In this document: positions 1 to 64,000 of the stretch, one piece after another
Layout: every line of letters begins with the position of its first letter
How positions within the stretch are numbered: position 1 is the first letter of the stretch
Assembly (NCBI RefSeq): GCF_002286985.1
Contig: NZ_NSKC01000012.1
Coordinates: 1-64,000 of the forward strand
From: Halorubrum salipaludis
GTDB lineage: Archaea; Halobacteriota; Halobacteria; Halobacteriales; Haloferacaceae
Direction of reading: 5' to 3'
DNA length: 64,000 bases
Notes under the pieces: generated by a model
Databases searched by the model: none
The model's input: the letters and a program-made list of their open reading frames with translations, nothing else
What the model was told of the DNA's origin: nothing
Made by a program: the position numbers and the translations under genes

Positions 1-1
1 G

Positions 2-217
2 CTGATCAAGCACCGCATCTTCGCACCGTACGACCACGCGCACAACGCCAGAATCGACGATACCCGCTACAATCAGCGCTCAATGACTGAAACCGTGAAC
101 TCGGCTGTCAAGCGCTCGCTCGGCTTCGCCGTGCGAGCGCGGTCGTGGTTTCGTGAGTTCCGCGAAATCGCGCTGATGTGTGTCGTCTATAACATCAAAC
201 GCTTCGTCACACAGTGA
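2..217 (+). CDS. IS5-type transposase, C-terminal part (cut by window edge)
   Basis: The open frame runs in from the left edge and ends at TGA 215-217. The last 71 residues include the motif SMTETVNSAVKRSLG followed by RARSWFREFREIALM, the region around the final catalytic Glu and the C-terminus of haloarchaeal IS5-family DDE transposases. An inverted-repeat-like end lies 34 bp downstream (251-263), as expected for the right end of such an element. The N-terminal part and left end lie outside the window, so whether the element is intact cannot be judged. Confidence 0.75.
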   Translation: MIKHRIFAPYDHAHNARIDDTRYNQRSMTETVNSAVKRSLGFAVRARSWFREFREIALMCVVYNIKRFVTQ

Positions 218-250
218 ATCTCTCCGCCTTACAGCGATTCAACACAGCCA

Positions 251-263
251 TTTCAACAGAGCC
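251..263. repeat. Terminal inverted repeat of IS5-type element
   Basis: The 13-mer TTTCAACAGAGCC lies just after the transposase stop. Its reverse complement GGCTCTGTTGAAA recurs at 50516 and 51049, and the direct orientation recurs at 51029-51040. This is the expected pattern for terminal repeats of one family of elements. The target-site duplication cannot be checked because the left end is outside the window. Confidence 0.6.
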
Positions 264-407
264 GTACTAGTATAAATAAAATAGACCTACACGAAAACAG
301 GACCGAGGACGGGCCCAGGCGAGCCACGATACGACCGGGTGTTGGTAACCGACCAAGACGCAGGGCTATAGCTCAACAAGCCGGCGGAGTACGCCGGCGG
401 CGAGCGG

Positions 408-548
408 ATGTACGCGGTGCTGTTCGCGTCGAGACTCACTCCCTCGTGGTCTGACGCGAACGGTTACGTGGTGGTGCTGCTCGACCGCGAGCAAGCGATA
501 GCGACTCGAGAGACGATCGATGAGATCGTGACGGAGCTGGAGTGGTGA
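408..548 (+). pseudogene. Small decayed gene fragment
   Basis: A 46-residue frame starting at ATG 408 has haloarchaeal-like composition (MYAVLFASRLTPSW...IVTELEW). It stays open upstream to a stop just before 373, so the reading frame seems to continue from a lost N-terminal part. It ends next to a second, frameshifted fragment (554-834). I recognise no family. The location beside an IS end suggests a remnant of a gene disrupted by insertion. Confidence 0.3.
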
Positions 549-553
549 TTGAG

Positions 554-834
554 ATGGTTTCATCGACGCTGTCGAACGCTGAGAAGGTCGAGGAGAACAT
601 GGAGGGTGGGGAGTACAACATCCTCTCGAAGTTCTCTCGGCGATCAACGAGGAGGTCGGAGGGATTGAGCAGGCATACCTCGAAGCCACGCACGAGGGAC
701 AGCCAGAGCGCTTGGTCGAGAATGAGATAGACGATCTCGGCCCGCCACTGATACAGCTTGTAGTGAGCCTCCGAAACCACCCGATGGCCTTCGAATCGCT
801 CCCAACCGCCGATGAGGTGGACGATAACGAGTAA
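554..834 (+). pseudogene. Frameshifted small gene of unknown function
   Basis: Two overlapping frames read as one protein with a single shift near 630-640. The first begins MVSSTLSNAEKVEENMEGG. The second continues AINEEVGGIEQAYLEATHEG and ends VDDNE at TAA 832-834. Together they give about 93 acidic residues typical of haloarchaeal proteins. No function is recognised. The region from 835 to 1124 holds no gene I can support; the A+T-rich stretch just before 1125 probably carries the promoter of the next cassette. Confidence 0.35.
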
Positions 835-1124
835 CGCCGAGGGCGGAATACTTGCTCACTTTCCCGCAGGCTTTGATGTCGTGTTAGAGGGGGGCAGCGT
901 TGGATGGGCGGTAGCGATAGTGTCTGGTATCCGAGTGGGTGGGCCCATCCTGACGGAACTGTTCAGATGCCGATTCAACACCGTGACGAGGAGGGGGCTG
1001 AGTGCGATGTAGGTCAGATAGTCAGTAAACCGAAAACAATTAGTCGACTGAGTTAGATATTAACTCACATGCTATGGGTGAGCCGACAAGCAATTAGTAT
1101 CCGGCCTGTTTCACCCTCATAAGA

Positions 1125-1799
1125 ATGTTCGAGTCTGAAGAAGATCTGCGTGAGGTTGCCCTCCCTTTACTCACAGAGAAACTAACCCACAAAGATGCCC
1201 ATCTCGTAGAAGAATTTTCATATAGCGGTGGCAGAACGGACTTAGTCCTTAGCTATGTTTCTGACAAGTACAAGCAGAGACGGGTCGAGAAATTGGGCGT
1301 AGGTATTCCGATTGAAGAGAAGCGACGTCTCAAAGTATTCCTACAGCTCCACAAGAAAGATGGAGATATTCGGAGAGAGAACTTTGTTCAACAATTAACC
1401 GGAAACACTCGAGACGAGCAGAAAACAATTGACTGGCTGATAGACAACAATTTCGTGGTGCAAGAGGGGGATCAAATCAGGACAAAGCCCTATCTGAGGC
1501 GTCATATCACAACATCAATCGCAGTTGAGCTGAAGCTAGAGAAGTGGCAGAAAGCTTTTCAGCAAGCTCTCCAAGGCCGAGCATATTCCGAGTACCAATA
1601 TGTTGTTTTAGATCACAGCCATGTTAATCGGGCTGTGAATGAAATTGATCTTTTCAAGAAACATGAGGTAGGTTTGATTTCTGTAACAGAGGGTGGTGAT
1701 TACGAATTGTACTATGAGCCGGAGAAGCAAACTCCCTTCTCGGAACTCAACGTGTGGAAATTGAATGAGACCACACTGTTACCCTCAGCCACCATGTAA
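1125..1799 (+). CDS. PD-(D/E)XK nuclease-like protein, first gene of a kinase/phosphoesterase cassette
   Basis: This 224-residue protein carries the elements of a PD-(D/E)XK nuclease fold: GGRTDLVL with Asp39, then AVELKLEKW with Glu136-x-Lys138, followed by a helix (KAFQQALQGRAYSEYQYVVL) that often closes this fold. The middle section (about 55-125) looks like a winged helix, so it may bind DNA before cutting. It is the first of four same-strand genes ending at 4614; the kinase gene starts 31 bp after its stop. Codon use is more A+T-rich than in most of the window, suggesting acquisition by transfer. Nuclease activity is inferred from the motifs. A DNA-binding regulator with an inactive nuclease fold is the main alternative. 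Confidence 0.7.
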   Translation: MFESEEDLREVALPLLTEKLTHKDAHLVEEFSYSGGRTDLVLSYVSDKYKQRRVEKLGVGIPIEEKRRLKVFLQLHKKDGDIRRENFVQQLTGNTRDEQKTIDWLIDNNFVVQEGDQIRTKPYLRRHITTSIAVELKLEKWQKAFQQALQGRAYSEYQYVVLDHSHVNRAVNEIDLFKKHEVGLISVTEGGDYELYYEPEKQTPFSELNVWKLNETTLLPSATM

Positions 1800-1830
1800 T
1801 TTAAGTTGTGACAGTTTATGTTTCTGACTA

Positions 1831-2694
1831 ATGCGTGATCGGCTTTCGTTACAACAGGTTCAAGGTGAACTTCCCCGATTCGATTTGGAGAAGAAGTTAG
1901 CATACGGAGGTCAGAAAGACGTTTTTCTGGGGGAATTTGAAGGCGAAGAAGTTGTCGTGAAGACAATCGCATTGGAAGAGCTTCAGCACGTAAAGCGTGC
2001 AGAGCTCGAGGTTGAGGTGATGAATGATATCGAGTCCCAGGTCCTCGTTGACCTGCGTATGCACTTCCCAGATCGTATTGAGGGGCAGGAAGTGCTGGTG
2101 TTAGTAGAAGAGTTTATTCCAGGGGATACTTTGAGGGAAGAGATTAACAAAAATGGGCCTTCCTTAGAACTTGGAGTTCGGGTTCTCCAGACTGTCTTGA
2201 ATAGTCTCAAAGAATTCGAGGAGAAAGAGTACGTTCACAGAGATATCAAACCGGAGAATATCATGGTTCAACCGGATGGGAGTATCAGACTATTAGACGT
2301 AGGCGTTGTACGAGCACTTGAAGGGTCTGACTTAACTCCTACAGATTGGGCTAGGTCCCCGGGAACAGTTGAATACTCATCGCCTGAGATGCTCGCTAAT
2401 GACAAGGATATTCAAAACGTTCGAACTGATTTCTTTTCTCTCGGGATAGTATTCTTTGAGGCTGTCACGGGAGTCCATCCTTTTGATGTTGAGGAGTTTA
2501 CGATTGAAGACGCGATTCAGAATAGCGTTCATCGAAAAATGGCAGATTTAGTTTCTCTCCCCTCGGAATTAGAGGGTCTGGAGCTATTCTTCGAACAGAT
2601 GGTTAGCTCAGATATTCATAGGCGTCACCGGACTGTAGAGATTGCACAGAAAGACCTTGGGCGAATTACGGAGGGAACTTCCTATGATGTTTGA
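1831..2694 (+). CDS. Hanks-type Ser/Thr protein kinase
   Basis: This 287-residue protein is almost entirely one eukaryote-like protein kinase domain, predicted to phosphorylate proteins on Ser/Thr in the cytoplasm. Visible motifs are the glycine-rich loop near 24-34 (AYGGQKDVFLG), the ATP Lys44 in VVVK, the catalytic loop YVHRDIKPEN at 135-143 with Asp138 and Asn143, and SPE at 184-186 in place of APE. The metal-binding DFG is DVG (156-158), a tolerated variant. There is no membrane segment or sensor domain, so input probably comes from neighbours. The next gene starts inside its last codons (ATG 2684), showing tight co-expression. Such free-standing kinases beside nucleases occur in antiviral systems, which is the likely setting here. 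Confidence 0.85.
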   Translation: MRDRLSLQQVQGELPRFDLEKKLAYGGQKDVFLGEFEGEEVVVKTIALEELQHVKRAELEVEVMNDIESQVLVDLRMHFPDRIEGQEVLVLVEEFIPGDTLREEINKNGPSLELGVRVLQTVLNSLKEFEEKEYVHRDIKPENIMVQPDGSIRLLDVGVVRALEGSDLTPTDWARSPGTVEYSSPEMLANDKDIQNVRTDFFSLGIVFFEAVTGVHPFDVEEFTIEDAIQNSVHRKMADLVSLPSELEGLELFFEQMVSSDIHRRHRTVEIAQKDLGRITEGTSYDV

Positions 2695-3928
2695 AAAACC
2701 CACTTACCTGATTCAGTTTGGGTACTCTGGGCAGACACTAGTACGTCGTGCCATGGACGACGATTATGCTGACGGCGTCATTTTAAGTCCATCCGACTAC
2801 GAATACGGTGATACGAAATCATTGGCTAGGGATGTCAACCGGAAAGACGGTGTTGTGTTGTTTGATCCACAGTACTATATCCCGAGGACTGAACGTCCTG
2901 CTTCTAATTCTTATCCATATTTCAAGCAATCTGGTGGAGACAACTTCGAAACAGTTGTCGTCACTAATAATAAAAATCGGCGGGAACTCTGCGAACAAAT
3001 ATGGGAGGTTCAACATCAAATAGATGTGGACGCTTACATCGCCCCTGCCCGCTTTCTGGATACGTTCTCTGATACAAAGCTGACACAGTGGGAGCTCCTG
3101 ACAAAGACTTTTGTCGAGGTGGTTGAAGACAAGGATCCTGGTGCGGAAATTTTCGCATCTCTACCGGTTGCTGGTGCTAGTATTAACGACGACGAGCAGA
3201 GATCGAAACTTCTGGATATCGTTACAAAAATCGACGTGACTGGATTTTACGTGTCGGTGGAGTATCCACGATACCGTCAGAATCCAATATTCGGGTTTGA
3301 AGAAGTGAAAGCGTATCTTGACCTATTAAAAAATCTAAGATACAATTGGTACGACGTGGTTCTTGGCCACTCTGATCAGATTGCACATCTAGGGTTCGGC
3401 TTAGGAATCAACGCTTTCGGATCGGGCCACTACAAGAACACACGGGCGTTCGACACGGATCGTTGGATACCACAAGATAGTGGTGGGGGTTCTGCGGGTA
3501 TCTACTGGTACTACTCAGAACCTCTGATGAACGAAATGCAGGTGGAGCAGGACATGCAGGCCCTATACAGTTCAAATTCGTTCTCTTTAGAAAAATTGCG
3601 CCTCAAGAACCCGACTTCTCCATTCGCACGAGAGTTGTTTGTCCGGGAACCAGAGGAACCTGAATGGACCTATAAAAATGATTCTTGGGACCACTACATC
3701 TGGTCTTGCCACCAGATCGCCAAAGAGTACAAGGGTCTCACACTAGAAGAGCGGATCAATCGAACGCAAGAGAACCTCAGAAATGCAGCTGAGATATATT
3801 CGGAGATTGAGGAAGCGATTGGTCCACGTGAAAACATTCAATCCGAAACTTATGAAGATTGGATGGCTGCCTTCGATTCAACACTGACCGACAGAGATGT
3901 TAATGTGATTAGTCGCGTGATGCCCTGA
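2684..3928 (+). CDS. Unknown 414-aa protein in the kinase cassette
   Basis: I recognise no family. The start chosen is ATG 2684 (or 2687), preceded by GGAGGG, and it overlaps the kinase stop by 11 bp; a longer frame from 2642 would intrude further into the kinase gene. The protein has alternating hydrophobic strand and helix stretches, for example IDVDAYIAPARFLD, TGFYVSVEYPR and WYDVVLGHSDQIAHLGFGLGINAFGSGHY. These suggest an alpha/beta fold, perhaps a barrel, with clustered His, Gly, Trp and Tyr in its second half. The C-terminal third is helical and charged. Its stop shares an A with the phosphoesterase start (TGATG at 3926-3930), so it is an integral member of the operon, possibly the target or sensor of the kinase. 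Confidence 0.75.
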   Translation: MMFEKPTYLIQFGYSGQTLVRRAMDDDYADGVILSPSDYEYGDTKSLARDVNRKDGVVLFDPQYYIPRTERPASNSYPYFKQSGGDNFETVVVTNNKNRRELCEQIWEVQHQIDVDAYIAPARFLDTFSDTKLTQWELLTKTFVEVVEDKDPGAEIFASLPVAGASINDDEQRSKLLDIVTKIDVTGFYVSVEYPRYRQNPIFGFEEVKAYLDLLKNLRYNWYDVVLGHSDQIAHLGFGLGINAFGSGHYKNTRAFDTDRWIPQDSGGGSAGIYWYYSEPLMNEMQVEQDMQALYSSNSFSLEKLRLKNPTSPFARELFVREPEEPEWTYKNDSWDHYIWSCHQIAKEYKGLTLEERINRTQENLRNAAEIYSEIEEAIGPRENIQSETYEDWMAAFDSTLTDRDVNVISRVMP

Positions 3929-4614
3929 TGAAAATCGGAGTGATTTCGGATGTACACTCAAACTCTGTTGCTCTTGATGCGGTTCTGAGCCAACCGGACA
4001 TTCAGTCAGCAGATACAATCTATTGTGTAGGTGACTTAGTCGGATACTATTCTCGACCCAATGAAGTAGTGGAAAGAATTCGTGAAGAGCGTATTCCATC
4101 TGTGATGGGAAACCACGATAGTGCTGTCGTGGAATCCACACCATCATCATTTTCCCTACATGCAAAACGGGCAGCAGACTGGAACAGGAGATCGCTCACA
4201 GAACGTAATCTTGAGTTCTTGGACGCACTTCCGCTGAAAATTAGAGAATTTGTTAACGATCGAGACCTGTTAGTAGTCCATGGTTCACCGAAAAATCCAC
4301 TTTCTGAATATATCTTCAAAGAAGATGTTGATGAGCTCTTTCTGGATTTCTATTTTGATGTCCCCCCCGAAGTCATCATCTTAGGTCATACACATCATCC
4401 CTTTGCCAAGGTTGTTAGAGATACGCTCGTAGTTAATCCGGGTAGTGTGGGGCAACCCAGAGACCGGGACCCAAGAGCATCTTACGGAATTATCGACCTC
4501 GACTCGCTTAATTGTCAAATCCATCGTGTAGAATATGATATCGAGAAGATTGCTACGGATACGTCTCAAGAGCTACCAAAGGCACTGAGTGACAGACTTT
4601 ACGAAGGTCGTTAG
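3928..4614 (+). CDS. Calcineurin-like metallophosphoesterase (YfcE/MJ0936 type)
   Basis: This 228-residue protein has all dimetal phosphoesterase motifs: DVH (Asp8, His10), GDLVG (Asp36), GNHD (Asn62, His63), VHGSP (His118) and GHTH (153-156). It also shows the family's conserved VNPGSVGQPRD near the end. Members hydrolyse phosphodiesters or phosphomonoesters, including cyclic nucleotides and phosphoproteins in some cases; the substrate here is unknown. It overlaps the preceding gene by one base, so it is made together with the kinase. A kinase and a phosphoesterase in one operon suggest opposing steps, or a signal made and removed. It is convergent with the next gene, with only 4 bp between them. 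Confidence 0.85.
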   Translation: MKIGVISDVHSNSVALDAVLSQPDIQSADTIYCVGDLVGYYSRPNEVVERIREERIPSVMGNHDSAVVESTPSSFSLHAKRAADWNRRSLTERNLEFLDALPLKIREFVNDRDLLVVHGSPKNPLSEYIFKEDVDELFLDFYFDVPPEVIILGHTHHPFAKVVRDTLVVNPGSVGQPRDRDPRASYGIIDLDSLNCQIHRVEYDIEKIATDTSQELPKALSDRLYEGR

Positions 4615-4618
4615 AATA

Positions 4619-4813
4619 CTACACTAGCTCCACATTAAAGGCCCTTTTACCCCAACTGGTCGTTTCTATCTGATATATAACTTTTTTCTCCACTTGTATG
4701 TCATCGCCATCAAAATCTTCAAAGTGGAAGTATATTTGCTCAGCCTCTTCTTTTGGTGAGATATATCCGTAACTTCGCCTCTGATGTGCTGCTTTTATTT
4801 TCCCTTTCTGCAT
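4619..4813 (-). CDS. Cold-shock-domain-like OB-fold protein
   Basis: This 64-residue protein has the pattern of a minimal cold-shock domain: MQKGKIKAAHQRRSYGYISP matches the first strands with the RNP1-like aromatic pair, IYFHFEDFDG matches the FVHF (RNP2) strand, and KRAFNVELV the final strand. Such proteins bind single-stranded RNA or DNA. The typical GFGFI is altered to SYGYI, so it is a divergent member. It lies tail-to-tail with the metallophosphoesterase gene and shares the A+T-rich composition of the cassette, so it may have travelled with it. Confidence 0.65.
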   Translation of the reverse strand: MQKGKIKAAHQRRSYGYISPKEEAEQIYFHFEDFDGDDIQVEKKVIYQIETTSWGKRAFNVELV

Positions 4814-4836
4814 ATTTGTAACACATCCTATGCTGA

Positions 4837-5109
4837 TTGCGGGATCTTATAAATAATCCTTGGATTACTAATGCCCTAGCCATGTCTCGGCACTGGAGAG
4901 ATCCCGAAGATCCAACGTCGCGGGATAAGTACAATTTGGATGTGGTATTCTCTACAGTTAATTCGAATGAAGTTGAAGATTCTATTCTCGAATCGCTCAT
5001 GTGTAGCAACGGATATCCGGGATCAAGGCGGGCTCTGTTCGTCAGCGAGAGCGTCTGTCGCCAGCGAGTGAAGAACGAATCGGGGTCAAGTACTCACGCC
5101 TACAGATGA
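4837..5109 (+). CDS. Doubtful small ORF between the cassette and the next gene
   Basis: An open frame of 90 codons begins at TTG 4837 with an internal ATG at 4882 (MSRHWRDPEDPTS...). The first half from that ATG has haloarchaeal-like composition, but the second half is rich in Arg and Ser and looks non-coding. I recognise no family. It may be the truncated N-terminus of a lost gene. Nothing else is apparent from 4814 to 5289 apart from the palindrome at 5255-5269. Confidence 0.25.
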   Translation: MRDLINNPWITNALAMSRHWRDPEDPTSRDKYNLDVVFSTVNSNEVEDSILESLMCSNGYPGSRRALFVSESVCRQRVKNESGSSTHAYR

Positions 5110-5254
5110 GCGTTCTCGAATTAGGAGAGGTAGTTTCTGATAGCGTCCAAGACAGCATTCCCTGAAAATCCGACAGGATTAGCGTATAGAAACCGGGAAT
5201 ATCCGAACAGCAGAATTAGACCTAGAAATTGTCCTATGGTCATGCCCATAATAG

Positions 5255-5269
5255 TCAACTATAAGTTGA
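5255..5269. promoter_or_regulatory. 15-bp palindrome upstream of HTH gene
   Basis: TCAACT-ATA-AGTTGA is a perfect inverted repeat with 6-bp arms. It is centred 28 bp before the ATG at 5290 and overlaps the place where an archaeal TATA box would sit. Since the downstream protein appears to end in a helix-turn-helix, this is a plausible autoregulatory operator. Confidence 0.4.
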
Positions 5270-5289
5270 TTAAGCAACTATGAGTTTAC

Positions 5290-5979
5290 ATGACTGGCAA
5301 GCAATTTGAATCGGAGATACTGAGATTCGAGCAAGCAAATGTGTATGATGGGGATCGCAGATTCTCGAACCGTGGCCAACTGAATAAGGGATTTGTACGC
5401 ATTCTGGAGCAGCATAAGAGCAAATATGGTGGTGGTGGGTGTACCAGAGATACTGAACATCCGATTGGCGGTGCGGCAGAGATGTTTCTCACAGGTTATG
5501 ACGGAGATTCTCCGGCTGACTCTACCGTATTTACTACCGAGATAGAGCTCGGTGAGGGTGACGCCGCTACTATACGAACTTTTGACAACGAATTCCGCGT
5601 CAAGTTCTTCGGACTCTCTATTGAACGTCCATCGAGCGATCGTATTCGAAACAACCAGAGCGCATACGTAGCCATCGATGTCTGGGATGGTGATGACGGA
5701 CTATGGAAGGAAGTTGAATTCCAACAAGGGTTCAACGAACCTCTAGAGTGGACCTATCCTCAAGGTGGGACTCTGAGAATTGTCGTTGACAGTGCACCCG
5801 GTCGCGACGCAGAACAAGATTTCAAATGGCTAATTGAGGGGGGCCTGTCTCCCGCCGAGGCTCTAGATTACTGGATAGTGGAGGTAATGAACGAGACCCA
5901 AGCCAACTGGGCGGGTCATCGAAACAAAACACGACAGGCAATCTCGAAGAACGTTCAGTCGGCAAAGTCGAAACTGTAG
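5290..5979 (+). CDS. Unknown protein with C-terminal helix-turn-helix
   Basis: This is a 229-residue protein. Residues 1-165 form a beta-rich region without a recognised family (for example YVAIDVWDGDDGLWKEVEFQQG). The end, LSPAEALDYWIVEVMNETQA followed by NWAGHRNKTRQAISKNVQSAKSKL, fits a sigma-region-4-like HTH seen in haloarchaeal accessory proteins. It may sense or bind something through the N-terminal part and DNA through the end. The start at 5290 follows the palindrome at 5255-5269; an ATG at 5280 is closed by a near stop. Composition resembles the preceding A+T-rich cassette, so it may belong to the same island. Confidence 0.6.
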   Translation: MTGKQFESEILRFEQANVYDGDRRFSNRGQLNKGFVRILEQHKSKYGGGGCTRDTEHPIGGAAEMFLTGYDGDSPADSTVFTTEIELGEGDAATIRTFDNEFRVKFFGLSIERPSSDRIRNNQSAYVAIDVWDGDDGLWKEVEFQQGFNEPLEWTYPQGGTLRIVVDSAPGRDAEQDFKWLIEGGLSPAEALDYWIVEVMNETQANWAGHRNKTRQAISKNVQSAKSKL

Positions 5980-6056
5980 ATTAAACCAACCCCAGAATGG
6001 GGGTAGCTGAACAACCAGATTAGGATTAGAAGTTGACCCGTAGAAAGGTCTGTACG

Positions 6057-6728
6057 CTAGTACGGCGACGCCGTCTCAACAGTCGGACGGAACACGCGAT
6101 CTGAGCCGGACTCCTCTCCTCGGCCGCCAGAGACGAACGAGATCTTCTCGCGCTCTCTCTCGGCAGCTGCCGGGCTCATCTCGCCGAGGTAGCTGTCGCG
6201 GAAGGTAGGCCAGTCTTCCCAGCCGCCCCAACTCATCACGACTGCCGGGAGAACGCCGCAGTCCCAGAGTAAATGTCCTCCCCAAGTACGTCGGAGGTCG
6301 TGGACGTCGAGGTAGGTCCATCCCTCATCACCGGTCTCGGCATACCTTCGTTCGGCGGCACGCTTCACCCAACGATAGATCGAGTTTGGCTCGACGTCGA
6401 CGATCGGTTCATCGGGATTGTGGTCGTAGGAGATCGTCCGTACCGAGCTGGCGAGTTCCTCGGGGATCGGTGTCTCGCGATACTTCCCGCGCTTCGCGTA
6501 GTCGTTCCAGACACGAAGGAATCCGTCAGGAGCGTGCGTGAAGTCGTTCGCCGTGACGCTCGCGATTTCCTCGCGCCGGAGACCGGCCTGCGAGCCGAGT
6601 CGAAAGGCAATCTCTTGCTGCGGAGACTGCGCCTCATCGATTAGAGCTCCGACCTCGTCGTTCGCTTCGGTCTGGTTGAGCCAGACACGCTTCGCATCTT
6701 CTCGCTCCGGGTAGTCGTCGAGACGCAT
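6057..6728 (-). CDS. Short tyrosine recombinase/integrase
   Basis: This 223-residue protein is a tyrosine recombinase catalytic domain without the usual N-terminal core-binding domain. AGLRREEIASV carries the first catalytic Arg, HDLRRTWGGHLL is the His-x-x-Arg box, MSWGGWEDWPTF holds the Trp/His position, and SYLGEM has the nucleophilic Tyr. Full-length XerA-like proteins have about 280-400 residues, so this may be a compact archaeal form or a truncated one. It lies at the right edge of the A+T-rich island (1.1-6.0 kb), where an integrase that inserted the island would be expected. No tRNA or obvious att repeat is visible beside it. Confidence 0.8.
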   Translation of the reverse strand: MRLDDYPEREDAKRVWLNQTEANDEVGALIDEAQSPQQEIAFRLGSQAGLRREEIASVTANDFTHAPDGFLRVWNDYAKRGKYRETPIPEELASSVRTISYDHNPDEPIVDVEPNSIYRWVKRAAERRYAETGDEGWTYLDVHDLRRTWGGHLLWDCGVLPAVVMSWGGWEDWPTFRDSYLGEMSPAAAEREREKISFVSGGRGEESGSDRVFRPTVETASPY

Positions 6729-6985
6729 AGTAGCCTCTACTGGTTAGGCCTACAAAAAACCATGTAGAATAGGGGTGGCAAGGGGTTGAATTGGGTGCGG
6801 ATCGGGGCGTATCGGTAGTCGAATACCGGATTCTACTACCCCAGATCGAGGGTCACTACTGCGACCAACAATCTGCTTCCTATGAGCGTACTCGAAACGG
6901 ATAGTCAGCTCTATCCCGTAACCGGCAAACTAGTCCAATCCTCAGATATCATATCTATAAGTACATATCGATAAAATTACAAAAT

Positions 6986-7765
6986 ATGACCAAACAATAC
7001 ATTTCCACTCAGATGATTCCCGAACGAGACGAGCCAGCATTGTATATCAATCCTCGCTCTGAACAAATCGCAGCCTTCGCAGAGGAAGCAGTAACGGTTG
7101 AGGACCAGCCCAAGATCCGGCTGCTCGCAGACTCAGATGAAATCAAAGACGCCCTCTACAGCTTTCTCACGGCCTCAAAGATCGCCGAACTCATCCACCG
7201 GGAGCAACTCAGCCTCCGAACACTCACAGAGCCAGTTCAGAATACCATCATCACAACCGAGTCTGAGGCTGTAGTTCCTGTGATGGACAAGCACAGTATT
7301 TCGAGCTCGGACCCCGAGCTGGTCTCATCAGTCTACGGTGAGTTTGACTCCAGATTCGAGGCTGCCGAGCAGTATCACCTCCGGACACCTGCCCTCTCAG
7401 TAGTGAAACAGACGCTCCAAGAAGAAATCGGCGACGATATCGCAGCCGAGCTCGACGAAGTACTCGCACACGCTGAAGAGATTTCCAACAGCAACGAATA
7501 CCTCAGTATCGTCGAGATCATGCTCATCCTCGCAGCCCGCAACGAGGTCCTCCTCTACGATGTCTCGAAATGGGGAGAGGATACGGGTATCGCTTCGAAA
7601 GCGACCTTCTCACGGGCCAAATCAGCACTCGAAGATGCTGGCCTCATCGAGACTGAAAAGGTCCCAGTAGATATCGGTCGCCCCCGACTTCGGCTTATCG
7701 CAACCGACGAGCTCGCGACAGCAAACCTGAAAACACTCTCCACCGAGATCCGGTCTTCGCTGTAG
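6986..7765 (+). CDS. tbsP: TbsP-like (DUF5821) transcriptional regulator
   Basis: This 259-residue protein matches the layout of haloarchaeal TbsP: an N-terminal alpha/beta domain (IRLLADSDEIKDALYSF, then LRTL near 75), and a C-terminal winged helix. The latter has the family hallmarks AARNEVLLYDVSKWGEDTGI and ASKATFSRAKSALEDAGLIE followed by KVPVDIGRPRLRL. TbsP is a DNA-binding regulator tied to sugar metabolism in the TrmB network. It is alone here, preceded by an A+T-rich promoter region (6940-6985). As haloarchaea normally keep a chromosomal copy, this is probably an extra paralogue; its targets here are unknown. Confidence 0.75.
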   Translation: MTKQYISTQMIPERDEPALYINPRSEQIAAFAEEAVTVEDQPKIRLLADSDEIKDALYSFLTASKIAELIHREQLSLRTLTEPVQNTIITTESEAVVPVMDKHSISSSDPELVSSVYGEFDSRFEAAEQYHLRTPALSVVKQTLQEEIGDDIAAELDEVLAHAEEISNSNEYLSIVEIMLILAARNEVLLYDVSKWGEDTGIASKATFSRAKSALEDAGLIETEKVPVDIGRPRLRLIATDELATANLKTLSTEIRSSL

Positions 7766-7902
7766 CATCCGCCCCACGACAGCCACCGACTATCGAGACG
7801 GGAATACGGTGCTTCTCCAACTCGAGCGTGAGATGAAGCAGTCAAAATCACTGTATAGAGGGTGTGAAACGTATTCTATAACACGCAGTCGCCAAATCAA
7901 TA

Positions 7903-7922
7903 GTATTTCAAAACTCGAATAC
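7903..7922. promoter_or_regulatory. Inverted repeat upstream of PadR copy 1
   Basis: GTATT (7903-7907) and AATAC (7918-7922) flank TTTCAAAACTCG-like sequence just before the start codon at 7935. The two other PadR copies have related sequences at the same place (32233-32251 and 63494-63508). A site retained before all three copies suggests the PadR protein's own operator. Confidence 0.4.
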
Positions 7923-7934
7923 GAAAATTGCGAC

Positions 7935-8216
7935 ATGTACGATCTCACTGGCTTTCAGCGCGATCTGCTATACGTAGTTGCCGGACTTGATGACCCCCAC
8001 GGACTCGCGATCAAAGACGAGCTCGAGGACTACTACGAGAAGGAAATCCATCATGGGCGGCTCTATCCCAACCTCGACACGCTCGTTGAGAAGGGACTCA
8101 TCGAAAAGAGTCAGCGCGACCGACGGACCAACGAGTACAGCACTACTCGTCGGGGCACTAGAGAGATCGAAGCTCGGGCTGAATGGGAAGCCGAGTATAT
8201 TGACCACGACGGGTAA
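7935..8216 (+). CDS. PadR-family transcriptional regulator, copy 1 of 3
   Basis: This is a 93-residue winged-helix protein. DLTGFQRDLLYVVAGLDDPH followed by GLAIKDELEDYY is helix 1-2, IHHGRLYPNLDTLVEKGLIEK is the recognition helix and turn, and DRRTNEYSTTRRGTREIEA is the wing and dimer helix. PadR proteins repress small regulons, usually including their own gene. Near-identical copies occur at 32264-32545 and 63526-63807, all exactly 282 bp. Copies 1 and 2 also share about 45 bp after the stop codon. The nearest gene it could control is the 633-aa cassette gene at 8352. Confidence 0.9.
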   Translation: MYDLTGFQRDLLYVVAGLDDPHGLAIKDELEDYYEKEIHHGRLYPNLDTLVEKGLIEKSQRDRRTNEYSTTRRGTREIEARAEWEAEYIDHDG

Positions 8217-8351
8217 TCGAACCGCTGCGTTCGAGGACTGTTTGACGCTAGTATTTCACGCTCTTCTTCGTGTGAACTCACGACAGTATACCGCAAGCTG
8301 GAGATCGACCGGGAATACCTCTATAACGCAACCAATTAAAATTCGAACTGA

Positions 8352-10253
8352 ATGTCTCTGGAACCCCAGTGGAATGAACGCCTTTCAAAAACAGGTCGGC
8401 CCGAGCAGCCGCTTCGGGCGAACACAGTCCGCATCCGTATGGAACAGACCATCTCTCGAGGGATCACCACAGACGTCCGAGCACGAGGCCGATATTTCTC
8501 CAGCTTCTGTTGGGCGATGTATCGTGTCTCTAATTCATCTATCACCGCTGATCTGCCGAAGGCAGACAAACGGAATCTTCTCGAAGGAATCGAAGAGATC
8601 CTAGGACTGGCTAGCTATTATCGGCAGTTGACCAAAGAGGAACAGCAAGACGGCTTATCGGGCGTCACCGGAAGTTCGAACATTTCAGACGATTCATTGT
8701 ACGATGGCGAGACAATCGATCTAGATTCTTTCGCACTCTTGGATAACAGCCCATACGCTATCAGGCGATTTCAATCCACCCTGGGGAACTTTTTTTTGAA
8801 GCAAGGCGAGTTCGCACTCACGGCGGCTGGAGATGAGCTTGCACAAGGCCTTGATGAAATCGCGGGGCAGTACTTCGAACCGATAGTATCCGCCGTCAGA
8901 GACGATGAGGTCTCCATTGAGTTACTCGACGACCTTGCCGATGCCTTCACCCACCAAGGCATTTTCACCAGCACCGACAACGAACACGAACACGACACAC
9001 TCCAGCGAATTCTTTTCGGTGTGGTCAGCTGGGACGAACGGGCTCAAACGGTCAAATTGGACGAGTGGCCATCAACTTTAGACATCCCCGTTCGAGAGCA
9101 CTATCGATACATCGGGTCCGACGAACAGTACGCAAACGATCTGCAAGACTCAGTTTGCAGCAAGATCCAGTATCTGCGTCGAGCATGGTGTCTCGCTATC
9201 CTTCGGGCCCATCAAATCCTTGCGACAACGGATGACGGGTCGACCCTCGCTTACGATAAGCACGATATCGATCGGTTTAGCCCTTTCCGACCGCTGGGAC
9301 GTGTCTACCATCTGCAGGGACAGTTGGCCCATGTACTCCGGGCGCAACTATGGGGGCTATCGAAACATCTCGAACGCGAAGCGCCTGAAGGCGTGCCTCG
9401 TGAAAAATTACTCAACCAAATCGAATCAGCTCCGATCGCAGCTGAAATTGAGGCATCGCTTCAGTCCAGTACGACACTCAAGGATGACCGACTCAGTCAG
9501 GGTGCCGTCACGCGGGAGTTGCTTGTCGCCGGTACGGTGGCCCCATCACAATACGATGTCACCGTTCCAGAATCAACTGATGTAAAGTCCGAAACGTTAG
9601 CTGATCTTCGTCGGTGGCTCAACTCGAATATGGTCGGGACTTGGCGACCAACGACTGATGATGAGCTAAACGGACGCACACTTATCGAAGCGACAGAGAA
9701 CAGCCGTGGCGCGGTCGAATCAGCCACCACTCGTCCTGAAGCTATCGATGCCCTCGGTCGGTTGATCGGACGCAGCACAGTCCAACTGGTCGCTGCCATC
9801 GAACAGTATCAACAACTGGTCGAAAAGAACGAGCTCCTCAAGCGGTATGTCGAACAGCGGTTCGGTGATCGCCAGTCATCACTCGTCCAGACCAGTCGCT
9901 ACATCGAGCGCCTCGACCAAGATATTTCATTAGCAACGCTTGCACGTCGGCTCTTCGACGAGCGAGTCATCACGATTCACGACTATGTCGTTCAAGATCG
10001 CCTCGGGAGTGGCTCTATCTCACTCGTGTTTGGGACTGGTGCAGATGCCGGAGAATACAGCGGCGGTGGCGACAACATGCTCTTTGCTGCTGGCGGCGTT
10101 GCCCGCCCAAGTACCGGTAATCTTCGGTACAGGGATCTTCGTCGCCTCATGCGGGATGCTGGATTATTAAGATATCAATCGGACACCGGACTCTGGGTCC
10201 CGACAGTCGATGGAGAAGCTGTGATCAATCGGTTTCGGGGGGAGTACTCGTGA
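8352..10253 (+). CDS. Unknown 633-aa protein, first gene of PLD/AddAB-like cassette
   Basis: I recognise no family. The N-terminus contains GRYFSSFCWAMYRV. The long middle is helical and includes paired-helix stretches such as QLAHVLRAQLWGLSKHLERE. Near 510-560, QRFGDRQSSLVQTSRYIERLDQ looks like a coiled segment. The C-terminal 90 residues (RYRDLRRLMRDAGLLRYQSD) look like a winged helix. Its stop overlaps the GTG start of the PLD gene by four bases (10250-10253), so the two are translated together. The start codon is uncertain because the first 20 residues are weakly haloarchaeal. It could be the scaffold or recognition subunit of a complex with the downstream nucleases. Confidence 0.7.
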   Translation: MSLEPQWNERLSKTGRPEQPLRANTVRIRMEQTISRGITTDVRARGRYFSSFCWAMYRVSNSSITADLPKADKRNLLEGIEEILGLASYYRQLTKEEQQDGLSGVTGSSNISDDSLYDGETIDLDSFALLDNSPYAIRRFQSTLGNFFLKQGEFALTAAGDELAQGLDEIAGQYFEPIVSAVRDDEVSIELLDDLADAFTHQGIFTSTDNEHEHDTLQRILFGVVSWDERAQTVKLDEWPSTLDIPVREHYRYIGSDEQYANDLQDSVCSKIQYLRRAWCLAILRAHQILATTDDGSTLAYDKHDIDRFSPFRPLGRVYHLQGQLAHVLRAQLWGLSKHLEREAPEGVPREKLLNQIESAPIAAEIEASLQSSTTLKDDRLSQGAVTRELLVAGTVAPSQYDVTVPESTDVKSETLADLRRWLNSNMVGTWRPTTDDELNGRTLIEATENSRGAVESATTRPEAIDALGRLIGRSTVQLVAAIEQYQQLVEKNELLKRYVEQRFGDRQSSLVQTSRYIERLDQDISLATLARRLFDERVITIHDYVVQDRLGSGSISLVFGTGADAGEYSGGGDNMLFAAGGVARPSTGNLRYRDLRRLMRDAGLLRYQSDTGLWVPTVDGEAVINRFRGEYS

Positions 10254-12718
10254 ATCTGATCGACGCACTCGGTGAGTCCGAAGCTGAGTACGCCGTGTGT
10301 ACGACTTATCCATTCGAGCCGCTCTTTTTCAGTAACTATGCGATCGACTCTCTGCAGGACGCTGGAGTCGCAACACCGGTCGTCCTCATGGATGATCATC
10401 AATACGAAAAGCTCGCACGCCAGCAGCAACTCACGAGTCGTGCTATCGGCCAGCATTATTACTTGGAGCCTGTCGCGGTCGAAGATACGTTCCACCCAAA
10501 GGTCACGTTCCTCGCTGGAGAGGCGGCCTGCCATGTGAGTGTTACGTCTGCGAATATCACCCTTGGCGAGTATACGACGGCCGCTCAGTTGGGACAGACT
10601 GCGACTGTCGCTGCCGACTCGGAGCAAGTCACACCAGAACAACTCGCAGTGACACAGGATGTCCGATCGTTCATCGATCAGCTCTCTCAGGAGTACGTCT
10701 CGGGTCGTGACCCACGGACTGAGATACAGCGGGCAATCCAAACGACGGAATGGCTCGAAGAGAGAACACCCTCTCGGACTGTTCAGGGTGGCTTTTTCCA
10801 TAACTTGGAGACCCCGATCCTTGAGCAAGTCCGTGACCGGCTTGGAGACGTCACCACTGCCACGCTGTTTGCCCCGTTCTTTGGTAGTAAGACGACGCTG
10901 TCGGAGATCGACGCGACCATCGATGCGGACCACTACGAGATCTTGGTTTCAGATGGGAATACCCATCTCGATCCAGACGCAACTGTCGATGCTTTCGGTG
11001 ACTCGGTAACGTTCCGACCACTCGACCACGACACAGCCCGCTGGATACATGCCAAGGGGATCGTCTTCGAGGGTCCCTGGGGAACGGCAACGCTCTACGG
11101 CAGTCCGAACATCACCGGTCAGGCACTGCTCAAGACAGGCGCGACGGGCAACCTCGAAGCTGCTCTCCTCCACTACGAAGAGACCGACAGTTCGGGCCCT
11201 GAACTCTGGAGCCAATCGTCGTTCCCAGCGGTTCCCGGCGCAGAGCGGGATCCAGACAAGTTTGATTTTGCCGACTACGCTATCTCTGGCCCGGGCGATT
11301 CATCGCCGACCATTTCGTTAGTGGATGCCCGTGTCGAACAGGTCGAGGACGACGAAATCATTGTTCGGCTCGTCGCACCAGCGGTCGACGATGGAACGGA
11401 GTTGGCCATCGAATCCCTCTCCGAGAAGCGATCCGACATCGTCTGGACTCGAGACGCCGATGATAAAGAAGATGGGATAACTCTTCGACTCCCGGAATCG
11501 TGGGCTCAGGCCATCGTTTGCTTGGATGTCCCTGACGAAGGTAGATCCAATTATCGACAGATTACAACCGAGCCAACAAAGGGAACTCGAAAGGTCGGGG
11601 ATGTCCTCCGGGACGGCGGGCGCGAATCCATGCAATCACTGGTTGATGAGACTCTCTTCCTTGGAGTCGGTATCGCTCCGGGCGTTCTTACCGAAGCCGT
11701 CTCTCGTCTCTCAGAAAAGCACGAACAGCAAACAGACGAAGTCAAACAAGAACAACAAACGGAAATTAAGGACAGTGAGTCAGCATTTTCGACCGGGATC
11801 ACAAGCGTCACCAGTACGAGCCGCAAGCCCCACCTCGGCGTCAAGGACGGTATGGACTATGCTGAAAAGCGGATCGAATCGATCCTAGAAAACCCACCGA
11901 CGGTAGTATCTGTCGAGGAACTCATCGACCACTTCGATAATCTCTGGTACTACGTGACCAGAGGGTTGATCAGGTCGTCGCTCGCTACGCAGCTTGATCA
12001 AGTGGAAGACGATGACATCACGTTCGAAACCAATCTCAACGTGGGCCGCCTCCACTCGCTGTGTGCGAAGCGGATCTCGAAGATTTTCAGATCTCGTTAC
12101 TTCCGCCGAATCCGTATCTACGTCAACCAGATCCACTCGTTACACCCTGAGTCGACTGCAGAGGTATTAGAGGACGACAAGTTATCTGACGTCTTTGTTA
12201 TTTATCCTGCGGTTACGTTGGCTCTGATGGAGTGGCATAACGAATCATTCGTCGAGCGGTTTGAATTCGTTCGGCAATATCACGAGGCGATGACGATCGC
12301 CAATCCGCTGCTGGGTGAACTGCTGATCGAGGGCGAGCAAGTCAAAACCCGTCTCAGAGAGCACGAATCGACCCTGGAGGACCAACTCTCAGCGTTAGGC
12401 GACCGTATGGGGAGGGAACTCGCGCTCCCAGGTGAGTTCATGCCCGGTCTCGAGATCTTGTTCTACGGGTTCTGGTATCGGGAGCTCGCGAGGATATCTG
12501 ATCAAGGGCTCTTCGACAATGAAGAGATATTCGAGCGATACGAGCCAGCAGAACTGGCTGCAATGGCTCGATTAGCGGTTGCTGGCAAAGATCGCATCCA
12601 GAGTAGTTCTTCATACGGGGCCCTTAAAAAAGGCCGATTTGACTCTGTCGTCCGACTCACCCAGGGCCGGAGTGATCCGACTCCGCAACTGCAGACTCTC
12701 ATCGATAAGGGGCAGTGA
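10250..12718 (+). CDS. PLD-like nuclease with two HKD-type motifs and long C-terminal region
   Basis: The protein is 822 residues. The first third is a phospholipase D superfamily fold: FHPKVTFL (His82, Lys84) followed by VTSANITLGEY, and WIHAKGIVFEG (His267, Lys269) followed by YGSPNITGQALL. In this superfamily the two His-x-Lys motifs form one active site that cuts DNA, RNA or phospholipid; neighbours point to nucleic acid. The remaining 500 residues are mainly helical, with a Gln/Glu-rich linker near 490-505, and match no family I know. The GTG start is fixed by the 4-bp overlap with the gene before. DISARM also carries a small PLD protein, but this one is much larger and has no methylase nearby. 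Confidence 0.75.
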   Translation: MNLIDALGESEAEYAVCTTYPFEPLFFSNYAIDSLQDAGVATPVVLMDDHQYEKLARQQQLTSRAIGQHYYLEPVAVEDTFHPKVTFLAGEAACHVSVTSANITLGEYTTAAQLGQTATVAADSEQVTPEQLAVTQDVRSFIDQLSQEYVSGRDPRTEIQRAIQTTEWLEERTPSRTVQGGFFHNLETPILEQVRDRLGDVTTATLFAPFFGSKTTLSEIDATIDADHYEILVSDGNTHLDPDATVDAFGDSVTFRPLDHDTARWIHAKGIVFEGPWGTATLYGSPNITGQALLKTGATGNLEAALLHYEETDSSGPELWSQSSFPAVPGAERDPDKFDFADYAISGPGDSSPTISLVDARVEQVEDDEIIVRLVAPAVDDGTELAIESLSEKRSDIVWTRDADDKEDGITLRLPESWAQAIVCLDVPDEGRSNYRQITTEPTKGTRKVGDVLRDGGRESMQSLVDETLFLGVGIAPGVLTEAVSRLSEKHEQQTDEVKQEQQTEIKDSESAFSTGITSVTSTSRKPHLGVKDGMDYAEKRIESILENPPTVVSVEELIDHFDNLWYYVTRGLIRSSLATQLDQVEDDDITFETNLNVGRLHSLCAKRISKIFRSRYFRRIRIYVNQIHSLHPESTAEVLEDDKLSDVFVIYPAVTLALMEWHNESFVERFEFVRQYHEAMTIANPLLGELLIEGEQVKTRLREHESTLEDQLSALGDRMGRELALPGEFMPGLEILFYGFWYRELARISDQGLFDNEEIFERYEPAELAAMARLAVAGKDRIQSSSSYGALKKGRFDSVVRLTQGRSDPTPQLQTLIDKGQ

Positions 12719-12793
12719 CGGTCGACGGTTCCCCCCTACAGTAATTCATCCTTTCGCTGGATCCGGTGCTTTCAGGTCCCAATTTGTATGTGT

Positions 12794-12822
12794 CCTGCTC
12801 TACTTAGTAATTCCAGAGCAGG
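12794..12822. terminator. Stem-loop in the gap inside the cassette
   Basis: CCTGCTCT (12794-12801) and AGAGCAGG (12815-12822) form an 8-bp stem with a 13-nt loop, 76 bp after the PLD gene stop. It could be a terminator, a processing site or an operator separating the two halves of the cassette. The 390-bp gap (12719-13108) holds no gene I can support; it contains a 25-bp sequence (12972-12996) repeated near 51840. Confidence 0.3.
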
Positions 12823-13108
12823 TGAATACTGATTCGTCCGTATCCCTTGTAGCGTACGTAGCCGAACGACCCGAGCACGTCGTCGAGTGCTGTACTCACC
12901 CTCTGTATCTCGCACGACATTCCTGACAGGTGGCAAGTAAGTCTGCGGGTTGACCGGTACGTGAGTTCCTTGTACTGAGCAATTCGTGAGTCCCCTAGAC
13001 TACCATTTCGAGGAGCGATCTCTACGTGAGAGCTTAATGGAATCGCAGATACTCAGAGTGGATAACATCCTAACAAAGATTTAACCGATACCGCCGACTC
13101 CACGTGTT

Positions 13109-15694
13109 GTGCCATTTCCCCGCGCAAAATCATCACGCCAACTCTACGACGAAGTCAAAACGTACGACCGAGTGATTACTCCAGACGGACCGCTCGCGAG
13201 TGCCCTCAACCGCCAGCTTGATCGGTCACACCTCGGTCCCTTTGCTATTCCACCACGTCGCCTTGCGGTCGGTCGCCGGCAAGAATCTGAGGACCGACTC
13301 GCGTTCCTCGGCATGATCGCAAATGAAGATATTTCGTGGAAACGGTGCGCCTACGCAGTCGGGAATATCCTCCAGTGTTGGGAACACCAAGGATCCCACG
13401 AGGCTATCTTCGAGTACGAGGGCTACATCGACGAGGCTACCGAACGAGCTGTTGAGCGAATCGGTGATCTTGAAACGGCATCGATGAAGCTCACAAACGA
13501 CACTATTGATTCAGATCTCGATGTGGTCGTCGTCGAGCCGAAGATGCTTACCCAACTCGAACGAGCGTATCTGCCTACTGAGTACGATACGGTCAGTCTC
13601 TTTGCCGACACAGAGTTTGAGCTGCCGCCGTTTCGCATCCATGATTCACCGACAGCGATCATCGAAACGGTGGTGGATGCGGTCACCGAGACAAACGCCG
13701 AAAACGTCGGGATTGTCCTCGATCAGGAAAGCGAGTACTCGCCGCTCATTGAGTCCGCACTCGAGGCAGCCGACATCCCATTTTTCGGTGGACCAGGCTT
13801 TACTGATCGCAGCGAACACCGCTTGTTCCTTCATCTCCTCCGGACTGCCCACCGTGGAACTGACACTCGAATCAGCGAGATTCGATCGCTGCTGACAGCT
13901 TTTGACTGTGATGTGGCCGACCGTGAGGCAGACAAGCGGCTCCACGAACTCGATGATGAAAATCTGTCGTGGCTGATCGACTTCTGTCACGAGATCCAGG
14001 AGTACACGTTTTCGGACGCGCTCTCGACGTTCGAACACCGTGCCGACGACACACTCGATGCCTTTCGAACGGAGCTAGAAGAGCTTGGGATCGCCGACGA
14101 GTCCGTTACGGAAGCGCGCCTTGACGAGCTGTCGTTCTATCTACAGACGTATGAGGTCCCTGTTGACCGGGATAACGAAGGCGTTCTGCTCGCCGACGCG
14201 AAGTCGGCATCATACGTCGGTCGTGAGGTTGTCTTCTATCTAGGTCTCGATGATCGATGGACCCACTCGGCACCACGTCGTCCGTGGGTTGATCAGGATG
14301 CTCAGTTCACGCGGAATCTCCAGAGCTTCCAGTTACTGTTACAGAGCGGGAGCCAGCAACACTATCTCGTTCAGGATGCAACCGGCGGATCGCCGGTTAC
14401 CCCGTGTCTGTACTTCGAAGAGCTCCTTGAACGAGAGTACGATCGTTTCTCAGAACTGCCGTCTACCACCCATCAACTCCGATCTGAACCACATGATGGG
14501 GCTGTATTCAACACAGAGTCAGTTGACGTGTCTCCTGACCCAGTCGAGACGATCAGTAAGTCGAGTCTCAACACCTACGTGAACTCACCCCGAGACTACT
14601 ACTTCAGCCGGATCGTCGACGGCCCAGAGAAAGAGTATCTCACTGAAGGCAACCTGTTCCATGACTTTGCGGAGTTCTACGTCACCCATCCTGCGGTCGT
14701 CGACGACGCGGCGCTGACAGAAGTCGTTGATCTCATTCTTGGTGAAGTCCATCCGCTGATCCGCTCCGTTGATGAACAGACTCGCCGCACTGAGTACCGT
14801 GTAAGCCTCGAAACAATCGTCTCGTACCTCGACGACAACCCCCCGACAGACGGAGCGTTCCTTACACCCTCCAGCAGTACTGAGAACGCTATTGCCGACT
14901 ACTTCGGGTACGATATCGAGTCGCCGGTAACTGAACGCCGGTTTGTTGATGAGGATCTTGGTATCAACGGAATGATCGACCTTGTCCAGTCGCAAGCCGA
15001 GCTGCTGGATTACAAAAGCGGGAGTGAGAACGACGCCAATTCAATTGTCCAAGACGCCGCGATTGATGAACCATCCGACGAACCGGATTTCCAAGCATTG
15101 CTATATCTCACCTACTGGCGCTCACAAACGCCCGCTCAACAGCTCTCGTTCACGTTCTTTTACGTCACTGAACTCGTCGACGACGCCATCGCCGGTGACG
15201 TCGATATCGACGACGCGCTGACGACAGTGACATACTATCCCGGATCTCTCACAGATCACGTCCGAACAGAGGAGTTCTTCGAGTACCTTCGTGAGGAGGG
15301 GGCGAACAAGTGCCAGAAGACCCTCTCGAAGATCGACTATCAGACGTACGCTGCTCTCTTCGATGCCGCACCACTCGTTGAGACAACTGACAGCGACGAA
15401 CTCATCGAGTCAGAGTTCGGCCGGACGATGATTGAACGACTCGAGGCAGAGATTGGAGAGTACAAGTACGTAACGACGGGGAGCAAACAGGTCATGCGGG
15501 AAATCGCCCGCCAACAGAAAGGTGCGTTCTTTAAATCTGACCTGGATACATTTGAGTCGTTTGTTGAGGAGCGACTGACAGAGCTCAACCGACGTCGTAC
15601 AGGTGACGAGCCGTTTCCCATTGAGGGACTTGCCGGCGAGCCGAATTACCGGCGGGTGGATAATCGTGATTTGCTCTTGGAGGGTGACCAATGA
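13109..15694 (+). CDS. AddB-like protein with RecB-family nuclease domain
   Basis: This 861-residue protein resembles the AddB/RexB subunit of helicase-nucleases. The N-terminal two thirds have the inactive helicase scaffold (for example EVVFYLGLDDRWTHSAPRRPW and QLLLQSGSQQHYLVQDATGG) but no Walker A. The C-terminal third is a RecB-type PD-(D/E)XK nuclease: GNLFHDFAEFY near 514, GMIDLV near 620, LLDYKSG near 633 and QALLYLTYW near 665. The usual cysteines of the AddB iron-sulfur cluster are not evident. The GTG start at 13109 follows a 390-bp gap with its own promoter potential; an A+T-rich stretch lies about 30 bp upstream. Its stop overlaps the next gene by four bases. Haloarchaea do not normally use AddAB for recombination, so a defence role is plausible. 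Confidence 0.75.
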   Translation: MPFPRAKSSRQLYDEVKTYDRVITPDGPLASALNRQLDRSHLGPFAIPPRRLAVGRRQESEDRLAFLGMIANEDISWKRCAYAVGNILQCWEHQGSHEAIFEYEGYIDEATERAVERIGDLETASMKLTNDTIDSDLDVVVVEPKMLTQLERAYLPTEYDTVSLFADTEFELPPFRIHDSPTAIIETVVDAVTETNAENVGIVLDQESEYSPLIESALEAADIPFFGGPGFTDRSEHRLFLHLLRTAHRGTDTRISEIRSLLTAFDCDVADREADKRLHELDDENLSWLIDFCHEIQEYTFSDALSTFEHRADDTLDAFRTELEELGIADESVTEARLDELSFYLQTYEVPVDRDNEGVLLADAKSASYVGREVVFYLGLDDRWTHSAPRRPWVDQDAQFTRNLQSFQLLLQSGSQQHYLVQDATGGSPVTPCLYFEELLEREYDRFSELPSTTHQLRSEPHDGAVFNTESVDVSPDPVETISKSSLNTYVNSPRDYYFSRIVDGPEKEYLTEGNLFHDFAEFYVTHPAVVDDAALTEVVDLILGEVHPLIRSVDEQTRRTEYRVSLETIVSYLDDNPPTDGAFLTPSSSTENAIADYFGYDIESPVTERRFVDEDLGINGMIDLVQSQAELLDYKSGSENDANSIVQDAAIDEPSDEPDFQALLYLTYWRSQTPAQQLSFTFFYVTELVDDAIAGDVDIDDALTTVTYYPGSLTDHVRTEEFFEYLREEGANKCQKTLSKIDYQTYAALFDAAPLVETTDSDELIESEFGRTMIERLEAEIGEYKYVTTGSKQVMREIARQQKGAFFKSDLDTFESFVEERLTELNRRRTGDEPFPIEGLAGEPNYRRVDNRDLLLEGDQ

Positions 15695-18540
15695 GCGACG
15701 TTACGCCAAACCCGGAGCAACGCGACCTCATTGAGTCAACCGACGGCCTGTACCTCGTCGACGCTGGTGCTGGCACCGGGAAGACCTTCACTGTCACCCG
15801 GCGGTATGCGAACATCGTCGATCAGGACGGGATCGATCCGTCTGATGTCTTGTTGGTAACGTTCACGAACAACGCAGCTGAGGAGATGCGCGACCGGATC
15901 GTGCGGAACAGCGAGTACGGAATGCGGGAGCTCTCGAACGCCCCGATCCAGACGTTCCACTCGTTGGCACACGATATTCTCGACGAACACGGCCATGATG
16001 CTCCGACATATCTCGGCGTGGAGGAGACGATCACCGGCTCGACGCGGATCATCGAAGACGATATCATCGAACAGGCGCTGTTTCGAGAGTTCATCGGCCA
16101 GTTCATCGACTCGCACCCTGAGTACAACGAGTTCTTCACAGCGATCTCAGAAACGAAAGAACTGCTCGATCTCATCAAAGAACTTTCTGCGAAGGGTGTC
16201 TTTCCCACCGAAACCGGCTGGTACCGCGACGGTGAATCACACCTCGACGGTGACTTTGCGGCGTTTGAGACGCTGTTCACCGATATAAATCAACCTCGAA
16301 ATGGTGGCGGCAAGCAGTCAAAGCTCCGGTCGAAGCTCAGCAAATATGGGAAAGAGAAGACCTACCTCCCAGAGGCACCTGAGAAATGGGAGCTTCGCGG
16401 GAACGGCAAACAGATTCCAGCGGATGTCGCTGGACGCGTTTTCGAGGACGATCGAACAGCACTCAAGCAGTTCGTCCACGATGTGTATCACGCCTACCTT
16501 GAGTTTGCGCTTCGACGGAACTACCTGAACTTCGGGTTCCTTCAGCTGTTTGCGTTCGTCCTTCTGTGTGAAGACCACGATCTTCGAGAGCGACTGGGCT
16601 ACGAGTATGTGATGGTCGACGAGTTCCAGGACTCCAGTGAGATCCAGTTCAAACTTATGCTTCTTCTGGCCGGCACAGAGAATATCTGTGTGGTCGGTGA
16701 CTGGAAGCAAAGCATCTACAGCTTCCAATACGCCGACGTCGACAACATCCGAGAGTTCGACGAGCGACTCGACCGATTCGCCGAAGAACTGAATCGGGAC
16801 GCAGATCGCGTCACATTCCCGACGACAACGGCTGCCAGCAAACAACTGACACGGAACTACCGGTCGACCCAATCTATCCTACGGTTCTCGACACAGGCGC
16901 TGACGGCTCGTGCGACGAACAGTGAGTTACTCGATGTTGAGGCAATCTCCGAGGCGGTCACACGGTTGAAGGCGGACACAGACCATGACGAGAGCCGTAT
17001 CGAGGCGCTCACGAGTGAGGATGAACATGAGGCGATTCTCGCGAAAATCGACGACATCGCTGACAATGATGACTACGCCGTTGAGGGTGACGATGGCGAG
17101 TACCGCGCGCCGATGTACGGTGATATCGCCGTATTGACCCGAACCCGCGATTTCGGACGGGACATACTCGACACGGCAAGCGAATACAACCTGCCGATGG
17201 CCTACGAGGGAGGGATCGAGGTCTTCCGAACCGATGTTGCGAAATTGCTGTTAGCGTGGCTCCGTATTCTCGAACGTGACGCCGACCGTGGTTGGGCACT
17301 CGTCTTAGAAGAGGCCGGATACACAATCGACGAGGTGAAAGCGATCACCGATCGCGGGGCGTACCCTGAAGCGATGGTTACCTTCCGTGAAAACCTTCGG
17401 GAGATGGAGACATTCGGGGGTGTCGCCCGTCGCGTGTTCGATCGGTACGACCGGAGTGGCCCAACCGCGGACGTTGTCCTTGACACTATTCAGTCGGTCC
17501 ACGGGACGACAACGTTCACTCGTGGAGAGCTCATCCAGTTTATCGAAGCCGCGATCGAAGACGGCAGCACCCATGAGGTCGACGCTGGTGCGGGAACGAA
17601 TGCGGTGACTGTTCAGACCATCCACGCAACGAAAGGGCTCGAATATCCGATTGTCATCCTCGCGAATATGAACACGAACAAGTTCCCATCAACCGGTGGC
17701 AGCGGGAGCGATATCGCGTACACAGACCCAATCGGACTCCGACAGAGAAAGGTGTACTCTGAGGAGGCTCACGATGTCCCACACGTCTACGACAACTGGC
17801 AGACACACGTTCTCAATAAGTGTCTCTCCCAGAACTACGATGAGGAACGCCGACTGCTCTACGTGGCTATTACGCGTGCTGAGAGCCATGTCATTCTAAC
17901 CGGCGGTGAGAATCCAAATGTGTTCCTTGACGAACTCCCCGTTAATATCGAAACAGTCGACCCAGATCTGTCGGCCTTCAGTTCAGTAGATGACGAGTCT
18001 TCACCGTTTACGGTTGACATTCCGGATCCAGATGGGCCAGCAAGCTATTCCCCGCATACGTTCATCGACGATGCCGTTTTCGAAGGGGACACCGGTGGTC
18101 GAGGAATGGAATTTGGGTCGGAAGTTCACGAGTTCGCAGAGAGGTATGTGCTCGAGGAGGCTGTCGACACCGACGGCAACACTGATAAAGAGAATGTGAA
18201 GAAGTTCTTAGATTCACTCGATGGCGAGAAGAAAGCCGAAATCGATGCGTTCCTTCCGTTGACTGTCGATGACAAGGAGGTGACGATCGGTGGGATCATC
18301 GACTTGCTCCATATTACGCCTGACCAGGTCGATATCATCGACTACAAAACTGACCTCACCACCCACGCCGAAGACGAATACGAGAAACAGCTCAGTATTT
18401 ATTACCACGTCGTTGCCGACCAATATCCGGATCGGTCGGTCTCTGCTTCGATTTTCTACACCGATGATGGTAACCGACGCAGGATCACCCATCTCAGCAA
18501 ATCCGATCTCAGAGAGATGGTCCGAACATACCGTGCGTGA
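15691..18540 (+). CDS. UvrD/AddA-like ATP-dependent helicase-nuclease
   Basis: This 949-residue protein has a complete superfamily 1A helicase set: NPEQRDLIES (Q motif), GAGTGKT at 26-32, VDEFQD at 309-314, VVGDWKQSIYSF near 334-345, LTRNYRST, TIHATKGLEYPIV and ERRLLYVAITRAE. It ends in a RecB-type nuclease domain with GSEVHEFAERY near 807, GGIIDLL near 866 and IIDYKTD near 882. The order matches AddA, so it should unwind and degrade DNA from ends together with the AddB-like partner, whose gene it overlaps (ATGA at 15691). Unlike chromosomal RecBCD/AddAB, it travels with a PLD nuclease and an unknown protein, which suggests a defence or plasmid-maintenance complex. Confidence 0.9.
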   Translation: MSDVTPNPEQRDLIESTDGLYLVDAGAGTGKTFTVTRRYANIVDQDGIDPSDVLLVTFTNNAAEEMRDRIVRNSEYGMRELSNAPIQTFHSLAHDILDEHGHDAPTYLGVEETITGSTRIIEDDIIEQALFREFIGQFIDSHPEYNEFFTAISETKELLDLIKELSAKGVFPTETGWYRDGESHLDGDFAAFETLFTDINQPRNGGGKQSKLRSKLSKYGKEKTYLPEAPEKWELRGNGKQIPADVAGRVFEDDRTALKQFVHDVYHAYLEFALRRNYLNFGFLQLFAFVLLCEDHDLRERLGYEYVMVDEFQDSSEIQFKLMLLLAGTENICVVGDWKQSIYSFQYADVDNIREFDERLDRFAEELNRDADRVTFPTTTAASKQLTRNYRSTQSILRFSTQALTARATNSELLDVEAISEAVTRLKADTDHDESRIEALTSEDEHEAILAKIDDIADNDDYAVEGDDGEYRAPMYGDIAVLTRTRDFGRDILDTASEYNLPMAYEGGIEVFRTDVAKLLLAWLRILERDADRGWALVLEEAGYTIDEVKAITDRGAYPEAMVTFRENLREMETFGGVARRVFDRYDRSGPTADVVLDTIQSVHGTTTFTRGELIQFIEAAIEDGSTHEVDAGAGTNAVTVQTIHATKGLEYPIVILANMNTNKFPSTGGSGSDIAYTDPIGLRQRKVYSEEAHDVPHVYDNWQTHVLNKCLSQNYDEERRLLYVAITRAESHVILTGGENPNVFLDELPVNIETVDPDLSAFSSVDDESSPFTVDIPDPDGPASYSPHTFIDDAVFEGDTGGRGMEFGSEVHEFAERYVLEEAVDTDGNTDKENVKKFLDSLDGEKKAEIDAFLPLTVDDKEVTIGGIIDLLHITPDQVDIIDYKTDLTTHAEDEYEKQLSIYYHVVADQYPDRSVSASIFYTDDGNRRRITHLSKSDLREMVRTYRA

Positions 18541-18654
18541 CTCCTTCCACTCTTGAACGCTGAGAAAGCATAACTACCGACAAGAACGGACTCGTGGCCC
18601 TCTTAAGGAATTACTCGAGCGATTCGATGAGCGCGTCACTTCTACCGTTGAAGC

Positions 18655-19329
18655 CTACCTTTGGGCCCGTTCCGTCTCCCGGTACGTGACGCCGAGGTCG
18701 AGGTCTTCGTACATCCGGTCGAGCATCGCCAGCCCCGACTGGAACTGGGCGTAGTTCTCGCGCATATACTCGATCGTCTCGTCTCTCGGGATCACCGGGT
18801 ACCCCTCGACGTGTTCGATGTCGAGTGAGGGGCGTGGTTCGAGGACAATCTGCAGCGGTCCGTCCAGCTCGTCTCCGGACTGTCGCTCGAATGCAGTGGG
18901 GAGGTTGAATGACTCGAAAAACGCCTCCCAGGCGTCGATGTCTTGCTCATGAACAGCGAGGAACAGTGGATAGTCGTCGGGGTCGCGACCAACTTGGTAG
19001 CCGTCTTGGGTCCACACGTAGACGGCGTCGATCCGGGTGAACGCGAACGGCCAGTCACCGAACTGTGGGATGACGTAGGCCTCTTCGATGGAGGGTGGAC
19101 TGACTCCGGCGCTGGCAGCGACGAGCTCGAGCGCTGCGTCGCGCACGCGCTCGTCGACGACAGTGAGGCCGTCATCATAGGTGACGTAGCCTGCGTCTTC
19201 CAACCGATTGACGGCCTGTCTCACTGTCTCGTAGGGCGTGTGGAGATGGTGGGCGACACGGCGGATGGAGTCACCACTCTCGATGGCGAGGATAATCTGC
19301 GCCGCCGTGTCGTCGAGCACCTCGTACAT
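18655..19329 (-). CDS. Winged-helix protein, antitoxin-like regulator
   Basis: This 224-residue protein begins with a winged helix (DTAAQIILAIESGDSIRRVA, HLHTPYETVRQAVNRLEDAG and YVTYDDGLTVV). It continues with an alpha/beta region rich in Trp and Tyr (FGDWPFAFTRIDAVYVWTQD). The layout recalls haloarchaeal antitoxins that precede a nucleotidyltransferase toxin, as in AbiE-like pairs. No nucleotidyltransferase follows; only 114 bp separate it from the helicase stop, without a clear gene. It is divergent from the gene at 19440, with 110 bp of shared promoter. It may be an orphan antitoxin or a regulator of its divergent neighbour. Confidence 0.65.
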   Translation of the reverse strand: MYEVLDDTAAQIILAIESGDSIRRVAHHLHTPYETVRQAVNRLEDAGYVTYDDGLTVVDERVRDAALELVAASAGVSPPSIEEAYVIPQFGDWPFAFTRIDAVYVWTQDGYQVGRDPDDYPLFLAVHEQDIDAWEAFFESFNLPTAFERQSGDELDGPLQIVLEPRPSLDIEHVEGYPVIPRDETIEYMRENYAQFQSGLAMLDRMYEDLDLGVTYRETERAQR

Positions 19330-19439
19330 CTGGCAGTTACCAACAACCCGGTAACAGATGAAAGTCTTACTCGAATGGTGATAACTGAAATCATCACCCC
19401 GCCGGTACGCTTTTATCAGAACTCTGAGTCGGCTTTTCT

Positions 19440-20369
19440 ATGCTCACCAGACCGAACAGGGGACAGAGACAAATTGACAGCGGGACTGTTTCCCAGTCAG
19501 CGCTGGATCTGCTGTACGCGATTGGCGAGTGGTACAACGGCGCTGAGTTCCATCGGGATGGGCAGTTGCTTTCGATCGCGACCTCACAGCCGCCGAAGCT
19601 TCAGACACTAATCGAATGTGGCGACAATTTTTGGGACTACCGCTACGCGAACGCGTTCGATGAGTTAGAATCTCTCGGCTGGGTTCGCGGGAGTGAGGAC
19701 CCCGAGTGGATCCTGTCCAAGCCCGTGAAGTGGGCTCCGACGCGCCAAGGTCGGGCGGCGATTGGTGATTTCTTCCGCGAGGAGTTTATCGAGAAGTACG
19801 AAGGAATCATCCGCTCTGGCGGCGGGCTCGTCGGGTACTTGGACGAGACGCTGACGCACCGGACGGGCGTGGAGCTCTGTCACTTTGCTGGTGGACACCC
19901 GATCTCCGCAATAGGAGACTTCAAAGATCACCCGTGGGAGAATATTGTGATGTACCCAGGCAATCGCAGACACGCTCGACCGGATGTCGGCACCGCCAAC
20001 GAGTGGACCAGCTGGGAAATCATCACCAGCCACGACGATCTCGTCGAGACCGCCGAGAAGTTGATGCGGATTCGCGGCCAGTACGAATACGTTCGCTGGC
20101 TCTTCGACACGCGAGAGTCTGCCTTCCGTGTGCTGTCGTTCTTCCATGAATCGGACATCACCGACATCCAGATCGTGAACGCGCCGTACGACAATCCCGA
20201 GGACTACTCACTCCAAATCGGTCAGGACGTTCTCAAGCGCAGTCGCGAGGACGATGCATACTGCGTGAACGGTATCGACCAACTCGAAACACTCCAGTCG
20301 CTTTGGGACCAAAAAGAGCACTTCGCCCAGACCTACAACCAAAAATCGCCGACCAAATCCACCCTGTGA
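19440..20369 (+). CDS. Unknown 309-aa protein divergent from the winged-helix gene
   Basis: I recognise no family. Residues 17-110 look like a winged helix (VSQSALDLLYAIGEWYNGAE and FDELESLGWVRGSEDPEW then PTRQGRAAI). The second half has an alpha/beta pattern (WEIITSHDDLVETAEKLMRIR and FRVLSFFHESDITDIQIVNA), which could be a degenerate nuclease-like or ligand-binding fold. The proposed start ATG 19440 lies in an A+T-rich leader. The stop is followed within 15 bp by a decayed tnpB. The divergent arrangement suggests joint control with the antitoxin-like gene at 18655. Confidence 0.6.
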   Translation: MLTRPNRGQRQIDSGTVSQSALDLLYAIGEWYNGAEFHRDGQLLSIATSQPPKLQTLIECGDNFWDYRYANAFDELESLGWVRGSEDPEWILSKPVKWAPTRQGRAAIGDFFREEFIEKYEGIIRSGGGLVGYLDETLTHRTGVELCHFAGGHPISAIGDFKDHPWENIVMYPGNRRHARPDVGTANEWTSWEIITSHDDLVETAEKLMRIRGQYEYVRWLFDTRESAFRVLSFFHESDITDIQIVNAPYDNPEDYSLQIGQDVLKRSREDDAYCVNGIDQLETLQSLWDQKEHFAQTYNQKSPTKSTL

Positions 20370-20380
20370 ACTACCCTCTT

Positions 20381-20758
20381 CTACTCGCTCACGGTTGAGG
20401 CTGTTCGCTCCTTGAGGGATAGGCTTCCTGCTTTCACGACGCTCTTTGTGGACCGTCTCGGGGTCAAGCCCCGAGGCACTCGGTCTGCTCCGCCTGTAGA
20501 CATAACTGTGTCCGTAGGGAGCGCAGCCTCCACAGACGTTCCTTCGGAGTGTCCCATTCCTAGTTGTCAACTACCCCACCCTACTTCGCTCAGTCTCCCG
20601 ACTTCACTCGTTGAGAGAGGGGCTTGTCCGTGAGATCGGTCTCGAACCTGTCCGGATGTGCGGTGAATCCGAATCGGGATGCCCGCGAGTTTCGAGAGTG
20701 ACAGCACAGTTTGACCGCCCTTCTTGTCGAGCTTGAAGACAGTCTGACTGTATTTCAT
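20381..20758 (-). pseudogene. tnpB: Remnant of IS200/IS605-type tnpB and its right end
   Basis: Two parts of a TnpB reading frame survive on the minus strand. The start-like part at 20758 reads MKYSQTVFKLDKKGGQTVLS then KLAGIPIRIHRTSG, from the beta-barrel region. The end reads EAALPTDTVMSTGG...VVKAGSLSLKERTASTVSE with TAG at 20383-20381, the typical haloarchaeal TnpB tail. The catalytic RuvC core is missing. A G+C-rich sequence with IS200/IS605 end character sits between them (20565-20635). TnpB is an RNA-guided nuclease whose guide RNA overlaps the gene's 3' end, so guide-RNA-like sequence may persist here without a functional protein. Confidence 0.7.
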
Positions 20759-20833
20759 ATAATTGTCTATTTCTCGGTCCTTCCAGACAGTACTCGTCTA
20801 CGGAACAGAGTTTTGGTATAGGAGGGGGAGAGG

Positions 20834-21204
20834 GGGGGTCTATGAATAATGGAAGCGGCCGAAAGGTGGGGGTGGGGAGTCGCGGAATCGTCCCGTTAGA
20901 CTCCGACAAACCACGATATTAGACACGAGAGGCTCTCAAACACTCATATTCAAAAATCTATCTTTAAAACTATAGGTTTTTTATAGAATACACGCGAACA
21001 GTATCCGCGATGGGTTATAATCAGGTTGTGTAGTGAACAACACGATTAGTGTGTGACAGAATCACATCTCCGTGAGATCTGAGTCGGTCTTCTTCCGAGT
21101 TCTATGGTTGTGGCGTCTCTCCCGTGGAATCGCCCGCGTTTTCTGAGTCACATCCGCCGAGAGAGGGGTACCTTCTCAGCCCGCTCCATTATTCATAGAC
21201 CCCC
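20834..21204. repeat. Inverted G-rich repeats flanking an A+T-rich stretch (origin-like)
   Basis: GGGGGTCTATGAATAATGGA at 20834-20853 is repeated as its exact reverse complement at 21185-21204, and both arms extend into runs of G and C. Between them lies an A+T-rich stretch near 20930-21000 (TTTAAAACTATAGG and TTTTTTATAGAATAC). Inverted G-tailed repeats around an unwinding-type region are the architecture of haloarchaeal replication origins. No Orc1/Cdc6 or other initiator gene is seen nearby, so a non-autonomous transposable element with inverted ends is the main alternative. A related sequence, GGGGGTCCATGAATAATG, occurs at 38351-38368. No gene is supported from 20760 to 21627. Confidence 0.45.
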
Positions 21205-21627
21205 TCCCCCTACCCTTACCCATCTTTGATCTGTTTCGAGAACATTTCTCGGTCCAATTCTTTCAAAAATTATGTCTGAGATCTGTGAGTTAGTGTGAAA
21301 ATACAACCTCAGCGAGAGAGTCGCGTAGCTTTACACCCCACCAGCGACGACTGTGACCATGGAATCGCCACGAAAACTTCCTTGTCATCCCTGACCGACC
21401 ACTCCCTCCGTAGACTGTCCTCGGTTTGTGCCACATTCGCGCTCTGTATCTCGCACGGCTATCGAAACTTTCCTCTGAGCTAGTAACATTCTTGATAGTC
21501 AATACGCACTTTTCAGCGACCGGTTGTTTCAGACGATGATATATTTGAAGAAGAGGATCTCAACGGAGACAGTAGAGAAGCAAATATCAGCACTAGATTT
21601 ATCCCGCTTCACGGACTTCTTTCTAGT

Positions 21628-21732
21628 ATGAGTCTTGAAGAGACAGTTGACTACCTCGCTGAAGAACTTGACCTTGAGCGGAGTGAACACGTCCGTGAGG
21701 TCGGCCAGTCGGTCGCCGAGCTTCGCGACTGA
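21628..21732 (+). CDS. 34-aa ORF abutting the Fic/Doc gene
   Basis: The frame begins MSLEETVDYLAEELDLERSE and ends VAELRD at TGA 21730-21732. It is acidic and helical, with good haloarchaeal composition. Its stop touches the stop of the convergent Fic/Doc gene at 21733. It resembles the N-terminus of a longer helical protein, so it could be a truncated gene or a tiny antitoxin-like peptide. I recognise no family. Confidence 0.35.
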   Translation: MSLEETVDYLAEELDLERSEHVREVGQSVAELRD

Positions 21733-22620
21733 TCAGAACATTTCTCTGAAGTCTCGTTCGACGAGTCCGTCCTCCAGATACGTCATGAACTCTTGTTTCG
21801 TTGGTCCTTGACGAGCGAGCAGATCATCCCGCTCTGCACGTTTGAGGACTGCTTGAGCGAAGTCCATACAGTGGGACTCGTGATGCCCAGCGTACTCTGA
21901 GAGGGCTTCTCGCCAGTGTATATCCAGCTCGAATTCGGATAATTGGATTTGGATCCCGTCTTTCCGCTCGACGAGGTCGACGTCCAACTCTTTGAGCTGC
22001 TTGAAACGGAGGTTGTTCCGACGAACAGTAATGAGCCGCTTGGAATCGACGATGTAGGGATCGACCCACTCTCGCCAGGTATCGTCGTCGACGTGTGTTC
22101 GTGGCATCTCAAAACCCGGCTCTACGCTCTCAATACAGAATTGTAGCATCGCGATGCCAGTTCGATGATTCGCATTCGGGAGGGAGTGCCGGAGAATCAA
22201 ATTCGACATCACTTCCCCAGCGACGTTCGGAAGTGGTGCTCCCCAGGACACGTGATCGAGTGCCTGCTGGATCTTTTGCGGTTCGAACTCTTTGTAGAGC
22301 CGGAACTCATCTTCATCTCGAACATCGACAGCGGCTTCGAGCAGCTCCACTAATCGGAATGCGACAACTTGCCCAGCACGAGGGAGGTCACGAATACGTT
22401 CGCTCAGCCATTCCTGATCGAAGTCGATGTCTTGGGCAGATTCGATCTCTGAATCGCCTTCGTAGAGCACATAGACCGGTGTTTCAAAGGGGTACCGGAT
22501 GAGCTTCGTCGACTCGTTGGATTGCTCTTGCTGAGATCGGATCTCTGCTGAGGATGTAGAGCTATATTTAAGTGAGAAATTCTCGGCCTGTGGGTGGTGA
22601 TAGAAGACGAGCCGAGCCAT
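21733..22620 (-). CDS. Fic/Doc-family protein
   Basis: This 295-residue protein has a variant Fic/Doc active site, HSLPNANHRTGIAM, at 145-158, corresponding to HxFxx(A/G)N(K/G)R. Fic proteins transfer AMP or phosphate to target proteins; the N-A-N-x-R form resembles Doc, which phosphorylates elongation factor Tu. The first 100 residues (TPVYVLYEGDSEIESAQDID) precede the helical Fic core, and the end is a helical domain unlike the minimal Doc. The start MARLVFYHH at 22620 is chosen because the longer frame upstream is Arg/Cys/Ser-rich and not protein-like. No antitoxin gene lies directly upstream on the same strand; the 34-aa ORF at 21628 is the only close candidate. Confidence 0.65.
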   Translation of the reverse strand: MARLVFYHHPQAENFSLKYSSTSSAEIRSQQEQSNESTKLIRYPFETPVYVLYEGDSEIESAQDIDFDQEWLSERIRDLPRAGQVVAFRLVELLEAAVDVRDEDEFRLYKEFEPQKIQQALDHVSWGAPLPNVAGEVMSNLILRHSLPNANHRTGIAMLQFCIESVEPGFEMPRTHVDDDTWREWVDPYIVDSKRLITVRRNNLRFKQLKELDVDLVERKDGIQIQLSEFELDIHWREALSEYAGHHESHCMDFAQAVLKRAERDDLLARQGPTKQEFMTYLEDGLVERDFREMF

Positions 22621-22796
22621 CTTGATGTGTATTCGTGGGAAGTAGGTAAAGCAGTCCCGCTTTTTAATCGGACTGGTGGTCCACATCCACCGGAAACCTG
22701 GTGCGTGCGGCCCGCAATGCCGCCAAAAGCTTAGGTTCAAGCCGGGTAATATCCATTTGGAAGGAACACTGTCACACGCTCCTTCCACCCCTTCGC

Positions 22797-22949
22797 ATGA
22801 ACGCTGACGAATCGTCCCTCGGTCGGTGCCCGGAATGTGGTGAGGACATCTCGGAAGCGTGGATTCTTGTTGAGTACGAGAAAGAAGACGGCACCGAGGG
22901 GGTGTGGGCCGAATGTCCGGTATGCGAAGACGTTGTAGCGCCGGAGTAG
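22797..22949 (+). CDS. Small zinc-ribbon protein
   Basis: This 50-residue protein has two CxxC knuckles, CPEC (residues 11-14) and CPVC near 41-44, spaced as in zinc ribbons, and a conserved EAWILVEYEKEDGTEGVWAE stretch between them. Small proteins of this kind are common and uncharacterised in haloarchaea and probably bind zinc in an RNA, DNA or protein contact. It precedes the TRAM gene by 56 bp on the same strand and may be co-transcribed with it. Confidence 0.65.
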   Translation: MNADESSLGRCPECGEDISEAWILVEYEKEDGTEGVWAECPVCEDVVAPE

Positions 22950-23005
22950 TCCACAGACAGCAGAATAAAGTGTTCGTCGTCGCGTATCCGGCGTAAGGTC
23001 TACAA

Positions 23006-23419
23006 ATGGAGATTCCAGAGCAACTACATTGTCTGTTCTCAGGTAGTGTCGATGAGCGCAACGGGTCGTATGTGATTGAGGTACCAGAACAAGAGCTTCG
23101 CCTGGGCGATCTAGTGGCGGGCGAAACGTACCGTGTCGCTGTGTTGCCGTCACCCACGACCAGCGAGACCAACAAATCTGACGCCGATCCTCAGCCCCAG
23201 CAAACGTCACAGACGCCCCCTGTCGAGGAAGGAGAACAACGCACTGTCGAAATCGAAGACATTGGTGACCAGGGCGACGGCATCACCCGTGTTGAGCGCG
23301 GTTTCGTCGTTATTGTTCCCGACACCAAACAGAGTGAGCGTGTCACTATCGAGATCACAGATGTCCGCGAGAATGTCGCCTTTGCGGAGGTTGTCGAGCG
23401 TGTTAGCTACTACGAGTGA
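23006..23419 (+). CDS. TRAM-domain protein
   Basis: This 137-residue protein ends in a TRAM domain (about 80-137): VEIEDIGDQGDGITRVERGF, VVIVPDTKQSERVTIEITDV and NVAFAEVVERV. TRAM is a beta-barrel that binds RNA; stand-alone TRAM proteins act as RNA chaperones in archaea. The N-terminal 45 residues form a separate strand-rich segment, joined by a Pro/Gln/Thr-rich linker (about 52-78). It lies on the same strand as the zinc-ribbon gene. Downstream, 23420-23703 is non-coding and holds a stem-loop at 23609-23630. Confidence 0.8.
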   Translation: MEIPEQLHCLFSGSVDERNGSYVIEVPEQELRLGDLVAGETYRVAVLPSPTTSETNKSDADPQPQQTSQTPPVEEGEQRTVEIEDIGDQGDGITRVERGFVVIVPDTKQSERVTIEITDVRENVAFAEVVERVSYYE

Positions 23420-23608
23420 AGGGTAGTGTCGGATTCATCCCCGCGCAAAAGCATGAGGCTTTCTCCTCGATTCTCCGTAATCTGAAGCGTTCACTCTCTT
23501 CATCGGCGGATGGGACCGCGTGAGCGATACAGGAGATTCACTTATGTTGTTCCGTGCGGTTCGAGCTCGCTCTCGACGAAATAGGACACTTCACAGAGGA
23601 AGGGGATG

Positions 23609-23630
23609 AGTACAACTGCTGAGTTGTACT
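23609..23630. repeat. Perfect 8-bp-arm stem-loop between convergent genes
   Basis: AGTACAAC (23609-23616) and GTTGTACT (23623-23630) form a perfect stem with a 6-nt loop. It lies between the TRAM gene and the convergent SDR gene, about 190 bp and 75 bp from their stops. A transcription-ending or RNA-stabilising role is possible. Confidence 0.35.
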
Positions 23631-23703
23631 GAGCTTCTGTCCCTCCGATTTGAACAACAACAGGGATACTGTGATCGTCACCAATGCTAACGGCGAGCGT
23701 ATC

Positions 23704-24591
23704 TTAGTTGATGCTAGGCGTCGGCCAGTCGGGTGTAATACCGACCAGTTCGGCACTCATTCGCCAGAGCTCCCGTCGCACCGCTTGGTTCGTTGCCTCG
23801 GGTGCGGGATCTGTGGGACCATCGCTGCCGATATATCGCCCACTCACAGAGCCGTACCTCGGCTCCACCAGAAGCGTTTGGAGACGTTCAGCGGCCGCCT
23901 GTTTTGAGGTGGCGACACCCGGAACCAGCCCAGCGATCCGAACGAGTAGCCGCGTTCGGAGCGACGCCTCGCGGAACAGATCCGTCGACGGAACGAACCC
24001 CGGATGAACGCAGTTGACCGTGACTGCGGCGTCGTCCGGGAGCCGGTCATCAAGTTCGACCGTGAACGCGATGTTCGCCAGCTTTGAGCGGGCGTACGCG
24101 TCAAGTGAGTCGTACCCGTCCGTCAGCTGTAGATCGTCGAGATCGAGTGTCGCCCGCCGATGGATGTCTGAGGCGGTAATGACAACACGCGGGTCGGGTG
24201 CGTCACGGAGATGGTCGAGTAATTCGTATGTCAAGAGATAGGGGGCCAAGTGGTTCACCGCAAGGGTGAGTTCGATTCCGTCTGGACTCTCACGCCGTGA
24301 TCCGGCCGAGAGTCCGGCGTTGTGAGCGAGGACGTCGATCTGGTCGTACTCGTGTTTCACGGTTGCTGCGAGGGACCGGACGGTAGATTGGGAGGCGAGG
24401 TCGGCCTGATGGAACGCGATCGATCCGCCAAGGTCGTTGGATTGTTCTGCGAGGGTGGCTCCCTTCGACTCGTCGCGGCCGACGACTGCGACAGTCGCTC
24501 CTCGTTGTGCGAGGTCAACCGCTGCCACCCGCCCGAATCCGCTCGTTCCACCGGTGAGAAGGATCGTGCGGTCGGAGAGATCGTCGGTCAT
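23704..24591 (-). CDS. Short-chain dehydrogenase/reductase, retinol-dehydrogenase-like
   Basis: This 295-residue NAD(P)-dependent oxidoreductase begins MTDDLSDRTILLTGG. Motifs are TGGTSGFG near 13-20 for dinucleotide binding, NAGLSAG in the middle, and YARSK as the catalytic Tyr-x-x-x-Lys. The early Arg in VVGRDES suggests NADP preference. Its length and the LAVNHLAPYLLT motif place it with retinol dehydrogenase/protochlorophyllide-reductase-like SDRs; the substrate is unknown. The start at 24591 is preferred over an upstream ATG at 24756 because the extra residues are Arg-rich and not protein-like. Confidence 0.85.
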   Translation of the reverse strand: MTDDLSDRTILLTGGTSGFGRVAAVDLAQRGATVAVVGRDESKGATLAEQSNDLGGSIAFHQADLASQSTVRSLAATVKHEYDQIDVLAHNAGLSAGSRRESPDGIELTLAVNHLAPYLLTYELLDHLRDAPDPRVVITASDIHRRATLDLDDLQLTDGYDSLDAYARSKLANIAFTVELDDRLPDDAAVTVNCVHPGFVPSTDLFREASLRTRLLVRIAGLVPGVATSKQAAAERLQTLLVEPRYGSVSGRYIGSDGPTDPAPEATNQAVRRELWRMSAELVGITPDWPTPSIN

Positions 24592-24685
24592 GCCCCCTTT
24601 CGACGCCGACGGTCCAAAAGCGCGAGGCGTACGTACAGTGCGACTGCGCCACGAGCGGCGGAACCCCACGTCGGCGACTTGTCGT

Positions 24686-25669
24686 TCATGGCTCTCTTCG
24701 CGACAGTTGACGGTCAGACAGGACGTCAAACGACTCCTCAATGTCACCGAGCACAAGCAGTGCGTAGCACCGGAGATACGTCACGACAGGGACCTGCACA
24801 AGCGTCCAGATGACGAGCATTGAGAGTCCGAACAGAAGCGCGAGTGCGACGAGGACGACGAGCCCGATTGTCGACGATAACGAGACAGTCACGTGTATGA
24901 TCGCGGCCACGATGAGAATAGGGATGAGAAGCACAATCGCGAGGATCCCGACTACGATCGAGGCGATGATTCCGGTCGCGACCGTCAACAAGAACGCGAC
25001 CACGACGTACGCTAGATACTGTTTCCACGCGGTCTTGATCGATCCCCAGAGGCGACGCCAAGCCGCGAGGACGCCCGAGTCTGCCTGAATCATGAGGGGC
25101 ACGACGAACACGGTCGTGAGTCCCGACACCAGCGCGTACAGGACGCTGATGAGGAAGACCACCGGGATCCCAACGAGGAACACGGTGAAGGGGACGGTAG
25201 GGTCACGTCCGGTCAGAATCGGGATAACAAGCAGCGCGATCCAGCCGGCAATCAGTGCGACCATCGGAAGCCCGATCGCGATCCGGAACCCGAATAGGCG
25301 GAGCCCCTGCCGCCAGCGCTGGCGCCAGTAGCGTCGGAGCGATACCGCGCCCGTGCGGAGCGACTCGATCAGTACGAACTCCATGATCGCGCCGATCAGG
25401 GCGAATAATCCGACGAGGAGGAGTCCGACAACGACGATCGCGATGACGAGCGTCACCACGTCGACCGGGAGGCTGAACGGGAGCTCCCCGTTTGAGACGT
25501 CTCCCGGCGGCGTCGACGTGTTGAACTGTGCCGTCGGGAAGCTTACCCCGCTTCCGACGAAGAACACGACAATCGCGAGTTTGAGCCAGCGGCGCAGATC
25601 AACGGGTGTCAGAAACTCTCGGGTGACACCGAACGCTTCCTCGATGTTTTCGACTGCGTGGAGGGCCAT
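24686..25669 (-). CDS. Haloarchaeal multi-pass membrane protein of unknown function
   Basis: This 327-residue protein begins with a soluble amphipathic stretch (ALHAVENIEEAFGVTREFLT then PVDLRRWLKLAIVVFFVG). About six long hydrophobic segments follow, for example VVTLVIAIVVVGLLLVGLFA and LIVAAIIHVTVSLSS. The pattern, with the DLRRWLKLA start and the RYWRQRWRQGLRLF loop, is that of a haloarchaeal integral membrane family of unknown role. It sits alone between the SDR and the P-type ATPase on the same strand. Confidence 0.75.
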   Translation of the reverse strand: MALHAVENIEEAFGVTREFLTPVDLRRWLKLAIVVFFVGSGVSFPTAQFNTSTPPGDVSNGELPFSLPVDVVTLVIAIVVVGLLLVGLFALIGAIMEFVLIESLRTGAVSLRRYWRQRWRQGLRLFGFRIAIGLPMVALIAGWIALLVIPILTGRDPTVPFTVFLVGIPVVFLISVLYALVSGLTTVFVVPLMIQADSGVLAAWRRLWGSIKTAWKQYLAYVVVAFLLTVATGIIASIVVGILAIVLLIPILIVAAIIHVTVSLSSTIGLVVLVALALLFGLSMLVIWTLVQVPVVTYLRCYALLVLGDIEESFDVLSDRQLSRREP

Positions 25670-25819
25670 GGGGTAGAGGACGCAAACTGAATAGATAGCC
25701 CTTCTGGTGGTGGCTTTCAGGACCCATATTCATGCGCGCTCAGAAGATTGGGGTGACCGATATCACGTGGAAACCCAAGGGATGACTCGGCTCTGCGCTC
25801 ATTCGGAGGCCGTACCTCA

Positions 25820-28318
25820 TTACGCAAGGAGCCTCCGGTGAGTGTTTGCGGCGATCAATCCACCGCCAGCGATGACTGCAGCCGCTGCTGCCAGCGGATT
25901 GAAGACCCCGACAGCCAACGCCGCGAGCGCGATGCCGTTGTAGGAGAACGCGAGGAGATTGTTCTGTTTCACGCGACGACGAGCCGCCCCCGCGAGGTCG
26001 AAGGCGGTTTCCACGGAATGGATGTCGTTATCGACGATCGCGATATCGGCGGCGTCGGCGGCCAACGCCGTACCGCCGCCCAGCGAAATGCCAAGGTCGG
26101 AGGCGGCGAGCGCCGGCGCGTCGTTGGTGCCGTCTCCGACCATCGCGACCTGGCCATCAGATTTGAGCTGCCGGATCGTCGCAGTCTTTCCTTCCGGCGG
26201 AACCGTCGCAAAGACGTGCGTCACGGCGTCGTGCCGTTTGAAGAAGTCTGTTGCCTCCTTGTCGTCGCCGGTCAAGACGACGATATCCGTGCCTCGTGCT
26301 CCGAGCTGAGAGATGGTGTCGTCCCAGCCGTCCCGCGGCTCGTCTCCCACAACGATCAGTCCCTCTGCGATCCCGTTACGACCGACCACGACCGGCAGCT
26401 GACCGAAGCCACGGGCGTCGGCGACCCGCGACCGGATATCGTCGTCGACGGCCCACCCCTGTTCCGCGAACAGATCGAGGTTTCCGACGAGATACGACGT
26501 ACCACCGATCACGCCTTCAATACCAGACCGGTGATTCGTGAACTCTTGTATCTGATCGATACCTTCCATTCTGGTGGCGTCGCCTGCTGGGTTCGACTGC
26601 CTCTCACGGTTGTCAGCGCTATCTGTGCCGGCGAACGCCGTCGTGATTGCGTTTGCGGCGGGGTGTGACGCTCGTTGTTCGAGCGCGGCGACGGCGTCAA
26701 GCAACTCCGCGGGCGCGTCCGCTTCTATCACCTCCATCTCTCCGGTCGTGAGCGTCCCCGTCTTATCGAAGACGACGGTGTCGACATCACGGAGCCGTTC
26801 GAAGACCGTTTCGTCGAAGATGATGATCCCGCGCCGGAGCGCACTGGAGAGGCTCTTCGCGACCGACAAGGGCGTCGCGAGTCCGAGCGCCCACGGCGAG
26901 CCGGCGAGGAGGACCAACAGCGCCAGGAGGACGACATCTGGCAGGCTCATCCCGAATGCGAGCGCACCGACGCCGCCAACCGCGGCGGCTCCGACGACGA
27001 GAAACACGGCGTACGACGCGAGTTGGTCGGCGTGACGCTGAACCCCGTGCGTCGCGCTCTGTAAGTCCCAGACGGCGGTCGTTATCCGGTCGACACTACT
27101 CGTTACGTCTGGGCCGACACGGATCAACGCGGCACCGTCCGTCACGATCGACCCTCCGATCACGTCGTCGCCGGCGCGTTTCAATACCGGAAGCGACTCA
27201 CCAGTCACGATCGCTTCGTCGACGGTACAGCTGTCTTCGACCAGTTCGCCGTCCACCGGCACGCGTTCTCCCTGTCGAACGAGGACGACGTCGCCCGCAT
27301 CAAGGTCCTCGACTCGAACTTCCTGAGTGTTCCCGTCTGAGTCGTACGTCCGCGCCCACTCGACCTGCGATATCGTGAGCTCGGTGAGTCGATCAAGTGC
27401 GCGCTGTTTGATCGACGACTCGTAGAACACCATCGCGGTGACCGCAGCCGTCACGACGATCGCGAGGTCGTAGAAGATGTCGTTCTGTCCAAGGATGACG
27501 GCGGCCGTACTGTACAGATACGCGCTCACCGCGGTGATCGCGACTAACAGGTCGGTGTTCGGACGACGCATTTTCAGACTGATGTACGCACCCCGCAACA
27601 CCGGAAGCCCGGTGAAGACCAGGATGAGTCCGGTCATCACGAAGTACAGCCGGAGGAACACGAACGCACCCTCACTGTTTAGCCGGAACGCGCCCTCGAA
27701 TATCGCGAGCGCTTGCCAGTCGAATATCGACGCGAGGTGTGCGGGATAGAGAATCGCGACGTACGGGACCAACAGAAACGCGCCGAAAAGAAATCCGACG
27801 GAGTATCGCATGCCCAAGAGTTGGTCGTCTCGCCGCTTTCGAATACCACCCATCTCCCGTGAGCGACGTGTCGTTCCACTGGTCTCACCCTCCCCCGTGG
27901 AGGCGTCGTCACGGAGGTATGCCGTGTACCCGAGCGTACTCAACACGTCACGCAGCGCATCATTCGAAACGGTTTCCGGATCGTGGTCAACTCGGATCGT
28001 CTCGGTAACATAACTCGCCTCGGCGGTGGTCACTCCCGGCTGTTTTTCGGCGAGCGATTCCAGGTACGCTTCACACGTCGCAGAGTACATACCGTCGATC
28101 CGCAGAAACGTCTGCGAACCGTCCCGATCAGGAAGAACCGCGTCTCTTGGCTGTGTTCTTTCGTCCTCAGGTGAGAACTGGGTACCATCAAGAGAATCAG
28201 CAGCTCCAAGCGTCGTGTACACGTCGTGACACCCGCTCGAACAGAATGCGCGCTCACCGGGGGTCTCAAATGTGGATGACTGAATCGATCGGCCGCACAA
28301 GGAACACTCTTTAGTCAT
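25820..28318 (-). CDS. P1B-type metal ATPase with SPW in place of CPC
   Basis: This 832-residue ATPase has the phosphorylation motif DKTGTLTTG, the actuator TGES, the hinge GDGTNDAPAL and about eight membrane segments, so it should pump a soft metal ion across the membrane using ATP. The N-terminus has a TRASH/YHS-like zinc finger (CSLCGRSI...CSSGCHDVY) followed by a heavy-metal-associated domain whose CxxC is reduced to YSATC near 77-81. The membrane motif normally CPC, CPH or SPC reads GSPWALGLATP, lacking both cysteines; the reading was checked against the bases near 26890. This changes the expected ion specificity. The gene is monocistronic, with a promoter in 28319-28420. Confidence 0.85.
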   Translation of the reverse strand: MTKECSLCGRSIQSSTFETPGERAFCSSGCHDVYTTLGAADSLDGTQFSPEDERTQPRDAVLPDRDGSQTFLRIDGMYSATCEAYLESLAEKQPGVTTAEASYVTETIRVDHDPETVSNDALRDVLSTLGYTAYLRDDASTGEGETSGTTRRSREMGGIRKRRDDQLLGMRYSVGFLFGAFLLVPYVAILYPAHLASIFDWQALAIFEGAFRLNSEGAFVFLRLYFVMTGLILVFTGLPVLRGAYISLKMRRPNTDLLVAITAVSAYLYSTAAVILGQNDIFYDLAIVVTAAVTAMVFYESSIKQRALDRLTELTISQVEWARTYDSDGNTQEVRVEDLDAGDVVLVRQGERVPVDGELVEDSCTVDEAIVTGESLPVLKRAGDDVIGGSIVTDGAALIRVGPDVTSSVDRITTAVWDLQSATHGVQRHADQLASYAVFLVVGAAAVGGVGALAFGMSLPDVVLLALLVLLAGSPWALGLATPLSVAKSLSSALRRGIIIFDETVFERLRDVDTVVFDKTGTLTTGEMEVIEADAPAELLDAVAALEQRASHPAANAITTAFAGTDSADNRERQSNPAGDATRMEGIDQIQEFTNHRSGIEGVIGGTSYLVGNLDLFAEQGWAVDDDIRSRVADARGFGQLPVVVGRNGIAEGLIVVGDEPRDGWDDTISQLGARGTDIVVLTGDDKEATDFFKRHDAVTHVFATVPPEGKTATIRQLKSDGQVAMVGDGTNDAPALAASDLGISLGGGTALAADAADIAIVDNDIHSVETAFDLAGAARRRVKQNNLLAFSYNGIALAALAVGVFNPLAAAAAVIAGGGLIAANTHRRLLA

Positions 28319-28705
28319 TGTTGAGTGGCATGAATCGTCTCATTCGTCCGATAGCACGCAAATTCAAGCGGATATTGTAGTATAGGTCGCTGTTCAACAT
28401 AGAAGTGGCGTAGTCCTAGTCAATCACTTCCTAAGGAGTCCAACAGAGCCCGAATGCTGTACCTTTTCTCCCGGTTTGCTGGCTTCGGCCATCCAGTCAT
28501 TATTTATACATCTCACAATCATATTGGATATGGCCCTCCTCAAAGCTCCACGACTCCGCTGTGAGCAACTGATACTGCTCGTGTCGGTGACGCTGTTCCA
28601 CATTTTCAATCGGCCACCCGTTTGGGCAGATGAGAAACTGTCCCAGTCGGATGTGACGACGGCTGAGTACAGCTCCACGTTCGACAGGTAGTACCCCTCC
28701 GATTG

Positions 28706-29425
28706 ATGCTCTACACTGTCGGCGGAGTTGGATTTATTGCCCTCGGTCTAGCTATCGGCTGGTACGGACTTCGGCCGCTCGCGACTGTCCCAAGTATTCT
28801 CCGAGCCACTGTGAAGGACCCGAGCGAGGTGACGGATAGCGGGTCTTTTGTCGTTTCCCGCGGCGTGGTGAACGAAGCGAGCGAGACGCTTTCGGCACCG
28901 TTTACGGGATCGCAATGTCTTGGGTTCGAGTACGAGGTTACCGAACGACAACCGTTCGGGATCGGAATTCCATGGTTTCAGGCTCATCTCGACGATGGCG
29001 TGGCGACACGTCCGTTCACCCTTGATAGTGCGAGCGGGACCCTCACCGTCGTCCCATCAGCCAAGCGGTTCGCACTCGATACAGAATCAACGGTCATCAC
29101 GGTCGGTGCCAACGAAACGCCACCAGAACGTATCCAACGGTTCGTCGACGTGCGAGACACGCTTGAACCGGTCGCACGATGGGTGCGAATTATTCCGGGA
29201 CTTGGCACGCGGCGTTACGTCGAACGCCGGATCGATCCCGGTGAGGAGTATTTGATTGCGGGGCACACGGACCGCCAACAGAACGAGGTTGTCATCGCGG
29301 GTGATCTCATCATCACCGATCGCTCTCCGAGACAGCTTGTACTCCACCGGGCCTGGAGAGCGATATTTCCGATAGTGATTGCGTTGGTGTTCGTCAGTGT
29401 CGGCGTCGGAGGCATCGCTCTATGA
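28706..29425 (+). CDS. GIDE-domain-like membrane protein
   Basis: This is about 240 residues with an N-terminal membrane helix (TVGGVGFIALGLAIGWYGLR) and a C-terminal one (FPIVIALVFVSVGVGGIAL). Between them is a domain resembling GIDE/MUL1: SFVVSRGVVNEASETLSAPF followed by TGSQCLGFEYEV, and VERRIDPGEEYLIAGHTDR. No RING finger is present. Haloarchaeal members often lie beside ABC exporters, as here, 34 bp upstream of the ATPase gene. ATG 28706 is preferred to TTG 28703. The preceding gap (28319-28705) holds promoters and no supported gene. Confidence 0.65.
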   Translation: MLYTVGGVGFIALGLAIGWYGLRPLATVPSILRATVKDPSEVTDSGSFVVSRGVVNEASETLSAPFTGSQCLGFEYEVTERQPFGIGIPWFQAHLDDGVATRPFTLDSASGTLTVVPSAKRFALDTESTVITVGANETPPERIQRFVDVRDTLEPVARWVRIIPGLGTRRYVERRIDPGEEYLIAGHTDRQQNEVVIAGDLIITDRSPRQLVLHRAWRAIFPIVIALVFVSVGVGGIAL

Positions 29426-29459
29426 TCGACTGCTGTACGAAACTGATTGACCCTCTACG

Positions 29460-30281
29460 ATGACACGAAACTCAACCGCTATCGCAACGCGCAGCCTGAC
29501 GAAACGATTCGGGAGTGAGTCTGCCGTCGACGGACTCGAACTTTCCGTTGACCACGGCACGGTGTATGGTTTTCTCGGGCCGAACGGCGCCGGGAAGACG
29601 ACGACGATGCGTATGTTGACATCACTGACCCAGCCGACAGACGGTCAGGCATGGATCGACGGGAATCCTGTCTCGGATCGCGATGCGATCAGAGAATCGA
29701 TCGGCTATCTCCCCGAGGAACCCCCGGTCTTCGACGAACTCACCGGGCGCGAACAGCTCGAATACTTCGGTCGGCTCCGTGATATCCCCGCCACCGAAAT
29801 GGAGACCCGAATCGTAGACTGGCTCGATCGGTTCGATCTCACCGACGACGCCGACAAGCGGATCGACGACTACTCCAAGGGGATGCGCCAGAAGATCGGC
29901 CTGATACAGGCGCTCCTCCACGAGCCCGATGTCGTGTTCCTCGACGAACCGACAAGTGGCCTCGACCCGCGAGCGGCTCGAACGGTCCTCGATGTCATCG
30001 CGGAGCTCACTGATGACGGTCACACGGTGTTCCTCTCGACGCATATCCTCTCGGTCGTCGAAGAACTCGCGGACGTCGTCGGCGTCCTCTACGAAGGCGA
30101 CCTCGTCGCCGAAGGATCGCCCGCTGAACTGACGGCGCGGATGGAGGCCGAGGAGGGAACGACTCTTGAGGACGTGTTCCTCTCGGTCACCGCCGAACGC
30201 GGACCTGCCGCCCCCAGATCAGCTACAGAGGGTACTGGAGACGCCGCCGACTCACAGGACGAACAGGCTACAGACCAATGA
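29460..30281 (+). CDS. ABC transporter ATP-binding protein
   Basis: This 273-residue ABC ATPase has Walker A GPNGAGKTTT near 42, signature YSKGMRQKIGL near 140, Walker B VVFLDEPTSGLD and the switch His in STHIL. It belongs to the ABC-2 exporter type (CcmA/NatA-like), with a C-terminal extension from about 225 rich in Ala, Thr and acidic residues. It overlaps the permease gene by four bases, so the two form one transporter; cargo is unknown. The GIDE-like gene upstream completes a three-gene unit. Confidence 0.9.
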   Translation: MTRNSTAIATRSLTKRFGSESAVDGLELSVDHGTVYGFLGPNGAGKTTTMRMLTSLTQPTDGQAWIDGNPVSDRDAIRESIGYLPEEPPVFDELTGREQLEYFGRLRDIPATEMETRIVDWLDRFDLTDDADKRIDDYSKGMRQKIGLIQALLHEPDVVFLDEPTSGLDPRAARTVLDVIAELTDDGHTVFLSTHILSVVEELADVVGVLYEGDLVAEGSPAELTARMEAEEGTTLEDVFLSVTAERGPAAPRSATEGTGDAADSQDEQATDQ

Positions 30282-31891
30282 CGCGGGCGAAGCGTCCTCG
30301 GCTCATCGCCCGAACGGAATTCCGACGTCGCTGGCGGACGATGAAGGGCAATCCGATGCAGCTGTTGGCACTCGCGTTCGCGGCCGTAATGCTGCTCCCA
30401 TTCTCGCTCGGCGGCGTGTTTGGTGCGTACCTTGCCGGAGGGTTCGTGGCCGGAAACGAGGCCGAACCACTCATCGAATGGACACGGATGGTGTTCGTTT
30501 ACGGGTGGATATTCGTGGTCGGATTCGGCGGGTATCGCGCGTACGCTGTCGCCCTTCGTCCCGACAATCTCGATGGGTTGTTGACGACGGTCTCACATCG
30601 AGACGTGATCGCTGGCCTTGTGCTGACCGAGTTCGTGCTCTGGTCTGCGTTCTTCCTCACTGTCGGAAGCGCCGCCACAGTTGCATTTGCCGTCGGTGCC
30701 GGTTCACTACTTACGATCCCTGCCCTGTTGCTCACACTATGTCTTCTCCTTGCAACCGGGATTCCGACCGGCTTTCTCCTCGCACTAGGCGTGCGAAACG
30801 CCGGCGTTCGATCGCGGCTGCTCAGCCGCCTCCGAACACTGTTTCTCTTTCTATTTGGGATTGGGTACTTCGCGTTGATTTTCACGAATGCGTTCGCGTC
30901 GGTGTTGGAACCGATCTATCGAGTACTTGCCCCGACGCCGATCGACTGGTTCGGCGATCTCGCAGCAATCGGGCTTGGTATCGGAGCCTCTCCGCTCCGA
31001 GCGGTCGGTGCCGTGGGATTCACGGCCCTGGCTGCCGTCGCATCGGTTGTCTCGCTGTTCAGACTTGCAGAGTGGCTCTGGTACGCTGACGGCGTTCACA
31101 TCACCCATGAGTCTGAGCGGTCGACTGACCAGTCCTCGTGGTTCGGTGGGCTTACGCGGATATTCTCACAGCCAGTCGTCGGAGTCATCACAGCCGATTG
31201 GAAACGTGCCCGTCGGTCACCGCTCTCGCTCTCGTTCGCGTTGTATCCGCTGATCGTGCTGGCCGGCCCAGTTGTCACGGCGGTCCAGACCGGTGAAATC
31301 GGCACGAGCCTTCCACTGTGGCTACTGATCAGTGGAACCTGGGTTGCCGGATCGCTATTCGCGCTCAACGTGGTGGGCCAAGAGGGCGCAGCACTGCCCA
31401 TCACACTGCTCTCTGACGCGCCTGAACGCTCACTGGTCGTCGGACACGTCGTCTCTGGTGCGCTCCTCATAGCGCCGATAACCGTTACAACAACCGTCGT
31501 GGCGGGCATCTTGAGTCCACTCTCAATCGCAGTCGTGGTGAGTCTCGGCGTATCCGCACTCGTGTTGTCGGCCGTGTCGGGGGCGATCGCGACCGGAATT
31601 GGCGTCGGCTTTCCACGCTTCGAGGCGGTTAGCGTCTCTCGAAGCACGAAGGCGATTGTTCCGAGCGTCTTCGCCTTCGTGATCTATTCTGTGGTGGTGC
31701 TTGTCGTTGCACTGCCGACCGTTATCGCTCACTCCGGCATTGCAGGCCACGCACTCGCCTCATTCGTTGGTGTCGACCAGTTTGTAATCGGTCTCATTGG
31801 GACGGTTACTTCGGCCGTTCTCGCGGGTCTCGCCGGGGCTGTTTCAATGTACGTCGCACGAGATCGCGTGAGTGAGTATCGTCTTGAGTGA
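30278..31891 (+). CDS. ABC-2 type exporter permease
   Basis: This 537-residue integral membrane protein has roughly twelve hydrophobic segments in two halves (for example MQLLALAFAAVMLLPFSLGG, and GAVSMYVARD at the end). It starts four bases inside the ATPase gene (ATGA). A cytoplasmic loop near 265-300 holds charged sequence (THESERSTDQSSWFGG). It forms the channel for the partner ATPase. Haloarchaeal homologues are uncharacterised. Confidence 0.85.
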   Translation: MTRAKRPRLIARTEFRRRWRTMKGNPMQLLALAFAAVMLLPFSLGGVFGAYLAGGFVAGNEAEPLIEWTRMVFVYGWIFVVGFGGYRAYAVALRPDNLDGLLTTVSHRDVIAGLVLTEFVLWSAFFLTVGSAATVAFAVGAGSLLTIPALLLTLCLLLATGIPTGFLLALGVRNAGVRSRLLSRLRTLFLFLFGIGYFALIFTNAFASVLEPIYRVLAPTPIDWFGDLAAIGLGIGASPLRAVGAVGFTALAAVASVVSLFRLAEWLWYADGVHITHESERSTDQSSWFGGLTRIFSQPVVGVITADWKRARRSPLSLSFALYPLIVLAGPVVTAVQTGEIGTSLPLWLLISGTWVAGSLFALNVVGQEGAALPITLLSDAPERSLVVGHVVSGALLIAPITVTTTVVAGILSPLSIAVVVSLGVSALVLSAVSGAIATGIGVGFPRFEAVSVSRSTKAIVPSVFAFVIYSVVVLVVALPTVIAHSGIAGHALASFVGVDQFVIGLIGTVTSAVLAGLAGAVSMYVARDRVSEYRLE

Positions 31892-31992
31892 GGTCCAATA
31901 GTGACGTCAGTGACCCATACCTTTAGCTCGGATTCGATAGATCCATCCCACCTCTCTTCCCGCATTCATCCGACTGCTCCAAATCCTGTGAG

Positions 31993-32043
31993 CTACCCTA
32001 CCCCCAAGGAGCGAACGTCGCAAGCCATGAGCGAGTAGGGTAG
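31993..32043 (+). pseudogene. Right-end scrap of an IS200/IS605 tnpB
   Basis: The plus strand encodes PKERTSQAMSE then TAG, matching the last residues of haloarchaeal TnpB (compare LKERTASTVSE in the remnant at 20381). CTACCCTA (31993-32000) and TAGGGTAG (32036-32043) form a terminal hairpin typical of these elements. Nothing else of the element remains nearby. Confidence 0.5.
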
Positions 32044-32099
32044 GTAGTCCAGTCGTAGAGGGTTCGAGACTTCGGAAGCGGGTGGCGATCGAGCATAAT

Positions 32100-32167
32100 A
32101 TTAACCAACAGTGTTGTGGTTTGGGAGCGTGTGTTGGTTAATCGGGGATCAATACCCTCCAAACCAC
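32100..32167. repeat. Two interlocked inverted repeats (A-B-A'-B' order)
   Basis: Arm A ATTAACCAACA (32100-32110) pairs with TGTTGGTTAAT (32132-32142). Arm B GTGGTTTGGGAG (32116-32127) pairs with CTCCAAACCAC (32157-32167), one base short. The arms alternate, so a transcript could only form both stems as a pseudoknot, whereas DNA could carry two overlapping operators. It lies about 100 bp before PadR copy 2, in a region (31892-32263) without a gene. Confidence 0.55.
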
Positions 32168-32263
32168 TGTTCCAACGTGGTCGATGATGCCTGAGAAATC
32201 ATCATTAGAACAGCACTTCGAAGATCAGTAATTATTTCAAAACTTGAATACGTAATATGGAGT

Positions 32264-32545
32264 ATGTATGATCTCACGGGCTTTCAGCGCGACTTGCTGT
32301 ACGTAATCGCCGGTCTGGATGACCCACACGGGCTCGCGATCAAAGACGAACTCGAGGACTACTACGAAAAAGAGATCCACCACGGCCGGCTCTATCCGAA
32401 TCTCGACACGCTCGTTGAGAAGGGACTTGTCGAAAAAAGTCAGCGCGATCGACGAACTAACGAGTACACCACCACTCGCCGGGGCACCAGAGAGATCGAG
32501 GCGCGAGCTGAATGGGAAGCCGGGTATATTGACCACGACGCGTGA
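32264..32545 (+). CDS. PadR-family transcriptional regulator, copy 2 of 3
   Basis: This 93-residue protein differs from copy 1 by only a few residues, such as VEKSQRD for IEKSQRD and a GYIDHDA end. Its upstream sequence (TTATTTCAAAACTTGAATAC) and about 45 bp after the stop resemble copy 1, so the duplicated block is longer than the gene. It lies between the interlocked repeats and VapBC. Bases 32546-32701 hold the shared 3' flank and the VapBC promoter. Confidence 0.9.
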   Translation: MYDLTGFQRDLLYVIAGLDDPHGLAIKDELEDYYEKEIHHGRLYPNLDTLVEKGLVEKSQRDRRTNEYTTTRRGTREIEARAEWEAGYIDHDA

Positions 32546-32701
32546 TCGAACCGCTACGTTCGAGGACTGTTTGACTCTAGTACTTCACGTCCCTCAAAAG
32601 CCGAACCAAACTTCGAACTCGACTAAACACCCGACAGAGGAGCAACAACTGTTTGTCAATAAGAAGAAAATTTTATTATGATCGAGATCTAATTATGAAC
32701 T

Positions 32702-33004
32702 ATGAGTAAGACAGAACAGTCAAATAACTCTGAAAAAGAGATCGTCGCCGTCACTAAGCACGGCCAGGCGACCATCCCAAAACGGTTCCGCGAGAAGCTC
32801 GGGATCGAAGCGCCTGGGAAGGTATTGTTCCGGGAAACCGAAGATGGAGAGGTGATCGTTGAACAGGTCCGCTCACCGAGCGAGATGCGCGGCTTTGCCG
32901 CCCGTAGCGAAGCGAGTACGGACAAGCCTGCGTCCGAGATCCTCAAAGAGAAACGCGACCAGGACCGAAAAGAACGCGACTCGCAGTTCTCAACTGAAGA
33001 GTAA
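32702..33004 (+). CDS. vapB: AbrB-type antitoxin of a VapBC pair
   Basis: This 100-residue protein has an N-terminal swapped-hairpin AbrB DNA-binding domain, VTKHGQATIPKRFREKLGI, followed by VLFRETEDGEVIVEQV. The charged C-terminal tail (KEKRDQDRKERDSQFS) is the expected toxin-neutralising segment. Its stop overlaps the toxin start by one base (33004). The complex should repress its own promoter; the A+T-rich leader before 32702 is the likely site. Confidence 0.9.
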   Translation: MSKTEQSNNSEKEIVAVTKHGQATIPKRFREKLGIEAPGKVLFRETEDGEVIVEQVRSPSEMRGFAARSEASTDKPASEILKEKRDQDRKERDSQFSTEE

Positions 33005-33423
33005 TGTCGGTTCCTGACCGCGTTGTCTTCGACGCCGAGCCACTGATAGCACACGCCGACGATGAACCAGGCAGCGAGATTGTAGAAGAGTATCTCGACG
33101 CGGTCGCAGTCGAGGACACCGTCGGCTACGCCAGCTACGTGAATCTCGCTGAGATCCGGTACACAATCGCCCGAAAGTACGACCGAGACACAGCCGACGA
33201 GTATCTCGACTGGCTGACTGATCTTGGTATCAAAACGGTAGATGTCGGCGATACTTGGACGGACGCCTCGGAGTATACGCTCAAGTATAATCCTGCGCTT
33301 GGCGACTCGTTCGCGCTGGCAACGGCTGAACATGTCGACGCGACGCTCTTCGTTGGCGGTGACGACGATTATGACGACGTCTCCGATATCCCGATCGAAC
33401 GGTTCCGCGATGGTTCCGCGTAG
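33004..33423 (+). CDS. vapC: VapC-type PIN-domain toxin
   Basis: This 139-residue PIN nuclease has acidic active-site residues in VVFDAEPLIAH, ASYVNLAEIRYTIARKY, ALGDSFALATAE and VGGDDDYDDV. VapC toxins cut RNA such as initiator tRNA or rRNA and are held inactive by VapB. Translation is coupled to the antitoxin by the TAATG junction. The pair is probably a plasmid- or island-stabilising module. Confidence 0.9.
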   Translation: MSVPDRVVFDAEPLIAHADDEPGSEIVEEYLDAVAVEDTVGYASYVNLAEIRYTIARKYDRDTADEYLDWLTDLGIKTVDVGDTWTDASEYTLKYNPALGDSFALATAEHVDATLFVGGDDDYDDVSDIPIERFRDGSA

Positions 33424-33489
33424 GCACCCGTTCGAAGAACTCCAAATCGGTGTAGTTGACGGAGAACCGAAAAGCCATGAACTAACTAT

Positions 33490-34533
33490 TCAGTGCCCGG
33501 CTGCGGGATGCGTATCGTCGTCTCGGTCGGCATCGATCGGTTCGTAGTCGTAGTCCATCCCCACGGGAGTGAAGCCAGGAACGTAGCTGAACCGTTTGCC
33601 AGGTTCTCTGTAGAACATCAAGGGGAGACTCCCCCGATCGTCACGTACCCCATACTCTGGAGGCCATTCGTTGAGTTCAGCCGACAGGCTGTACACTTGG
33701 GGGGCAGGAAGCGCTCCACGTTCAAGATCTCGCAGATCGAGGACCCGAACTTCGAAGTGACGGGCGAGTTTCTCAGCCCGAGGTGTGAGCTCGGTCGTAT
33801 GACAGAGGACCGGCATTGCCCGACAGGCAAACGCTATCGTACACAGCCGGAAGATCTTCGCCGGGGTGATCGTGTCGCTCGTCCAGTCTTTACATTGGGC
33901 AACGATCCAATCGCTCGGCTTGTGCTGTTTTGTCTTTCGGGTGGCGACGACGTCAACCTCGAGATTGAACAGTTTCTGTCGAGTCGCTGCTTGGTATCCC
34001 CACCGAATCAACGCCCGCTGGAGTTGATACTCAAGCCACCGCCCATCGCCAACCCCACGCCCAGCCACGTCTACATAGACAGATCGGTGACTGGAGAGTT
34101 TCTCAAGCAGCGTGGAGTTGTCCGTCGACCCCTCAGAAAGTGCGTCCTGAAGAATGACGATGTGGTCTCGAATCGTTTCGAGTGTTTGCTCGATCGAATA
34201 CTCTTGTGAGGAGTGGTCGTACCCCTGAATGGAGAGATCCTCAAGCAGCCGATCGAGACGTAGTTTGATGTGATACAGTGCCTGAGCAGGGTCGTCCCAC
34301 GTCACCACCTCATGATCGCCTTGGGACGGGCGATGCTCTGTATCCGCAAGCTGTCGACGGATCGCTTTGAGCGCGTAAAGCGCGAGGAACAACCGCCGCC
34401 GTGTGGTGACAGCTTGGACGGTCGTAAGTGTCTCCTCGTCTGAGAGACCGTCCCGGAGCGTCTCGATCGCGTCGATAAGCTGGGTGAGTCCACGATCGAA
34501 TCCCGGTGGAAGCGAGAGTGTTTCGTCCGTCAT
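33490..34533 (-). CDS. Mrr-like restriction endonuclease-fold protein
   Basis: This 347-residue protein starts MTDETLSLPPGF at 34533, which overlaps the preceding gene by four bases. Residues 1-150 are helical (ALYHIKLRLDRLLEDL and LETIRDHIVILQDAL). From about 170, WLEYQLQRALIRWGYQAATR, NLEVDVVATR and WIVAQCKDWTSD give the Asp and Gln-x-Lys of an Mrr-type PD-(D/E)XK nuclease. LCHTTELTPRAEKLARHFEV is the typical following strand-helix. Mrr proteins cut modified or foreign DNA. It is the last gene of a three-gene operon. Confidence 0.75.
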   Translation of the reverse strand: MTDETLSLPPGFDRGLTQLIDAIETLRDGLSDEETLTTVQAVTTRRRLFLALYALKAIRRQLADTEHRPSQGDHEVVTWDDPAQALYHIKLRLDRLLEDLSIQGYDHSSQEYSIEQTLETIRDHIVILQDALSEGSTDNSTLLEKLSSHRSVYVDVAGRGVGDGRWLEYQLQRALIRWGYQAATRQKLFNLEVDVVATRKTKQHKPSDWIVAQCKDWTSDTITPAKIFRLCTIAFACRAMPVLCHTTELTPRAEKLARHFEVRVLDLRDLERGALPAPQVYSLSAELNEWPPEYGVRDDRGSLPLMFYREPGKRFSYVPGFTPVGMDYDYEPIDADRDDDTHPAAGH

Positions 34534-35213
34534 TGAGAGAGCGGGCTGGGAGTGAAGTCGTGGCGAGTCAGTGCGGTTTCTGAGAGCGGTAGGAGCGTTG
34601 GCTGTCCGTGAGTGCGAAGGTGGTGGTAGAACTCGTCTGTCGTCGCAGGATACCACTGTGGGCTATCGCGCTCCCGGTAGCGGAGGTCCCCGTCGACGGA
34701 GACGACTACACCCTGCTCGGTGGTGGCCGTCTTCGCGAACACGAGCGCAGGCGGATCCGGACGAGCCCAACTGTCGCGGGTCCACTCGAGCATCGTTTCG
34801 ATCGGTGTGGGATCGACTGGCTCTGGATACCGCGCCGCTGCTGGAGCACGTATCGCGACGTTGTCGAGGCGATCACTCCCACAGGGACGCCACTCAGCGC
34901 CGGTCCACTCCAGTTCACGACGGGTCCACGTCTCGCCAGTGCTGTCGGGCTCGAACCGGAGGCGGCGAGGCGGAGCACTCGGTGGGTCCCACTGGAGGAG
35001 ACATGTCCCGTCATCAGCGAGTGTAGCGTCCTCAGTTCGACGACGATACGCGAACAGTGCGGCGTCGATCTGTGCCCGTGCCTGCCGTAGTGTGGAGAGT
35101 GGGTCATCCCCCGGCATGGTAGGGGCCTCAGAGTCGTTGACTGTCTCGAACAGCCGGTGGAAACTCGTGTCGATGTCTCTGAGCGTCTCTAGTTCTGGCT
35201 GATACTCGGTCAT
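34530..35213 (-). CDS. Unknown 227-aa protein, middle gene of Mrr-like operon
   Basis: It starts MTEYQPELETLRDI at 35213, overlapping the upstream gene by four bases, and its stop overlaps the nuclease start. The N-terminal 60 residues are helical. The rest is rich in Arg, Pro and Trp in strand-like patterns (LEWTGAEWRPCG and GVVVSVDGDLRYRERDSPQW). I recognise no family. Its fixed position between a regulator and an Mrr-like nuclease suggests a partner or specificity subunit. Confidence 0.65.
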   Translation of the reverse strand: MTEYQPELETLRDIDTSFHRLFETVNDSEAPTMPGDDPLSTLRQARAQIDAALFAYRRRTEDATLADDGTCLLQWDPPSAPPRRLRFEPDSTGETWTRRELEWTGAEWRPCGSDRLDNVAIRAPAAARYPEPVDPTPIETMLEWTRDSWARPDPPALVFAKTATTEQGVVVSVDGDLRYRERDSPQWYPATTDEFYHHLRTHGQPTLLPLSETALTRHDFTPSPLSQ

Positions 35214-35596
35214 TGGGACTCCTCCAAATCTGGCTTGTAACACGCAGTCTGGAGTCGGCGGATGTGTTCGGCGAGGGGTTCGGTCGCGTCTGTCGGAGAG
35301 ACGGACTTCGATCGGTCATCAAACGCGATTGCGCCGCACTCATCGAGCGTCTCGAGATGCGATTGGGTCAGCGAGATGTAGACTGAGGTGCGTTCGTTGC
35401 TCCTGATTTTACTGGGGTCAATCGCATTCTCTATGGCGGCGATTTCGACGGCCAGATCACCTGCGGTAGTTGCTCCATGCGACTGTGAGAGTGAGAGCAA
35501 GACGCGCCGGCGACGACTGTTTGCGATCGCGTTGAACGCACGGTCTGGATCCATCGGGATGGCGAACGAGGTCGGATCGTCGGTGGGTTCGGTCAC
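35210..35596 (-). CDS. DUF7344-like winged-helix protein, first gene of Mrr-like operon
   Basis: This 128-residue protein has the haloarchaeal winged-helix pattern IANSRRRRVLLSLSQSHG, TTAGDLAVEIAAIENAI, SVYISLTQSHLETLDECGAI and AFDDRSKSVSP. Proteins of this type are probable transcription factors or nucleic-acid-binding adaptors of haloarchaea. It leads a three-gene operon in which each gene overlaps the next by four bases, so it may regulate or guide the nuclease at the end. Confidence 0.75.
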   Translation of the reverse strand: MTEPTDDPTSFAIPMDPDRAFNAIANSRRRRVLLSLSQSHGATTAGDLAVEIAAIENAIDPSKIRSNERTSVYISLTQSHLETLDECGAIAFDDRSKSVSPTDATEPLAEHIRRLQTACYKPDLEESQ

Positions 35597-35781
35597 TTAG
35601 ACCGACCCCACGATGATTGTTCGACCGGCGTTTCGCTGGCGATGGTTCGGCGGGATTTGAGAACTGGACTGTGCGACGCGATGTGTCAGTAGGTCAGTGT
35701 CAAGTGAGGTACTCTGGAAACCAGAGTTATCACTCCTGACCCTGTTTGGGTTGATTGCTGTCATTGAGTGGCAGCACGACT

Positions 35782-35805
35782 CCTCCGGCGTCTCAGCGCC
35801 GGAGG
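35782..35805. repeat. 9-bp-arm hairpin, IS200/IS605-end-like
   Basis: CCTCCGGCG (35782-35790) and CGCCGGAGG (35797-35805) form a perfect stem with a six-base loop. G+C-rich hairpins like this occur in the ends of haloarchaeal IS200/IS605 elements; no transposase frame remains nearby. The 35597-36295 interval has no supported gene. Confidence 0.45.
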
Positions 35806-35843
35806 GTTCCGTCAGGAATCGTGCGTGAGTTGAAGAGGGTCGA

Positions 35844-35869
35844 TTGTGACATTTATATGAGTGTCACAA
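35844..35869. promoter_or_regulatory. 26-bp palindrome, possible operator
   Basis: TTGTGACA (35844-35851) and TGTCACAA (35862-35869) are perfect 8-bp inverted arms with a 10-bp A+T-rich centre containing TTATAT. The spacing of one helical turn fits a dimeric regulator, and the centre could serve as a TATA element. It lies about 430 bp before the SWIM gene and 250 bp before the DUF7344-like gene; which, if either, it controls is unknown. Confidence 0.4.
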
Positions 35870-36295
35870 ACTGAGAGCCGAGTATTTGGCCGCTTGAACG
35901 CCTCTAAAGCAGATGTTGGATTGTGTTCTTAATCACCTCTTAAATCACGCACCACCTCAACTGGTGGTTAAAAATAATCCTTCACTACGGGGGCTCTTCT
36001 CTATCTACGCGATTGGGATGGGGTGATGAATAGGACCGCGGCCACAAGACCGCTGACAGCGCCGTGAGAAACAGTTGACTTCCCAAATGTGGAAACGGAC
36101 TCAGTCATCTATCAAATGGCACAGCGGGTCCAGCAGGCGGGCTCACCAACGGTGGTCGAACACCGGCAAGTGGGTGGGAGTGGCCAATATGTTGTAACTG
36201 GTGAAGGTCTAGAGGGGGACGGTTTTGAAAGGTGGCAGCTACAAGTGTGACGAGAGTACCGAGGTCCCAGTAGAGCGATTTCGGACGAGTTCCGT

Positions 36296-37096
36296 ATGAA
36301 TGTCGATACAGAAACCATCCAGGACCGATGTACCGATCCCGTGTTTGAGCGGGGGCAAACCTATCGCAGGGAGGGACGGATCCAGCAGCTCGACCGGTTC
36401 GACGATCTCGTGTCGGCCGTTGTCAGCGGATCGAACCCGTACGACGTGACTATCAAATTCGGTGGCCGAAGTCTTGAGACTCAGTGTACCTGTCCATACG
36501 ACGGCCATGGCGACTGCAAACACGTTATCGCGGTGCTCCTCGCTATCGCAGACGACCCGCCAGAAGATGAGAGCGAGCGTATCGAGGCTCTCCTTGCGGA
36601 CGTCCCTGTCGAAGAGCTGCGTGCGTTCGTCCACGGGATTCTTGCCACTCACAGTACAGTCCGAGAACAGTTTCTCGCGCAGTTCGGTGACGAACACAAA
36701 TCGGTCGGTGAGTACCGCGAGGAGATCGGACGCTTGTTTGAGCAACATGCCGATCCGACGGTGTTCGAAGCGATCGACTTCTCCCGATTCTTCAACATTG
36801 CCGAACAGTATCGTGAGCGCGATCGATACCTCGCTGCTGCAACCGTCTATCGGGCAGTGTTCGAGGAAGTCGATGAGAATTTTAATTGGATCGACGGTTC
36901 CTACGACCACTACGCACAGATTATCCAGACAGCTCTCGATGGATACATCGACTGTGTCTTGGCAACCGATCCCAGTCCGGAGGACTTCGAAACGTACGCG
37001 GGTGTTTTGGAAACACGGGCATCGACAGAGTCAGAGATTAACAACAGGCAGTTCTGGCGAGCACTCGACGACCTCGAAGATCGATACGACGAATAG
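36296..37096 (+). CDS. SWIM zinc-finger protein
   Basis: This 266-residue protein has a SWIM finger, CTCPYDGHGDCKHVIAVLL, at about 62-80, with the CxC...CxH ligands. The preceding segment (VFERGQTYRREGRIQ and VVSGSNPYDVTIKFGGRSLE) is the usual strand context. The rest is helical, repeat-like sequence (SRFFNIAEQYRERDRYLAAA). SWIM domains bind DNA or proteins and often accompany SNF2 helicases, absent here. It is convergent with cetZ, 12 bp apart. Confidence 0.8.
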   Translation: MNVDTETIQDRCTDPVFERGQTYRREGRIQQLDRFDDLVSAVVSGSNPYDVTIKFGGRSLETQCTCPYDGHGDCKHVIAVLLAIADDPPEDESERIEALLADVPVEELRAFVHGILATHSTVREQFLAQFGDEHKSVGEYREEIGRLFEQHADPTVFEAIDFSRFFNIAEQYRERDRYLAAATVYRAVFEEVDENFNWIDGSYDHYAQIIQTALDGYIDCVLATDPSPEDFETYAGVLETRASTESEINNRQFWRALDDLEDRYDE

Positions 37097-37108
37097 ACCA
37101 CTACGATC

Positions 37109-38281
37109 TCAAAACAGCGACTCCAACTCCCCGTCACTATCCATCAGCTCCGAGAAACGGCCCTCACTCTCGTCAGTGATCTCCCCGAGATTCTGTTGTG
37201 CTTCGATTGCGACTTGCTGGAGCTCTTTCACTCGCGGGACGTTCGTCACGCCACCGAGCAGTACGAGTGCCGCGACCGTTCCCTCACCACGTCGTGGATA
37301 GTCACCACCACGGACCTCCATCGATCCGGTCTGTTCTTCGAGCCACTTGCGACCGTGCTCGATTCCCTTCCGGTTGAGATACTCTGGCGGACCGGCAACG
37401 ATGAGCAGCGCCCGCTCTGTCCCGCTCACCTCACAGGGCAGCGTGAGCCGACCGAGTGTTGCTTTCCGGACGAGACTCGTGATTCGGTTGGTGGCCTCGG
37501 TACTGTCGATCCCGTTATCTGTATTGCCACGGAGTCGCGAGAGCAATCCCTTTCGCTCTGGCTCGTCCACCTCGACGTCGGCGTAGCCTAGCGAAGAGAT
37601 TCCGCCCCCTTTGAGCGTATTGATGATCTCCGAAGAGTCAACCACGCTTTCAGCGACATCGCTTCCCTCGGTTATCTCGCCCGCACTGAAGAGCACGCCG
37701 AACCGCTGGACCAACTCCTCGTTGATCGCATCGAACCCTTCGCCAACGGATTCACCCGAGCTGCGCCAGGCGTCGTTGTCGAATAGCATGAGATTGTCCA
37801 CCTCATCGACGAACGTCTTGAGCGATCGAGCGGCGTTCAGCGTGTAGATCCCACCCTCATCGCTCCCGGGCAGGATACCAAGCCCGTACACTGGCTCGGT
37901 GTAGATTCGCTTGAGGTTCTTGGCAATCACGGGTGCCCCACCCGACCCCGTCCCGCCACCAAGCCCCGCAACGACAAGGAACGCATCGATCTCGTGGACT
38001 GGCACCGAGTCGAGTGCTCCTTGGATCTCGTCAATATCCTCCTCGGCCACTTCTGCGCCCAACTCGTTATCTGCTCCCACGCCGTGTCCCTTCACTCGCG
38101 ATTGCCCGATCAGGATCCGGCGGTCTGTCGGGAGGTGGTCGATTCCCTGGAGATCTGCTTTCGCCGTGTTGACGGCGATCGCTCCCCGAACGATATCAGC
38201 GCCTGTCCGTGCGTCGTAGGCCAGGAACTCGTCGACCACCTTCCCACCCGCCTGCCCGACCCCGATCAATGCGAGTTTCAT
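37109..38281 (-). CDS. cetZ: CetZ-family tubulin-like GTPase
   Basis: This 390-residue protein is clearly CetZ: GVGQAGGKVVDEFL at the start, AIAVNTAKADL, GHGVGADNELGAEVAEEDID, the GTP motif AGLGGGTGSGG near 105-115, GLGILPGSDEGGIYTLNAAR and the C-terminal GRKWLEEQTGSMEVRGGDYP. It ends in the conserved ELESLF-type tail. CetZ proteins form GTP-dependent filaments that control cell shape and motility in haloarchaea. A TATA-like TTTTATAC lies about 35-40 bp before the ATG, implying a leaderless mRNA. Its neighbours (RHH protein, repeat array) are those of a partition locus, so it may segregate DNA rather than act as the shape determinant. Sequence alone fits both. Confidence 0.9.
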   Translation of the reverse strand: MKLALIGVGQAGGKVVDEFLAYDARTGADIVRGAIAVNTAKADLQGIDHLPTDRRILIGQSRVKGHGVGADNELGAEVAEEDIDEIQGALDSVPVHEIDAFLVVAGLGGGTGSGGAPVIAKNLKRIYTEPVYGLGILPGSDEGGIYTLNAARSLKTFVDEVDNLMLFDNDAWRSSGESVGEGFDAINEELVQRFGVLFSAGEITEGSDVAESVVDSSEIINTLKGGGISSLGYADVEVDEPERKGLLSRLRGNTDNGIDSTEATNRITSLVRKATLGRLTLPCEVSGTERALLIVAGPPEYLNRKGIEHGRKWLEEQTGSMEVRGGDYPRRGEGTVAALVLLGGVTNVPRVKELQQVAIEAQQNLGEITDESEGRFSELMDSDGELESLF

Positions 38282-38330
38282 GTGAACACACCACGTGTGA
38301 CTACGCGGGTTGGACGTATAAAACTTGGAA

Positions 38331-38368
38331 GAACACTGGAAAACCGGTGTGGGGGTCCATGAATAATG
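38331..38368. promoter_or_regulatory. ORB-like sequence upstream of cetZ
   Basis: GAACACTGGAAAACCGGTGT at 38331-38350 is near-palindromic around AAAA and is followed by a G run and TCCATGAATAATG. The first 22 bp recur exactly at 63056-63077, also followed by G-rich sequence. The G-tailed imperfect palindrome recalls origin-recognition boxes of haloarchaea, but it also lies directly upstream of the cetZ TATA element, so a transcription-factor site is equally possible. Confidence 0.45.
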
Positions 38369-38480
38369 TAATCGACCCAGAGCACTCGCAAAATGGTGTG
38401 GTCAATGAGAGACAAGACAAAATGGAGTGAATAGCCCTACTGGAACCTGTGTGTCGCGACTCGTCGGCCGTCGGTTTCGC

Positions 38481-38840
38481 TCACTCGTTGGAGGGGCGGT
38501 CTTCTGAATCGTGGTACCAGCCATCTCCGCCGAAGTACGGGTGCGGTGTGACGAGGTCGACGCCGGTCGTTCCTTCGGGCAGCGGCATGTTCCCGATCTC
38601 CTCGCTCTGCGCTTCGATCTCTTCGCTGAACTCCCCATCCAGGTTGATTCCGAACTCAACAAGCATCCGCTCGACCTTGATATCGATCTGCTCCATCTTG
38701 ATCCGCTGGTGGCGGTTGTTCACCCCTTCTCGAAGGAGCAGTTCATGTGCCCGTGTTTTGGGGATGTCGTGGTAGTCTGCAATCTCATCGATGAGGTCCG
38801 CTAATTCGTCGGCTACGTAGCCGGAGATTTTCGTCGGCAT
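38481..38840 (-). CDS. Ribbon-helix-helix DNA-binding protein
   Basis: This 119-residue protein begins MPTKISGYVADELADLIDEI, ADYHDIPKTRAHELLLREGV, a ribbon-helix-helix pattern (strand 2-8, helices about 10-22 and 26-38). The remaining acidic tail is helical, then Gly/Pro/Asp-rich. RHH proteins bind repeated DNA sites as dimers and serve as centromere-binding adaptors or repressors. Start 38840 is preferred to 38870 because the RHH strand must be near the N-terminus. It lies between the 42-bp repeat array and cetZ on the same strand. The 38841-39479 stretch shows no supported gene. Confidence 0.7.
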   Translation of the reverse strand: MPTKISGYVADELADLIDEIADYHDIPKTRAHELLLREGVNNRHQRIKMEQIDIKVERMLVEFGINLDGEFSEEIEAQSEEIGNMPLPEGTTGVDLVTPHPYFGGDGWYHDSEDRPSNE

Positions 38841-39479
38841 CGCGATGTCTCTCGCGTAGTGGGTAATCAATGTGTCTGGTGAGTAACAAGGATTGATAAT
38901 CAGTAGACATCCTCAATAACACTAGGGACTAGTCATGACTCTCCTAGCAGCGAGTGTCCTCACGCGATTCCCAACCGGACTGTGGAGGCGGTCATCGCTA
39001 CCCGCCTGGTTGTATCTGCCCTGCCCGCAGCTCGTTGTCTCTGCCTGTCCCCACACTGAAAGTGAGTGGCTGTGTTGACGCGACTGTCTCTACCGGACGT
39101 CGGTCGTCGTTCCTCCGTGGGTGTGCCCGCCGGGATGTCTACTCGCTTGGTTGCGATAGCCACTCTGTCCGGACGGGCCACCTCCCGATCGGCGTCTGTC
39201 TCAACTTCTGACCGACTCGTCTCTCCCTTGCTAATTCAGTATCTGATTTCTGATACACTCTCTGCGACATCTCGCCCGATCTCATCTGTCTCTCCCTACT
39301 TCTTGGCTCCGGCCCGTCTCCTCGCCACGCGACCGACCTTCTGGCTAATTTGCTCTCAAAGCCCCTAACATTGTGAATTCACGGAACCTAACCACAGGGG
39401 AGGAGAGGTATATTAGAGCATCTCTAAAGCTCTCTCAGGCCCTCAGAACCCAACCAGCGGGATTATCGGATAGGGTTAG

Positions 39480-39978
39480 TTAATGAAGAAACACCTCTAT
39501 GAGCTTCCCGTCTTGTCATTATTTCATATATCAACAAACAAATAGTATTCATTACAAAGTACCCCAACTCGCTTCCTGTCGTGTCATTATTAGCTGTGTT
39601 TTTGGATTCAACAGTGTTCATTACAGAAGGGTCGCATCTGCCCACCGTCTGGTCATTATGGAATTAATGAAAAAATACGCCTAACCCGCCCCCGTCTAGT
39701 CATTAACTCTTGTTGTCGGAAGTGTCAATATGTTTGTGAGTGGCATTTTCTGTTTCATTACAATATGCCTGTATTTGGCTCTCGTCGTGTCATTATTGAT
39801 TTCATGAACAGCTCCCGATTCTACGGTGCAGTCTTGTCATTACATCTTTGATGAGATTGGGCCGGACTCTTGGATCATCAAGAAATTGGTTAATGATAAT
39901 CTTCCTAATATCGCCCCCCGTCTTGTCATTAAGGGTTTAATGAGGAGAGGGTACTTTCGCGGTCCCGTCTTGTCATTA
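39480..39978. repeat. Array of eight 42-bp units with conserved ends and variable cores
   Basis: Eight units, each exactly 42 bp, start at 39480, 39548, 39617, 39664, 39754, 39801, 39890 and 39937. Every unit opens with TT(A/C)AT(G/T)A, has about 18-23 variable bases, and closes with GTCNNGTCATTA, commonly extended as GCYYCCGTCTTGTCATTA. Gaps are 26, 27, 5, 48, 5, 47 and 5 bp. Units 3-8 form three close pairs, and the period is 137, 137 and 136 bp. The ends are partly inverted (TAATGA against TCATTA). The region is A+T-rich and non-coding. The regular spacing fits protein-binding sites on one helix face, as in a centromere or iteron array. It lies upstream of the RHH and cetZ genes. Confidence 0.8.
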
Positions 39979-40267
39979 ATTAGATTCTCTACCCAGCTAT
40001 TGTCTTATTTATTATATATGGAACGATTTCGTTTGTGTATCTGGGTCTGAGAATTGACGCTCGGTGGTCCTGTCGCGTGGGCGGTATCCGCACACGATAC
40101 GATCTGGGTCGCCTTTCTTCGTTAGTTTGTTTTGGTCTCTGCCAGATGAGGGTTCGTTGTATTAGTGATGGATGAAGCTTCTCAGAGTGTGGGTGAAAAC
40201 AATTCTATGGCCCCAGATTGTTGTTCTAGATGGTCACAGATTGTGGTCTACACGGCCCTAGTTGGCC

Positions 40268-40333
40268 GCGAGATATTGCCGAGACAACCGTGAGATATTG
40301 CCGAGACGACCGCGAGATATTGCTGAGGTAGTT
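40268..40333. repeat. Three tandem 22-bp repeats after the ATPase gene
   Basis: Units at 40268-40289, 40290-40311 and 40312-40333 share GAGATATTGCYGAG. They end two bases before the stop codon of the minus-strand ATPase gene. The third unit is diverged at its end. They could be binding sites or a 3'-end RNA feature. The rest of 39979-40267 shows no gene. Confidence 0.65.
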
Positions 40334-40334
40334 G

Positions 40335-43300
40335 CTAGTCGTCTCCTAGATCCTTTCTGAGTTTGTTGATGCCGAAGATTTTCTGCGCGCCATCTGCGTC
40401 GAGTTCGCCACTGACTTTCTCGAAGTTGTCTGATTCTCGTGCCTCAATATAGCCGAGCTGACCAGTGAGCGACGACAGCAGCTTCCGCATCCCGTCGACA
40501 TCTTTAACGACCCAGATGGCGTCGGCATCTGCGTCTCGGAGTTTGAAGAAGTCGTCTACGACGTGTCGTCGCTTCTCCGGAGACAGCTCAACTTCGATGA
40601 CTTTGTCCCGATCGTCGGGAGATTCCTCTGTCGCCTCGACGTAGAGATCGAATTTGAGTTCGCTGCCCTCAGGGGTGTAGTACATGTATGTCTCGTAGCC
40701 GAGCCCGTCGTAGTATGCGTCAATGAGCTTGACGCCGACTCGATGTTCTGGGCTTTCCCGACCGTACTCACCGCCGTCTCGCGGCGCGAGATTCTTTCCT
40801 GCGACGACGGTGGCTTCGTCTGTCGGCCAGTAGTACGCCTGTCTGTTTCCGAGTTCGAACTTCTCTAAGAACCCCCACTCGATGAGATCGGGTGCCGTCT
40901 CGCTGTACGGGAGGACCTTCATCGAGTCCTTGATGTGGTAGCCATTGAGCCCGTCTGTGAGAGCGTCGAAGACCATCCCGAGGAACGCCGCGTGGTCGTC
41001 TGTGAACTCCTCGGAATCTTCCGGAGCTTCCTCTCCATCGTCCGAGTCTTCGTCGTCATCTCCTCCAGATTTCACGCCGCTGTCCATGTCGATCGCTTCG
41101 TGCTGCCGGTTGACGCAGTGGCGATCTCGGCTTCTCTCACGAACCATATCCGCGCGAGAGCTGACGTTGAACGGTCCCGCGCTGTGCCCTGGCGGGATGG
41201 GAAGTGGTCGGAGCGTGAGTATCTCTGGCTTCTGTTTGTGGAAGCCCGTCGACGGCAGCTGGACGATCCACTCCCCTCGGCGGAGCCCTGCGATGCGGTC
41301 TTTGATCTCGTCGTTTTCGAGATCTTCGTGGAACAGCGACTCGGCTAAGAGGTCGTCCGTCGCGACGTTGCCGATGATCTTCGTGTTGATGTTGTTCAGG
41401 ATTTCCTTGTACGCACGTCGGTTATCCTGCGGGTTGTCCCCGAGAACCTGCTCGGGATACTGCATGATGAGCCCGAGCGAGAGGTTGAACTCACGCCCTT
41501 TCGGGAGGAGTTCTCGGTAGACGATTTCGTTGCGAGCGATGTTCGCAGACTCCTCGATGATGACGTTCGTGATGTATTCATCATCGTCTGGCGTCCAGAT
41601 GGATTGGGCCGAAGTCCACAGGTGTGAGAGGAACAGGACCGTGAACACTTCGCTGCTGGCCCCGCGCAGACTCCCCGTGTCGATGAGGACGACCTTGTTC
41701 GAGTTGAGGATGCTCTTCATGTCGAGCATCGGAATCTGCTCTTGGTTGTACCAGTTGGTGTCCTCGTTCCAGTACTCCTCGTCGACTGTGTACGACAGCA
41801 TATCCCAGATGAAGTCGCGCTCTTTCAGCTTCCGGATCCGGTTGAGGACCGCGTCGGTCGTGTTCATGAACTGGCGCGCGTCCTTCTCAAGGTGGGATTC
41901 GAGGATGGACGTCACCTGCGTGTCGACCGTTCGCGGGATGGCCTTGAGAACCGTCTCGTAATCCTTGTCGAGATCCTCGACCTGCTTGCCGAACTTCTGG
42001 AACTTCTGTGCGGCCTCCATGAGTTCGCCGATAGAGAAGTAATCCTTCCCGTGTTCGCTGTCGAACAGCGCCTTGATCAGGTTGGTGAGGATTTCGTTCG
42101 CGACGAACGCCTGCTCCACTGTTTTCTTCCCGAGGACGAATCTGAGCAGCTGGAAGTAGTGGTCGATGATGTCCTGTTTGGCTGTCTCTCGTGCCCGTCC
42201 TGCGCCCTCTGTGAGCGGTCTGAGGTCGAAGAAAGGCATCCCCGGAACCATCCCATCTGCTTCCGGGATTTGGATGTATTCGACCTCGGAGACGTTGCCG
42301 AACAGCGTCCGGTGACACCGCAGGTAGTTCTCACACATCTCGCCGTCTTTGGGATCGATGAGGATTGTCGGCCCCTCGAGACTGTGGTGGGTGGTGAGCA
42401 TGTCGTTAATCGTCGCGACCGTTTTCCCGCTCCCAGTCGTTGCTGCGCGGATGTAGTGCTGGGTGAGATGGTCTGCCGATAGCGACAGTGCGTCTCGCTT
42501 CGCGAGGTGGTCCCACCACTCGTTTTTCTCCTCGATGGCGCTGATTTTCTCTGGTCCCTCAGAGTTATCTCGGAGTGCTGTGACGGCGTGACCGATCGTC
42601 ATCCCGGTCGAGAACTCCTTGAAGACTTCTTCGTTCGGGGAGGTGAGCGGGGACTGAGCCGTCGGTCTCCCACCGGTTCCGCCCCGACTCGCTTTCGGGA
42701 GCGTGTCGATTGACGGGACCGTGATGAAGTTTGAGAGCTCGTCGATGTTACAGACGAGGATGGGTTTTCGCCGCGACCAGGACTCAAGCCCGTTGGGATA
42801 GGTGATGCCGTGGTGGAGCATCCGCTTGTACTCAGGTTCGTTCGTGCCGAGGTAGTTCCCCTCGATCGAGTAGAACTTCCCACTGAGCTGGTTGAGCGAA
42901 TCTTGGAGATTCCGGGCGCACTCGGTGTCTGATGTCGCCGCTCGGAGGGTGACGTTGTACGTGTGAGATGGGTCTTTCAGGTCGATCTGTCCCATCCGTC
43001 CCGTGCCTGAGCGGTAGCCTGCTGTCTGAGAGTCGTGGATTGAACCGCCGATTTCGTGGGGCGTATCACTACGATGGCGCTCCTGTCGCTCTTCGTCAGA
43101 GACGCCAAGGACCCCGTCGAGAAGCGTCCGAAGGACAAGGCCGCCGGTCGTGTGGACGCCCTGTTTGAGGTTTCCTTTCTGGCGTTCGGCCTTCGGAGAC
43201 CAGTCTGCGCGTGGCTCGAAAACCGCTTGAAAGACGACCGAGCCCTCCGTTTGGATGATGGTTTCGAGGAGATTGGAGAGTGGCGAGCGTTCGATCGTTT

Positions 43301-44054
43301 CGTTGTCGAACGATGAGAGCGTCGTCATCCAGTCTCGTCGTTTCTCCTCAACGCCCTCCCAGCGAACCATCTCGGGGACATCATCGAAGACGTTCGTGAT
43401 GTCAAAGTTTTCCCGTCCGAATTCGAAGTTCTCTGGATACTGCGATCTCGTAGTGCTTTCGAGTCGGTCACAGGTGACTTCGCCACGCTCTCCCGGCCCG
43501 ATGAAGAACTTGAACTGGACTTCATCCTCGGGCTTGTAGATGATGAATTCGAAGTTGGGGGAGGATTCGATGAAGGGAATATGGAGATCCATATCAAGCG
43601 GGAGCTTCCGTCCGTTGCCAGATCGATGGAGTCCGTACAGTTCTCGTTTGACCGTCTCTGAGTTCACCTCCTCACGGACCGGAGTTATCTGAATGTATTC
43701 TTGTTCGGATTCGATCTGTTCGATGAAGTCTTCCGCTTCGTCACCGTTGAGTTCCCCACTAAGTTGGGGGTCGGCAGATGACTCATAATTTGCTGGAAGT
43801 TCCGAGAGTCTGGAGTCAGGAGAATTGTTTGAGGCGTCCTCGAAGATATCGAACTCGCCTTCAGATTTCTTCGGTGTGGGACTTCCTTCCTGCCTGTTAG
43901 ATGGATCATTTGGCGCCGAGGTTCTGCTGTCGACACTGCTGTCAGAACTCTCATTCAAGGGATACGGCTGGTTTTCATAAGGTTCCTGTGGACCGGCGGG
44001 TCCTCCAGGTGATGGAGGATCGCCTTTCCGGTGATTGTCTTTTTGACTCACCAT
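40335..44054 (-). CDS. HerA/VirD4-like DNA-transfer ATPase with C-terminal nuclease-like domain
   Basis: This 1239-residue protein resembles large ATPases of haloarchaeal plasmids. The first 120 residues are disordered and Pro/Ser/Asp-rich. Walker A ATTGSGKT lies at 538-545, with DPKDGEMCENYLR, VVLIDTGSLRG and NVIIEESANIARNE downstream, typical of the FtsK/HerA/VirD4 group that moves DNA. An acidic linker (DDDEDSDDGEEAPEDSEE) precedes a C-terminal region that holds HRVGVKLIDAYYDGLGYET, LKFDLYV and KVIEVELSPEKRR, suggesting a PD-(D/E)XK-like fold. It could be a conjugation coupling protein or plasmid DNA pump. No relaxase or other transfer gene is visible in the window. Confidence 0.8.
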   Translation of the reverse strand: MVSQKDNHRKGDPPSPGGPAGPQEPYENQPYPLNESSDSSVDSRTSAPNDPSNRQEGSPTPKKSEGEFDIFEDASNNSPDSRLSELPANYESSADPQLSGELNGDEAEDFIEQIESEQEYIQITPVREEVNSETVKRELYGLHRSGNGRKLPLDMDLHIPFIESSPNFEFIIYKPEDEVQFKFFIGPGERGEVTCDRLESTTRSQYPENFEFGRENFDITNVFDDVPEMVRWEGVEEKRRDWMTTLSSFDNETIERSPLSNLLETIIQTEGSVVFQAVFEPRADWSPKAERQKGNLKQGVHTTGGLVLRTLLDGVLGVSDEERQERHRSDTPHEIGGSIHDSQTAGYRSGTGRMGQIDLKDPSHTYNVTLRAATSDTECARNLQDSLNQLSGKFYSIEGNYLGTNEPEYKRMLHHGITYPNGLESWSRRKPILVCNIDELSNFITVPSIDTLPKASRGGTGGRPTAQSPLTSPNEEVFKEFSTGMTIGHAVTALRDNSEGPEKISAIEEKNEWWDHLAKRDALSLSADHLTQHYIRAATTGSGKTVATINDMLTTHHSLEGPTILIDPKDGEMCENYLRCHRTLFGNVSEVEYIQIPEADGMVPGMPFFDLRPLTEGAGRARETAKQDIIDHYFQLLRFVLGKKTVEQAFVANEILTNLIKALFDSEHGKDYFSIGELMEAAQKFQKFGKQVEDLDKDYETVLKAIPRTVDTQVTSILESHLEKDARQFMNTTDAVLNRIRKLKERDFIWDMLSYTVDEEYWNEDTNWYNQEQIPMLDMKSILNSNKVVLIDTGSLRGASSEVFTVLFLSHLWTSAQSIWTPDDDEYITNVIIEESANIARNEIVYRELLPKGREFNLSLGLIMQYPEQVLGDNPQDNRRAYKEILNNINTKIIGNVATDDLLAESLFHEDLENDEIKDRIAGLRRGEWIVQLPSTGFHKQKPEILTLRPLPIPPGHSAGPFNVSSRADMVRERSRDRHCVNRQHEAIDMDSGVKSGGDDDEDSDDGEEAPEDSEEFTDDHAAFLGMVFDALTDGLNGYHIKDSMKVLPYSETAPDLIEWGFLEKFELGNRQAYYWPTDEATVVAGKNLAPRDGGEYGRESPEHRVGVKLIDAYYDGLGYETYMYYTPEGSELKFDLYVEATEESPDDRDKVIEVELSPEKRRHVVDDFFKLRDADADAIWVVKDVDGMRKLLSSLTGQLGYIEARESDNFEKVSGELDADGAQKIFGINKLRKDLGDD

Positions 44055-44186
44055 AAAAAATTCGACACAACCGGGTTAAATGAGTCTTTTGGGGGGTGCT
44101 GAGGCAATATTCGGGCTAGAATTTAACCAACAGGGAACTGACATTCTAACTCAATATCCCTCTACTACTCAGAATGAACAATTCCG

Positions 44187-44236
44187 GGATCAAGCCCCGA
44201 GGCACTCGACCTGCTCATCTGTAGATCATGGTTCGT
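44187..44236 (-). pseudogene. Short scrap of tnpB 3' region
   Basis: The sequence CAAGCCCCGAGGCACTCG, with its flanks, closely matches part of the TnpB tail at 20460-20510. On the minus strand it reads GRVPRGLIP, compared with DRVPRGLTP there. No more of the element is left. Bases 44055-44523 hold no other supported gene. Confidence 0.4.
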
Positions 44237-44523
44237 GTAACACTCAGTCGAATCTCTTTCCGTAAGTGTCGATCACTCGCATCTCCATGACTTGATGCGG
44301 TTCAGTGATATGAAGAACGCTGCCGTGGTGGTTACGAACGCAACTGATTCCTCAGGAGAATCCTACGGAGGAGCAATCGTCGACCACTCGGTTCCGTTCC
44401 GTCTCCAGATCTAGAAGACCTTGGGCGAGAAGCGTCGTATAAAGCTTGTCGATGCACCGAACCTCAAGCATGGGGAAGTAGGGCTTACATCGAACAAGGG
44501 CAATTCGTCTCGGAGTAATCCCC

Positions 44524-45759
44524 TCATCGGTCGATTTCTTCCAGAGCTTCCGTAGCGACATCGCCCAATTCCCCGGCCTCGATATGTGAGTAGCGCTCTC
44601 GGACCATCTCTTCGGAGTTATCGAGATAGCGGGCCGCCACCGTGTACCCAAACGCGCGGACAAGTACTTCACCCATCCCACGACGGCCGCCGTGCGGAGC
44701 AAGATAATCGTGTTTCGGATGGTCGATGTCGATCTCTGCGTCATCCGAGAGCCGTTGGAGAATCGACCGTGCGCCGTCCGTCGTAATCGATGGCGGCCGA
44801 AAATCCTCATCAAGCGCTAGCAGTAAGTCGCGAGCGTACTCCTCACGGCGCTCAGTAATTGCTTCTAGGCGTTCCCCTCGGTCGGCTAGCTCATCCTGGA
44901 CGAGCCCTGCGAGCGTCCGTTGGTCGAACGTCGGAAACACCGGCCAGCGCTCCGTCGGTGGGTCCATAAGTCGACGATAGCTCCGCAACGGCGAGATCAC
45001 CGGGTCGGGGAGACTGGCGGCGTCCCACTGCTGTTTTTTCCGGTAGACGTCCATGCTCCCGTCCTCGAGCGAGAGGTCCTCCCAGCGGACGCCGCGCCGG
45101 CGCGGGTCGTTCGGATCCCGGAGGAGTTCCCCCACGCGGACGGCCGTGTACGCGAGGACGAACACCAAAGCCCGGTCACGAGCCGCCTTCAGCGCCACAT
45201 AGCGCGCTCGCTGCTTGTCGGGGTGATCAGTATCCTCCGAAAGTGTCGTGTACGCTTCGACGGCATCGCGAGCCCGTTCGTCGACGTGGCGGGTGAGAGC
45301 GTGGCGCTGTTCGGACGTCCAGGCCTGCTGGTCACCGGGCTTGCGGCCGTCGTCCTCCGGCAGCGGCGCCATCGCGCTCGCCCGCTGCGCGTAGTGCGCT
45401 TCGAGATACCCCTCATTGACGCACCAGCCACACCACGCAGAGATATAGCGATAATAGGTTTGGACGGTGTTCTGTTTGAGGCCACGGTCACCAGCGAGAT
45501 GCCGGGCGTACTCGCGGAAGACACGTTCGTCGAGATCGTCGAAGGTGGGATCACGATCGACATTGTCCGAGACGATTCCTGTCCAGTCGTCGCCGCCGCG
45601 GTCGCCAGCGGCCCACTCGGAAAACCGCTCGAGTTCGCGTGCAGCGTTACGTCGGTAGTTCCCACCGTCGCCACCGCGGCCCTTCCCCTTGTCCTGGAGG
45701 TAACGTTCGAAGCTGTCGTCAAGAGCGTATTCAGACTGGGAAGACCGATCGTCGATCAT
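44524..45759 (-). CDS. Tyrosine recombinase/integrase
   Basis: This 411-residue protein has both integrase domains. An N-terminal SAM-like core-binding domain contains FREYARHLAGDRGLKQNTVQ then TYYRYISAWCGWC. The catalytic domain contains YTAVRVGELLRDP (Arg), YRKKQQWDAASLP (Lys strand), APHGGRRGMGEVL (His-x-x-Arg) and RYSHIEAGEL (Tyr). Such enzymes integrate or resolve plasmids and proviruses. It lies 22 bp after the PIN/HTH pair on the same strand and may be transcribed with it. No att site is visible. Confidence 0.9.
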   Translation of the reverse strand: MIDDRSSQSEYALDDSFERYLQDKGKGRGGDGGNYRRNAARELERFSEWAAGDRGGDDWTGIVSDNVDRDPTFDDLDERVFREYARHLAGDRGLKQNTVQTYYRYISAWCGWCVNEGYLEAHYAQRASAMAPLPEDDGRKPGDQQAWTSEQRHALTRHVDERARDAVEAYTTLSEDTDHPDKQRARYVALKAARDRALVFVLAYTAVRVGELLRDPNDPRRRGVRWEDLSLEDGSMDVYRKKQQWDAASLPDPVISPLRSYRRLMDPPTERWPVFPTFDQRTLAGLVQDELADRGERLEAITERREEYARDLLLALDEDFRPPSITTDGARSILQRLSDDAEIDIDHPKHDYLAPHGGRRGMGEVLVRAFGYTVAARYLDNSEEMVRERYSHIEAGELGDVATEALEEIDR

Positions 45760-45781
45760 CGGTCTTCACCTCGTTGGTGTG

Positions 45782-46309
45782 TTACCGGAATTCGTCGGCT
45801 GTGATCATTTCGAGATATTCGACGCTGACGTACCGAAAGTCGATACGGTCGCTGAAGCCATGTTGCGGAAGAAGCGTCTCGGCGGCTCCTCCTGCGGGTT
45901 TGTCGGTCGTTAAGAGCACAACGTGATCGGCCCGTCCAGTGTCGAGTAGTTGGGCAACAAGTCCGACGAGTGCCGTATCCGCTTTCTCGATGCTGTCCTC
46001 GTCGCGGTCGGTCTCGCTGGCGATGAACCGACGCGTTTCGTCCATTACCGTCGAGACGAGTGGGTTGGCGTAGTCGAGCTCGTCCGCAACAACGATCCAG
46101 CCTTCTTCGAATCCATCGGGATAGGGTATGTTTCCGGAGGGATATTCGTCTGCAACAGGATCGCCCCCGAGTTCCTCGTAAACGCGCTGTGGGATCCGTA
46201 GCGAGACATCGGCCTGTCGGAGAGCTCGACGAAGCCGTTGAAATTTGTTGTTGTCCGGTCCACCACACCGAACGAAGACGCCAGTATCGGCGATATAGAC
46301 CGTTGTCAT
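45782..46309 (-). CDS. PIN-like domain protein, probable toxin
   Basis: This 175-residue protein begins MTTVYIADTGVFVRCGG, with the first PIN Asp. It continues with RIPQRVYEELGG, EDSIEKADTALVGLVAQLLD for the middle acidic residues, and HVVLLTTDKPAGGAAE for the last strand. This arrangement fits a PIN-type ribonuclease with a longer insertion than VapC. It overlaps the upstream HTH gene by four bases (46306-46309), the organisation of a toxin-antitoxin pair. Confidence 0.75.
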   Translation of the reverse strand: MTTVYIADTGVFVRCGGPDNNKFQRLRRALRQADVSLRIPQRVYEELGGDPVADEYPSGNIPYPDGFEEGWIVVADELDYANPLVSTVMDETRRFIASETDRDEDSIEKADTALVGLVAQLLDTGRADHVVLLTTDKPAGGAAETLLPQHGFSDRIDFRYVSVEYLEMITADEFR

Positions 46310-46842
46310 GTAGCCGCGTCGGCGTACTCGGTGGCAACTGGTTCCAGCGCTTGGAGGATAATCTCAGCTTCAAGCGGAGAGAGGTCAAGTTCCCGGGCTG
46401 TGATTCGATGGTTGACTGTCCCGTCGACGTACTCGTAGGCATATTCAAGTGCGACAGCAAGGCCGTCGAGGCCATGGCGCTCAATGTAGACGTCGATGTC
46501 TGTGTCCTTCTCGCGGCGGGCAACAGCGGCGATAAGTGCTGGCGTGATTGTTTGGGTCTCGCCGTCGGCCGAAAGCGTGAGGGCGATTGACTCAGCATCG
46601 TATTCGTACGGGCGCTGGTCGCGAGTTTTCTGTACTAATCCCGCTGTTTCGAGGTTCTGGACGTAGTCGTAGGCAGTTCCCTGCGGGATCTCGAGCTGGT
46701 CGAGGATCTCGGAAACAGTGGTGGGGCCGTGCTGCAAGATGTAGGCGTAGATGCGGGCGAGTGCGGGAGTTTCGAGAAGGTCGGCCACCGTCTGGAGCTG
46801 CTGAATGGGTGGCTGGCCCGATTGGGGAGGTGATTGCGCCAT
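46306..46842 (-). CDS. Winged-helix regulator, probable antitoxin partner of the PIN protein
   Basis: This 178-residue protein has a MarR/TrmB-like winged helix at 20-85 (TPALARIYAYILQHGPTTVS, EILDQLEIPQGTAYDYVQNL and LVQKTRDQRPYEYD). The C-terminal region includes ITARELDLSPLEAEIILQAL. It leads the PIN gene with a 4-bp overlap. The palindrome at 46849-46868, just upstream, is probably its operator. The pairing suggests an autoregulated toxin-antitoxin module attached to the integrase. Confidence 0.75.
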   Translation of the reverse strand: MAQSPPQSGQPPIQQLQTVADLLETPALARIYAYILQHGPTTVSEILDQLEIPQGTAYDYVQNLETAGLVQKTRDQRPYEYDAESIALTLSADGETQTITPALIAAVARREKDTDIDVYIERHGLDGLAVALEYAYEYVDGTVNHRITARELDLSPLEAEIILQALEPVATEYADAAT

Positions 46843-46848
46843 CTTGGT

Positions 46849-46868
46849 TATGAATTATGGATAATTCA
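46849..46868. promoter_or_regulatory. Perfect 20-bp palindrome 6 bp before the HTH start
   Basis: ATGAATTAT-GG-ATAATTCAT is a perfect inverted repeat with 9-bp arms, six bases before the start codon of the regulator at 46842. A dimer bound here would block transcription start, fitting autorepression. The 46869-47344 interval shows no supported gene. Confidence 0.55.
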
Positions 46869-47344
46869 TGATAAGGCTTCCGGCGACAGATTGGAGTTCG
46901 CAACAGATCCGAGACAGGCTGGGGGACAGCCGCTAGTAGCGTCTCTACCCCGGGGGAAGCGTCTTTCTGAGCCGATTGTACCATTCGTGCTTCTCCGACG
47001 GCGGCGGGGTACTTCAAAGTGGTCGTGATTATCCAAGTAATCATAAGTAGCGACCTAATCGCCAATTCCGGCGAAATCGCCCTTCTCAGCCCGCGTGAGA
47101 TAACAAATACATCTTTTAAAGTGTATGACGCTATACAGAATCTCTCTCGGTGGGAAGTTGAGACTACGGCGGCTATAGCACCGCTGGTATGCACGATATC
47201 AGCCGAACCACCGAACTTGACACGGTTCACACTCGGGCCGGGACACCACTTCCAGTTAGTATCCCAACTAGAACTGCGTATTTGAAGAGATCAGAACAGC
47301 GCTGCCGCTCGTTACTCCTGTTCTCACTGGCTCAATATCGGCGA

Positions 47345-49147
47345 TTACCCGACTCCAGTTTCCTTCTTCAACAGTGTGAGCGTATTGTCCGCAGTCACAA
47401 TCGGGGAATGCTCGTACTCACCCGTCAACTCGACTTGCACGAGGAGGTCGACGGCCCGCCAGATTGAGTACAGCAGACAGGCGAACGCGAAGTAGAAGAA
47501 TCGCAGTACGAAGTTCTTCGAGGTTGTCGCGGCCATGAACCGCTTAATGCTCCGGTAGCCGCTCTCGATCTCCCAGCGATAGCCGTACTCACTCAGCAGT
47601 CCCACATTACCGTTGCACATGAACACCGAATACTGCCGGTGGTCAGTGTGTTCAGAATTCTCGTTTCGACGGTACACGAGCGTCGTCTGGTGCCACTCAT
47701 TCTTGCCCAAGTGGAGCTTACGGTCGTTCACGTATCGATCTGTCTCACTCTTCAAGAGTCGTTTCGCCTGGGCTCTCTCGCTCGTGTGCATCCGCTTTGG
47801 GACGACGTACGTGAGCCCGCGTTGGCTAATCATCTCCAAGACGTGTTGGCTGTCGAATTCTCTGTCCATCAGCACGCTGTCGACGTGGACGAGGTCCTCA
47901 GCCGAGTCAAGTAGATCCTCGACAATTTCCAGCCGACTCTCGCCACGCCGCACCGGCCTTGCGTCTAAGACAATCGGGACCGCATTACCGACGAGCTGGA
48001 CGGTCGCCCACTGATAGGCGTATTCGTCGGTCTTCTCTTTTGTCCCGATGATCTCATCCTCGTGACCTGTTCTATCACCGGTGAAGGGCTCAGCTTCAGT
48101 GATGTCGATGGCCACGATTCCGGCTCGGAAGAACTGCTCTGTCTCCGCGACTTCATCCAATAGCCGTTTCACGGCCTGACGGTACATCTCACGAATCTCC
48201 GCTATCGAGAGGTCACGAATCTGATCACGATGGGCGTGCCCCAGAGGTGTCCGACTACGCGTCGACTCGTAGATGAAGCTCCGAGCCCCCTCATTGGCAG
48301 CTAAGTTCTCGCGGAGGCCGAGATAGGTCTGTAAGTCCCAGTAGGCATTCTCGTGGATCTCACAGCCCTCTCCGCGATCCATCGAGAACGCCGGGAAGAC
48401 AACGCGACTGACGTGATCCGTGATCGTTCCCGCCTGTTCCAGCACGGTCTGCTCGTCCGGATCGGAGTCTCCGGTACTGTCTCCTCGCTGAGGGAGCGTC
48501 CTGTCCGGGTCACGCGGAACGCTCACACCCGCGTTTTGGGCATTGATCAGGGCCGTCCGGGCAGCCGTCTCAACCGTCTCGCGTAACTCACCCGTGAAGC
48601 GCTCGTGCCAGCTACGCCAGAGCGTCGACTGATTCGGAACGCTCTCGAGTCCGAGTTGCTCACGCAATTCAGGGTGGCACTCGAGGAATTCGACGAGTGC
48701 TGTCTCGTGGTCCCATCCGTGGAGTTCTTTCAACATGAACACTCGAAAGAGGGTGTCCATCTCGTAGCTCGTCGATCCCGCATAGCGGTCATGGGTCTCG
48801 AATTTGAAGTAAGCGAGCGGCAGCGAACAGACGAACTTTTCGACCGAGTTGTGGCACTCGTGGCAGAACCACGTCTCCGAAATCGTCCGAACATCTGATT
48901 CCAGTCCCGCGAGCGACGTTCGGTCATACAGTGGTGTCGAATCATACGCCGGCCACTCAACGTACGATCGCTGAGCGATACGTCGAAAGATCGTTCGACG
49001 AGACTCGGGAGTCGAAGCCACTACGAGATACTGACTCGGACACGCAGAAGTCCTCGTCCATCTCGATAAGAGACATCGAGATTGGGGAAGGTCGGTACTC
49101 GCTAGGGGAGAGAGATTAGTTCCGCAATCCGGTTCCAGGGGGAACAC
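47345..49147 (-). CDS. Large DDE transposase of IS4-like type
   Basis: The protein has up to 600 residues. Catalytic motifs are GIVAIDITEAEP (first Asp), SVLMDREFDSQHV (second Asp) and YRWEIESGYRSIKRFMAAT, with the Glu and a Y-x-R-x-K-like signature as in IS4-type enzymes. The N-terminal region has CHECHNSVEKFVC, a zinc-knuckle-like segment, and MDTLFRVFMLKELHGWDHET, seen in multi-domain haloarchaeal transposases. The true start may be GTG 49021 (VASTPESRR), since residues 1-42 are poorly protein-like. Terminal repeats were not found, so the element boundaries and IS family are undecided. Confidence 0.8.
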   Translation of the reverse strand: MFPLEPDCGTNLSPLASTDLPQSRCLLSRWTRTSACPSQYLVVASTPESRRTIFRRIAQRSYVEWPAYDSTPLYDRTSLAGLESDVRTISETWFCHECHNSVEKFVCSLPLAYFKFETHDRYAGSTSYEMDTLFRVFMLKELHGWDHETALVEFLECHPELREQLGLESVPNQSTLWRSWHERFTGELRETVETAARTALINAQNAGVSVPRDPDRTLPQRGDSTGDSDPDEQTVLEQAGTITDHVSRVVFPAFSMDRGEGCEIHENAYWDLQTYLGLRENLAANEGARSFIYESTRSRTPLGHAHRDQIRDLSIAEIREMYRQAVKRLLDEVAETEQFFRAGIVAIDITEAEPFTGDRTGHEDEIIGTKEKTDEYAYQWATVQLVGNAVPIVLDARPVRRGESRLEIVEDLLDSAEDLVHVDSVLMDREFDSQHVLEMISQRGLTYVVPKRMHTSERAQAKRLLKSETDRYVNDRKLHLGKNEWHQTTLVYRRNENSEHTDHRQYSVFMCNGNVGLLSEYGYRWEIESGYRSIKRFMAATTSKNFVLRFFYFAFACLLYSIWRAVDLLVQVELTGEYEHSPIVTADNTLTLLKKETGVG

Positions 49148-49175
49148 ATTTCCTCCACATGCCTCTAGTCGGACT

Positions 49176-50168
49176 ATGGCTCACGAGTGCGACGATTGCG
49201 GGGAGTCGTTCGAGACACTCACTCATCTCCGACTTCACGACTGTGGCGATGTCCAATCGGACACGTTCTCGACCTCGACCGATTCGGGGAGGTCTAAATC
49301 TGACTCATCTCCAAGCCAAAAACGGAACAAAGAGGTTGCCGAACTCGATAACCTGCTTGATCGTTTCTCCGACGGTGACGTGGATGCCCTACACTACGCA
49401 GTCGTCGAATTCGAAGCAGCACTCTCGACTGCAGTCGAGGAAGACAGCAGTGGAGATACGTTTCGGGACGTCTTCTGGCCATACTACGAGCGCGTCAGCA
49501 ACGAACTCGACGATGCAACGAGAGTACACGGTTGGCCATTCCTTGCGGATGTAATCGATGCGCATGAGCCCACTGAGAAGGCCGAATTTCCGCTCGTCAC
49601 GCCCACAATAGCAAACGCTGTCGGGCGATATCTTATTCGAACGCGGATAACCGATGGTGTCGAGGCGATTCCGGTCAAGGCACTCGAATATCTGAACACT
49701 GTCGCGGTCAACGCTCCCGAAAGCGACGATGTCGCACGCGAGGAAGTCCATGCTTATGGGTGGGGAATCGGACATCCAAACCACTCAGTCGTCGACCAGC
49801 TCCACGCCCGTACGACGGAGGACATCTTCTCCGTCAGCCCAACAGTCGAACACGCCTTCTACGCTGACCAGTACGCTGCCGTCGACCTGCTCGAACAGCT
49901 GGTACGAGACGAATCGATCAATGGGACGCTCCCTCGCGTCACCCGTGACGATATGCCATATCGTCGCTACCTGCTCGACTGCGTCTACGGACTGAAAACA
50001 GACAGCCACTGGCCGGGGATGCCACGGTACTACGACTGGTACGATGAGTTGGATTACGCCTTCGAACTCGACGAGACAGTCGAACAGCGTATCCGAGACC
50101 TCGTCGAAGAGATGGGCTTCGATGCCGATCTCTCGAATGACTGGACGTTCCGCGATCTCGGTATTTGA
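49176..50168 (+). CDS. Protein with N-terminal C2H2-type zinc finger
   Basis: This 330-residue protein begins MAHECDDCGESFETLTHLRL then HDC, a single C2H2-like finger at 4-23. A disordered Ser/Asp linker (about 28-50) and an all-helical repeat-like domain follow (IANAVGRYLIRTRITDGVEA, VAREEVHAYGWGIGHPNHSV). The helical part resembles no family I can name. It is divergent from the transposase with 28 bp between the longest frames. The role may be DNA binding or protein contact through the finger. Confidence 0.65.
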   Translation: MAHECDDCGESFETLTHLRLHDCGDVQSDTFSTSTDSGRSKSDSSPSQKRNKEVAELDNLLDRFSDGDVDALHYAVVEFEAALSTAVEEDSSGDTFRDVFWPYYERVSNELDDATRVHGWPFLADVIDAHEPTEKAEFPLVTPTIANAVGRYLIRTRITDGVEAIPVKALEYLNTVAVNAPESDDVAREEVHAYGWGIGHPNHSVVDQLHARTTEDIFSVSPTVEHAFYADQYAAVDLLEQLVRDESINGTLPRVTRDDMPYRRYLLDCVYGLKTDSHWPGMPRYYDWYDELDYAFELDETVEQRIRDLVEEMGFDADLSNDWTFRDLGI

Positions 50169-50515
50169 GGGAATTAACAGTACGCTTTCCCCGCCGCCCG
50201 ACATACTGGCTGGTAATGCCGTTCAGCGTCACGTAGCACGTGTTCTTCAAGCAATAAGAACTCCTGGCTCTGATAGGATGAAAGCCTGCTAAGTCCTCAG
50301 AGTGCGTAAATAGGTACTGGGGTGGTCAAAGGCCGATGATTCAACAGCGTTTCAGAACGCGTGGCTCTGATTGGCCTACGTGCCAAGGAAGCACCATCAT
50401 GGGAGGTCGAATAGGTGTTGCTCCATTTACGCACACACCACCCATCAGCGCAGCAGCAGCTCGTACCGATCTGCTAGGTGCTTGACCGCATGGAGGAATT
50501 TGATCCACAAGAAGT

Positions 50516-51040
50516 GGCTCTGTTGAAATCCTCAACAAATGATATATTCTGGCCCGGTTGCGGTCAACACAGGGAGTTAACCTACCTAAAGCCGACCGAT
50601 TTTCTCGGGTGTAAGTATTTGTCGGAGCACTATGGATTATTCATATGGCGATGTCCTCCAAGACCCTCAATGTGGGATTGCGTGATGTCGGTTTCTCCCT
50701 CCTGTGTATCGTGTCGGTCGCCGCGATACTGCCCGTACAATTCGTCTCACTGATCGTCTTCGATACCATCGGACTCGACCAATTCATTCCCAGTACAGTG
50801 ATTTATACGGTGGTGCCTGCTGTAGTGGTGACTGCTATTCCGGCAATCGTGGCCGCTCGTCAATACAACCGTCGGGGTTCGCAGGTGATTACGGCGGTAG
50901 TGTTCATCGCCGCGATCCTCGCCTCTATCCTCGTGTGGAGCGGGTTCTTCGTCATCGGATAGCGACGAAACACACGCAGCTCTCACCAACCGGCTGTTTC
51001 AGCCTATCGTATCTCTGAAGAATGTGGGTTCAACAGAGCC
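50516..51040. mobile_element. Non-autonomous IS5-like element carrying a membrane-protein gene
   Basis: The left end GGCTCTGTTGAAA (50516-50528) and right end TTCAACAGAGCC (51029-51040) are inverted copies of the repeat ending the IS5-type element at 251-263. The 525-bp interval has no transposase but contains one intact small gene (50645-50962). A third end, GGCTCTGTTGAA, sits at 51049, only eight bases further on, so a second insertion or a composite structure is possible. Bases 50169-50515 show no supported gene. Confidence 0.55.
50645..50962 (+). CDS. Small membrane protein inside the IS-like element
   Basis: This 105-residue protein has three hydrophobic segments: VGFSLLCIVSVAAILPVQFV, VIYTVVPAVVVTAIPAIVAA and VITAVVFIAAILASILVWSG. 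A basic loop (ARQYNRRGSQ) sits between the last two, so it should sit in the cytoplasmic membrane. I recognise no family. Its enclosure between inverted IS-type ends suggests a cargo gene moved by a transposase in trans. Confidence 0.6.
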   Translation: MAMSSKTLNVGLRDVGFSLLCIVSVAAILPVQFVSLIVFDTIGLDQFIPSTVIYTVVPAVVVTAIPAIVAARQYNRRGSQVITAVVFIAAILASILVWSGFFVIG

Positions 51041-51117
51041 GGATATGTGGCTCTGTTGAAATCCTTTTCTTCAGATATGTTCTCGTCTGAGATAGCCGGT
51101 TACTGAATAGTGTGAAG

Positions 51118-51772
51118 TTATCGATTGATTTCGAGTGTCCACTCATCATACGCTTCGATATACACCCACCCAGCGCCGTCGTAGGTTTCGGTCGTTTCTC
51201 CTTCAAATGAGCTATCCGTTTCGAAGAGGGGTTTACGAGGGTTGCCGTGAGGGCCGAGAATACGAGCGACAAACCGGCCCTCCCCGGAATACGTTGCATT
51301 GATCGATGTTTGTCCAGTGAACTCATATGGACGCGTAATCTGGCCACTCGCCGGATAGCGATGCCGGAAGAGAGAACACATCCTCCTGACTGGGACGTGG
51401 TTGCTCAACACGAAGGTGCCAGTCACCGGTTGCGGTAACCTCTATGACGTATTCAGCATCATATGTCCCTTCTGCCCACCGACCTTCGACAGCGCCCTCT
51501 CGATCTACGAGTACGAGTGAGTGTGAGGCCTCCTCAGAGCGCAGTTCGACAGTGAAATCGCTGTCGCCGTCGTGCTCGTATTCGACTGCAAAGAAGCCAC
51601 CTTCGTTACGTACCTCCTCAATTATCGTAGGACCTTCACCGTCGAACAATTGTGGGTTTGGATCCTCGAACACTTCTCTCTGCTCACTCTCATCGGAATC
51701 ATCCCGAAAGCATCCGGCAATCGCAAGACTAAGACTCAACCCGCTCATCTGGAGAAGGTTCCCACGCTTCAT
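51118..51772 (-). pseudogene. Frameshifted lipoprotein gene
   Basis: The frame beginning MKRGNLLQMSGLSLSLAIAG then C is a lipoprotein signal with lipobox at about residues 18-21. It continues as a beta-rich secreted protein to about 51360. The reading then switches frame, and ASGQITRPYEFTGQTSINAT through EWTLEINR completes the protein at 51118. Both parts share the style of haloarchaeal secreted proteins with Ig-like repeats. One shift near 51350-51390 explains the break. A sequencing error is possible. Confidence 0.6.
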
Positions 51773-51839
51773 ATTAGACTGATTGGACTGGGAAGTGAAA
51801 TGTCTTCTCGGTTGTCCTGATTCGCTGTATACTTCATCT

Positions 51840-51877
51840 GTACTGAGCGATTCATGAGTCCCCTGTACTGAGCGATT
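51840..51877. repeat. Direct repeat related to a site at 12972
   Basis: GTACTGAGCGATT occurs at 51840-51852 and 51865-51877. The 25 bp from 51840 to 51864 differ at only two positions from 12972-12996. They could be ends of an unrecognised element or binding sites. A transposase is not apparent at either place. Confidence 0.4.
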
Positions 51878-51883
51878 GAGGAT

Positions 51884-52041
51884 GAAAAACTATCAACTTC
51901 AGAGGGTTTCAACCTACACGTCAAAACGGCGCCACCGACGTACCGACGTTCATCACCGAGAGCCGAACTGTCGCAGAATCCTTTCCAGTTGAAGAGCACC
52001 AACAGCTGTTCAGCGCCGAGTACCACGACTTGACAGCGTGA
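51884..52041 (+). pseudogene. C-terminal fragment of an unidentified gene
   Basis: One frame reads TDVPTFITESRTVAESFPVE then EHQQLFSAEYHDLTA and stops at TGA 52039-52041. Composition is protein-like, but no start is possible because a stop lies just upstream. It ends 21 bp before the stop of the convergent MFS gene. The family is unknown. Confidence 0.3.
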
Positions 52042-52062
52042 AAGACAGTTGCTGAACCCTTT

Positions 52063-53298
52063 CTACGAGTAACCTGGCTCTGGAGCTCGCCATGCAACCA
52101 CGATTCCACAGATAGCGACGACTCCAGCGAGTAGAAATGCCGTATCGAACCCCGCTCGGTCGACAACAACGCCGCCTACAATCGGGGCAAGGAACGCCCC
52201 CGCTAACCCGACACTCGTCTGGAACGCGACGGCTGTCGCAGCGACTCTTGAATCGACGACTTCCCGGACATACGTGAAAGACAGCCCCAGCGTAAGCTGA
52301 ACCGCGAACCCGGTGAGCAGCAGGAGCGCAACGAGTAATGGAAGTGACCGAAACTGAGTGAACACCAATACGAGCGGAGCAGCAGCTGCGAAGGACCCGA
52401 AAACGATGGGTTGGCGGCGACCACCGAAGACGCGGTCAGACAGGAGGCCACTACTGATTCTAGAGACGACCCCGATTGCGGGGAACACTGCCACCAGGAG
52501 TCCACTCACAGCGAGTGACAGGCCAAGCTCGGTCGTGAGATACGACGCGCCCCAGCTATTCACGAACAAGTACAGCGAATAGCCGAGAAACCCGAGCAAT
52601 CCGACAGACCAGACCTCCCGGTTCCGAAGAACTGCACCAAACTCCTGAACCGAGGGGGCATCTCCCTGACTCGTCCCGATCCCTCGACTTGCTGGCCAGA
52701 ATACGATGAGACCCATGACTGTGAGCCCCGTGAACGCAATAAAGATTGTAGGCCACCCGAATCGATGCGCAATGAGTGGCCCGGTTCCTTGACCGAGCGC
52801 GAATCCGATCGGGCCACTTGCGGTGAAAATGCCGACAGCGGTTGCTCGATTCCCGCTAGTCGCTGCTCGACTCACGATATCGATGCCAGCGTTCCACACG
52901 ACGACGTAGGCGACCCCCCCAAGCGCTCGCGACGCAATCACTGATCGGTAGTTCCCTTGCCGTCCAGCGATCCATCCCCACGTTCCGGCGACAAGTAGTG
53001 TGAGAACGGCGAGTGCCATCACGTTTCTAGAGTCTGTCCGGTCAAGCACCGCACCAACTGGAAGGCTTGCAATCACTGCAGTACCGAACATGACTCCAAC
53101 GAGGAAGCCTGCGATTGTTGGCCCGATACCCAGCGAGTCACGAATAAGCGGGGAGACGCTCGCGGGCACAATCTCGTAGGCTGCCAACCCTGTCGAGATG
53201 AGGCTCGCGCCGGCGACGATACCCCACGTTGACTGATGTTTCTGGTGTGGATCGCTATTAGTGGGTTCTTGATGCTGGGGGGTCGGTTGGGTAGTCAT
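52063..53298 (-). CDS. Major facilitator superfamily transporter
   Basis: This 411-residue protein has about twelve membrane segments and the MFS motif GAVLDRTDSRNVMALAVL between helices 2 and 3. A second similar loop (SDRVFGGRRQPIVFG) marks the other half. It resembles the nitrate/oxalate-formate-type single-substrate transporters or drug exporters; substrate cannot be told. It is divergent from the Bat regulator, with 259 bp between start codons containing repeated TTAGATGGT sites, so it may be under that regulator's control. Confidence 0.85.
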   Translation of the reverse strand: MTTQPTPQHQEPTNSDPHQKHQSTWGIVAGASLISTGLAAYEIVPASVSPLIRDSLGIGPTIAGFLVGVMFGTAVIASLPVGAVLDRTDSRNVMALAVLTLLVAGTWGWIAGRQGNYRSVIASRALGGVAYVVVWNAGIDIVSRAATSGNRATAVGIFTASGPIGFALGQGTGPLIAHRFGWPTIFIAFTGLTVMGLIVFWPASRGIGTSQGDAPSVQEFGAVLRNREVWSVGLLGFLGYSLYLFVNSWGASYLTTELGLSLAVSGLLVAVFPAIGVVSRISSGLLSDRVFGGRRQPIVFGSFAAAAPLVLVFTQFRSLPLLVALLLLTGFAVQLTLGLSFTYVREVVDSRVAATAVAFQTSVGLAGAFLAPIVGGVVVDRAGFDTAFLLAGVVAICGIVVAWRAPEPGYS

Positions 53299-53413
53299 TA
53301 CTCGAGAATGTGGACGGACGGTGAACCACGGAAATCGGGTATCGACAGGTGCCTGTAACGAATTCTGACGATAGTGTATCCATGTTATGTATCTCTCCGC
53401 ATACCTTTAAGGG

Positions 53414-53461
53414 TTAGATGGTAAATCCTTTTATTCTCTTACTGTTAGATGGTTAACCACC
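53414..53461. promoter_or_regulatory. Paired TTAGATGGT sites upstream of the Bat-type gene
   Basis: TTAGATGGTAAATCC (53414-53428) and TTAGATGGTTAACCACC (53445-53461) are direct repeats 31 bp apart, three helical turns. The second includes the palindrome GGTTAACC. A GGTGGTTAAC sequence recurs at 56463-56472 before the zinc-ribbon/gdh operon, indicating a shared regulator. Confidence 0.5.
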
Positions 53462-53557
53462 AATGTACATTCATTCTGGCCTAGGCCAGCAGCAGAATTG
53501 GGGACGAATTCGAACCGGGCTCGAGGGAAGCGTTCCCTGTATTCAACTGATCGAATA

Positions 53558-56440
53558 ATGGTCGCTTCTCAATTAGTCCTCAATTCGTCGACGGTACTAC
53601 TCGTCGGAACAAATAACTGGCTCACGCAATTCGCTGTTACGCTTGAGACACGGACTGACGCGACTGTACATACAGTTGGAACCAAGGCGGAAGCGAGTGA
53701 TATAGTCCGAAATCGGACCATTGACTGTCTCATCACCGGAGACACGCTCGAAGGGGCAACAGGGCTGGAACTCCTCAAGGAGATCCGCACCGAAACCACG
53801 ACGCTCCCGGTCGTACTTTGTACCGCCGCTGGGAGCGAAGCTATTGCCAGCGACGCTATCAAGGCTGGTGTCACGGATTACATCGTGCTCACGGAGCCGG
53901 TAGAAGAGATGACCGACGAACTCATCGAACGAACCGAGCGTGCCGTCCGATCCGCACGGCGGACAGCCACGCGATGGGACCGGGCCAGACAGTTCGACGC
54001 CATATTCAACGATTCGCGGACCGCGACGTGGGTGCTCGATCCTGCTGGCTCACTTGCGCGTGTGAACAAGACAGCACGGGAAATGAGCGATGTGGATGTT
54101 GAAACGATCGTCGGTGAACCGTTCTGGACGCTTCCGTGGTGGGCAAAGACCGGTACGAAGAGCACGGACGTACAACAAATCGTGGAGAACGCGTTCGATG
54201 GGAGATTCGGCAACGCGGTCGTCACACAGCCGCCACACGTCGAGGATCCACGCGTCATCGATCTCTCCGTGCGTCCAGTCGAGAACGAGCGTGGAGATCT
54301 CGTTTCAATCGTCGTTGAGGGCGTAGACATCACCGAGCGCGTCGATCTCGAACGCGACCTCCGACAATCAGAGGAGCTCCACCGCGTCACGCTCAACAAC
54401 ATGACCGATACCGTCCTCATCACGAACGAGGCCGGCGAGTACACCTATGTTTGTCCCAACGTCCACTTCATCTTCGGCTACACGGCCGACGAGATTCACA
54501 AGCAAGGGACGATCGACAACCTCCTCGGTACGGACCTCTTCGACTGTGAGGAGCTCACAGAAGACGGCGTGCTTAAGAACATCGAGACGACCGCGACGGA
54601 CAAAGCGGGTCGTGAGCACACGCTTCTGATCAACGTTCGCGAGGTCTCGATTCAAGACGGGACGCTTCTCTTCAGCTGTCGGGATATCACGAAACGTAAG
54701 CAACGCGAGGAGGCGCTTGCGACCCTCCAAGAGACCGCCCGTGATTTTCTGTACGCCGAAACGCATCAGGAAATCGCCCAGCATGTCGTCGACGACACAC
54801 CTGTCGTCCTCGATCTGGATGCAAGTGCGTTCTATCTCTTTGATGCTGATGCCAACGAGCTTCGACCCACAGCGCACTCGGCGACGATGAAAGAACTCAA
54901 CGGTCCGCTCCCCACCGTACACGCCGACGGCGAAACACTTCCGGGTTACAGTTTCGTCGAGGACGAAGCGCTGTTTTTTGACGATGTTCATGAGGCAGAC
55001 CGGCTCGAAAACCGGGTGACTGACCTCCGCAGTACAGCCTACATTCCACTCGGTAACCACGGCGTGTTCGTCGCTGGCTCGGACCGAGTCGGCGTCTTCG
55101 ACGACGTAACCCGGGAACTGGCTGATCTTCTCGCTGCAACCGCCGAGGCAGCCCTTGACCGCGTCACACGCGAGTCCCGACTTCGAAAGCAAGATCGCAC
55201 ACTACAGGAACAAAACGAACAGCTGACCGAGCTGAATCGGATCAACGAGACAATCCGAGAGATCGATCAAGCTCTCGTGCAAGCGGAAACACGGGAGGAA
55301 ATCGACCATACTGTCTGTGAGCTGTTGACCGGCGAGGACCGATTCCAATTCGCCTGGATCGGGACGATTGACCGGATAACTGACTCCGTCGAACCACGGG
55401 CTTGGGCAGGCAGCGAACAGGGATATCTGGATAGCCAAGCATTCGCTATCGACGCATCAGCTGGGGAGCCAGCCGGGCAAACCGCGGCCACTGGCGACGT
55501 GACGATAGTGACGAACGTCGCCGCTGGTCTCCGCGACGAGCCGTGGCGGAAGGCCGCACTGGCTCGTGACTACCTCTCTGTATTGAGCATCCCTCTCGTG
55601 TACAACGACCTTACGCACGGCGTGTTGACTGTCTACGCACCGACCCAGGACGCGTTCGACGACACGACGAAGGCTGTCCTCGCTGAACTCGGCGAAACTA
55701 TCGCGTCTGCGCTCAGTGCTATTGAACGAAAGAATGCACTGCTCACGACATCGGTGACGCGGGTCGAATTCGGCATCGATGATCCTGCGTTTATCCTTTC
55801 ACGGCTCGCTCGAGACGCAGCGTGTACACTCTCGTATCGAGGTGGAGTCCAACAATCCACAGAGGGAAGTTACGTGTTTGTGACTGTCGACGACGGAGCA
55901 GTAACTGACGTTGTAGACGCCGCCTCGCAGTTGGTCGGGATTGACGACGTACAACAGATTAGTACGGATGGTGAGGGGAGTGTGCTCCGGTTGCGGCTTA
56001 CCCAACCGTTTCTCGCTCTCGAGCTGGCCGATCATGGTGCTGTCTTCCACGAGGCAACCGCCGACCCGACATCCACAAGCCTCGTCATCGATATTCCGGA
56101 CAGTATCGATGTCCGGACCATCACCCAACTCGTCCGAGAGACGTTCTCCACCGTCGAACTCCGTTCGAAGCAGACGCTGGATCAGTCCATGGAACGCGAC
56201 TTGTACTCGAAGTTCCTCGAGAAACTGACCTCACGGCAACTCGAGGTGATCCAGACGGCATACTACAGCGGGTTCTTCGAGTCACCACGCGAGAACACAG
56301 GCGAAGATGTTGCGGAGACACTCGGAATCTCCCCTCCAGCATTTTATAAACACTCTCGGACTGTCCAGCGCAAACTGTTCGAAACGCTCTTCGAGGAGCA
56401 CAATATCTCAATTTCGGGAATCGAAGAGCTCAATAACTAA
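53558..56440 (+). CDS. Bat-type sensor-regulator (pseudo-receiver, PAS, PAS, GAF, GAF, HTH-10)
   Basis: Counting from ATG 53558 the protein has 960 residues. A receiver-like domain covers about 10-130. Its phosphoacceptor position reads TGDTLEG instead of the usual SDY-type motif, and the lysine strand reads YIVLTEP, so it is probably not phosphorylated. Two PAS domains follow (AIFNDSRTATWVLDPAGSL and NMTDTVLITNEAGEYTYVCP), then two GAF domains (AETHQEIAQHVVDDTP and AETREEIDHTVCELLTGEDR). A Bat-associated region follows, and the protein ends in an HTH-10 domain (LTSRQLEVIQTAYYSGFFES and ETLGISPPAFYKHSR). Such proteins control haloarchaeal genes in response to light, redox or metabolites. An ATG at 53498 is a possible earlier start. 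Confidence 0.9.
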   Translation: MVASQLVLNSSTVLLVGTNNWLTQFAVTLETRTDATVHTVGTKAEASDIVRNRTIDCLITGDTLEGATGLELLKEIRTETTTLPVVLCTAAGSEAIASDAIKAGVTDYIVLTEPVEEMTDELIERTERAVRSARRTATRWDRARQFDAIFNDSRTATWVLDPAGSLARVNKTAREMSDVDVETIVGEPFWTLPWWAKTGTKSTDVQQIVENAFDGRFGNAVVTQPPHVEDPRVIDLSVRPVENERGDLVSIVVEGVDITERVDLERDLRQSEELHRVTLNNMTDTVLITNEAGEYTYVCPNVHFIFGYTADEIHKQGTIDNLLGTDLFDCEELTEDGVLKNIETTATDKAGREHTLLINVREVSIQDGTLLFSCRDITKRKQREEALATLQETARDFLYAETHQEIAQHVVDDTPVVLDLDASAFYLFDADANELRPTAHSATMKELNGPLPTVHADGETLPGYSFVEDEALFFDDVHEADRLENRVTDLRSTAYIPLGNHGVFVAGSDRVGVFDDVTRELADLLAATAEAALDRVTRESRLRKQDRTLQEQNEQLTELNRINETIREIDQALVQAETREEIDHTVCELLTGEDRFQFAWIGTIDRITDSVEPRAWAGSEQGYLDSQAFAIDASAGEPAGQTAATGDVTIVTNVAAGLRDEPWRKAALARDYLSVLSIPLVYNDLTHGVLTVYAPTQDAFDDTTKAVLAELGETIASALSAIERKNALLTTSVTRVEFGIDDPAFILSRLARDAACTLSYRGGVQQSTEGSYVFVTVDDGAVTDVVDAASQLVGIDDVQQISTDGEGSVLRLRLTQPFLALELADHGAVFHEATADPTSTSLVIDIPDSIDVRTITQLVRETFSTVELRSKQTLDQSMERDLYSKFLEKLTSRQLEVIQTAYYSGFFESPRENTGEDVAETLGISPPAFYKHSRTVQRKLFETLFEEHNISISGIEELNN

Positions 56441-56460
56441 CTCCAAATTTCAGAGGGTGT

Positions 56461-56474
56461 TTGGTGGTTAACAG
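56461..56474. promoter_or_regulatory. GGTGGTTAAC site before the zinc-ribbon/gdh operon
   Basis: TTGGTGGTTAACAG is the inverse of the GGTTAACCACC part of the site at 53451-53461, upstream of the Bat-type gene. It is 76 bp before the zinc-ribbon start. This suggests that the same regulator controls its own gene and the operon downstream. Confidence 0.45.
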
Positions 56475-56549
56475 CTGAATATTCCCTTATACACTTATTA
56501 CACGTACATAGAGTGCCCTATATTACCGGCTGGCACTCGTGAACCCACT

Positions 56550-56693
56550 ATGATAGATGTCGACCCTGAATCAGACGAAAAAACCCCGTACGAGTGCTTC
56601 GAGTGTGGCAGCATCATCATCGCAGAAGACAGCCCAGGCCAATGTCCCGACTGTGGCGGCCCGATGCGAAACCGGCGAATGTCACTTGAATAA
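56550..56693 (+). CDS. Rubrerythrin-like zinc-ribbon protein
   Basis: This 47-residue protein has two knuckles, CFEC and CPDC ([14 protein letters not shown] and [14 protein letters not shown]), forming a zinc ribbon like that of rubredoxin/rubrerythrin tails. It should bind zinc or iron. Small proteins of this form are common in haloarchaea. The gdh gene starts two bases after its stop, so the two are co-translated. A link to redox control is possible. Confidence 0.75.
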
Positions 56694-56695
56694 TT

Positions 56696-57997
56696 ATGGC
56701 ATCAAAATCTGAGAGCACCCACAACGGATCGGACGACGAGGCGGCAGAACCAATCGAGCCTGAGTCGGCACTCGAGACCGCCCGCCGTCAGTTGGATCAT
56801 GCTGCCAGTCACTTGGATATCGACCCCAGTATCGTCGAACGGCTCAGATATCCGAAGAAAGTCCACGAAGTAACAGTCCCAGTCGAACGCGATGACGGTA
56901 CGGTCGATGTGTTCACCGGCTACCGAGCTCAACACGACAGTGTCAGAGGCCCGTTTAAAGGAGGGCTCCGGTATCACCCCGAGGTGAGTAGAGACGAGTG
57001 TGTCGGACTCGGCATGTGGATGACCTGGAAGTGCGCTGTTATGGATCTCCCGTTCGGGGGTGCCAAGGGTGGCGTCGCAGTCAACCCGAAAGAGTTGAGT
57101 TCGGGAGAAAAAGAGCGACTCACTCGTCGGTTTGCCCAGGAAATTCGCGATGTTATCGGACCGAATCGCGATATTCCCGCGCCGGATATGGGTACTGATC
57201 CACAGACGATGGCGTGGCTGATGGACGCGTACTCGATGCAGGAAGGTGAAACGATACCGGGAGTCGTCACCGGGAAGCCACCAGTCATCGGGGGGAGTGA
57301 AGGTCGTGAGGAAGCGCCTGGACGGAGTGTCGCGATCATCACCAAGCAGGCCTGCGAATATTATGGGAGCGATCTCGAGGGAACAACGGTCGCAATCCAG
57401 GGCTACGGGAGTGTCGGTGCGAACGCCGCCCGGCTGCTTGATGAGTGGGGAGCAATGGTCGTCGCAATCAGTGACGTGAACGGCGCAATGTACGACCCAG
57501 ACGGGATCGAGACGGCGACCGTCCCGTCACACGACGAGGAGCCTGAAGCCGTCACGAAATACGCAGATGACGTGATCTCAAACGATGAGTTGCTCACACT
57601 CGATGTTGACGTACTCATCCCTGCCGCTCTCGGAAACGTGATCACCGAAGCAAATGCGAGTGCGATCGCCGCTGACCTCGTCGTTGAAGGCGCAAACGGT
57701 CCCACCACTTCGACGGCGAGTGCGATTCTCGCAGAGCGAGACATTGCAGTTATCCCCGATATTCTCGCTAATGCTGGCGGAGTCACGGTGAGCTACTTCG
57801 AGTGGCTCCAGGATATCAATCGCCGATCGTGGTCGCTCGAACGGGTGAACGACGAACTCGAAACGGAGATGCAAGCCGCTTGGCAGGCAGTCACAGACGA
57901 ATACGAGCACCGCGATGTCACGTGGCGTGATGCAGCCTATATTGTTGCGCTCTCACGGATCGCTGAATCCCACGAGGTACGGGGGCTCTGGCCGTAG
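56696..57997 (+). CDS. gdhA: Glutamate dehydrogenase
   Basis: This 433-residue enzyme converts glutamate and 2-oxoglutarate plus ammonia. The substrate-binding part has FKGGLRYHP near 87-95 and WKCAV at 111-115, and the catalytic Lys124 sits in PFGGAKGGV. The coenzyme domain has [17 protein letters not shown] near 232. The motif [17 protein letters not shown] is the family hallmark. NAD or NADP preference is not clear. It is two bases after the zinc-ribbon gene and five bases before the membrane-protein gene. The first 22 residues are a hydrophilic extension. Confidence 0.92.
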
Positions 57998-58001
57998 GGA
58001 G

Positions 58002-58415
58002 ATGGACTATCGCCCACTCAGACGGATCCGACAGCCAACTACCCCGTTTGAACGGGGACTGTTTGGACTGTATCAACTCGTTAGCCCCGGGACTATCCTC
58101 ATCACTATCTGCTTTATCGGATACGTCGTCATCGGCTTCAGTTTATCTTACGTCGGAATCTATGAACCAACGTACTCCGTTATGGGTTTCACTGATCCAT
58201 TTTTCACGAGTTTGTCATTTCTAACAGGGCTCTTCATCAGTACGATGTCGGGGACGCTTGTGGCGCTCACGCTCTTGCTTAGTCCCAACGATTCGAAGGC
58301 TGATCTCGTTGTCGTGGTGAGTTTCATCGCTCTTGGATTTGGGGCCGCTACCATGCGAGTCACATTCGGAGCCGTCCAAGCATATTTCACTGAGATAGTA
58401 AGTAATCTTCTATAA
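58002..58415 (+). CDS. Small membrane protein downstream of gdh
   Basis: This 137-residue protein has about three hydrophobic segments (GTILITICFIGYVVIGFSLS, SLSFLTGLFISTMSGTLVAL and DLVVVVSFIALGFGAATMRV) and a basic N-terminus (DYRPLRRIRQPTTP). I recognise no family. Start 58002 is four bases after the gdh stop. It may be an ordinary neighbour or a membrane partner of the operon. Confidence 0.6.
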   Translation: MDYRPLRRIRQPTTPFERGLFGLYQLVSPGTILITICFIGYVVIGFSLSYVGIYEPTYSVMGFTDPFFTSLSFLTGLFISTMSGTLVALTLLLSPNDSKADLVVVVSFIALGFGAATMRVTFGAVQAYFTEIVSNLL

Positions 58416-58463
58416 AAACAATAAATAGTTTGAAATACGGAAGAAATTGGTTACTTGAATTGA

Positions 58464-58525
58464 GGCGCTAAGGCCCCTTCCTCAACGAGCAAGTGGAGCG
58501 AGCGAGTAGGGAAGGATTCAGCGCC
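58464..58525. repeat. Nested hairpin, IS200/IS605-end-like
   Basis: Outer arms GGCGCT (58464-58469) and AGCGCC (58520-58525) enclose inner arms CCTTCC (58476-58481) and GGAAGG (58510-58515). Sequence such as GAGCGAGCGAGTAGGG in the loop resembles ends of haloarchaeal IS200/IS605 elements. No tnpA or tnpB frame remains nearby. Bases 58526-58736 hold no supported gene. Confidence 0.45.
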
Positions 58526-58736
58526 GCACAAGTATCAAACACGTTAGACGCTCGGCCTACAGGCGCACCACCACCTTATTATATTGTTCTCAAGAACTGC
58601 TCAAGTGGATCCAGACACAGGGGCTTGCTACCGATGGCCGGTCGGTTCACTGTACAGGATACTGGTAAGTCCCATCCGTCTCGTGACTGATCACGCAACA
58701 AGCCGGCTGCGTGGTTCATGTTCGGGTGTATCATCT

Positions 58737-59711
58737 CTACTCGCTGAAAGCACCCGCCACGAGCAGTGGGAAGACGAGCGTCGCCTCTGCTTCGACCTGC
58801 GTATAATTTGTCCGGTCATCATCTTTGATCTTCCCCCACGATACTGCCTCGTTCGGGGGTGCGCCAGAGAGTGACCCATCCCCTTCCATACCGGTCGAGA
58901 TATAGACGACGTAATCGGCCCCACCGCGGAACAAGTTCGTCATAATTGCGTGGTGTTTCGGCACGCCACCTCCAACTGCGATCAGACCCGTCGTATCGGC
59001 GAGCATTCCGTCCTCAATGAGCGAGTCGTAATCGTCGAGAATCTCGATTCCGACCTCCGAATCGTACCCCTGTCGGTAATAGTAGAGAAAATTCCCAACC
59101 TCGGAATCCGTCAGTGCCGGACAGTAGACGGGAACATCATTGTCCGCTGCTTGTTTCAGAACCGAATCCTGATCGTCGAGTGTCTCCCCTAACTCTCGGG
59201 CAAACGATGTCGGCGTCCGAACCTTTTCCTCAGCGAAGAACTCCTCGAAGAAGTCGTATAGGTACTCCTCCAACCAAACGTAACGGTTGGAAGGGACGAA
59301 CAGATTCCCAAGACGGTTGATTCCCTGTTCCCGGAGAACTGCTTCATCCGCATCCCACTCTCCCATTTTGAACGGCTTCGCCGTTTTGATAACATCCTCC
59401 GCCAGCGATCCCGCGGTCGTGATAAGCACGTCGACGTACCCTTCACGAACGAGGTAGGCGACGACTTCACGCAATCCCGACGAAATGATATTCGACGTGC
59501 ATGTGAGATAGATCGTGGCATCGGCGTCTTGCATTTGCTCGGCGATGTCGATGGCCTCTGCGAGTTGCGTCGCCTGAAAGCCCGTCGTTGCATACGCTTC
59601 CAGCATCTCCTGAAAATCGAATTCGCCACGGAAGTCGTAGCCCTGCACGTCTGGCGTGGTCAACTCTTCAGCACTTCCCGGAACAACGTGGTCGTGAGAC
59701 TCCTCGTCCAT
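58737..59711 (-). CDS. dys: Deoxyhypusine synthase
   Basis: This 324-residue protein matches deoxyhypusine synthase: TCTSNIISSGLREVVAYL, VDVLITTAGSLAEDVIKT, VPVYCPALTDSEVGNFLYYY, the catalytic-lysine motif GGGVPKHHAIM, and DYVVYISTGMEGDGSLSGAP. It modifies a lysine of translation factor aIF5A using spermidine or a related polyamine. The start MDEESHDH at 59711 is chosen over one 25 residues earlier (at 59786), since the extra residues are poorly conserved in style. In haloarchaea this is normally a single chromosomal gene, so this segment may be chromosomal or a second copy. Confidence 0.9.
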   Translation of the reverse strand: MDEESHDHVVPGSAEELTTPDVQGYDFRGEFDFQEMLEAYATTGFQATQLAEAIDIAEQMQDADATIYLTCTSNIISSGLREVVAYLVREGYVDVLITTAGSLAEDVIKTAKPFKMGEWDADEAVLREQGINRLGNLFVPSNRYVWLEEYLYDFFEEFFAEEKVRTPTSFARELGETLDDQDSVLKQAADNDVPVYCPALTDSEVGNFLYYYRQGYDSEVGIEILDDYDSLIEDGMLADTTGLIAVGGGVPKHHAIMTNLFRGGADYVVYISTGMEGDGSLSGAPPNEAVSWGKIKDDDRTNYTQVEAEATLVFPLLVAGAFSE

Positions 59712-59802
59712 ACCGGCAATTAGCAGGATGCCGGTTTGAATCGTTCGAGACGGGTCGCCGATTCTCGATACACACAAGTCCAGCATCAGCTAACTGTTCA
59801 AT

Positions 59803-60541
59803 ATGTCCCAGCCGACGGTGGCTGTTCTCCGACCCGACGACAGCCGTATCGTTGAGGCGGTCGAGTATCTCCAGTCACTCGATGTATCCCCGATTCCAGA
59901 CCCAATGCTGGCAATCACACCGACCGGTCAGGTTCCCCCAACATGCGGACTACTGTATCTTCACAAGCGAGACCGGTGTCGATCTAGCTGCGACAGCGGG
60001 ATGGAAACAACGAGGCACCACTGTTTGTGCTGTCGGAGATCAGACTGCAACCGCATTATGCAATCGGGGCTATTCAGTCGATATCGTTCCATCGACGTTC
60101 ACATCCACAGGACTCGTCGACGAGTTATCTACTGAAGTCGAGGGCCAAACCGTTGAACTTGCTCGGAGTGCACACGGCAGCGAAGTACTTGTTGAAGGAC
60201 TGGAAGCAGCTGGTGGAATTGTCAGCGAAACAGCCTTATATCGCCTGAAACGACCGGAGACTGCGGGACAGTCGGTTTCACTTGCGGTAGACGGTAAGCT
60301 GGACGGTATACTGTTCACCTCGCCAAAGACGATAGAGCACTTCGTTCAAATTGCGACTGAACGTGACGCTGTCGCTGCACTCCAACGCGAGCTAGAGGAG
60401 ACGATTGTTGGAGCGATAGGAGCACCAACAAAACGTGCTGTCGACAAGCATGGGATCGCTGTTGATGTTATGCCGGATACAGTGGGGTTCACACAGCTTG
60501 CCGAGGTCACCGTACGTCGAATTCTGGATACCCACCAATGA
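59803..60541 (+). pseudogene. hemD: Uroporphyrinogen-III synthase with one frameshift
   Basis: The first frame starts MSQPTVAVLRPDDSRIVEAV and holds PDPMLAITPTGQ. The second continues CIFTSETGVDLAATAGWKQR, VCAVGDQTATALCNRGYSVD, GILFTSPKTIEHF and IVGAIGAPTKRAVDKHGIAV. These are the strands of HemD, which cyclises hydroxymethylbilane in haem and cobamide synthesis. The shift lies near 59925-59945. HemD is normally essential for haem, so this is either a decayed duplicate or a sequencing error in a homopolymer (CCCCC at 59936-59940). Confidence 0.7.
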
Positions 60542-60580
60542 ACACATTCCGTCTCCAATCTGTTAGCTGACTTTGAGTGT

Positions 60581-61747
60581 TCACTGACGTCTCACCGTAA
60601 ACCACGTTACTCCGATCAAGAAGGCAGCGGCACCAGACACTAACAGGGTTTGACGATAGCCGAACAGTGCTGCAGCCCCGACACTAAGCGGCGGACCGAC
60701 CGTCGTGCCGAGTCTGAGAACACTTGTCCGAATACTCATAATGCTCCCGCGGAATTCGTCCGGTGCTCGTTCGTTGAGTGCCGTATCCGTAATCGGCTCT
60801 GCAAGTCCTTGACCAAGTCCGAATAGAAGGAGTGCACCAGCAACTACGTATATAGAGTCTGCGACGGCGACGCCGACGAGTCCGATCCCGTAACTCACGA
60901 ATCCGAGCGCGATCGATTGGAAGCTCGTGAGCGACCGAAGCACGCGATCACCTTGCATTGCTGTCGCTCCCATCGTAACCGCGGGTAATCCCACGAGAAG
61001 GCCGATACTCGCTGATGAGAGGTGATATTCGTTGGCGAGCAGGAATGGAACGGCGGTGAGTTGCGCGCCGTAGAGGATGACGAAAATACCGAAGATTGCG
61101 AGATAGAGCACGACGAAGGGGGTCATCGATGTGGGTCCGGTGAGGAATGCACGGATACTCGAATTCGTATTGTTCTCGTCGCGCTGTGGCTCCTCGAGCA
61201 AGGTTATGCCGGGTACAGCGACGAGCAGCGCGAGGAGAAAACACGCGAAGGGAGCCGACCAAGCGACTGTCGCCAGCGCACCGCCGAGTAACGGATAGCC
61301 AGCAGCACCCACCGCGAGAATCGCCGCGTTGGTCCCAATTAGCACTCGTCGTTGTTCACCGGAATAGAGGTCGCCGAGGAGCGTGACCGTGAGCATCGCA
61401 ATCGCACTACTCGCCGCCCCTTGGATGGCTCGCAGGACCAAGATCAGGGTGAAGTCGGAAATGAAGATGATACCGCCCCCACTGAGTCCGAAGACAACAA
61501 GCGCCGGGATTAGAATCGGTTTTCGACCGATGCGGTCAGTTAGCAGTCCAATCGGGAGAGTGAGAAAGATCCCGGGGAGCGTGAACGCCGACAGCAAGAG
61601 GCTGGCCTGTGCCTCCGAAATGTTCCATGCCTCCTGGACCGCTGGGAGTACAGGGCTGATGAGTGAGACACCCATGACAGCGACGAGCGTACTCGCGAAA
61701 ATCACGGCTGTTGCTGGCGAGTTCCGGAGTTTCCGTATCCATTCCAT
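60581..61747 (-). CDS. Major facilitator superfamily transporter, drug-exporter-like
   Basis: This is a 388-residue protein with about twelve membrane helices. GLLTDRIGRKPILIPALVVF is the motif A loop, and MGVSLISPVLPAVQEAWNIS is the typical first-helix region of the DHA-type exporters. A second motif-A-like loop is weak. The start MEWIRKLRNSPA at 61747 is preferred to 61846, where the extra residues are hydrophilic and irregular. The substrate is unknown. Confidence 0.85.
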   Translation of the reverse strand: MEWIRKLRNSPATAVIFASTLVAVMGVSLISPVLPAVQEAWNISEAQASLLLSAFTLPGIFLTLPIGLLTDRIGRKPILIPALVVFGLSGGGIIFISDFTLILVLRAIQGAASSAIAMLTVTLLGDLYSGEQRRVLIGTNAAILAVGAAGYPLLGGALATVAWSAPFACFLLALLVAVPGITLLEEPQRDENNTNSSIRAFLTGPTSMTPFVVLYLAIFGIFVILYGAQLTAVPFLLANEYHLSSASIGLLVGLPAVTMGATAMQGDRVLRSLTSFQSIALGFVSYGIGLVGVAVADSIYVVAGALLLFGLGQGLAEPITDTALNERAPDEFRGSIMSIRTSVLRLGTTVGPPLSVGAAALFGYRQTLLVSGAAAFLIGVTWFTVRRQ

Positions 61748-61978
61748 TCGCTCTATTACTCTCTCGGTGAGCGCTCCCCGTAAGTCATCCGCTATGGGGG
61801 AGTGGTCGCCCTGAATCAGAACCGGAGGACGTTCACGGTGAGCCAATTATGTTCACAAGCCCAAAGACGCAGATTATTACAAACGGTGTAGGTGAAAGCC
61901 ACGTGGTTTGACATCCAAGCAATTCACCACGGAGTGTGACTACACTGGGCATCGGACGTCCGGGAAGAAATTATCACC

Positions 61979-62187
61979 ATGACTGAGCTCCTTGAGGAGA
62001 CGTACGTTGCGGCGCTGCAGCGTGATTTCGTAGATGTTTCCCCGGAGGCATGCTCGTAGGTGTGGTTCGACGACCACCCTGCTGGTTTAGAACAACAACC
62101 GACGAAAACTACCCCTCAGTTAGCCCTCCGCCGGATCTCCTCGACGAGTTCAAACAGTTGCACGACGGACAGTACCGACTCTCGTGA
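61979..62187 (+). pseudogene. Frameshifted, truncated DUF488-like gene
   Basis: The first frame reads MTELLEETYVAALQRDFVDV then SPEACS and stops at 62057. The second, from 62050, reads MLVGVVRRPPCWFRTTTDEN, YPSVSPPPDLLDEFK and stops at 62187. Together they match the N-terminal style of haloarchaeal DUF488-like proteins, which are usually much longer. The remainder is missing, cut next to the SDR gene. Bases 61748-61978 show no supported gene. Confidence 0.5.
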
Positions 62188-62204
62188 CCGGCTGGATCCG
62201 TCAC

Positions 62205-62972
62205 TCACCGCTGCGTCTGGCCACCATCGACGGGAAGCGCGTGCCCAGTGACGAACGAAGCGTCGTCCGAGCAGAGCCACACGATCACGCTCGCCACTTC
62301 GGCGGGATCGGCCGGTCGACCCATCGGCACGCCGGCGGTGACTTCATCCTGCTCCTCGGGAGACATCGACTGGAGGGCACGTGTGTTAACGATTGTCGGA
62401 CAGACTGCATTAACTCTGATACCGTCTGCGGCGAATTCGAGCGTGACCGACCGCGTGAGCCCGACAACGCCGTGTTTGCTCGCGCTGTAGGGCGTCCGAC
62501 CGGGACTGCCCCGTATCCCGGCGTGTGAGGCAGTGTTGACGATAGCCCCGCCACCGGAGTCCAGAAGAGCCGGTATCTCATGTTTCAGCCCGAGCCACAC
62601 GCCTTTCTGGGAGATGCTGGTGACGCGGTCCCAATCCTGCTCGGAGATGTCGGTTACTGGCGCGGGATCGGCTCCGGTGGCGACGTTGTTCACTGCGAAA
62701 TCGAGGCGGCCATACTCTTCAAGCGCACGCTCAATCATCGCCTTGACCTCAGTGGAGTCGCTGACATCAGTGCGGACGAACGTTGCGTTCCCGCCGTCGT
62801 TTTCGATGCGGCTGACTGTCTCTCCGCCAGCCTCGTCGTCGATATCCACGACAACGACATCGGCTCCCTCGTCGGCGAATCGCTCCGCAGTCGCTCTGCC
62901 GATCCCCGACCCCGCACCCGCTACCAACGCGACACCGTCACTAAAGTTCCGCGAAATGCTGCTGAAAGACAC
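62205..62972 (-). CDS. Classical short-chain dehydrogenase/reductase
   Basis: This 255-residue NAD(P)-dependent oxidoreductase has VAGAGSGIGRATAERF near 17-32, the VVDIDD strand end whose Asp suggests NAD preference, NNVATG, and the catalytic set Ser in NTASHAG with YSASK. The C-terminal VTGHALPVDGGQTQR is the usual FabG/glucose-dehydrogenase-type end. The substrate is unknown. The promoter has a TATA-like TTTATAAC just upstream of 62972. Confidence 0.9.
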   Translation of the reverse strand: MSFSSISRNFSDGVALVAGAGSGIGRATAERFADEGADVVVVDIDDEAGGETVSRIENDGGNATFVRTDVSDSTEVKAMIERALEEYGRLDFAVNNVATGADPAPVTDISEQDWDRVTSISQKGVWLGLKHEIPALLDSGGGAIVNTASHAGIRGSPGRTPYSASKHGVVGLTRSVTLEFAADGIRVNAVCPTIVNTRALQSMSPEEQDEVTAGVPMGRPADPAEVASVIVWLCSDDASFVTGHALPVDGGQTQR

Positions 62973-63055
62973 CGTTTATAACCTTCGCCGGAGCGTCCGA
63001 TACCCGTGAAATCCGCCACCGTGTACCGAAATTACAGAGTCGTGAAATCTAGTGA

Positions 63056-63089
63056 GAACACTGGAAAACCGGTGTGGAGGTGGGGGTCT
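63056..63089. promoter_or_regulatory. ORB-like sequence, second copy
   Basis: GAACACTGGAAAACCGGTGT begins at 63056, and the 22 bp to 63077 are identical to 38331-38352 upstream of cetZ. The following sequence is again G-rich (TGGGGGTCT). It lies about 60-80 bp before the small gene at 63137. It may be an origin-recognition box or a regulator site. Confidence 0.45.
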
Positions 63090-63136
63090 GGCGATGATCC
63101 CAATGTCCTACTATCTGCGTTTCATAGGTACTGGCA

Positions 63137-63370
63137 ATGGCGAATTCGCGGCGGCCCATCGCACCAGCTGAAGAAAATGTCCTCAATCATCTTGAGGCAT
63201 ATCTCGAAGAACTGGGCGATACCAACCCGCTTACGCGTGAGATAGCTATCACATACCTCGAAGATCACGGAATCAAGCCTGCCGACGGACGCGATATAAT
63301 CAAACAGCTACTCCTGAAGGGGTATCTGTATGAGGTTGGTGACGAAATTCGGATTCCACCACGCTCGTGA
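63137..63370 (+). CDS. Small winged-helix-like protein
   Basis: This 77-residue protein has the sequence style of a winged helix: ENVLNHLEAYLEELGDTN, PLTREIAITYLEDHGI, DGRDIIKQLLLKGYLYEVGD and a strand end EIRIPPRS. I recognise no named family. It is preceded by the ORB-like site at 63056 and may be a DNA-binding regulator. No clear operon partner exists. Confidence 0.6.
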   Translation: MANSRRPIAPAEENVLNHLEAYLEELGDTNPLTREIAITYLEDHGIKPADGRDIIKQLLLKGYLYEVGDEIRIPPRS

Positions 63371-63525
63371 CGAGTTGGTACGTCTGTTGTCTATCAGACT
63401 CTTCTCTCTCTCTTATCGCTAGTTCACGCCTGTACCAAACACAACAGATCTTCCCCAGATGGTTCGTTACTTCCGATATACCAGAAATCGATAGTATTTC
63501 ATGAATATAACTCGAGACGCGAACG

Positions 63526-63807
63526 ATGTACGATCTCACTGGCTTTCAGCGCGATCTCCTGTATGTTATTGCCGGGCTTGAGGACCCACACGGGCTCGCA
63601 ATCAAAGACGAACTCGAAGACTACTACGAAAAAGAGATCCATCACGGGCGGCTGTATCCAAATCTCGACACACTTGTCGAGAAGGGGCTGGTCGAAAAAA
63701 GTCAGCGTGATCGACGAACTAACGAGTATACCACCACTCGTCGAGGAACTCGAGAGATCGAGGCCCGAGTAGAGTGGGAAAACCAGTACATCGATCACGC
63801 AAACTGA
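63526..63807 (+). CDS. PadR-family transcriptional regulator, copy 3 of 3
   Basis: This 93-residue protein is nearly the same as copies 1 and 2, with changes such as GLEDPH for GLDDPH and WENQYIDHAN at the end. Its upstream site is GTATTTCATGAATAT (63494-63508). Its downstream flank does not match those of the other copies, so it is the most diverged. Bases 63808-64000 show no supported gene. Confidence 0.88.
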   Translation: MYDLTGFQRDLLYVIAGLEDPHGLAIKDELEDYYEKEIHHGRLYPNLDTLVEKGLVEKSQRDRRTNEYTTTRRGTREIEARVEWENQYIDHAN

Positions 63808-64000
63808 CACCCCATCCGTCTTTAGTTAATACTATCAGTAATACTCGGTAGCCGTGGTTTTCGCCCAAATACGGCCTAGCCACACCAGCTACGGCAATAG
63901 AAGGGCGTTTGTGATGGTTACTTATCGCTCGATCTCGCCAGTACTGGTGTCTCATCTGTATCTTCTCCCGCCTCTAATACTGACAAGCATACTTTTGAGA

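Follow-up and report, generated by a model that had tools for sequence, protein, structure and literature searches.

Protein kinases recur in antiviral systems, and how they control the effector is rarely clear; kinases, phosphatases and nucleases are all themes already known in defence. PD-T4-6/Stk2 act as single-gene systems, TerY-P combines a kinase with a PP2C phosphatase and a vWA protein, and the tRNA-guanine transglycosylase (TGT) fold is known for 7-deazaguanine insertion. KKP (PfkA-PfkB-PfpC) is a prophage kinase-kinase-PP2C module with antiphage activity, tripped by a phage protein, in which the kinase pair is the toxin (PMC11341870). TGT homologues occur in the Dpd and BRC defence systems (PMC12839542). 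The DefensePredictor systems DS-8 and DS-9 require a metallophosphatase for antiphage defence, which is paired in DS-9 with a HAD phosphatase (PMC13092281).

Layout of the locus and comparison with named systems

The locus described here lies in a stretch of 64,000 nucleotides of Halorubrum salipaludis DNA, referred to as the window, and encodes a nuclease (P1), a Ser/Thr kinase (P2), a TGT-fold protein (P3) and a metallophosphoesterase (P4), followed by a short integrase gene (Table 1). An earlier note, made from the sequence alone, had proposed these four forward-strand reading frames as a packed, A+T-rich cassette with an integrase on the far side. The coordinates hold, as do the junctions on re-measurement (+31 bp for P1/P2, -11 bp for P2/P3, with the P3 start codon at ATG 2684, and -1 bp for P3/P4), and the GC content of the cassette core is 0.454 against 0.558 in the remaining window, which begins at the extreme contig end (G000:C4:1), so that the left border of the island is out of view. 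The integrase assignment is likewise sound, and relatives of this gene adjoin cassettes at two other loci (L015 and L016). Neither the cold-shock protein gene (4619-4813) nor the gene for an unknown protein (5290-5979) to the right of the cassette has a relative at any other locus, and both were therefore excluded from it.

Table 1. Features of the cassette and its integrase in the window
Feature	Coordinates	Strand	Description
P1 nuclease	1125..1799	+	224 aa, PD-(D/E)XK with winged-helix-like insert
P2 Ser/Thr protein kinase	1831..2694	+	287 aa, Pkinase E 2e-29
P3 TGT-fold TIM barrel (predicted)	2684..3928	+	414 aa, AlphaFold2 model and Foldseek/VIA
P4 YfcE-like metallophosphoesterase, putative cassette phosphatase	3928..4614	+	228 aa, Metallophos_2 E 5e-27
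Short tyrosine integrase, mobile-element context, outside core	6057..6728	-	Phage_integrase E 6e-9

A prophage kinase/PP2C switch has a direct precedent in KKP. The cassette resembles KKP in placing a Ser/Thr kinase and a phosphatase on prophages, and one prophage version (L025) even carries a PP2C gene. However, KKP uses two kinases and has neither a nuclease nor a TGT-fold protein, whereas the cassette joins one kinase to a nuclease and P3, and its usual phosphatase is a metallophosphoesterase, PP2C being confined to L025. With Dpd and BRC the cassette shares a TGT-fold protein within a defence operon, but it possesses a kinase and its P3 lacks the classical catalytic Asp; genes for DpdB, DpdC, PglZ, BrxC and HerA were not found in the cassette, and family scans of the cassette and its adjacent genes detected no Dpd-system family. 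Relative to the TGT superfamily as a whole (TGT, DpdA), P3 shares the predicted fold with a Z score of 21 but has no PF01702 match, nucleophile Asp or zinc cysteines, and its gene has other neighbours.

The kinase leads to no closer assignment. P2 matches the mad6 profile of MADS over the kinase domain only (97 of 460 bits, far below the NCBI cut-off), so that MADS membership was not found, and its match to PglW is weak and again limited to the kinase domain, with no other BREX/Pgl component among the genes scanned. The PD-T4-6/Stk2 kinase domain comes from the same broad family as P2, but the cassette kinase never stands alone at the loci found, being always accompanied by the nuclease and P3; judged by sequence, the matches of P2 to PD-T4-6 and mad6 are generic for kinases. 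CBASS and TerY-P were also considered and rejected. The likeness to DS-8 and DS-9 is the metallophosphatase component, and in the part of that source searched the kinase/TGT-fold/nuclease set goes unmentioned (PMC13092281). The earlier note had recognised no system with this gene content, and profile searches of the four proteins agree: no named system in PADLOC-DB, NCBIfam, Pfam or PHROGs matches the cassette, none of these collections contains a model for P3, and no kinase/TGT-fold/nuclease system was found in the literature, the coverage of which falls short of most subscription papers and preprints. On these searches the cassette belongs to no named system found, an assignment that literature outside this coverage could change.

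A conserved three-gene core on mobile elements

P3 was found at 19 distinct loci, and at all of them the kinase and nuclease genes adjoin it. Ten are haloarchaeal and three probably methanogen; the others come from one elusimicrobium, one planctomycete, one plasmid of Polaromonas and phages of three types. Among 391 Halobacteria genomes searched with P3, nine patchily distributed true carriers were recovered, each with P1, P2 and P3 adjacent in constant order (9/9) and seven with P4 as well; a weak match in a further genome (G348, locus L019, E 5e-4) was rejected as an Arg-rich spurious reading frame. Genome contigs, when scanned, yielded Halobellus rufus (with P4) together with one MAG each of Elusimicrobia and Planctomycetaceae, a plasmid search added pPNAP03 of Polaromonas naphthalenivorans, and scans of viral contigs added the three phage types; a P3 search of phage records gave no match. 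The phylum-wide search contributed three more genomes from outside the class, which are probably methanogens. Gene order is P1-P2-P3 at 15/19 loci, P2-P3-P1 at three (including one divided between contig ends), and P2-P3 with a convergent P1 at the remaining one. The neighbourhood of these genes is thus far beyond chance, and the homologues, for which the earlier note had suggested a survey of co-occurrence, proved to be always neighbours. The cassette it described stands as a conserved multi-gene unit, but the conserved core is three genes (P1, P2 and P3) rather than four, with the phosphoesterase accessory.

The core proteins also diverge together: over 18 loci the pairwise distances among P1, P2 and P3 correlate at r 0.86-0.90 (permutation p 2e-4), and over eight those of P4 with P1, P2 or P3 at r 0.74-0.88, permutation p ranging from about 2e-4 to 2e-3 in all, with shared host ancestry accounting for part of the correlation. 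Nevertheless, comparison of the sequences indicates that the phylogeny of the cassette does not follow that of its hosts, because the P3 of a same-genus genome (G291) is 45% identical to the window P3 and 71% identical to that of Natribaculum, a member of another family, whereas G291 and the window genome have nearly identical chromosomal phosphoesterases. Core GC lies below that of the flanks at 15/15 loci measured, and integrases occur close to the cassette in the window, at L015 and L016 and, judged by eye, at L017. The cassette of L025 is cargo in a Mu-like phage, that of phage locus L028 has methyltransferase-type genes on one side and a sigma-like gene on the other, and that of phage loci L030/L031 is inserted between the genes of a tail operon.

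The nuclease, the kinase and the TGT-fold protein

By its active-site motif, P1 is a predicted PD-(D/E)XK nuclease. The motif D39...E135-x-K137...Q147 is unchanged in ten homologues (nine haloarchaeal and the planctomycete), and the D...ExK...Q pattern recurs in the bacterial, phage and methanogen versions. The nuclease glutamate that the earlier note numbered 136 is residue 135. An insert at about residues 60-125 is winged-helix-like, with winged-helix matches in the homologues at L025 and L024; the Polaromonas and methanogen P1 proteins (143-169 aa) lack this insert and retain D...ExK...Q. Nothing above noise at E<=1 came up for P1 in Pfam, NCBIfam or PADLOC, nor did its profile match any PDB sequence; its single weak PHROG match is to a family of unknown function. 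In P2, K44 (the lysine named in the earlier note), HRD138 and D156 (DVG) are invariant, and the nearest PDB structures are PknB/StkP. The catalytic residues of both kinase and nuclease are retained across all cassette homologues compared.

P3 had been left as an unknown protein, and family searches bear this out: at E<=1 Pfam (PF01702 included), NCBIfam and PADLOC gave nothing above noise, a PF01702 search of its own genome returned two other loci only, and the P3 profile found no match among PDB sequences. The fold, and with it a likely sensor or adaptor, had however been overlooked. An AlphaFold2 model built from an alignment of eight diverse sequences (A10) is a TIM barrel with pLDDT 79.5 and pTM 0.85; prediction from the single sequence gave pLDDT 32 and no usable model. 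The top 11 Foldseek matches of this model among solved structures are all TGT (E 2e-5 to 1.6e-4), and superposition on TGT by VIA gave Z 21.2 with rmsd 3.7 over 309 residues. P3 is accordingly predicted to adopt a TIM-barrel fold of the TGT type, a link that is structural; the P3 profile aligns weakly with 14 haloarchaeal TGTs (E 0.2-0.3).

That local profile alignment provides the only register between the two families, a global alignment having given none. In it the TGT nucleophile motif LFDSAAY corresponds to AF[GAC]SGHY (for example AFGSGHY), with Ala, Gly or another small residue replacing Asp. By this weak alignment and the strand order of the model, the nucleophile Asp at the end of strand 8 is absent in 18/18 P3 sequences, a loss that depends on both; the zinc motif CxCxxC is absent in all 18 too. 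Conversely, Q11, G13, D61, P62, P121, Y189, L218 and G248 are invariant in the 18 sequences, and S35, Q63, N252, R254, F256 and H337 are conserved in 17. In the model D61 ends strand 3, the position of the general acid/base Asp in TGT. The conserved pocket comprises Q11, G13, D61, P62, P121, Y189 and G248, together with Q63, N252, R254 and F256. Since the nucleophile Asp and CxCxxC are gone and the pocket residues are kept, classical base exchange has probably been lost and a ligand pocket retained.

A putative phosphorylation switch and alternative roles

P4 scores above the yfcE cut-off, has 3rqz as its nearest structure (E 2e-46), and carries the metallophosphoesterase residues D8, H10, D36, N62, H63, H118 and H156, in agreement with the YfcE-like enzyme with His63 of the earlier note; a further family match is to the lambda NinI-like Ser/Thr phosphatases. 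In 9/9 carrier genomes tested the chromosome encodes a phosphoesterase sharing about 40% identity with P4, and in a tree the P4 proteins of the cassettes form one clade with support 1.0, separate from the chromosomal copies. P4 is found in 8/10 haloarchaeal cassettes, being absent from L017 and L018, and no phosphatase was seen in the operon of most bacterial cassettes. Because of these cassettes P4 is regarded as an accessory gene, either dispensable or supplied in trans. In prophage L025 a convergent PP2C gene directly follows P3 (Pfam PP2C_2 E 4e-9; also the PADLOC candidate PDC-M21C, E 7e-15). This unrelated phosphatase type at the place of P4 is the best evidence that P4 acts on a phosphoprotein, and it argues that P4 reverses the kinase. 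The pairing of kinase and phosphoesterase as a reversible signal, as suggested earlier, has thus gained evidence from the cassette-only P4 clade and from the exchange in L025.

At even confidence, the cassette may be read as a mobile and probably antiviral module in which a nuclease is gated by a kinase/phosphatase pair and a TGT-fold protein serves as sensor or adaptor. Briefly, P1 would be the effector, a winged-helix PD-(D/E)XK nuclease cutting DNA once released, and P2 with P4 (or PP2C in one phage version) would act as a phosphorylation switch, turning P1, P3 or both on or off. The infection signal would be a nucleobase, nucleotide or nucleic acid bound by P3, which would relay it to the kinase-nuclease pair. 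The analysis shows the gene set and its co-inheritance, the folds, the active-site residues retained or lost, and the mobility; the antiviral role, the phosphorylation target, the P3 ligand and the direction of the switch are inferred. The phage cargo, patchiness and mobility point to defence or superinfection exclusion. Defence genes near the cassette, picked by eye with no background control, are suggestive: a type IIG-like/DrmMI-like restriction-modification enzyme adjoins L020, an Mrr-like nuclease and a PDC-S11 gene adjoin L012, and a type I restriction-modification methyltransferase and an E1-like gene lie near L022 and L018, respectively. A wider claim, to which we incline slightly less than evenly, is that the module is a new type of immune system found in archaea, in bacteria and in temperate phages, whose repurposed transglycosylase barrel recognises a base or nucleic acid linked to infection and, by way of a kinase/phosphatase switch, governs a nuclease. 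A kinase, a nuclease and a sensor-like protein are locked together over very distant lineages in about 3 kb; if the reading is true, the TGT fold can be adapted to signalling or sensing, and a function would be gained for two protein families that, bar the weak PHROG match of P1, have no Pfam, NCBIfam, PADLOC or PHROGs profile.

The compact operon, its mobile elements and its patchy spread would also suit an addiction or stabilisation module of the toxin-antitoxin kind, in which P1 is a toxic nuclease kept harmless by the kinase (with P3) through binding or phosphorylation and reactivated by the phosphatase, any antiviral effect being secondary. A sister set in two haloarchaea agrees with this explanation, as it lacks a kinase and has a SocA/Panacea antitoxin-domain protein beside a P3-like protein of 431 aa and a short nuclease resembling P1; its relation is remote, however, the 431 aa protein matching the P3 profile at E 4e-5, and three or four genes, an invariant P3 pocket and restriction-modification neighbours suit a sensing defence at least equally well. 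Such a module is an unlikely, though the strongest, competitor to a sensing defence system.

Less probable again is a restriction-modification-like system in which P3, as an active base-exchanging or modifying enzyme similar to DpdA, marks self nucleic acid, P1 cuts unmarked DNA and the kinase regulates P1. The fold shared with DpdA, the invariant pocket with D61 at the acid/base position, and the TGT homologues of Dpd and BRC (PMC12839542) speak for it, but the strand 8 nucleophile position holds a small residue throughout, CxCxxC is missing, and no precursor-making, DpdB- or DpdC-like gene is present in the cassette. A signalling operon for ordinary stress or DNA repair, without an antiviral role, which a kinase, a phosphoesterase with a normal chromosomal counterpart and a wHTH nuclease could serve, is very improbable for a gene set that is rare, patchy, below its flanks in GC throughout, borne by phages and a plasmid, and more divergent within one genus than between families. 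Elsewhere in the window, the region 8352-18540 was considered as Wadjet and rejected, and encodes a different helicase/nuclease set.

Relatives of the nuclease and of the cassette

The family of the cassette's PD-(D/E)XK nuclease (P1) is wider than the kinase/P3/nuclease system, because its wHTH + PD-(D/E)XK members at L080, L081, and L085 occur without a kinase or the TGT-fold protein P3; an integrase adjoins some of these genes. A haloarchaeal P1-like protein carries AAVQVYSGDW where the ExK motif has been lost, and is perhaps an inactive regulator. In two haloarchaea, a SocA/Panacea-domain protein (168 aa) is encoded together with a short P1-like PD-(D/E)XK protein (137 aa); the third protein of the set, 431 aa long, is alignable with P3 (hhalign, E 4e-5). 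Unlike the P1-P2-P3 cassette these sets lack a kinase, and they possibly represent its sister system.

Features of the cassette's relatives and of other candidate loci
Feature	Location	Strand
Candidate sister set, haloarchaeon	L086:5091-7269	-
Candidate sister set, haloarchaeon	L087:5966-8152	+
P1-like protein, haloarchaeal	L079:5973-6608	+
P1-family protein	L080:6142-6900	
P1-family protein	L081:4182-4976	
P1-family protein	L085:6873-7817	
PP2C phosphatase	L025:4990-5733	-
Four-gene operon	window 8352-18540	+
Tubulin/CetZ-type GTPase (putative)	window 37109-38281	-

Other candidate loci

The PP2C phosphatase adjoining the phage-borne cassette matches the PADLOC candidate PDC-M21C; PDC-M21 may, as a guess, be the prophage kinase-kinase-PP2C system KKP. 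PF01702 searches revealed additional TGT-family genes in G002, G033, G070, and G136, paired in some of these genomes and scoring well below tgtA, which are possibly haloarchaeal DpdA-like DNA-modification loci.

The four-gene operon, a candidate further defence operon, encodes an unknown 633 aa protein, an 822 aa protein weakly matching ZacB, an 861 aa PDDEXK_1 protein, and a 949 aa UvrD-type helicase. Elsewhere in the window, a protein with the N-terminus MKLALIGVGQAGGKVVDEF looks, by eye, like a tubulin/CetZ-type GTPase.
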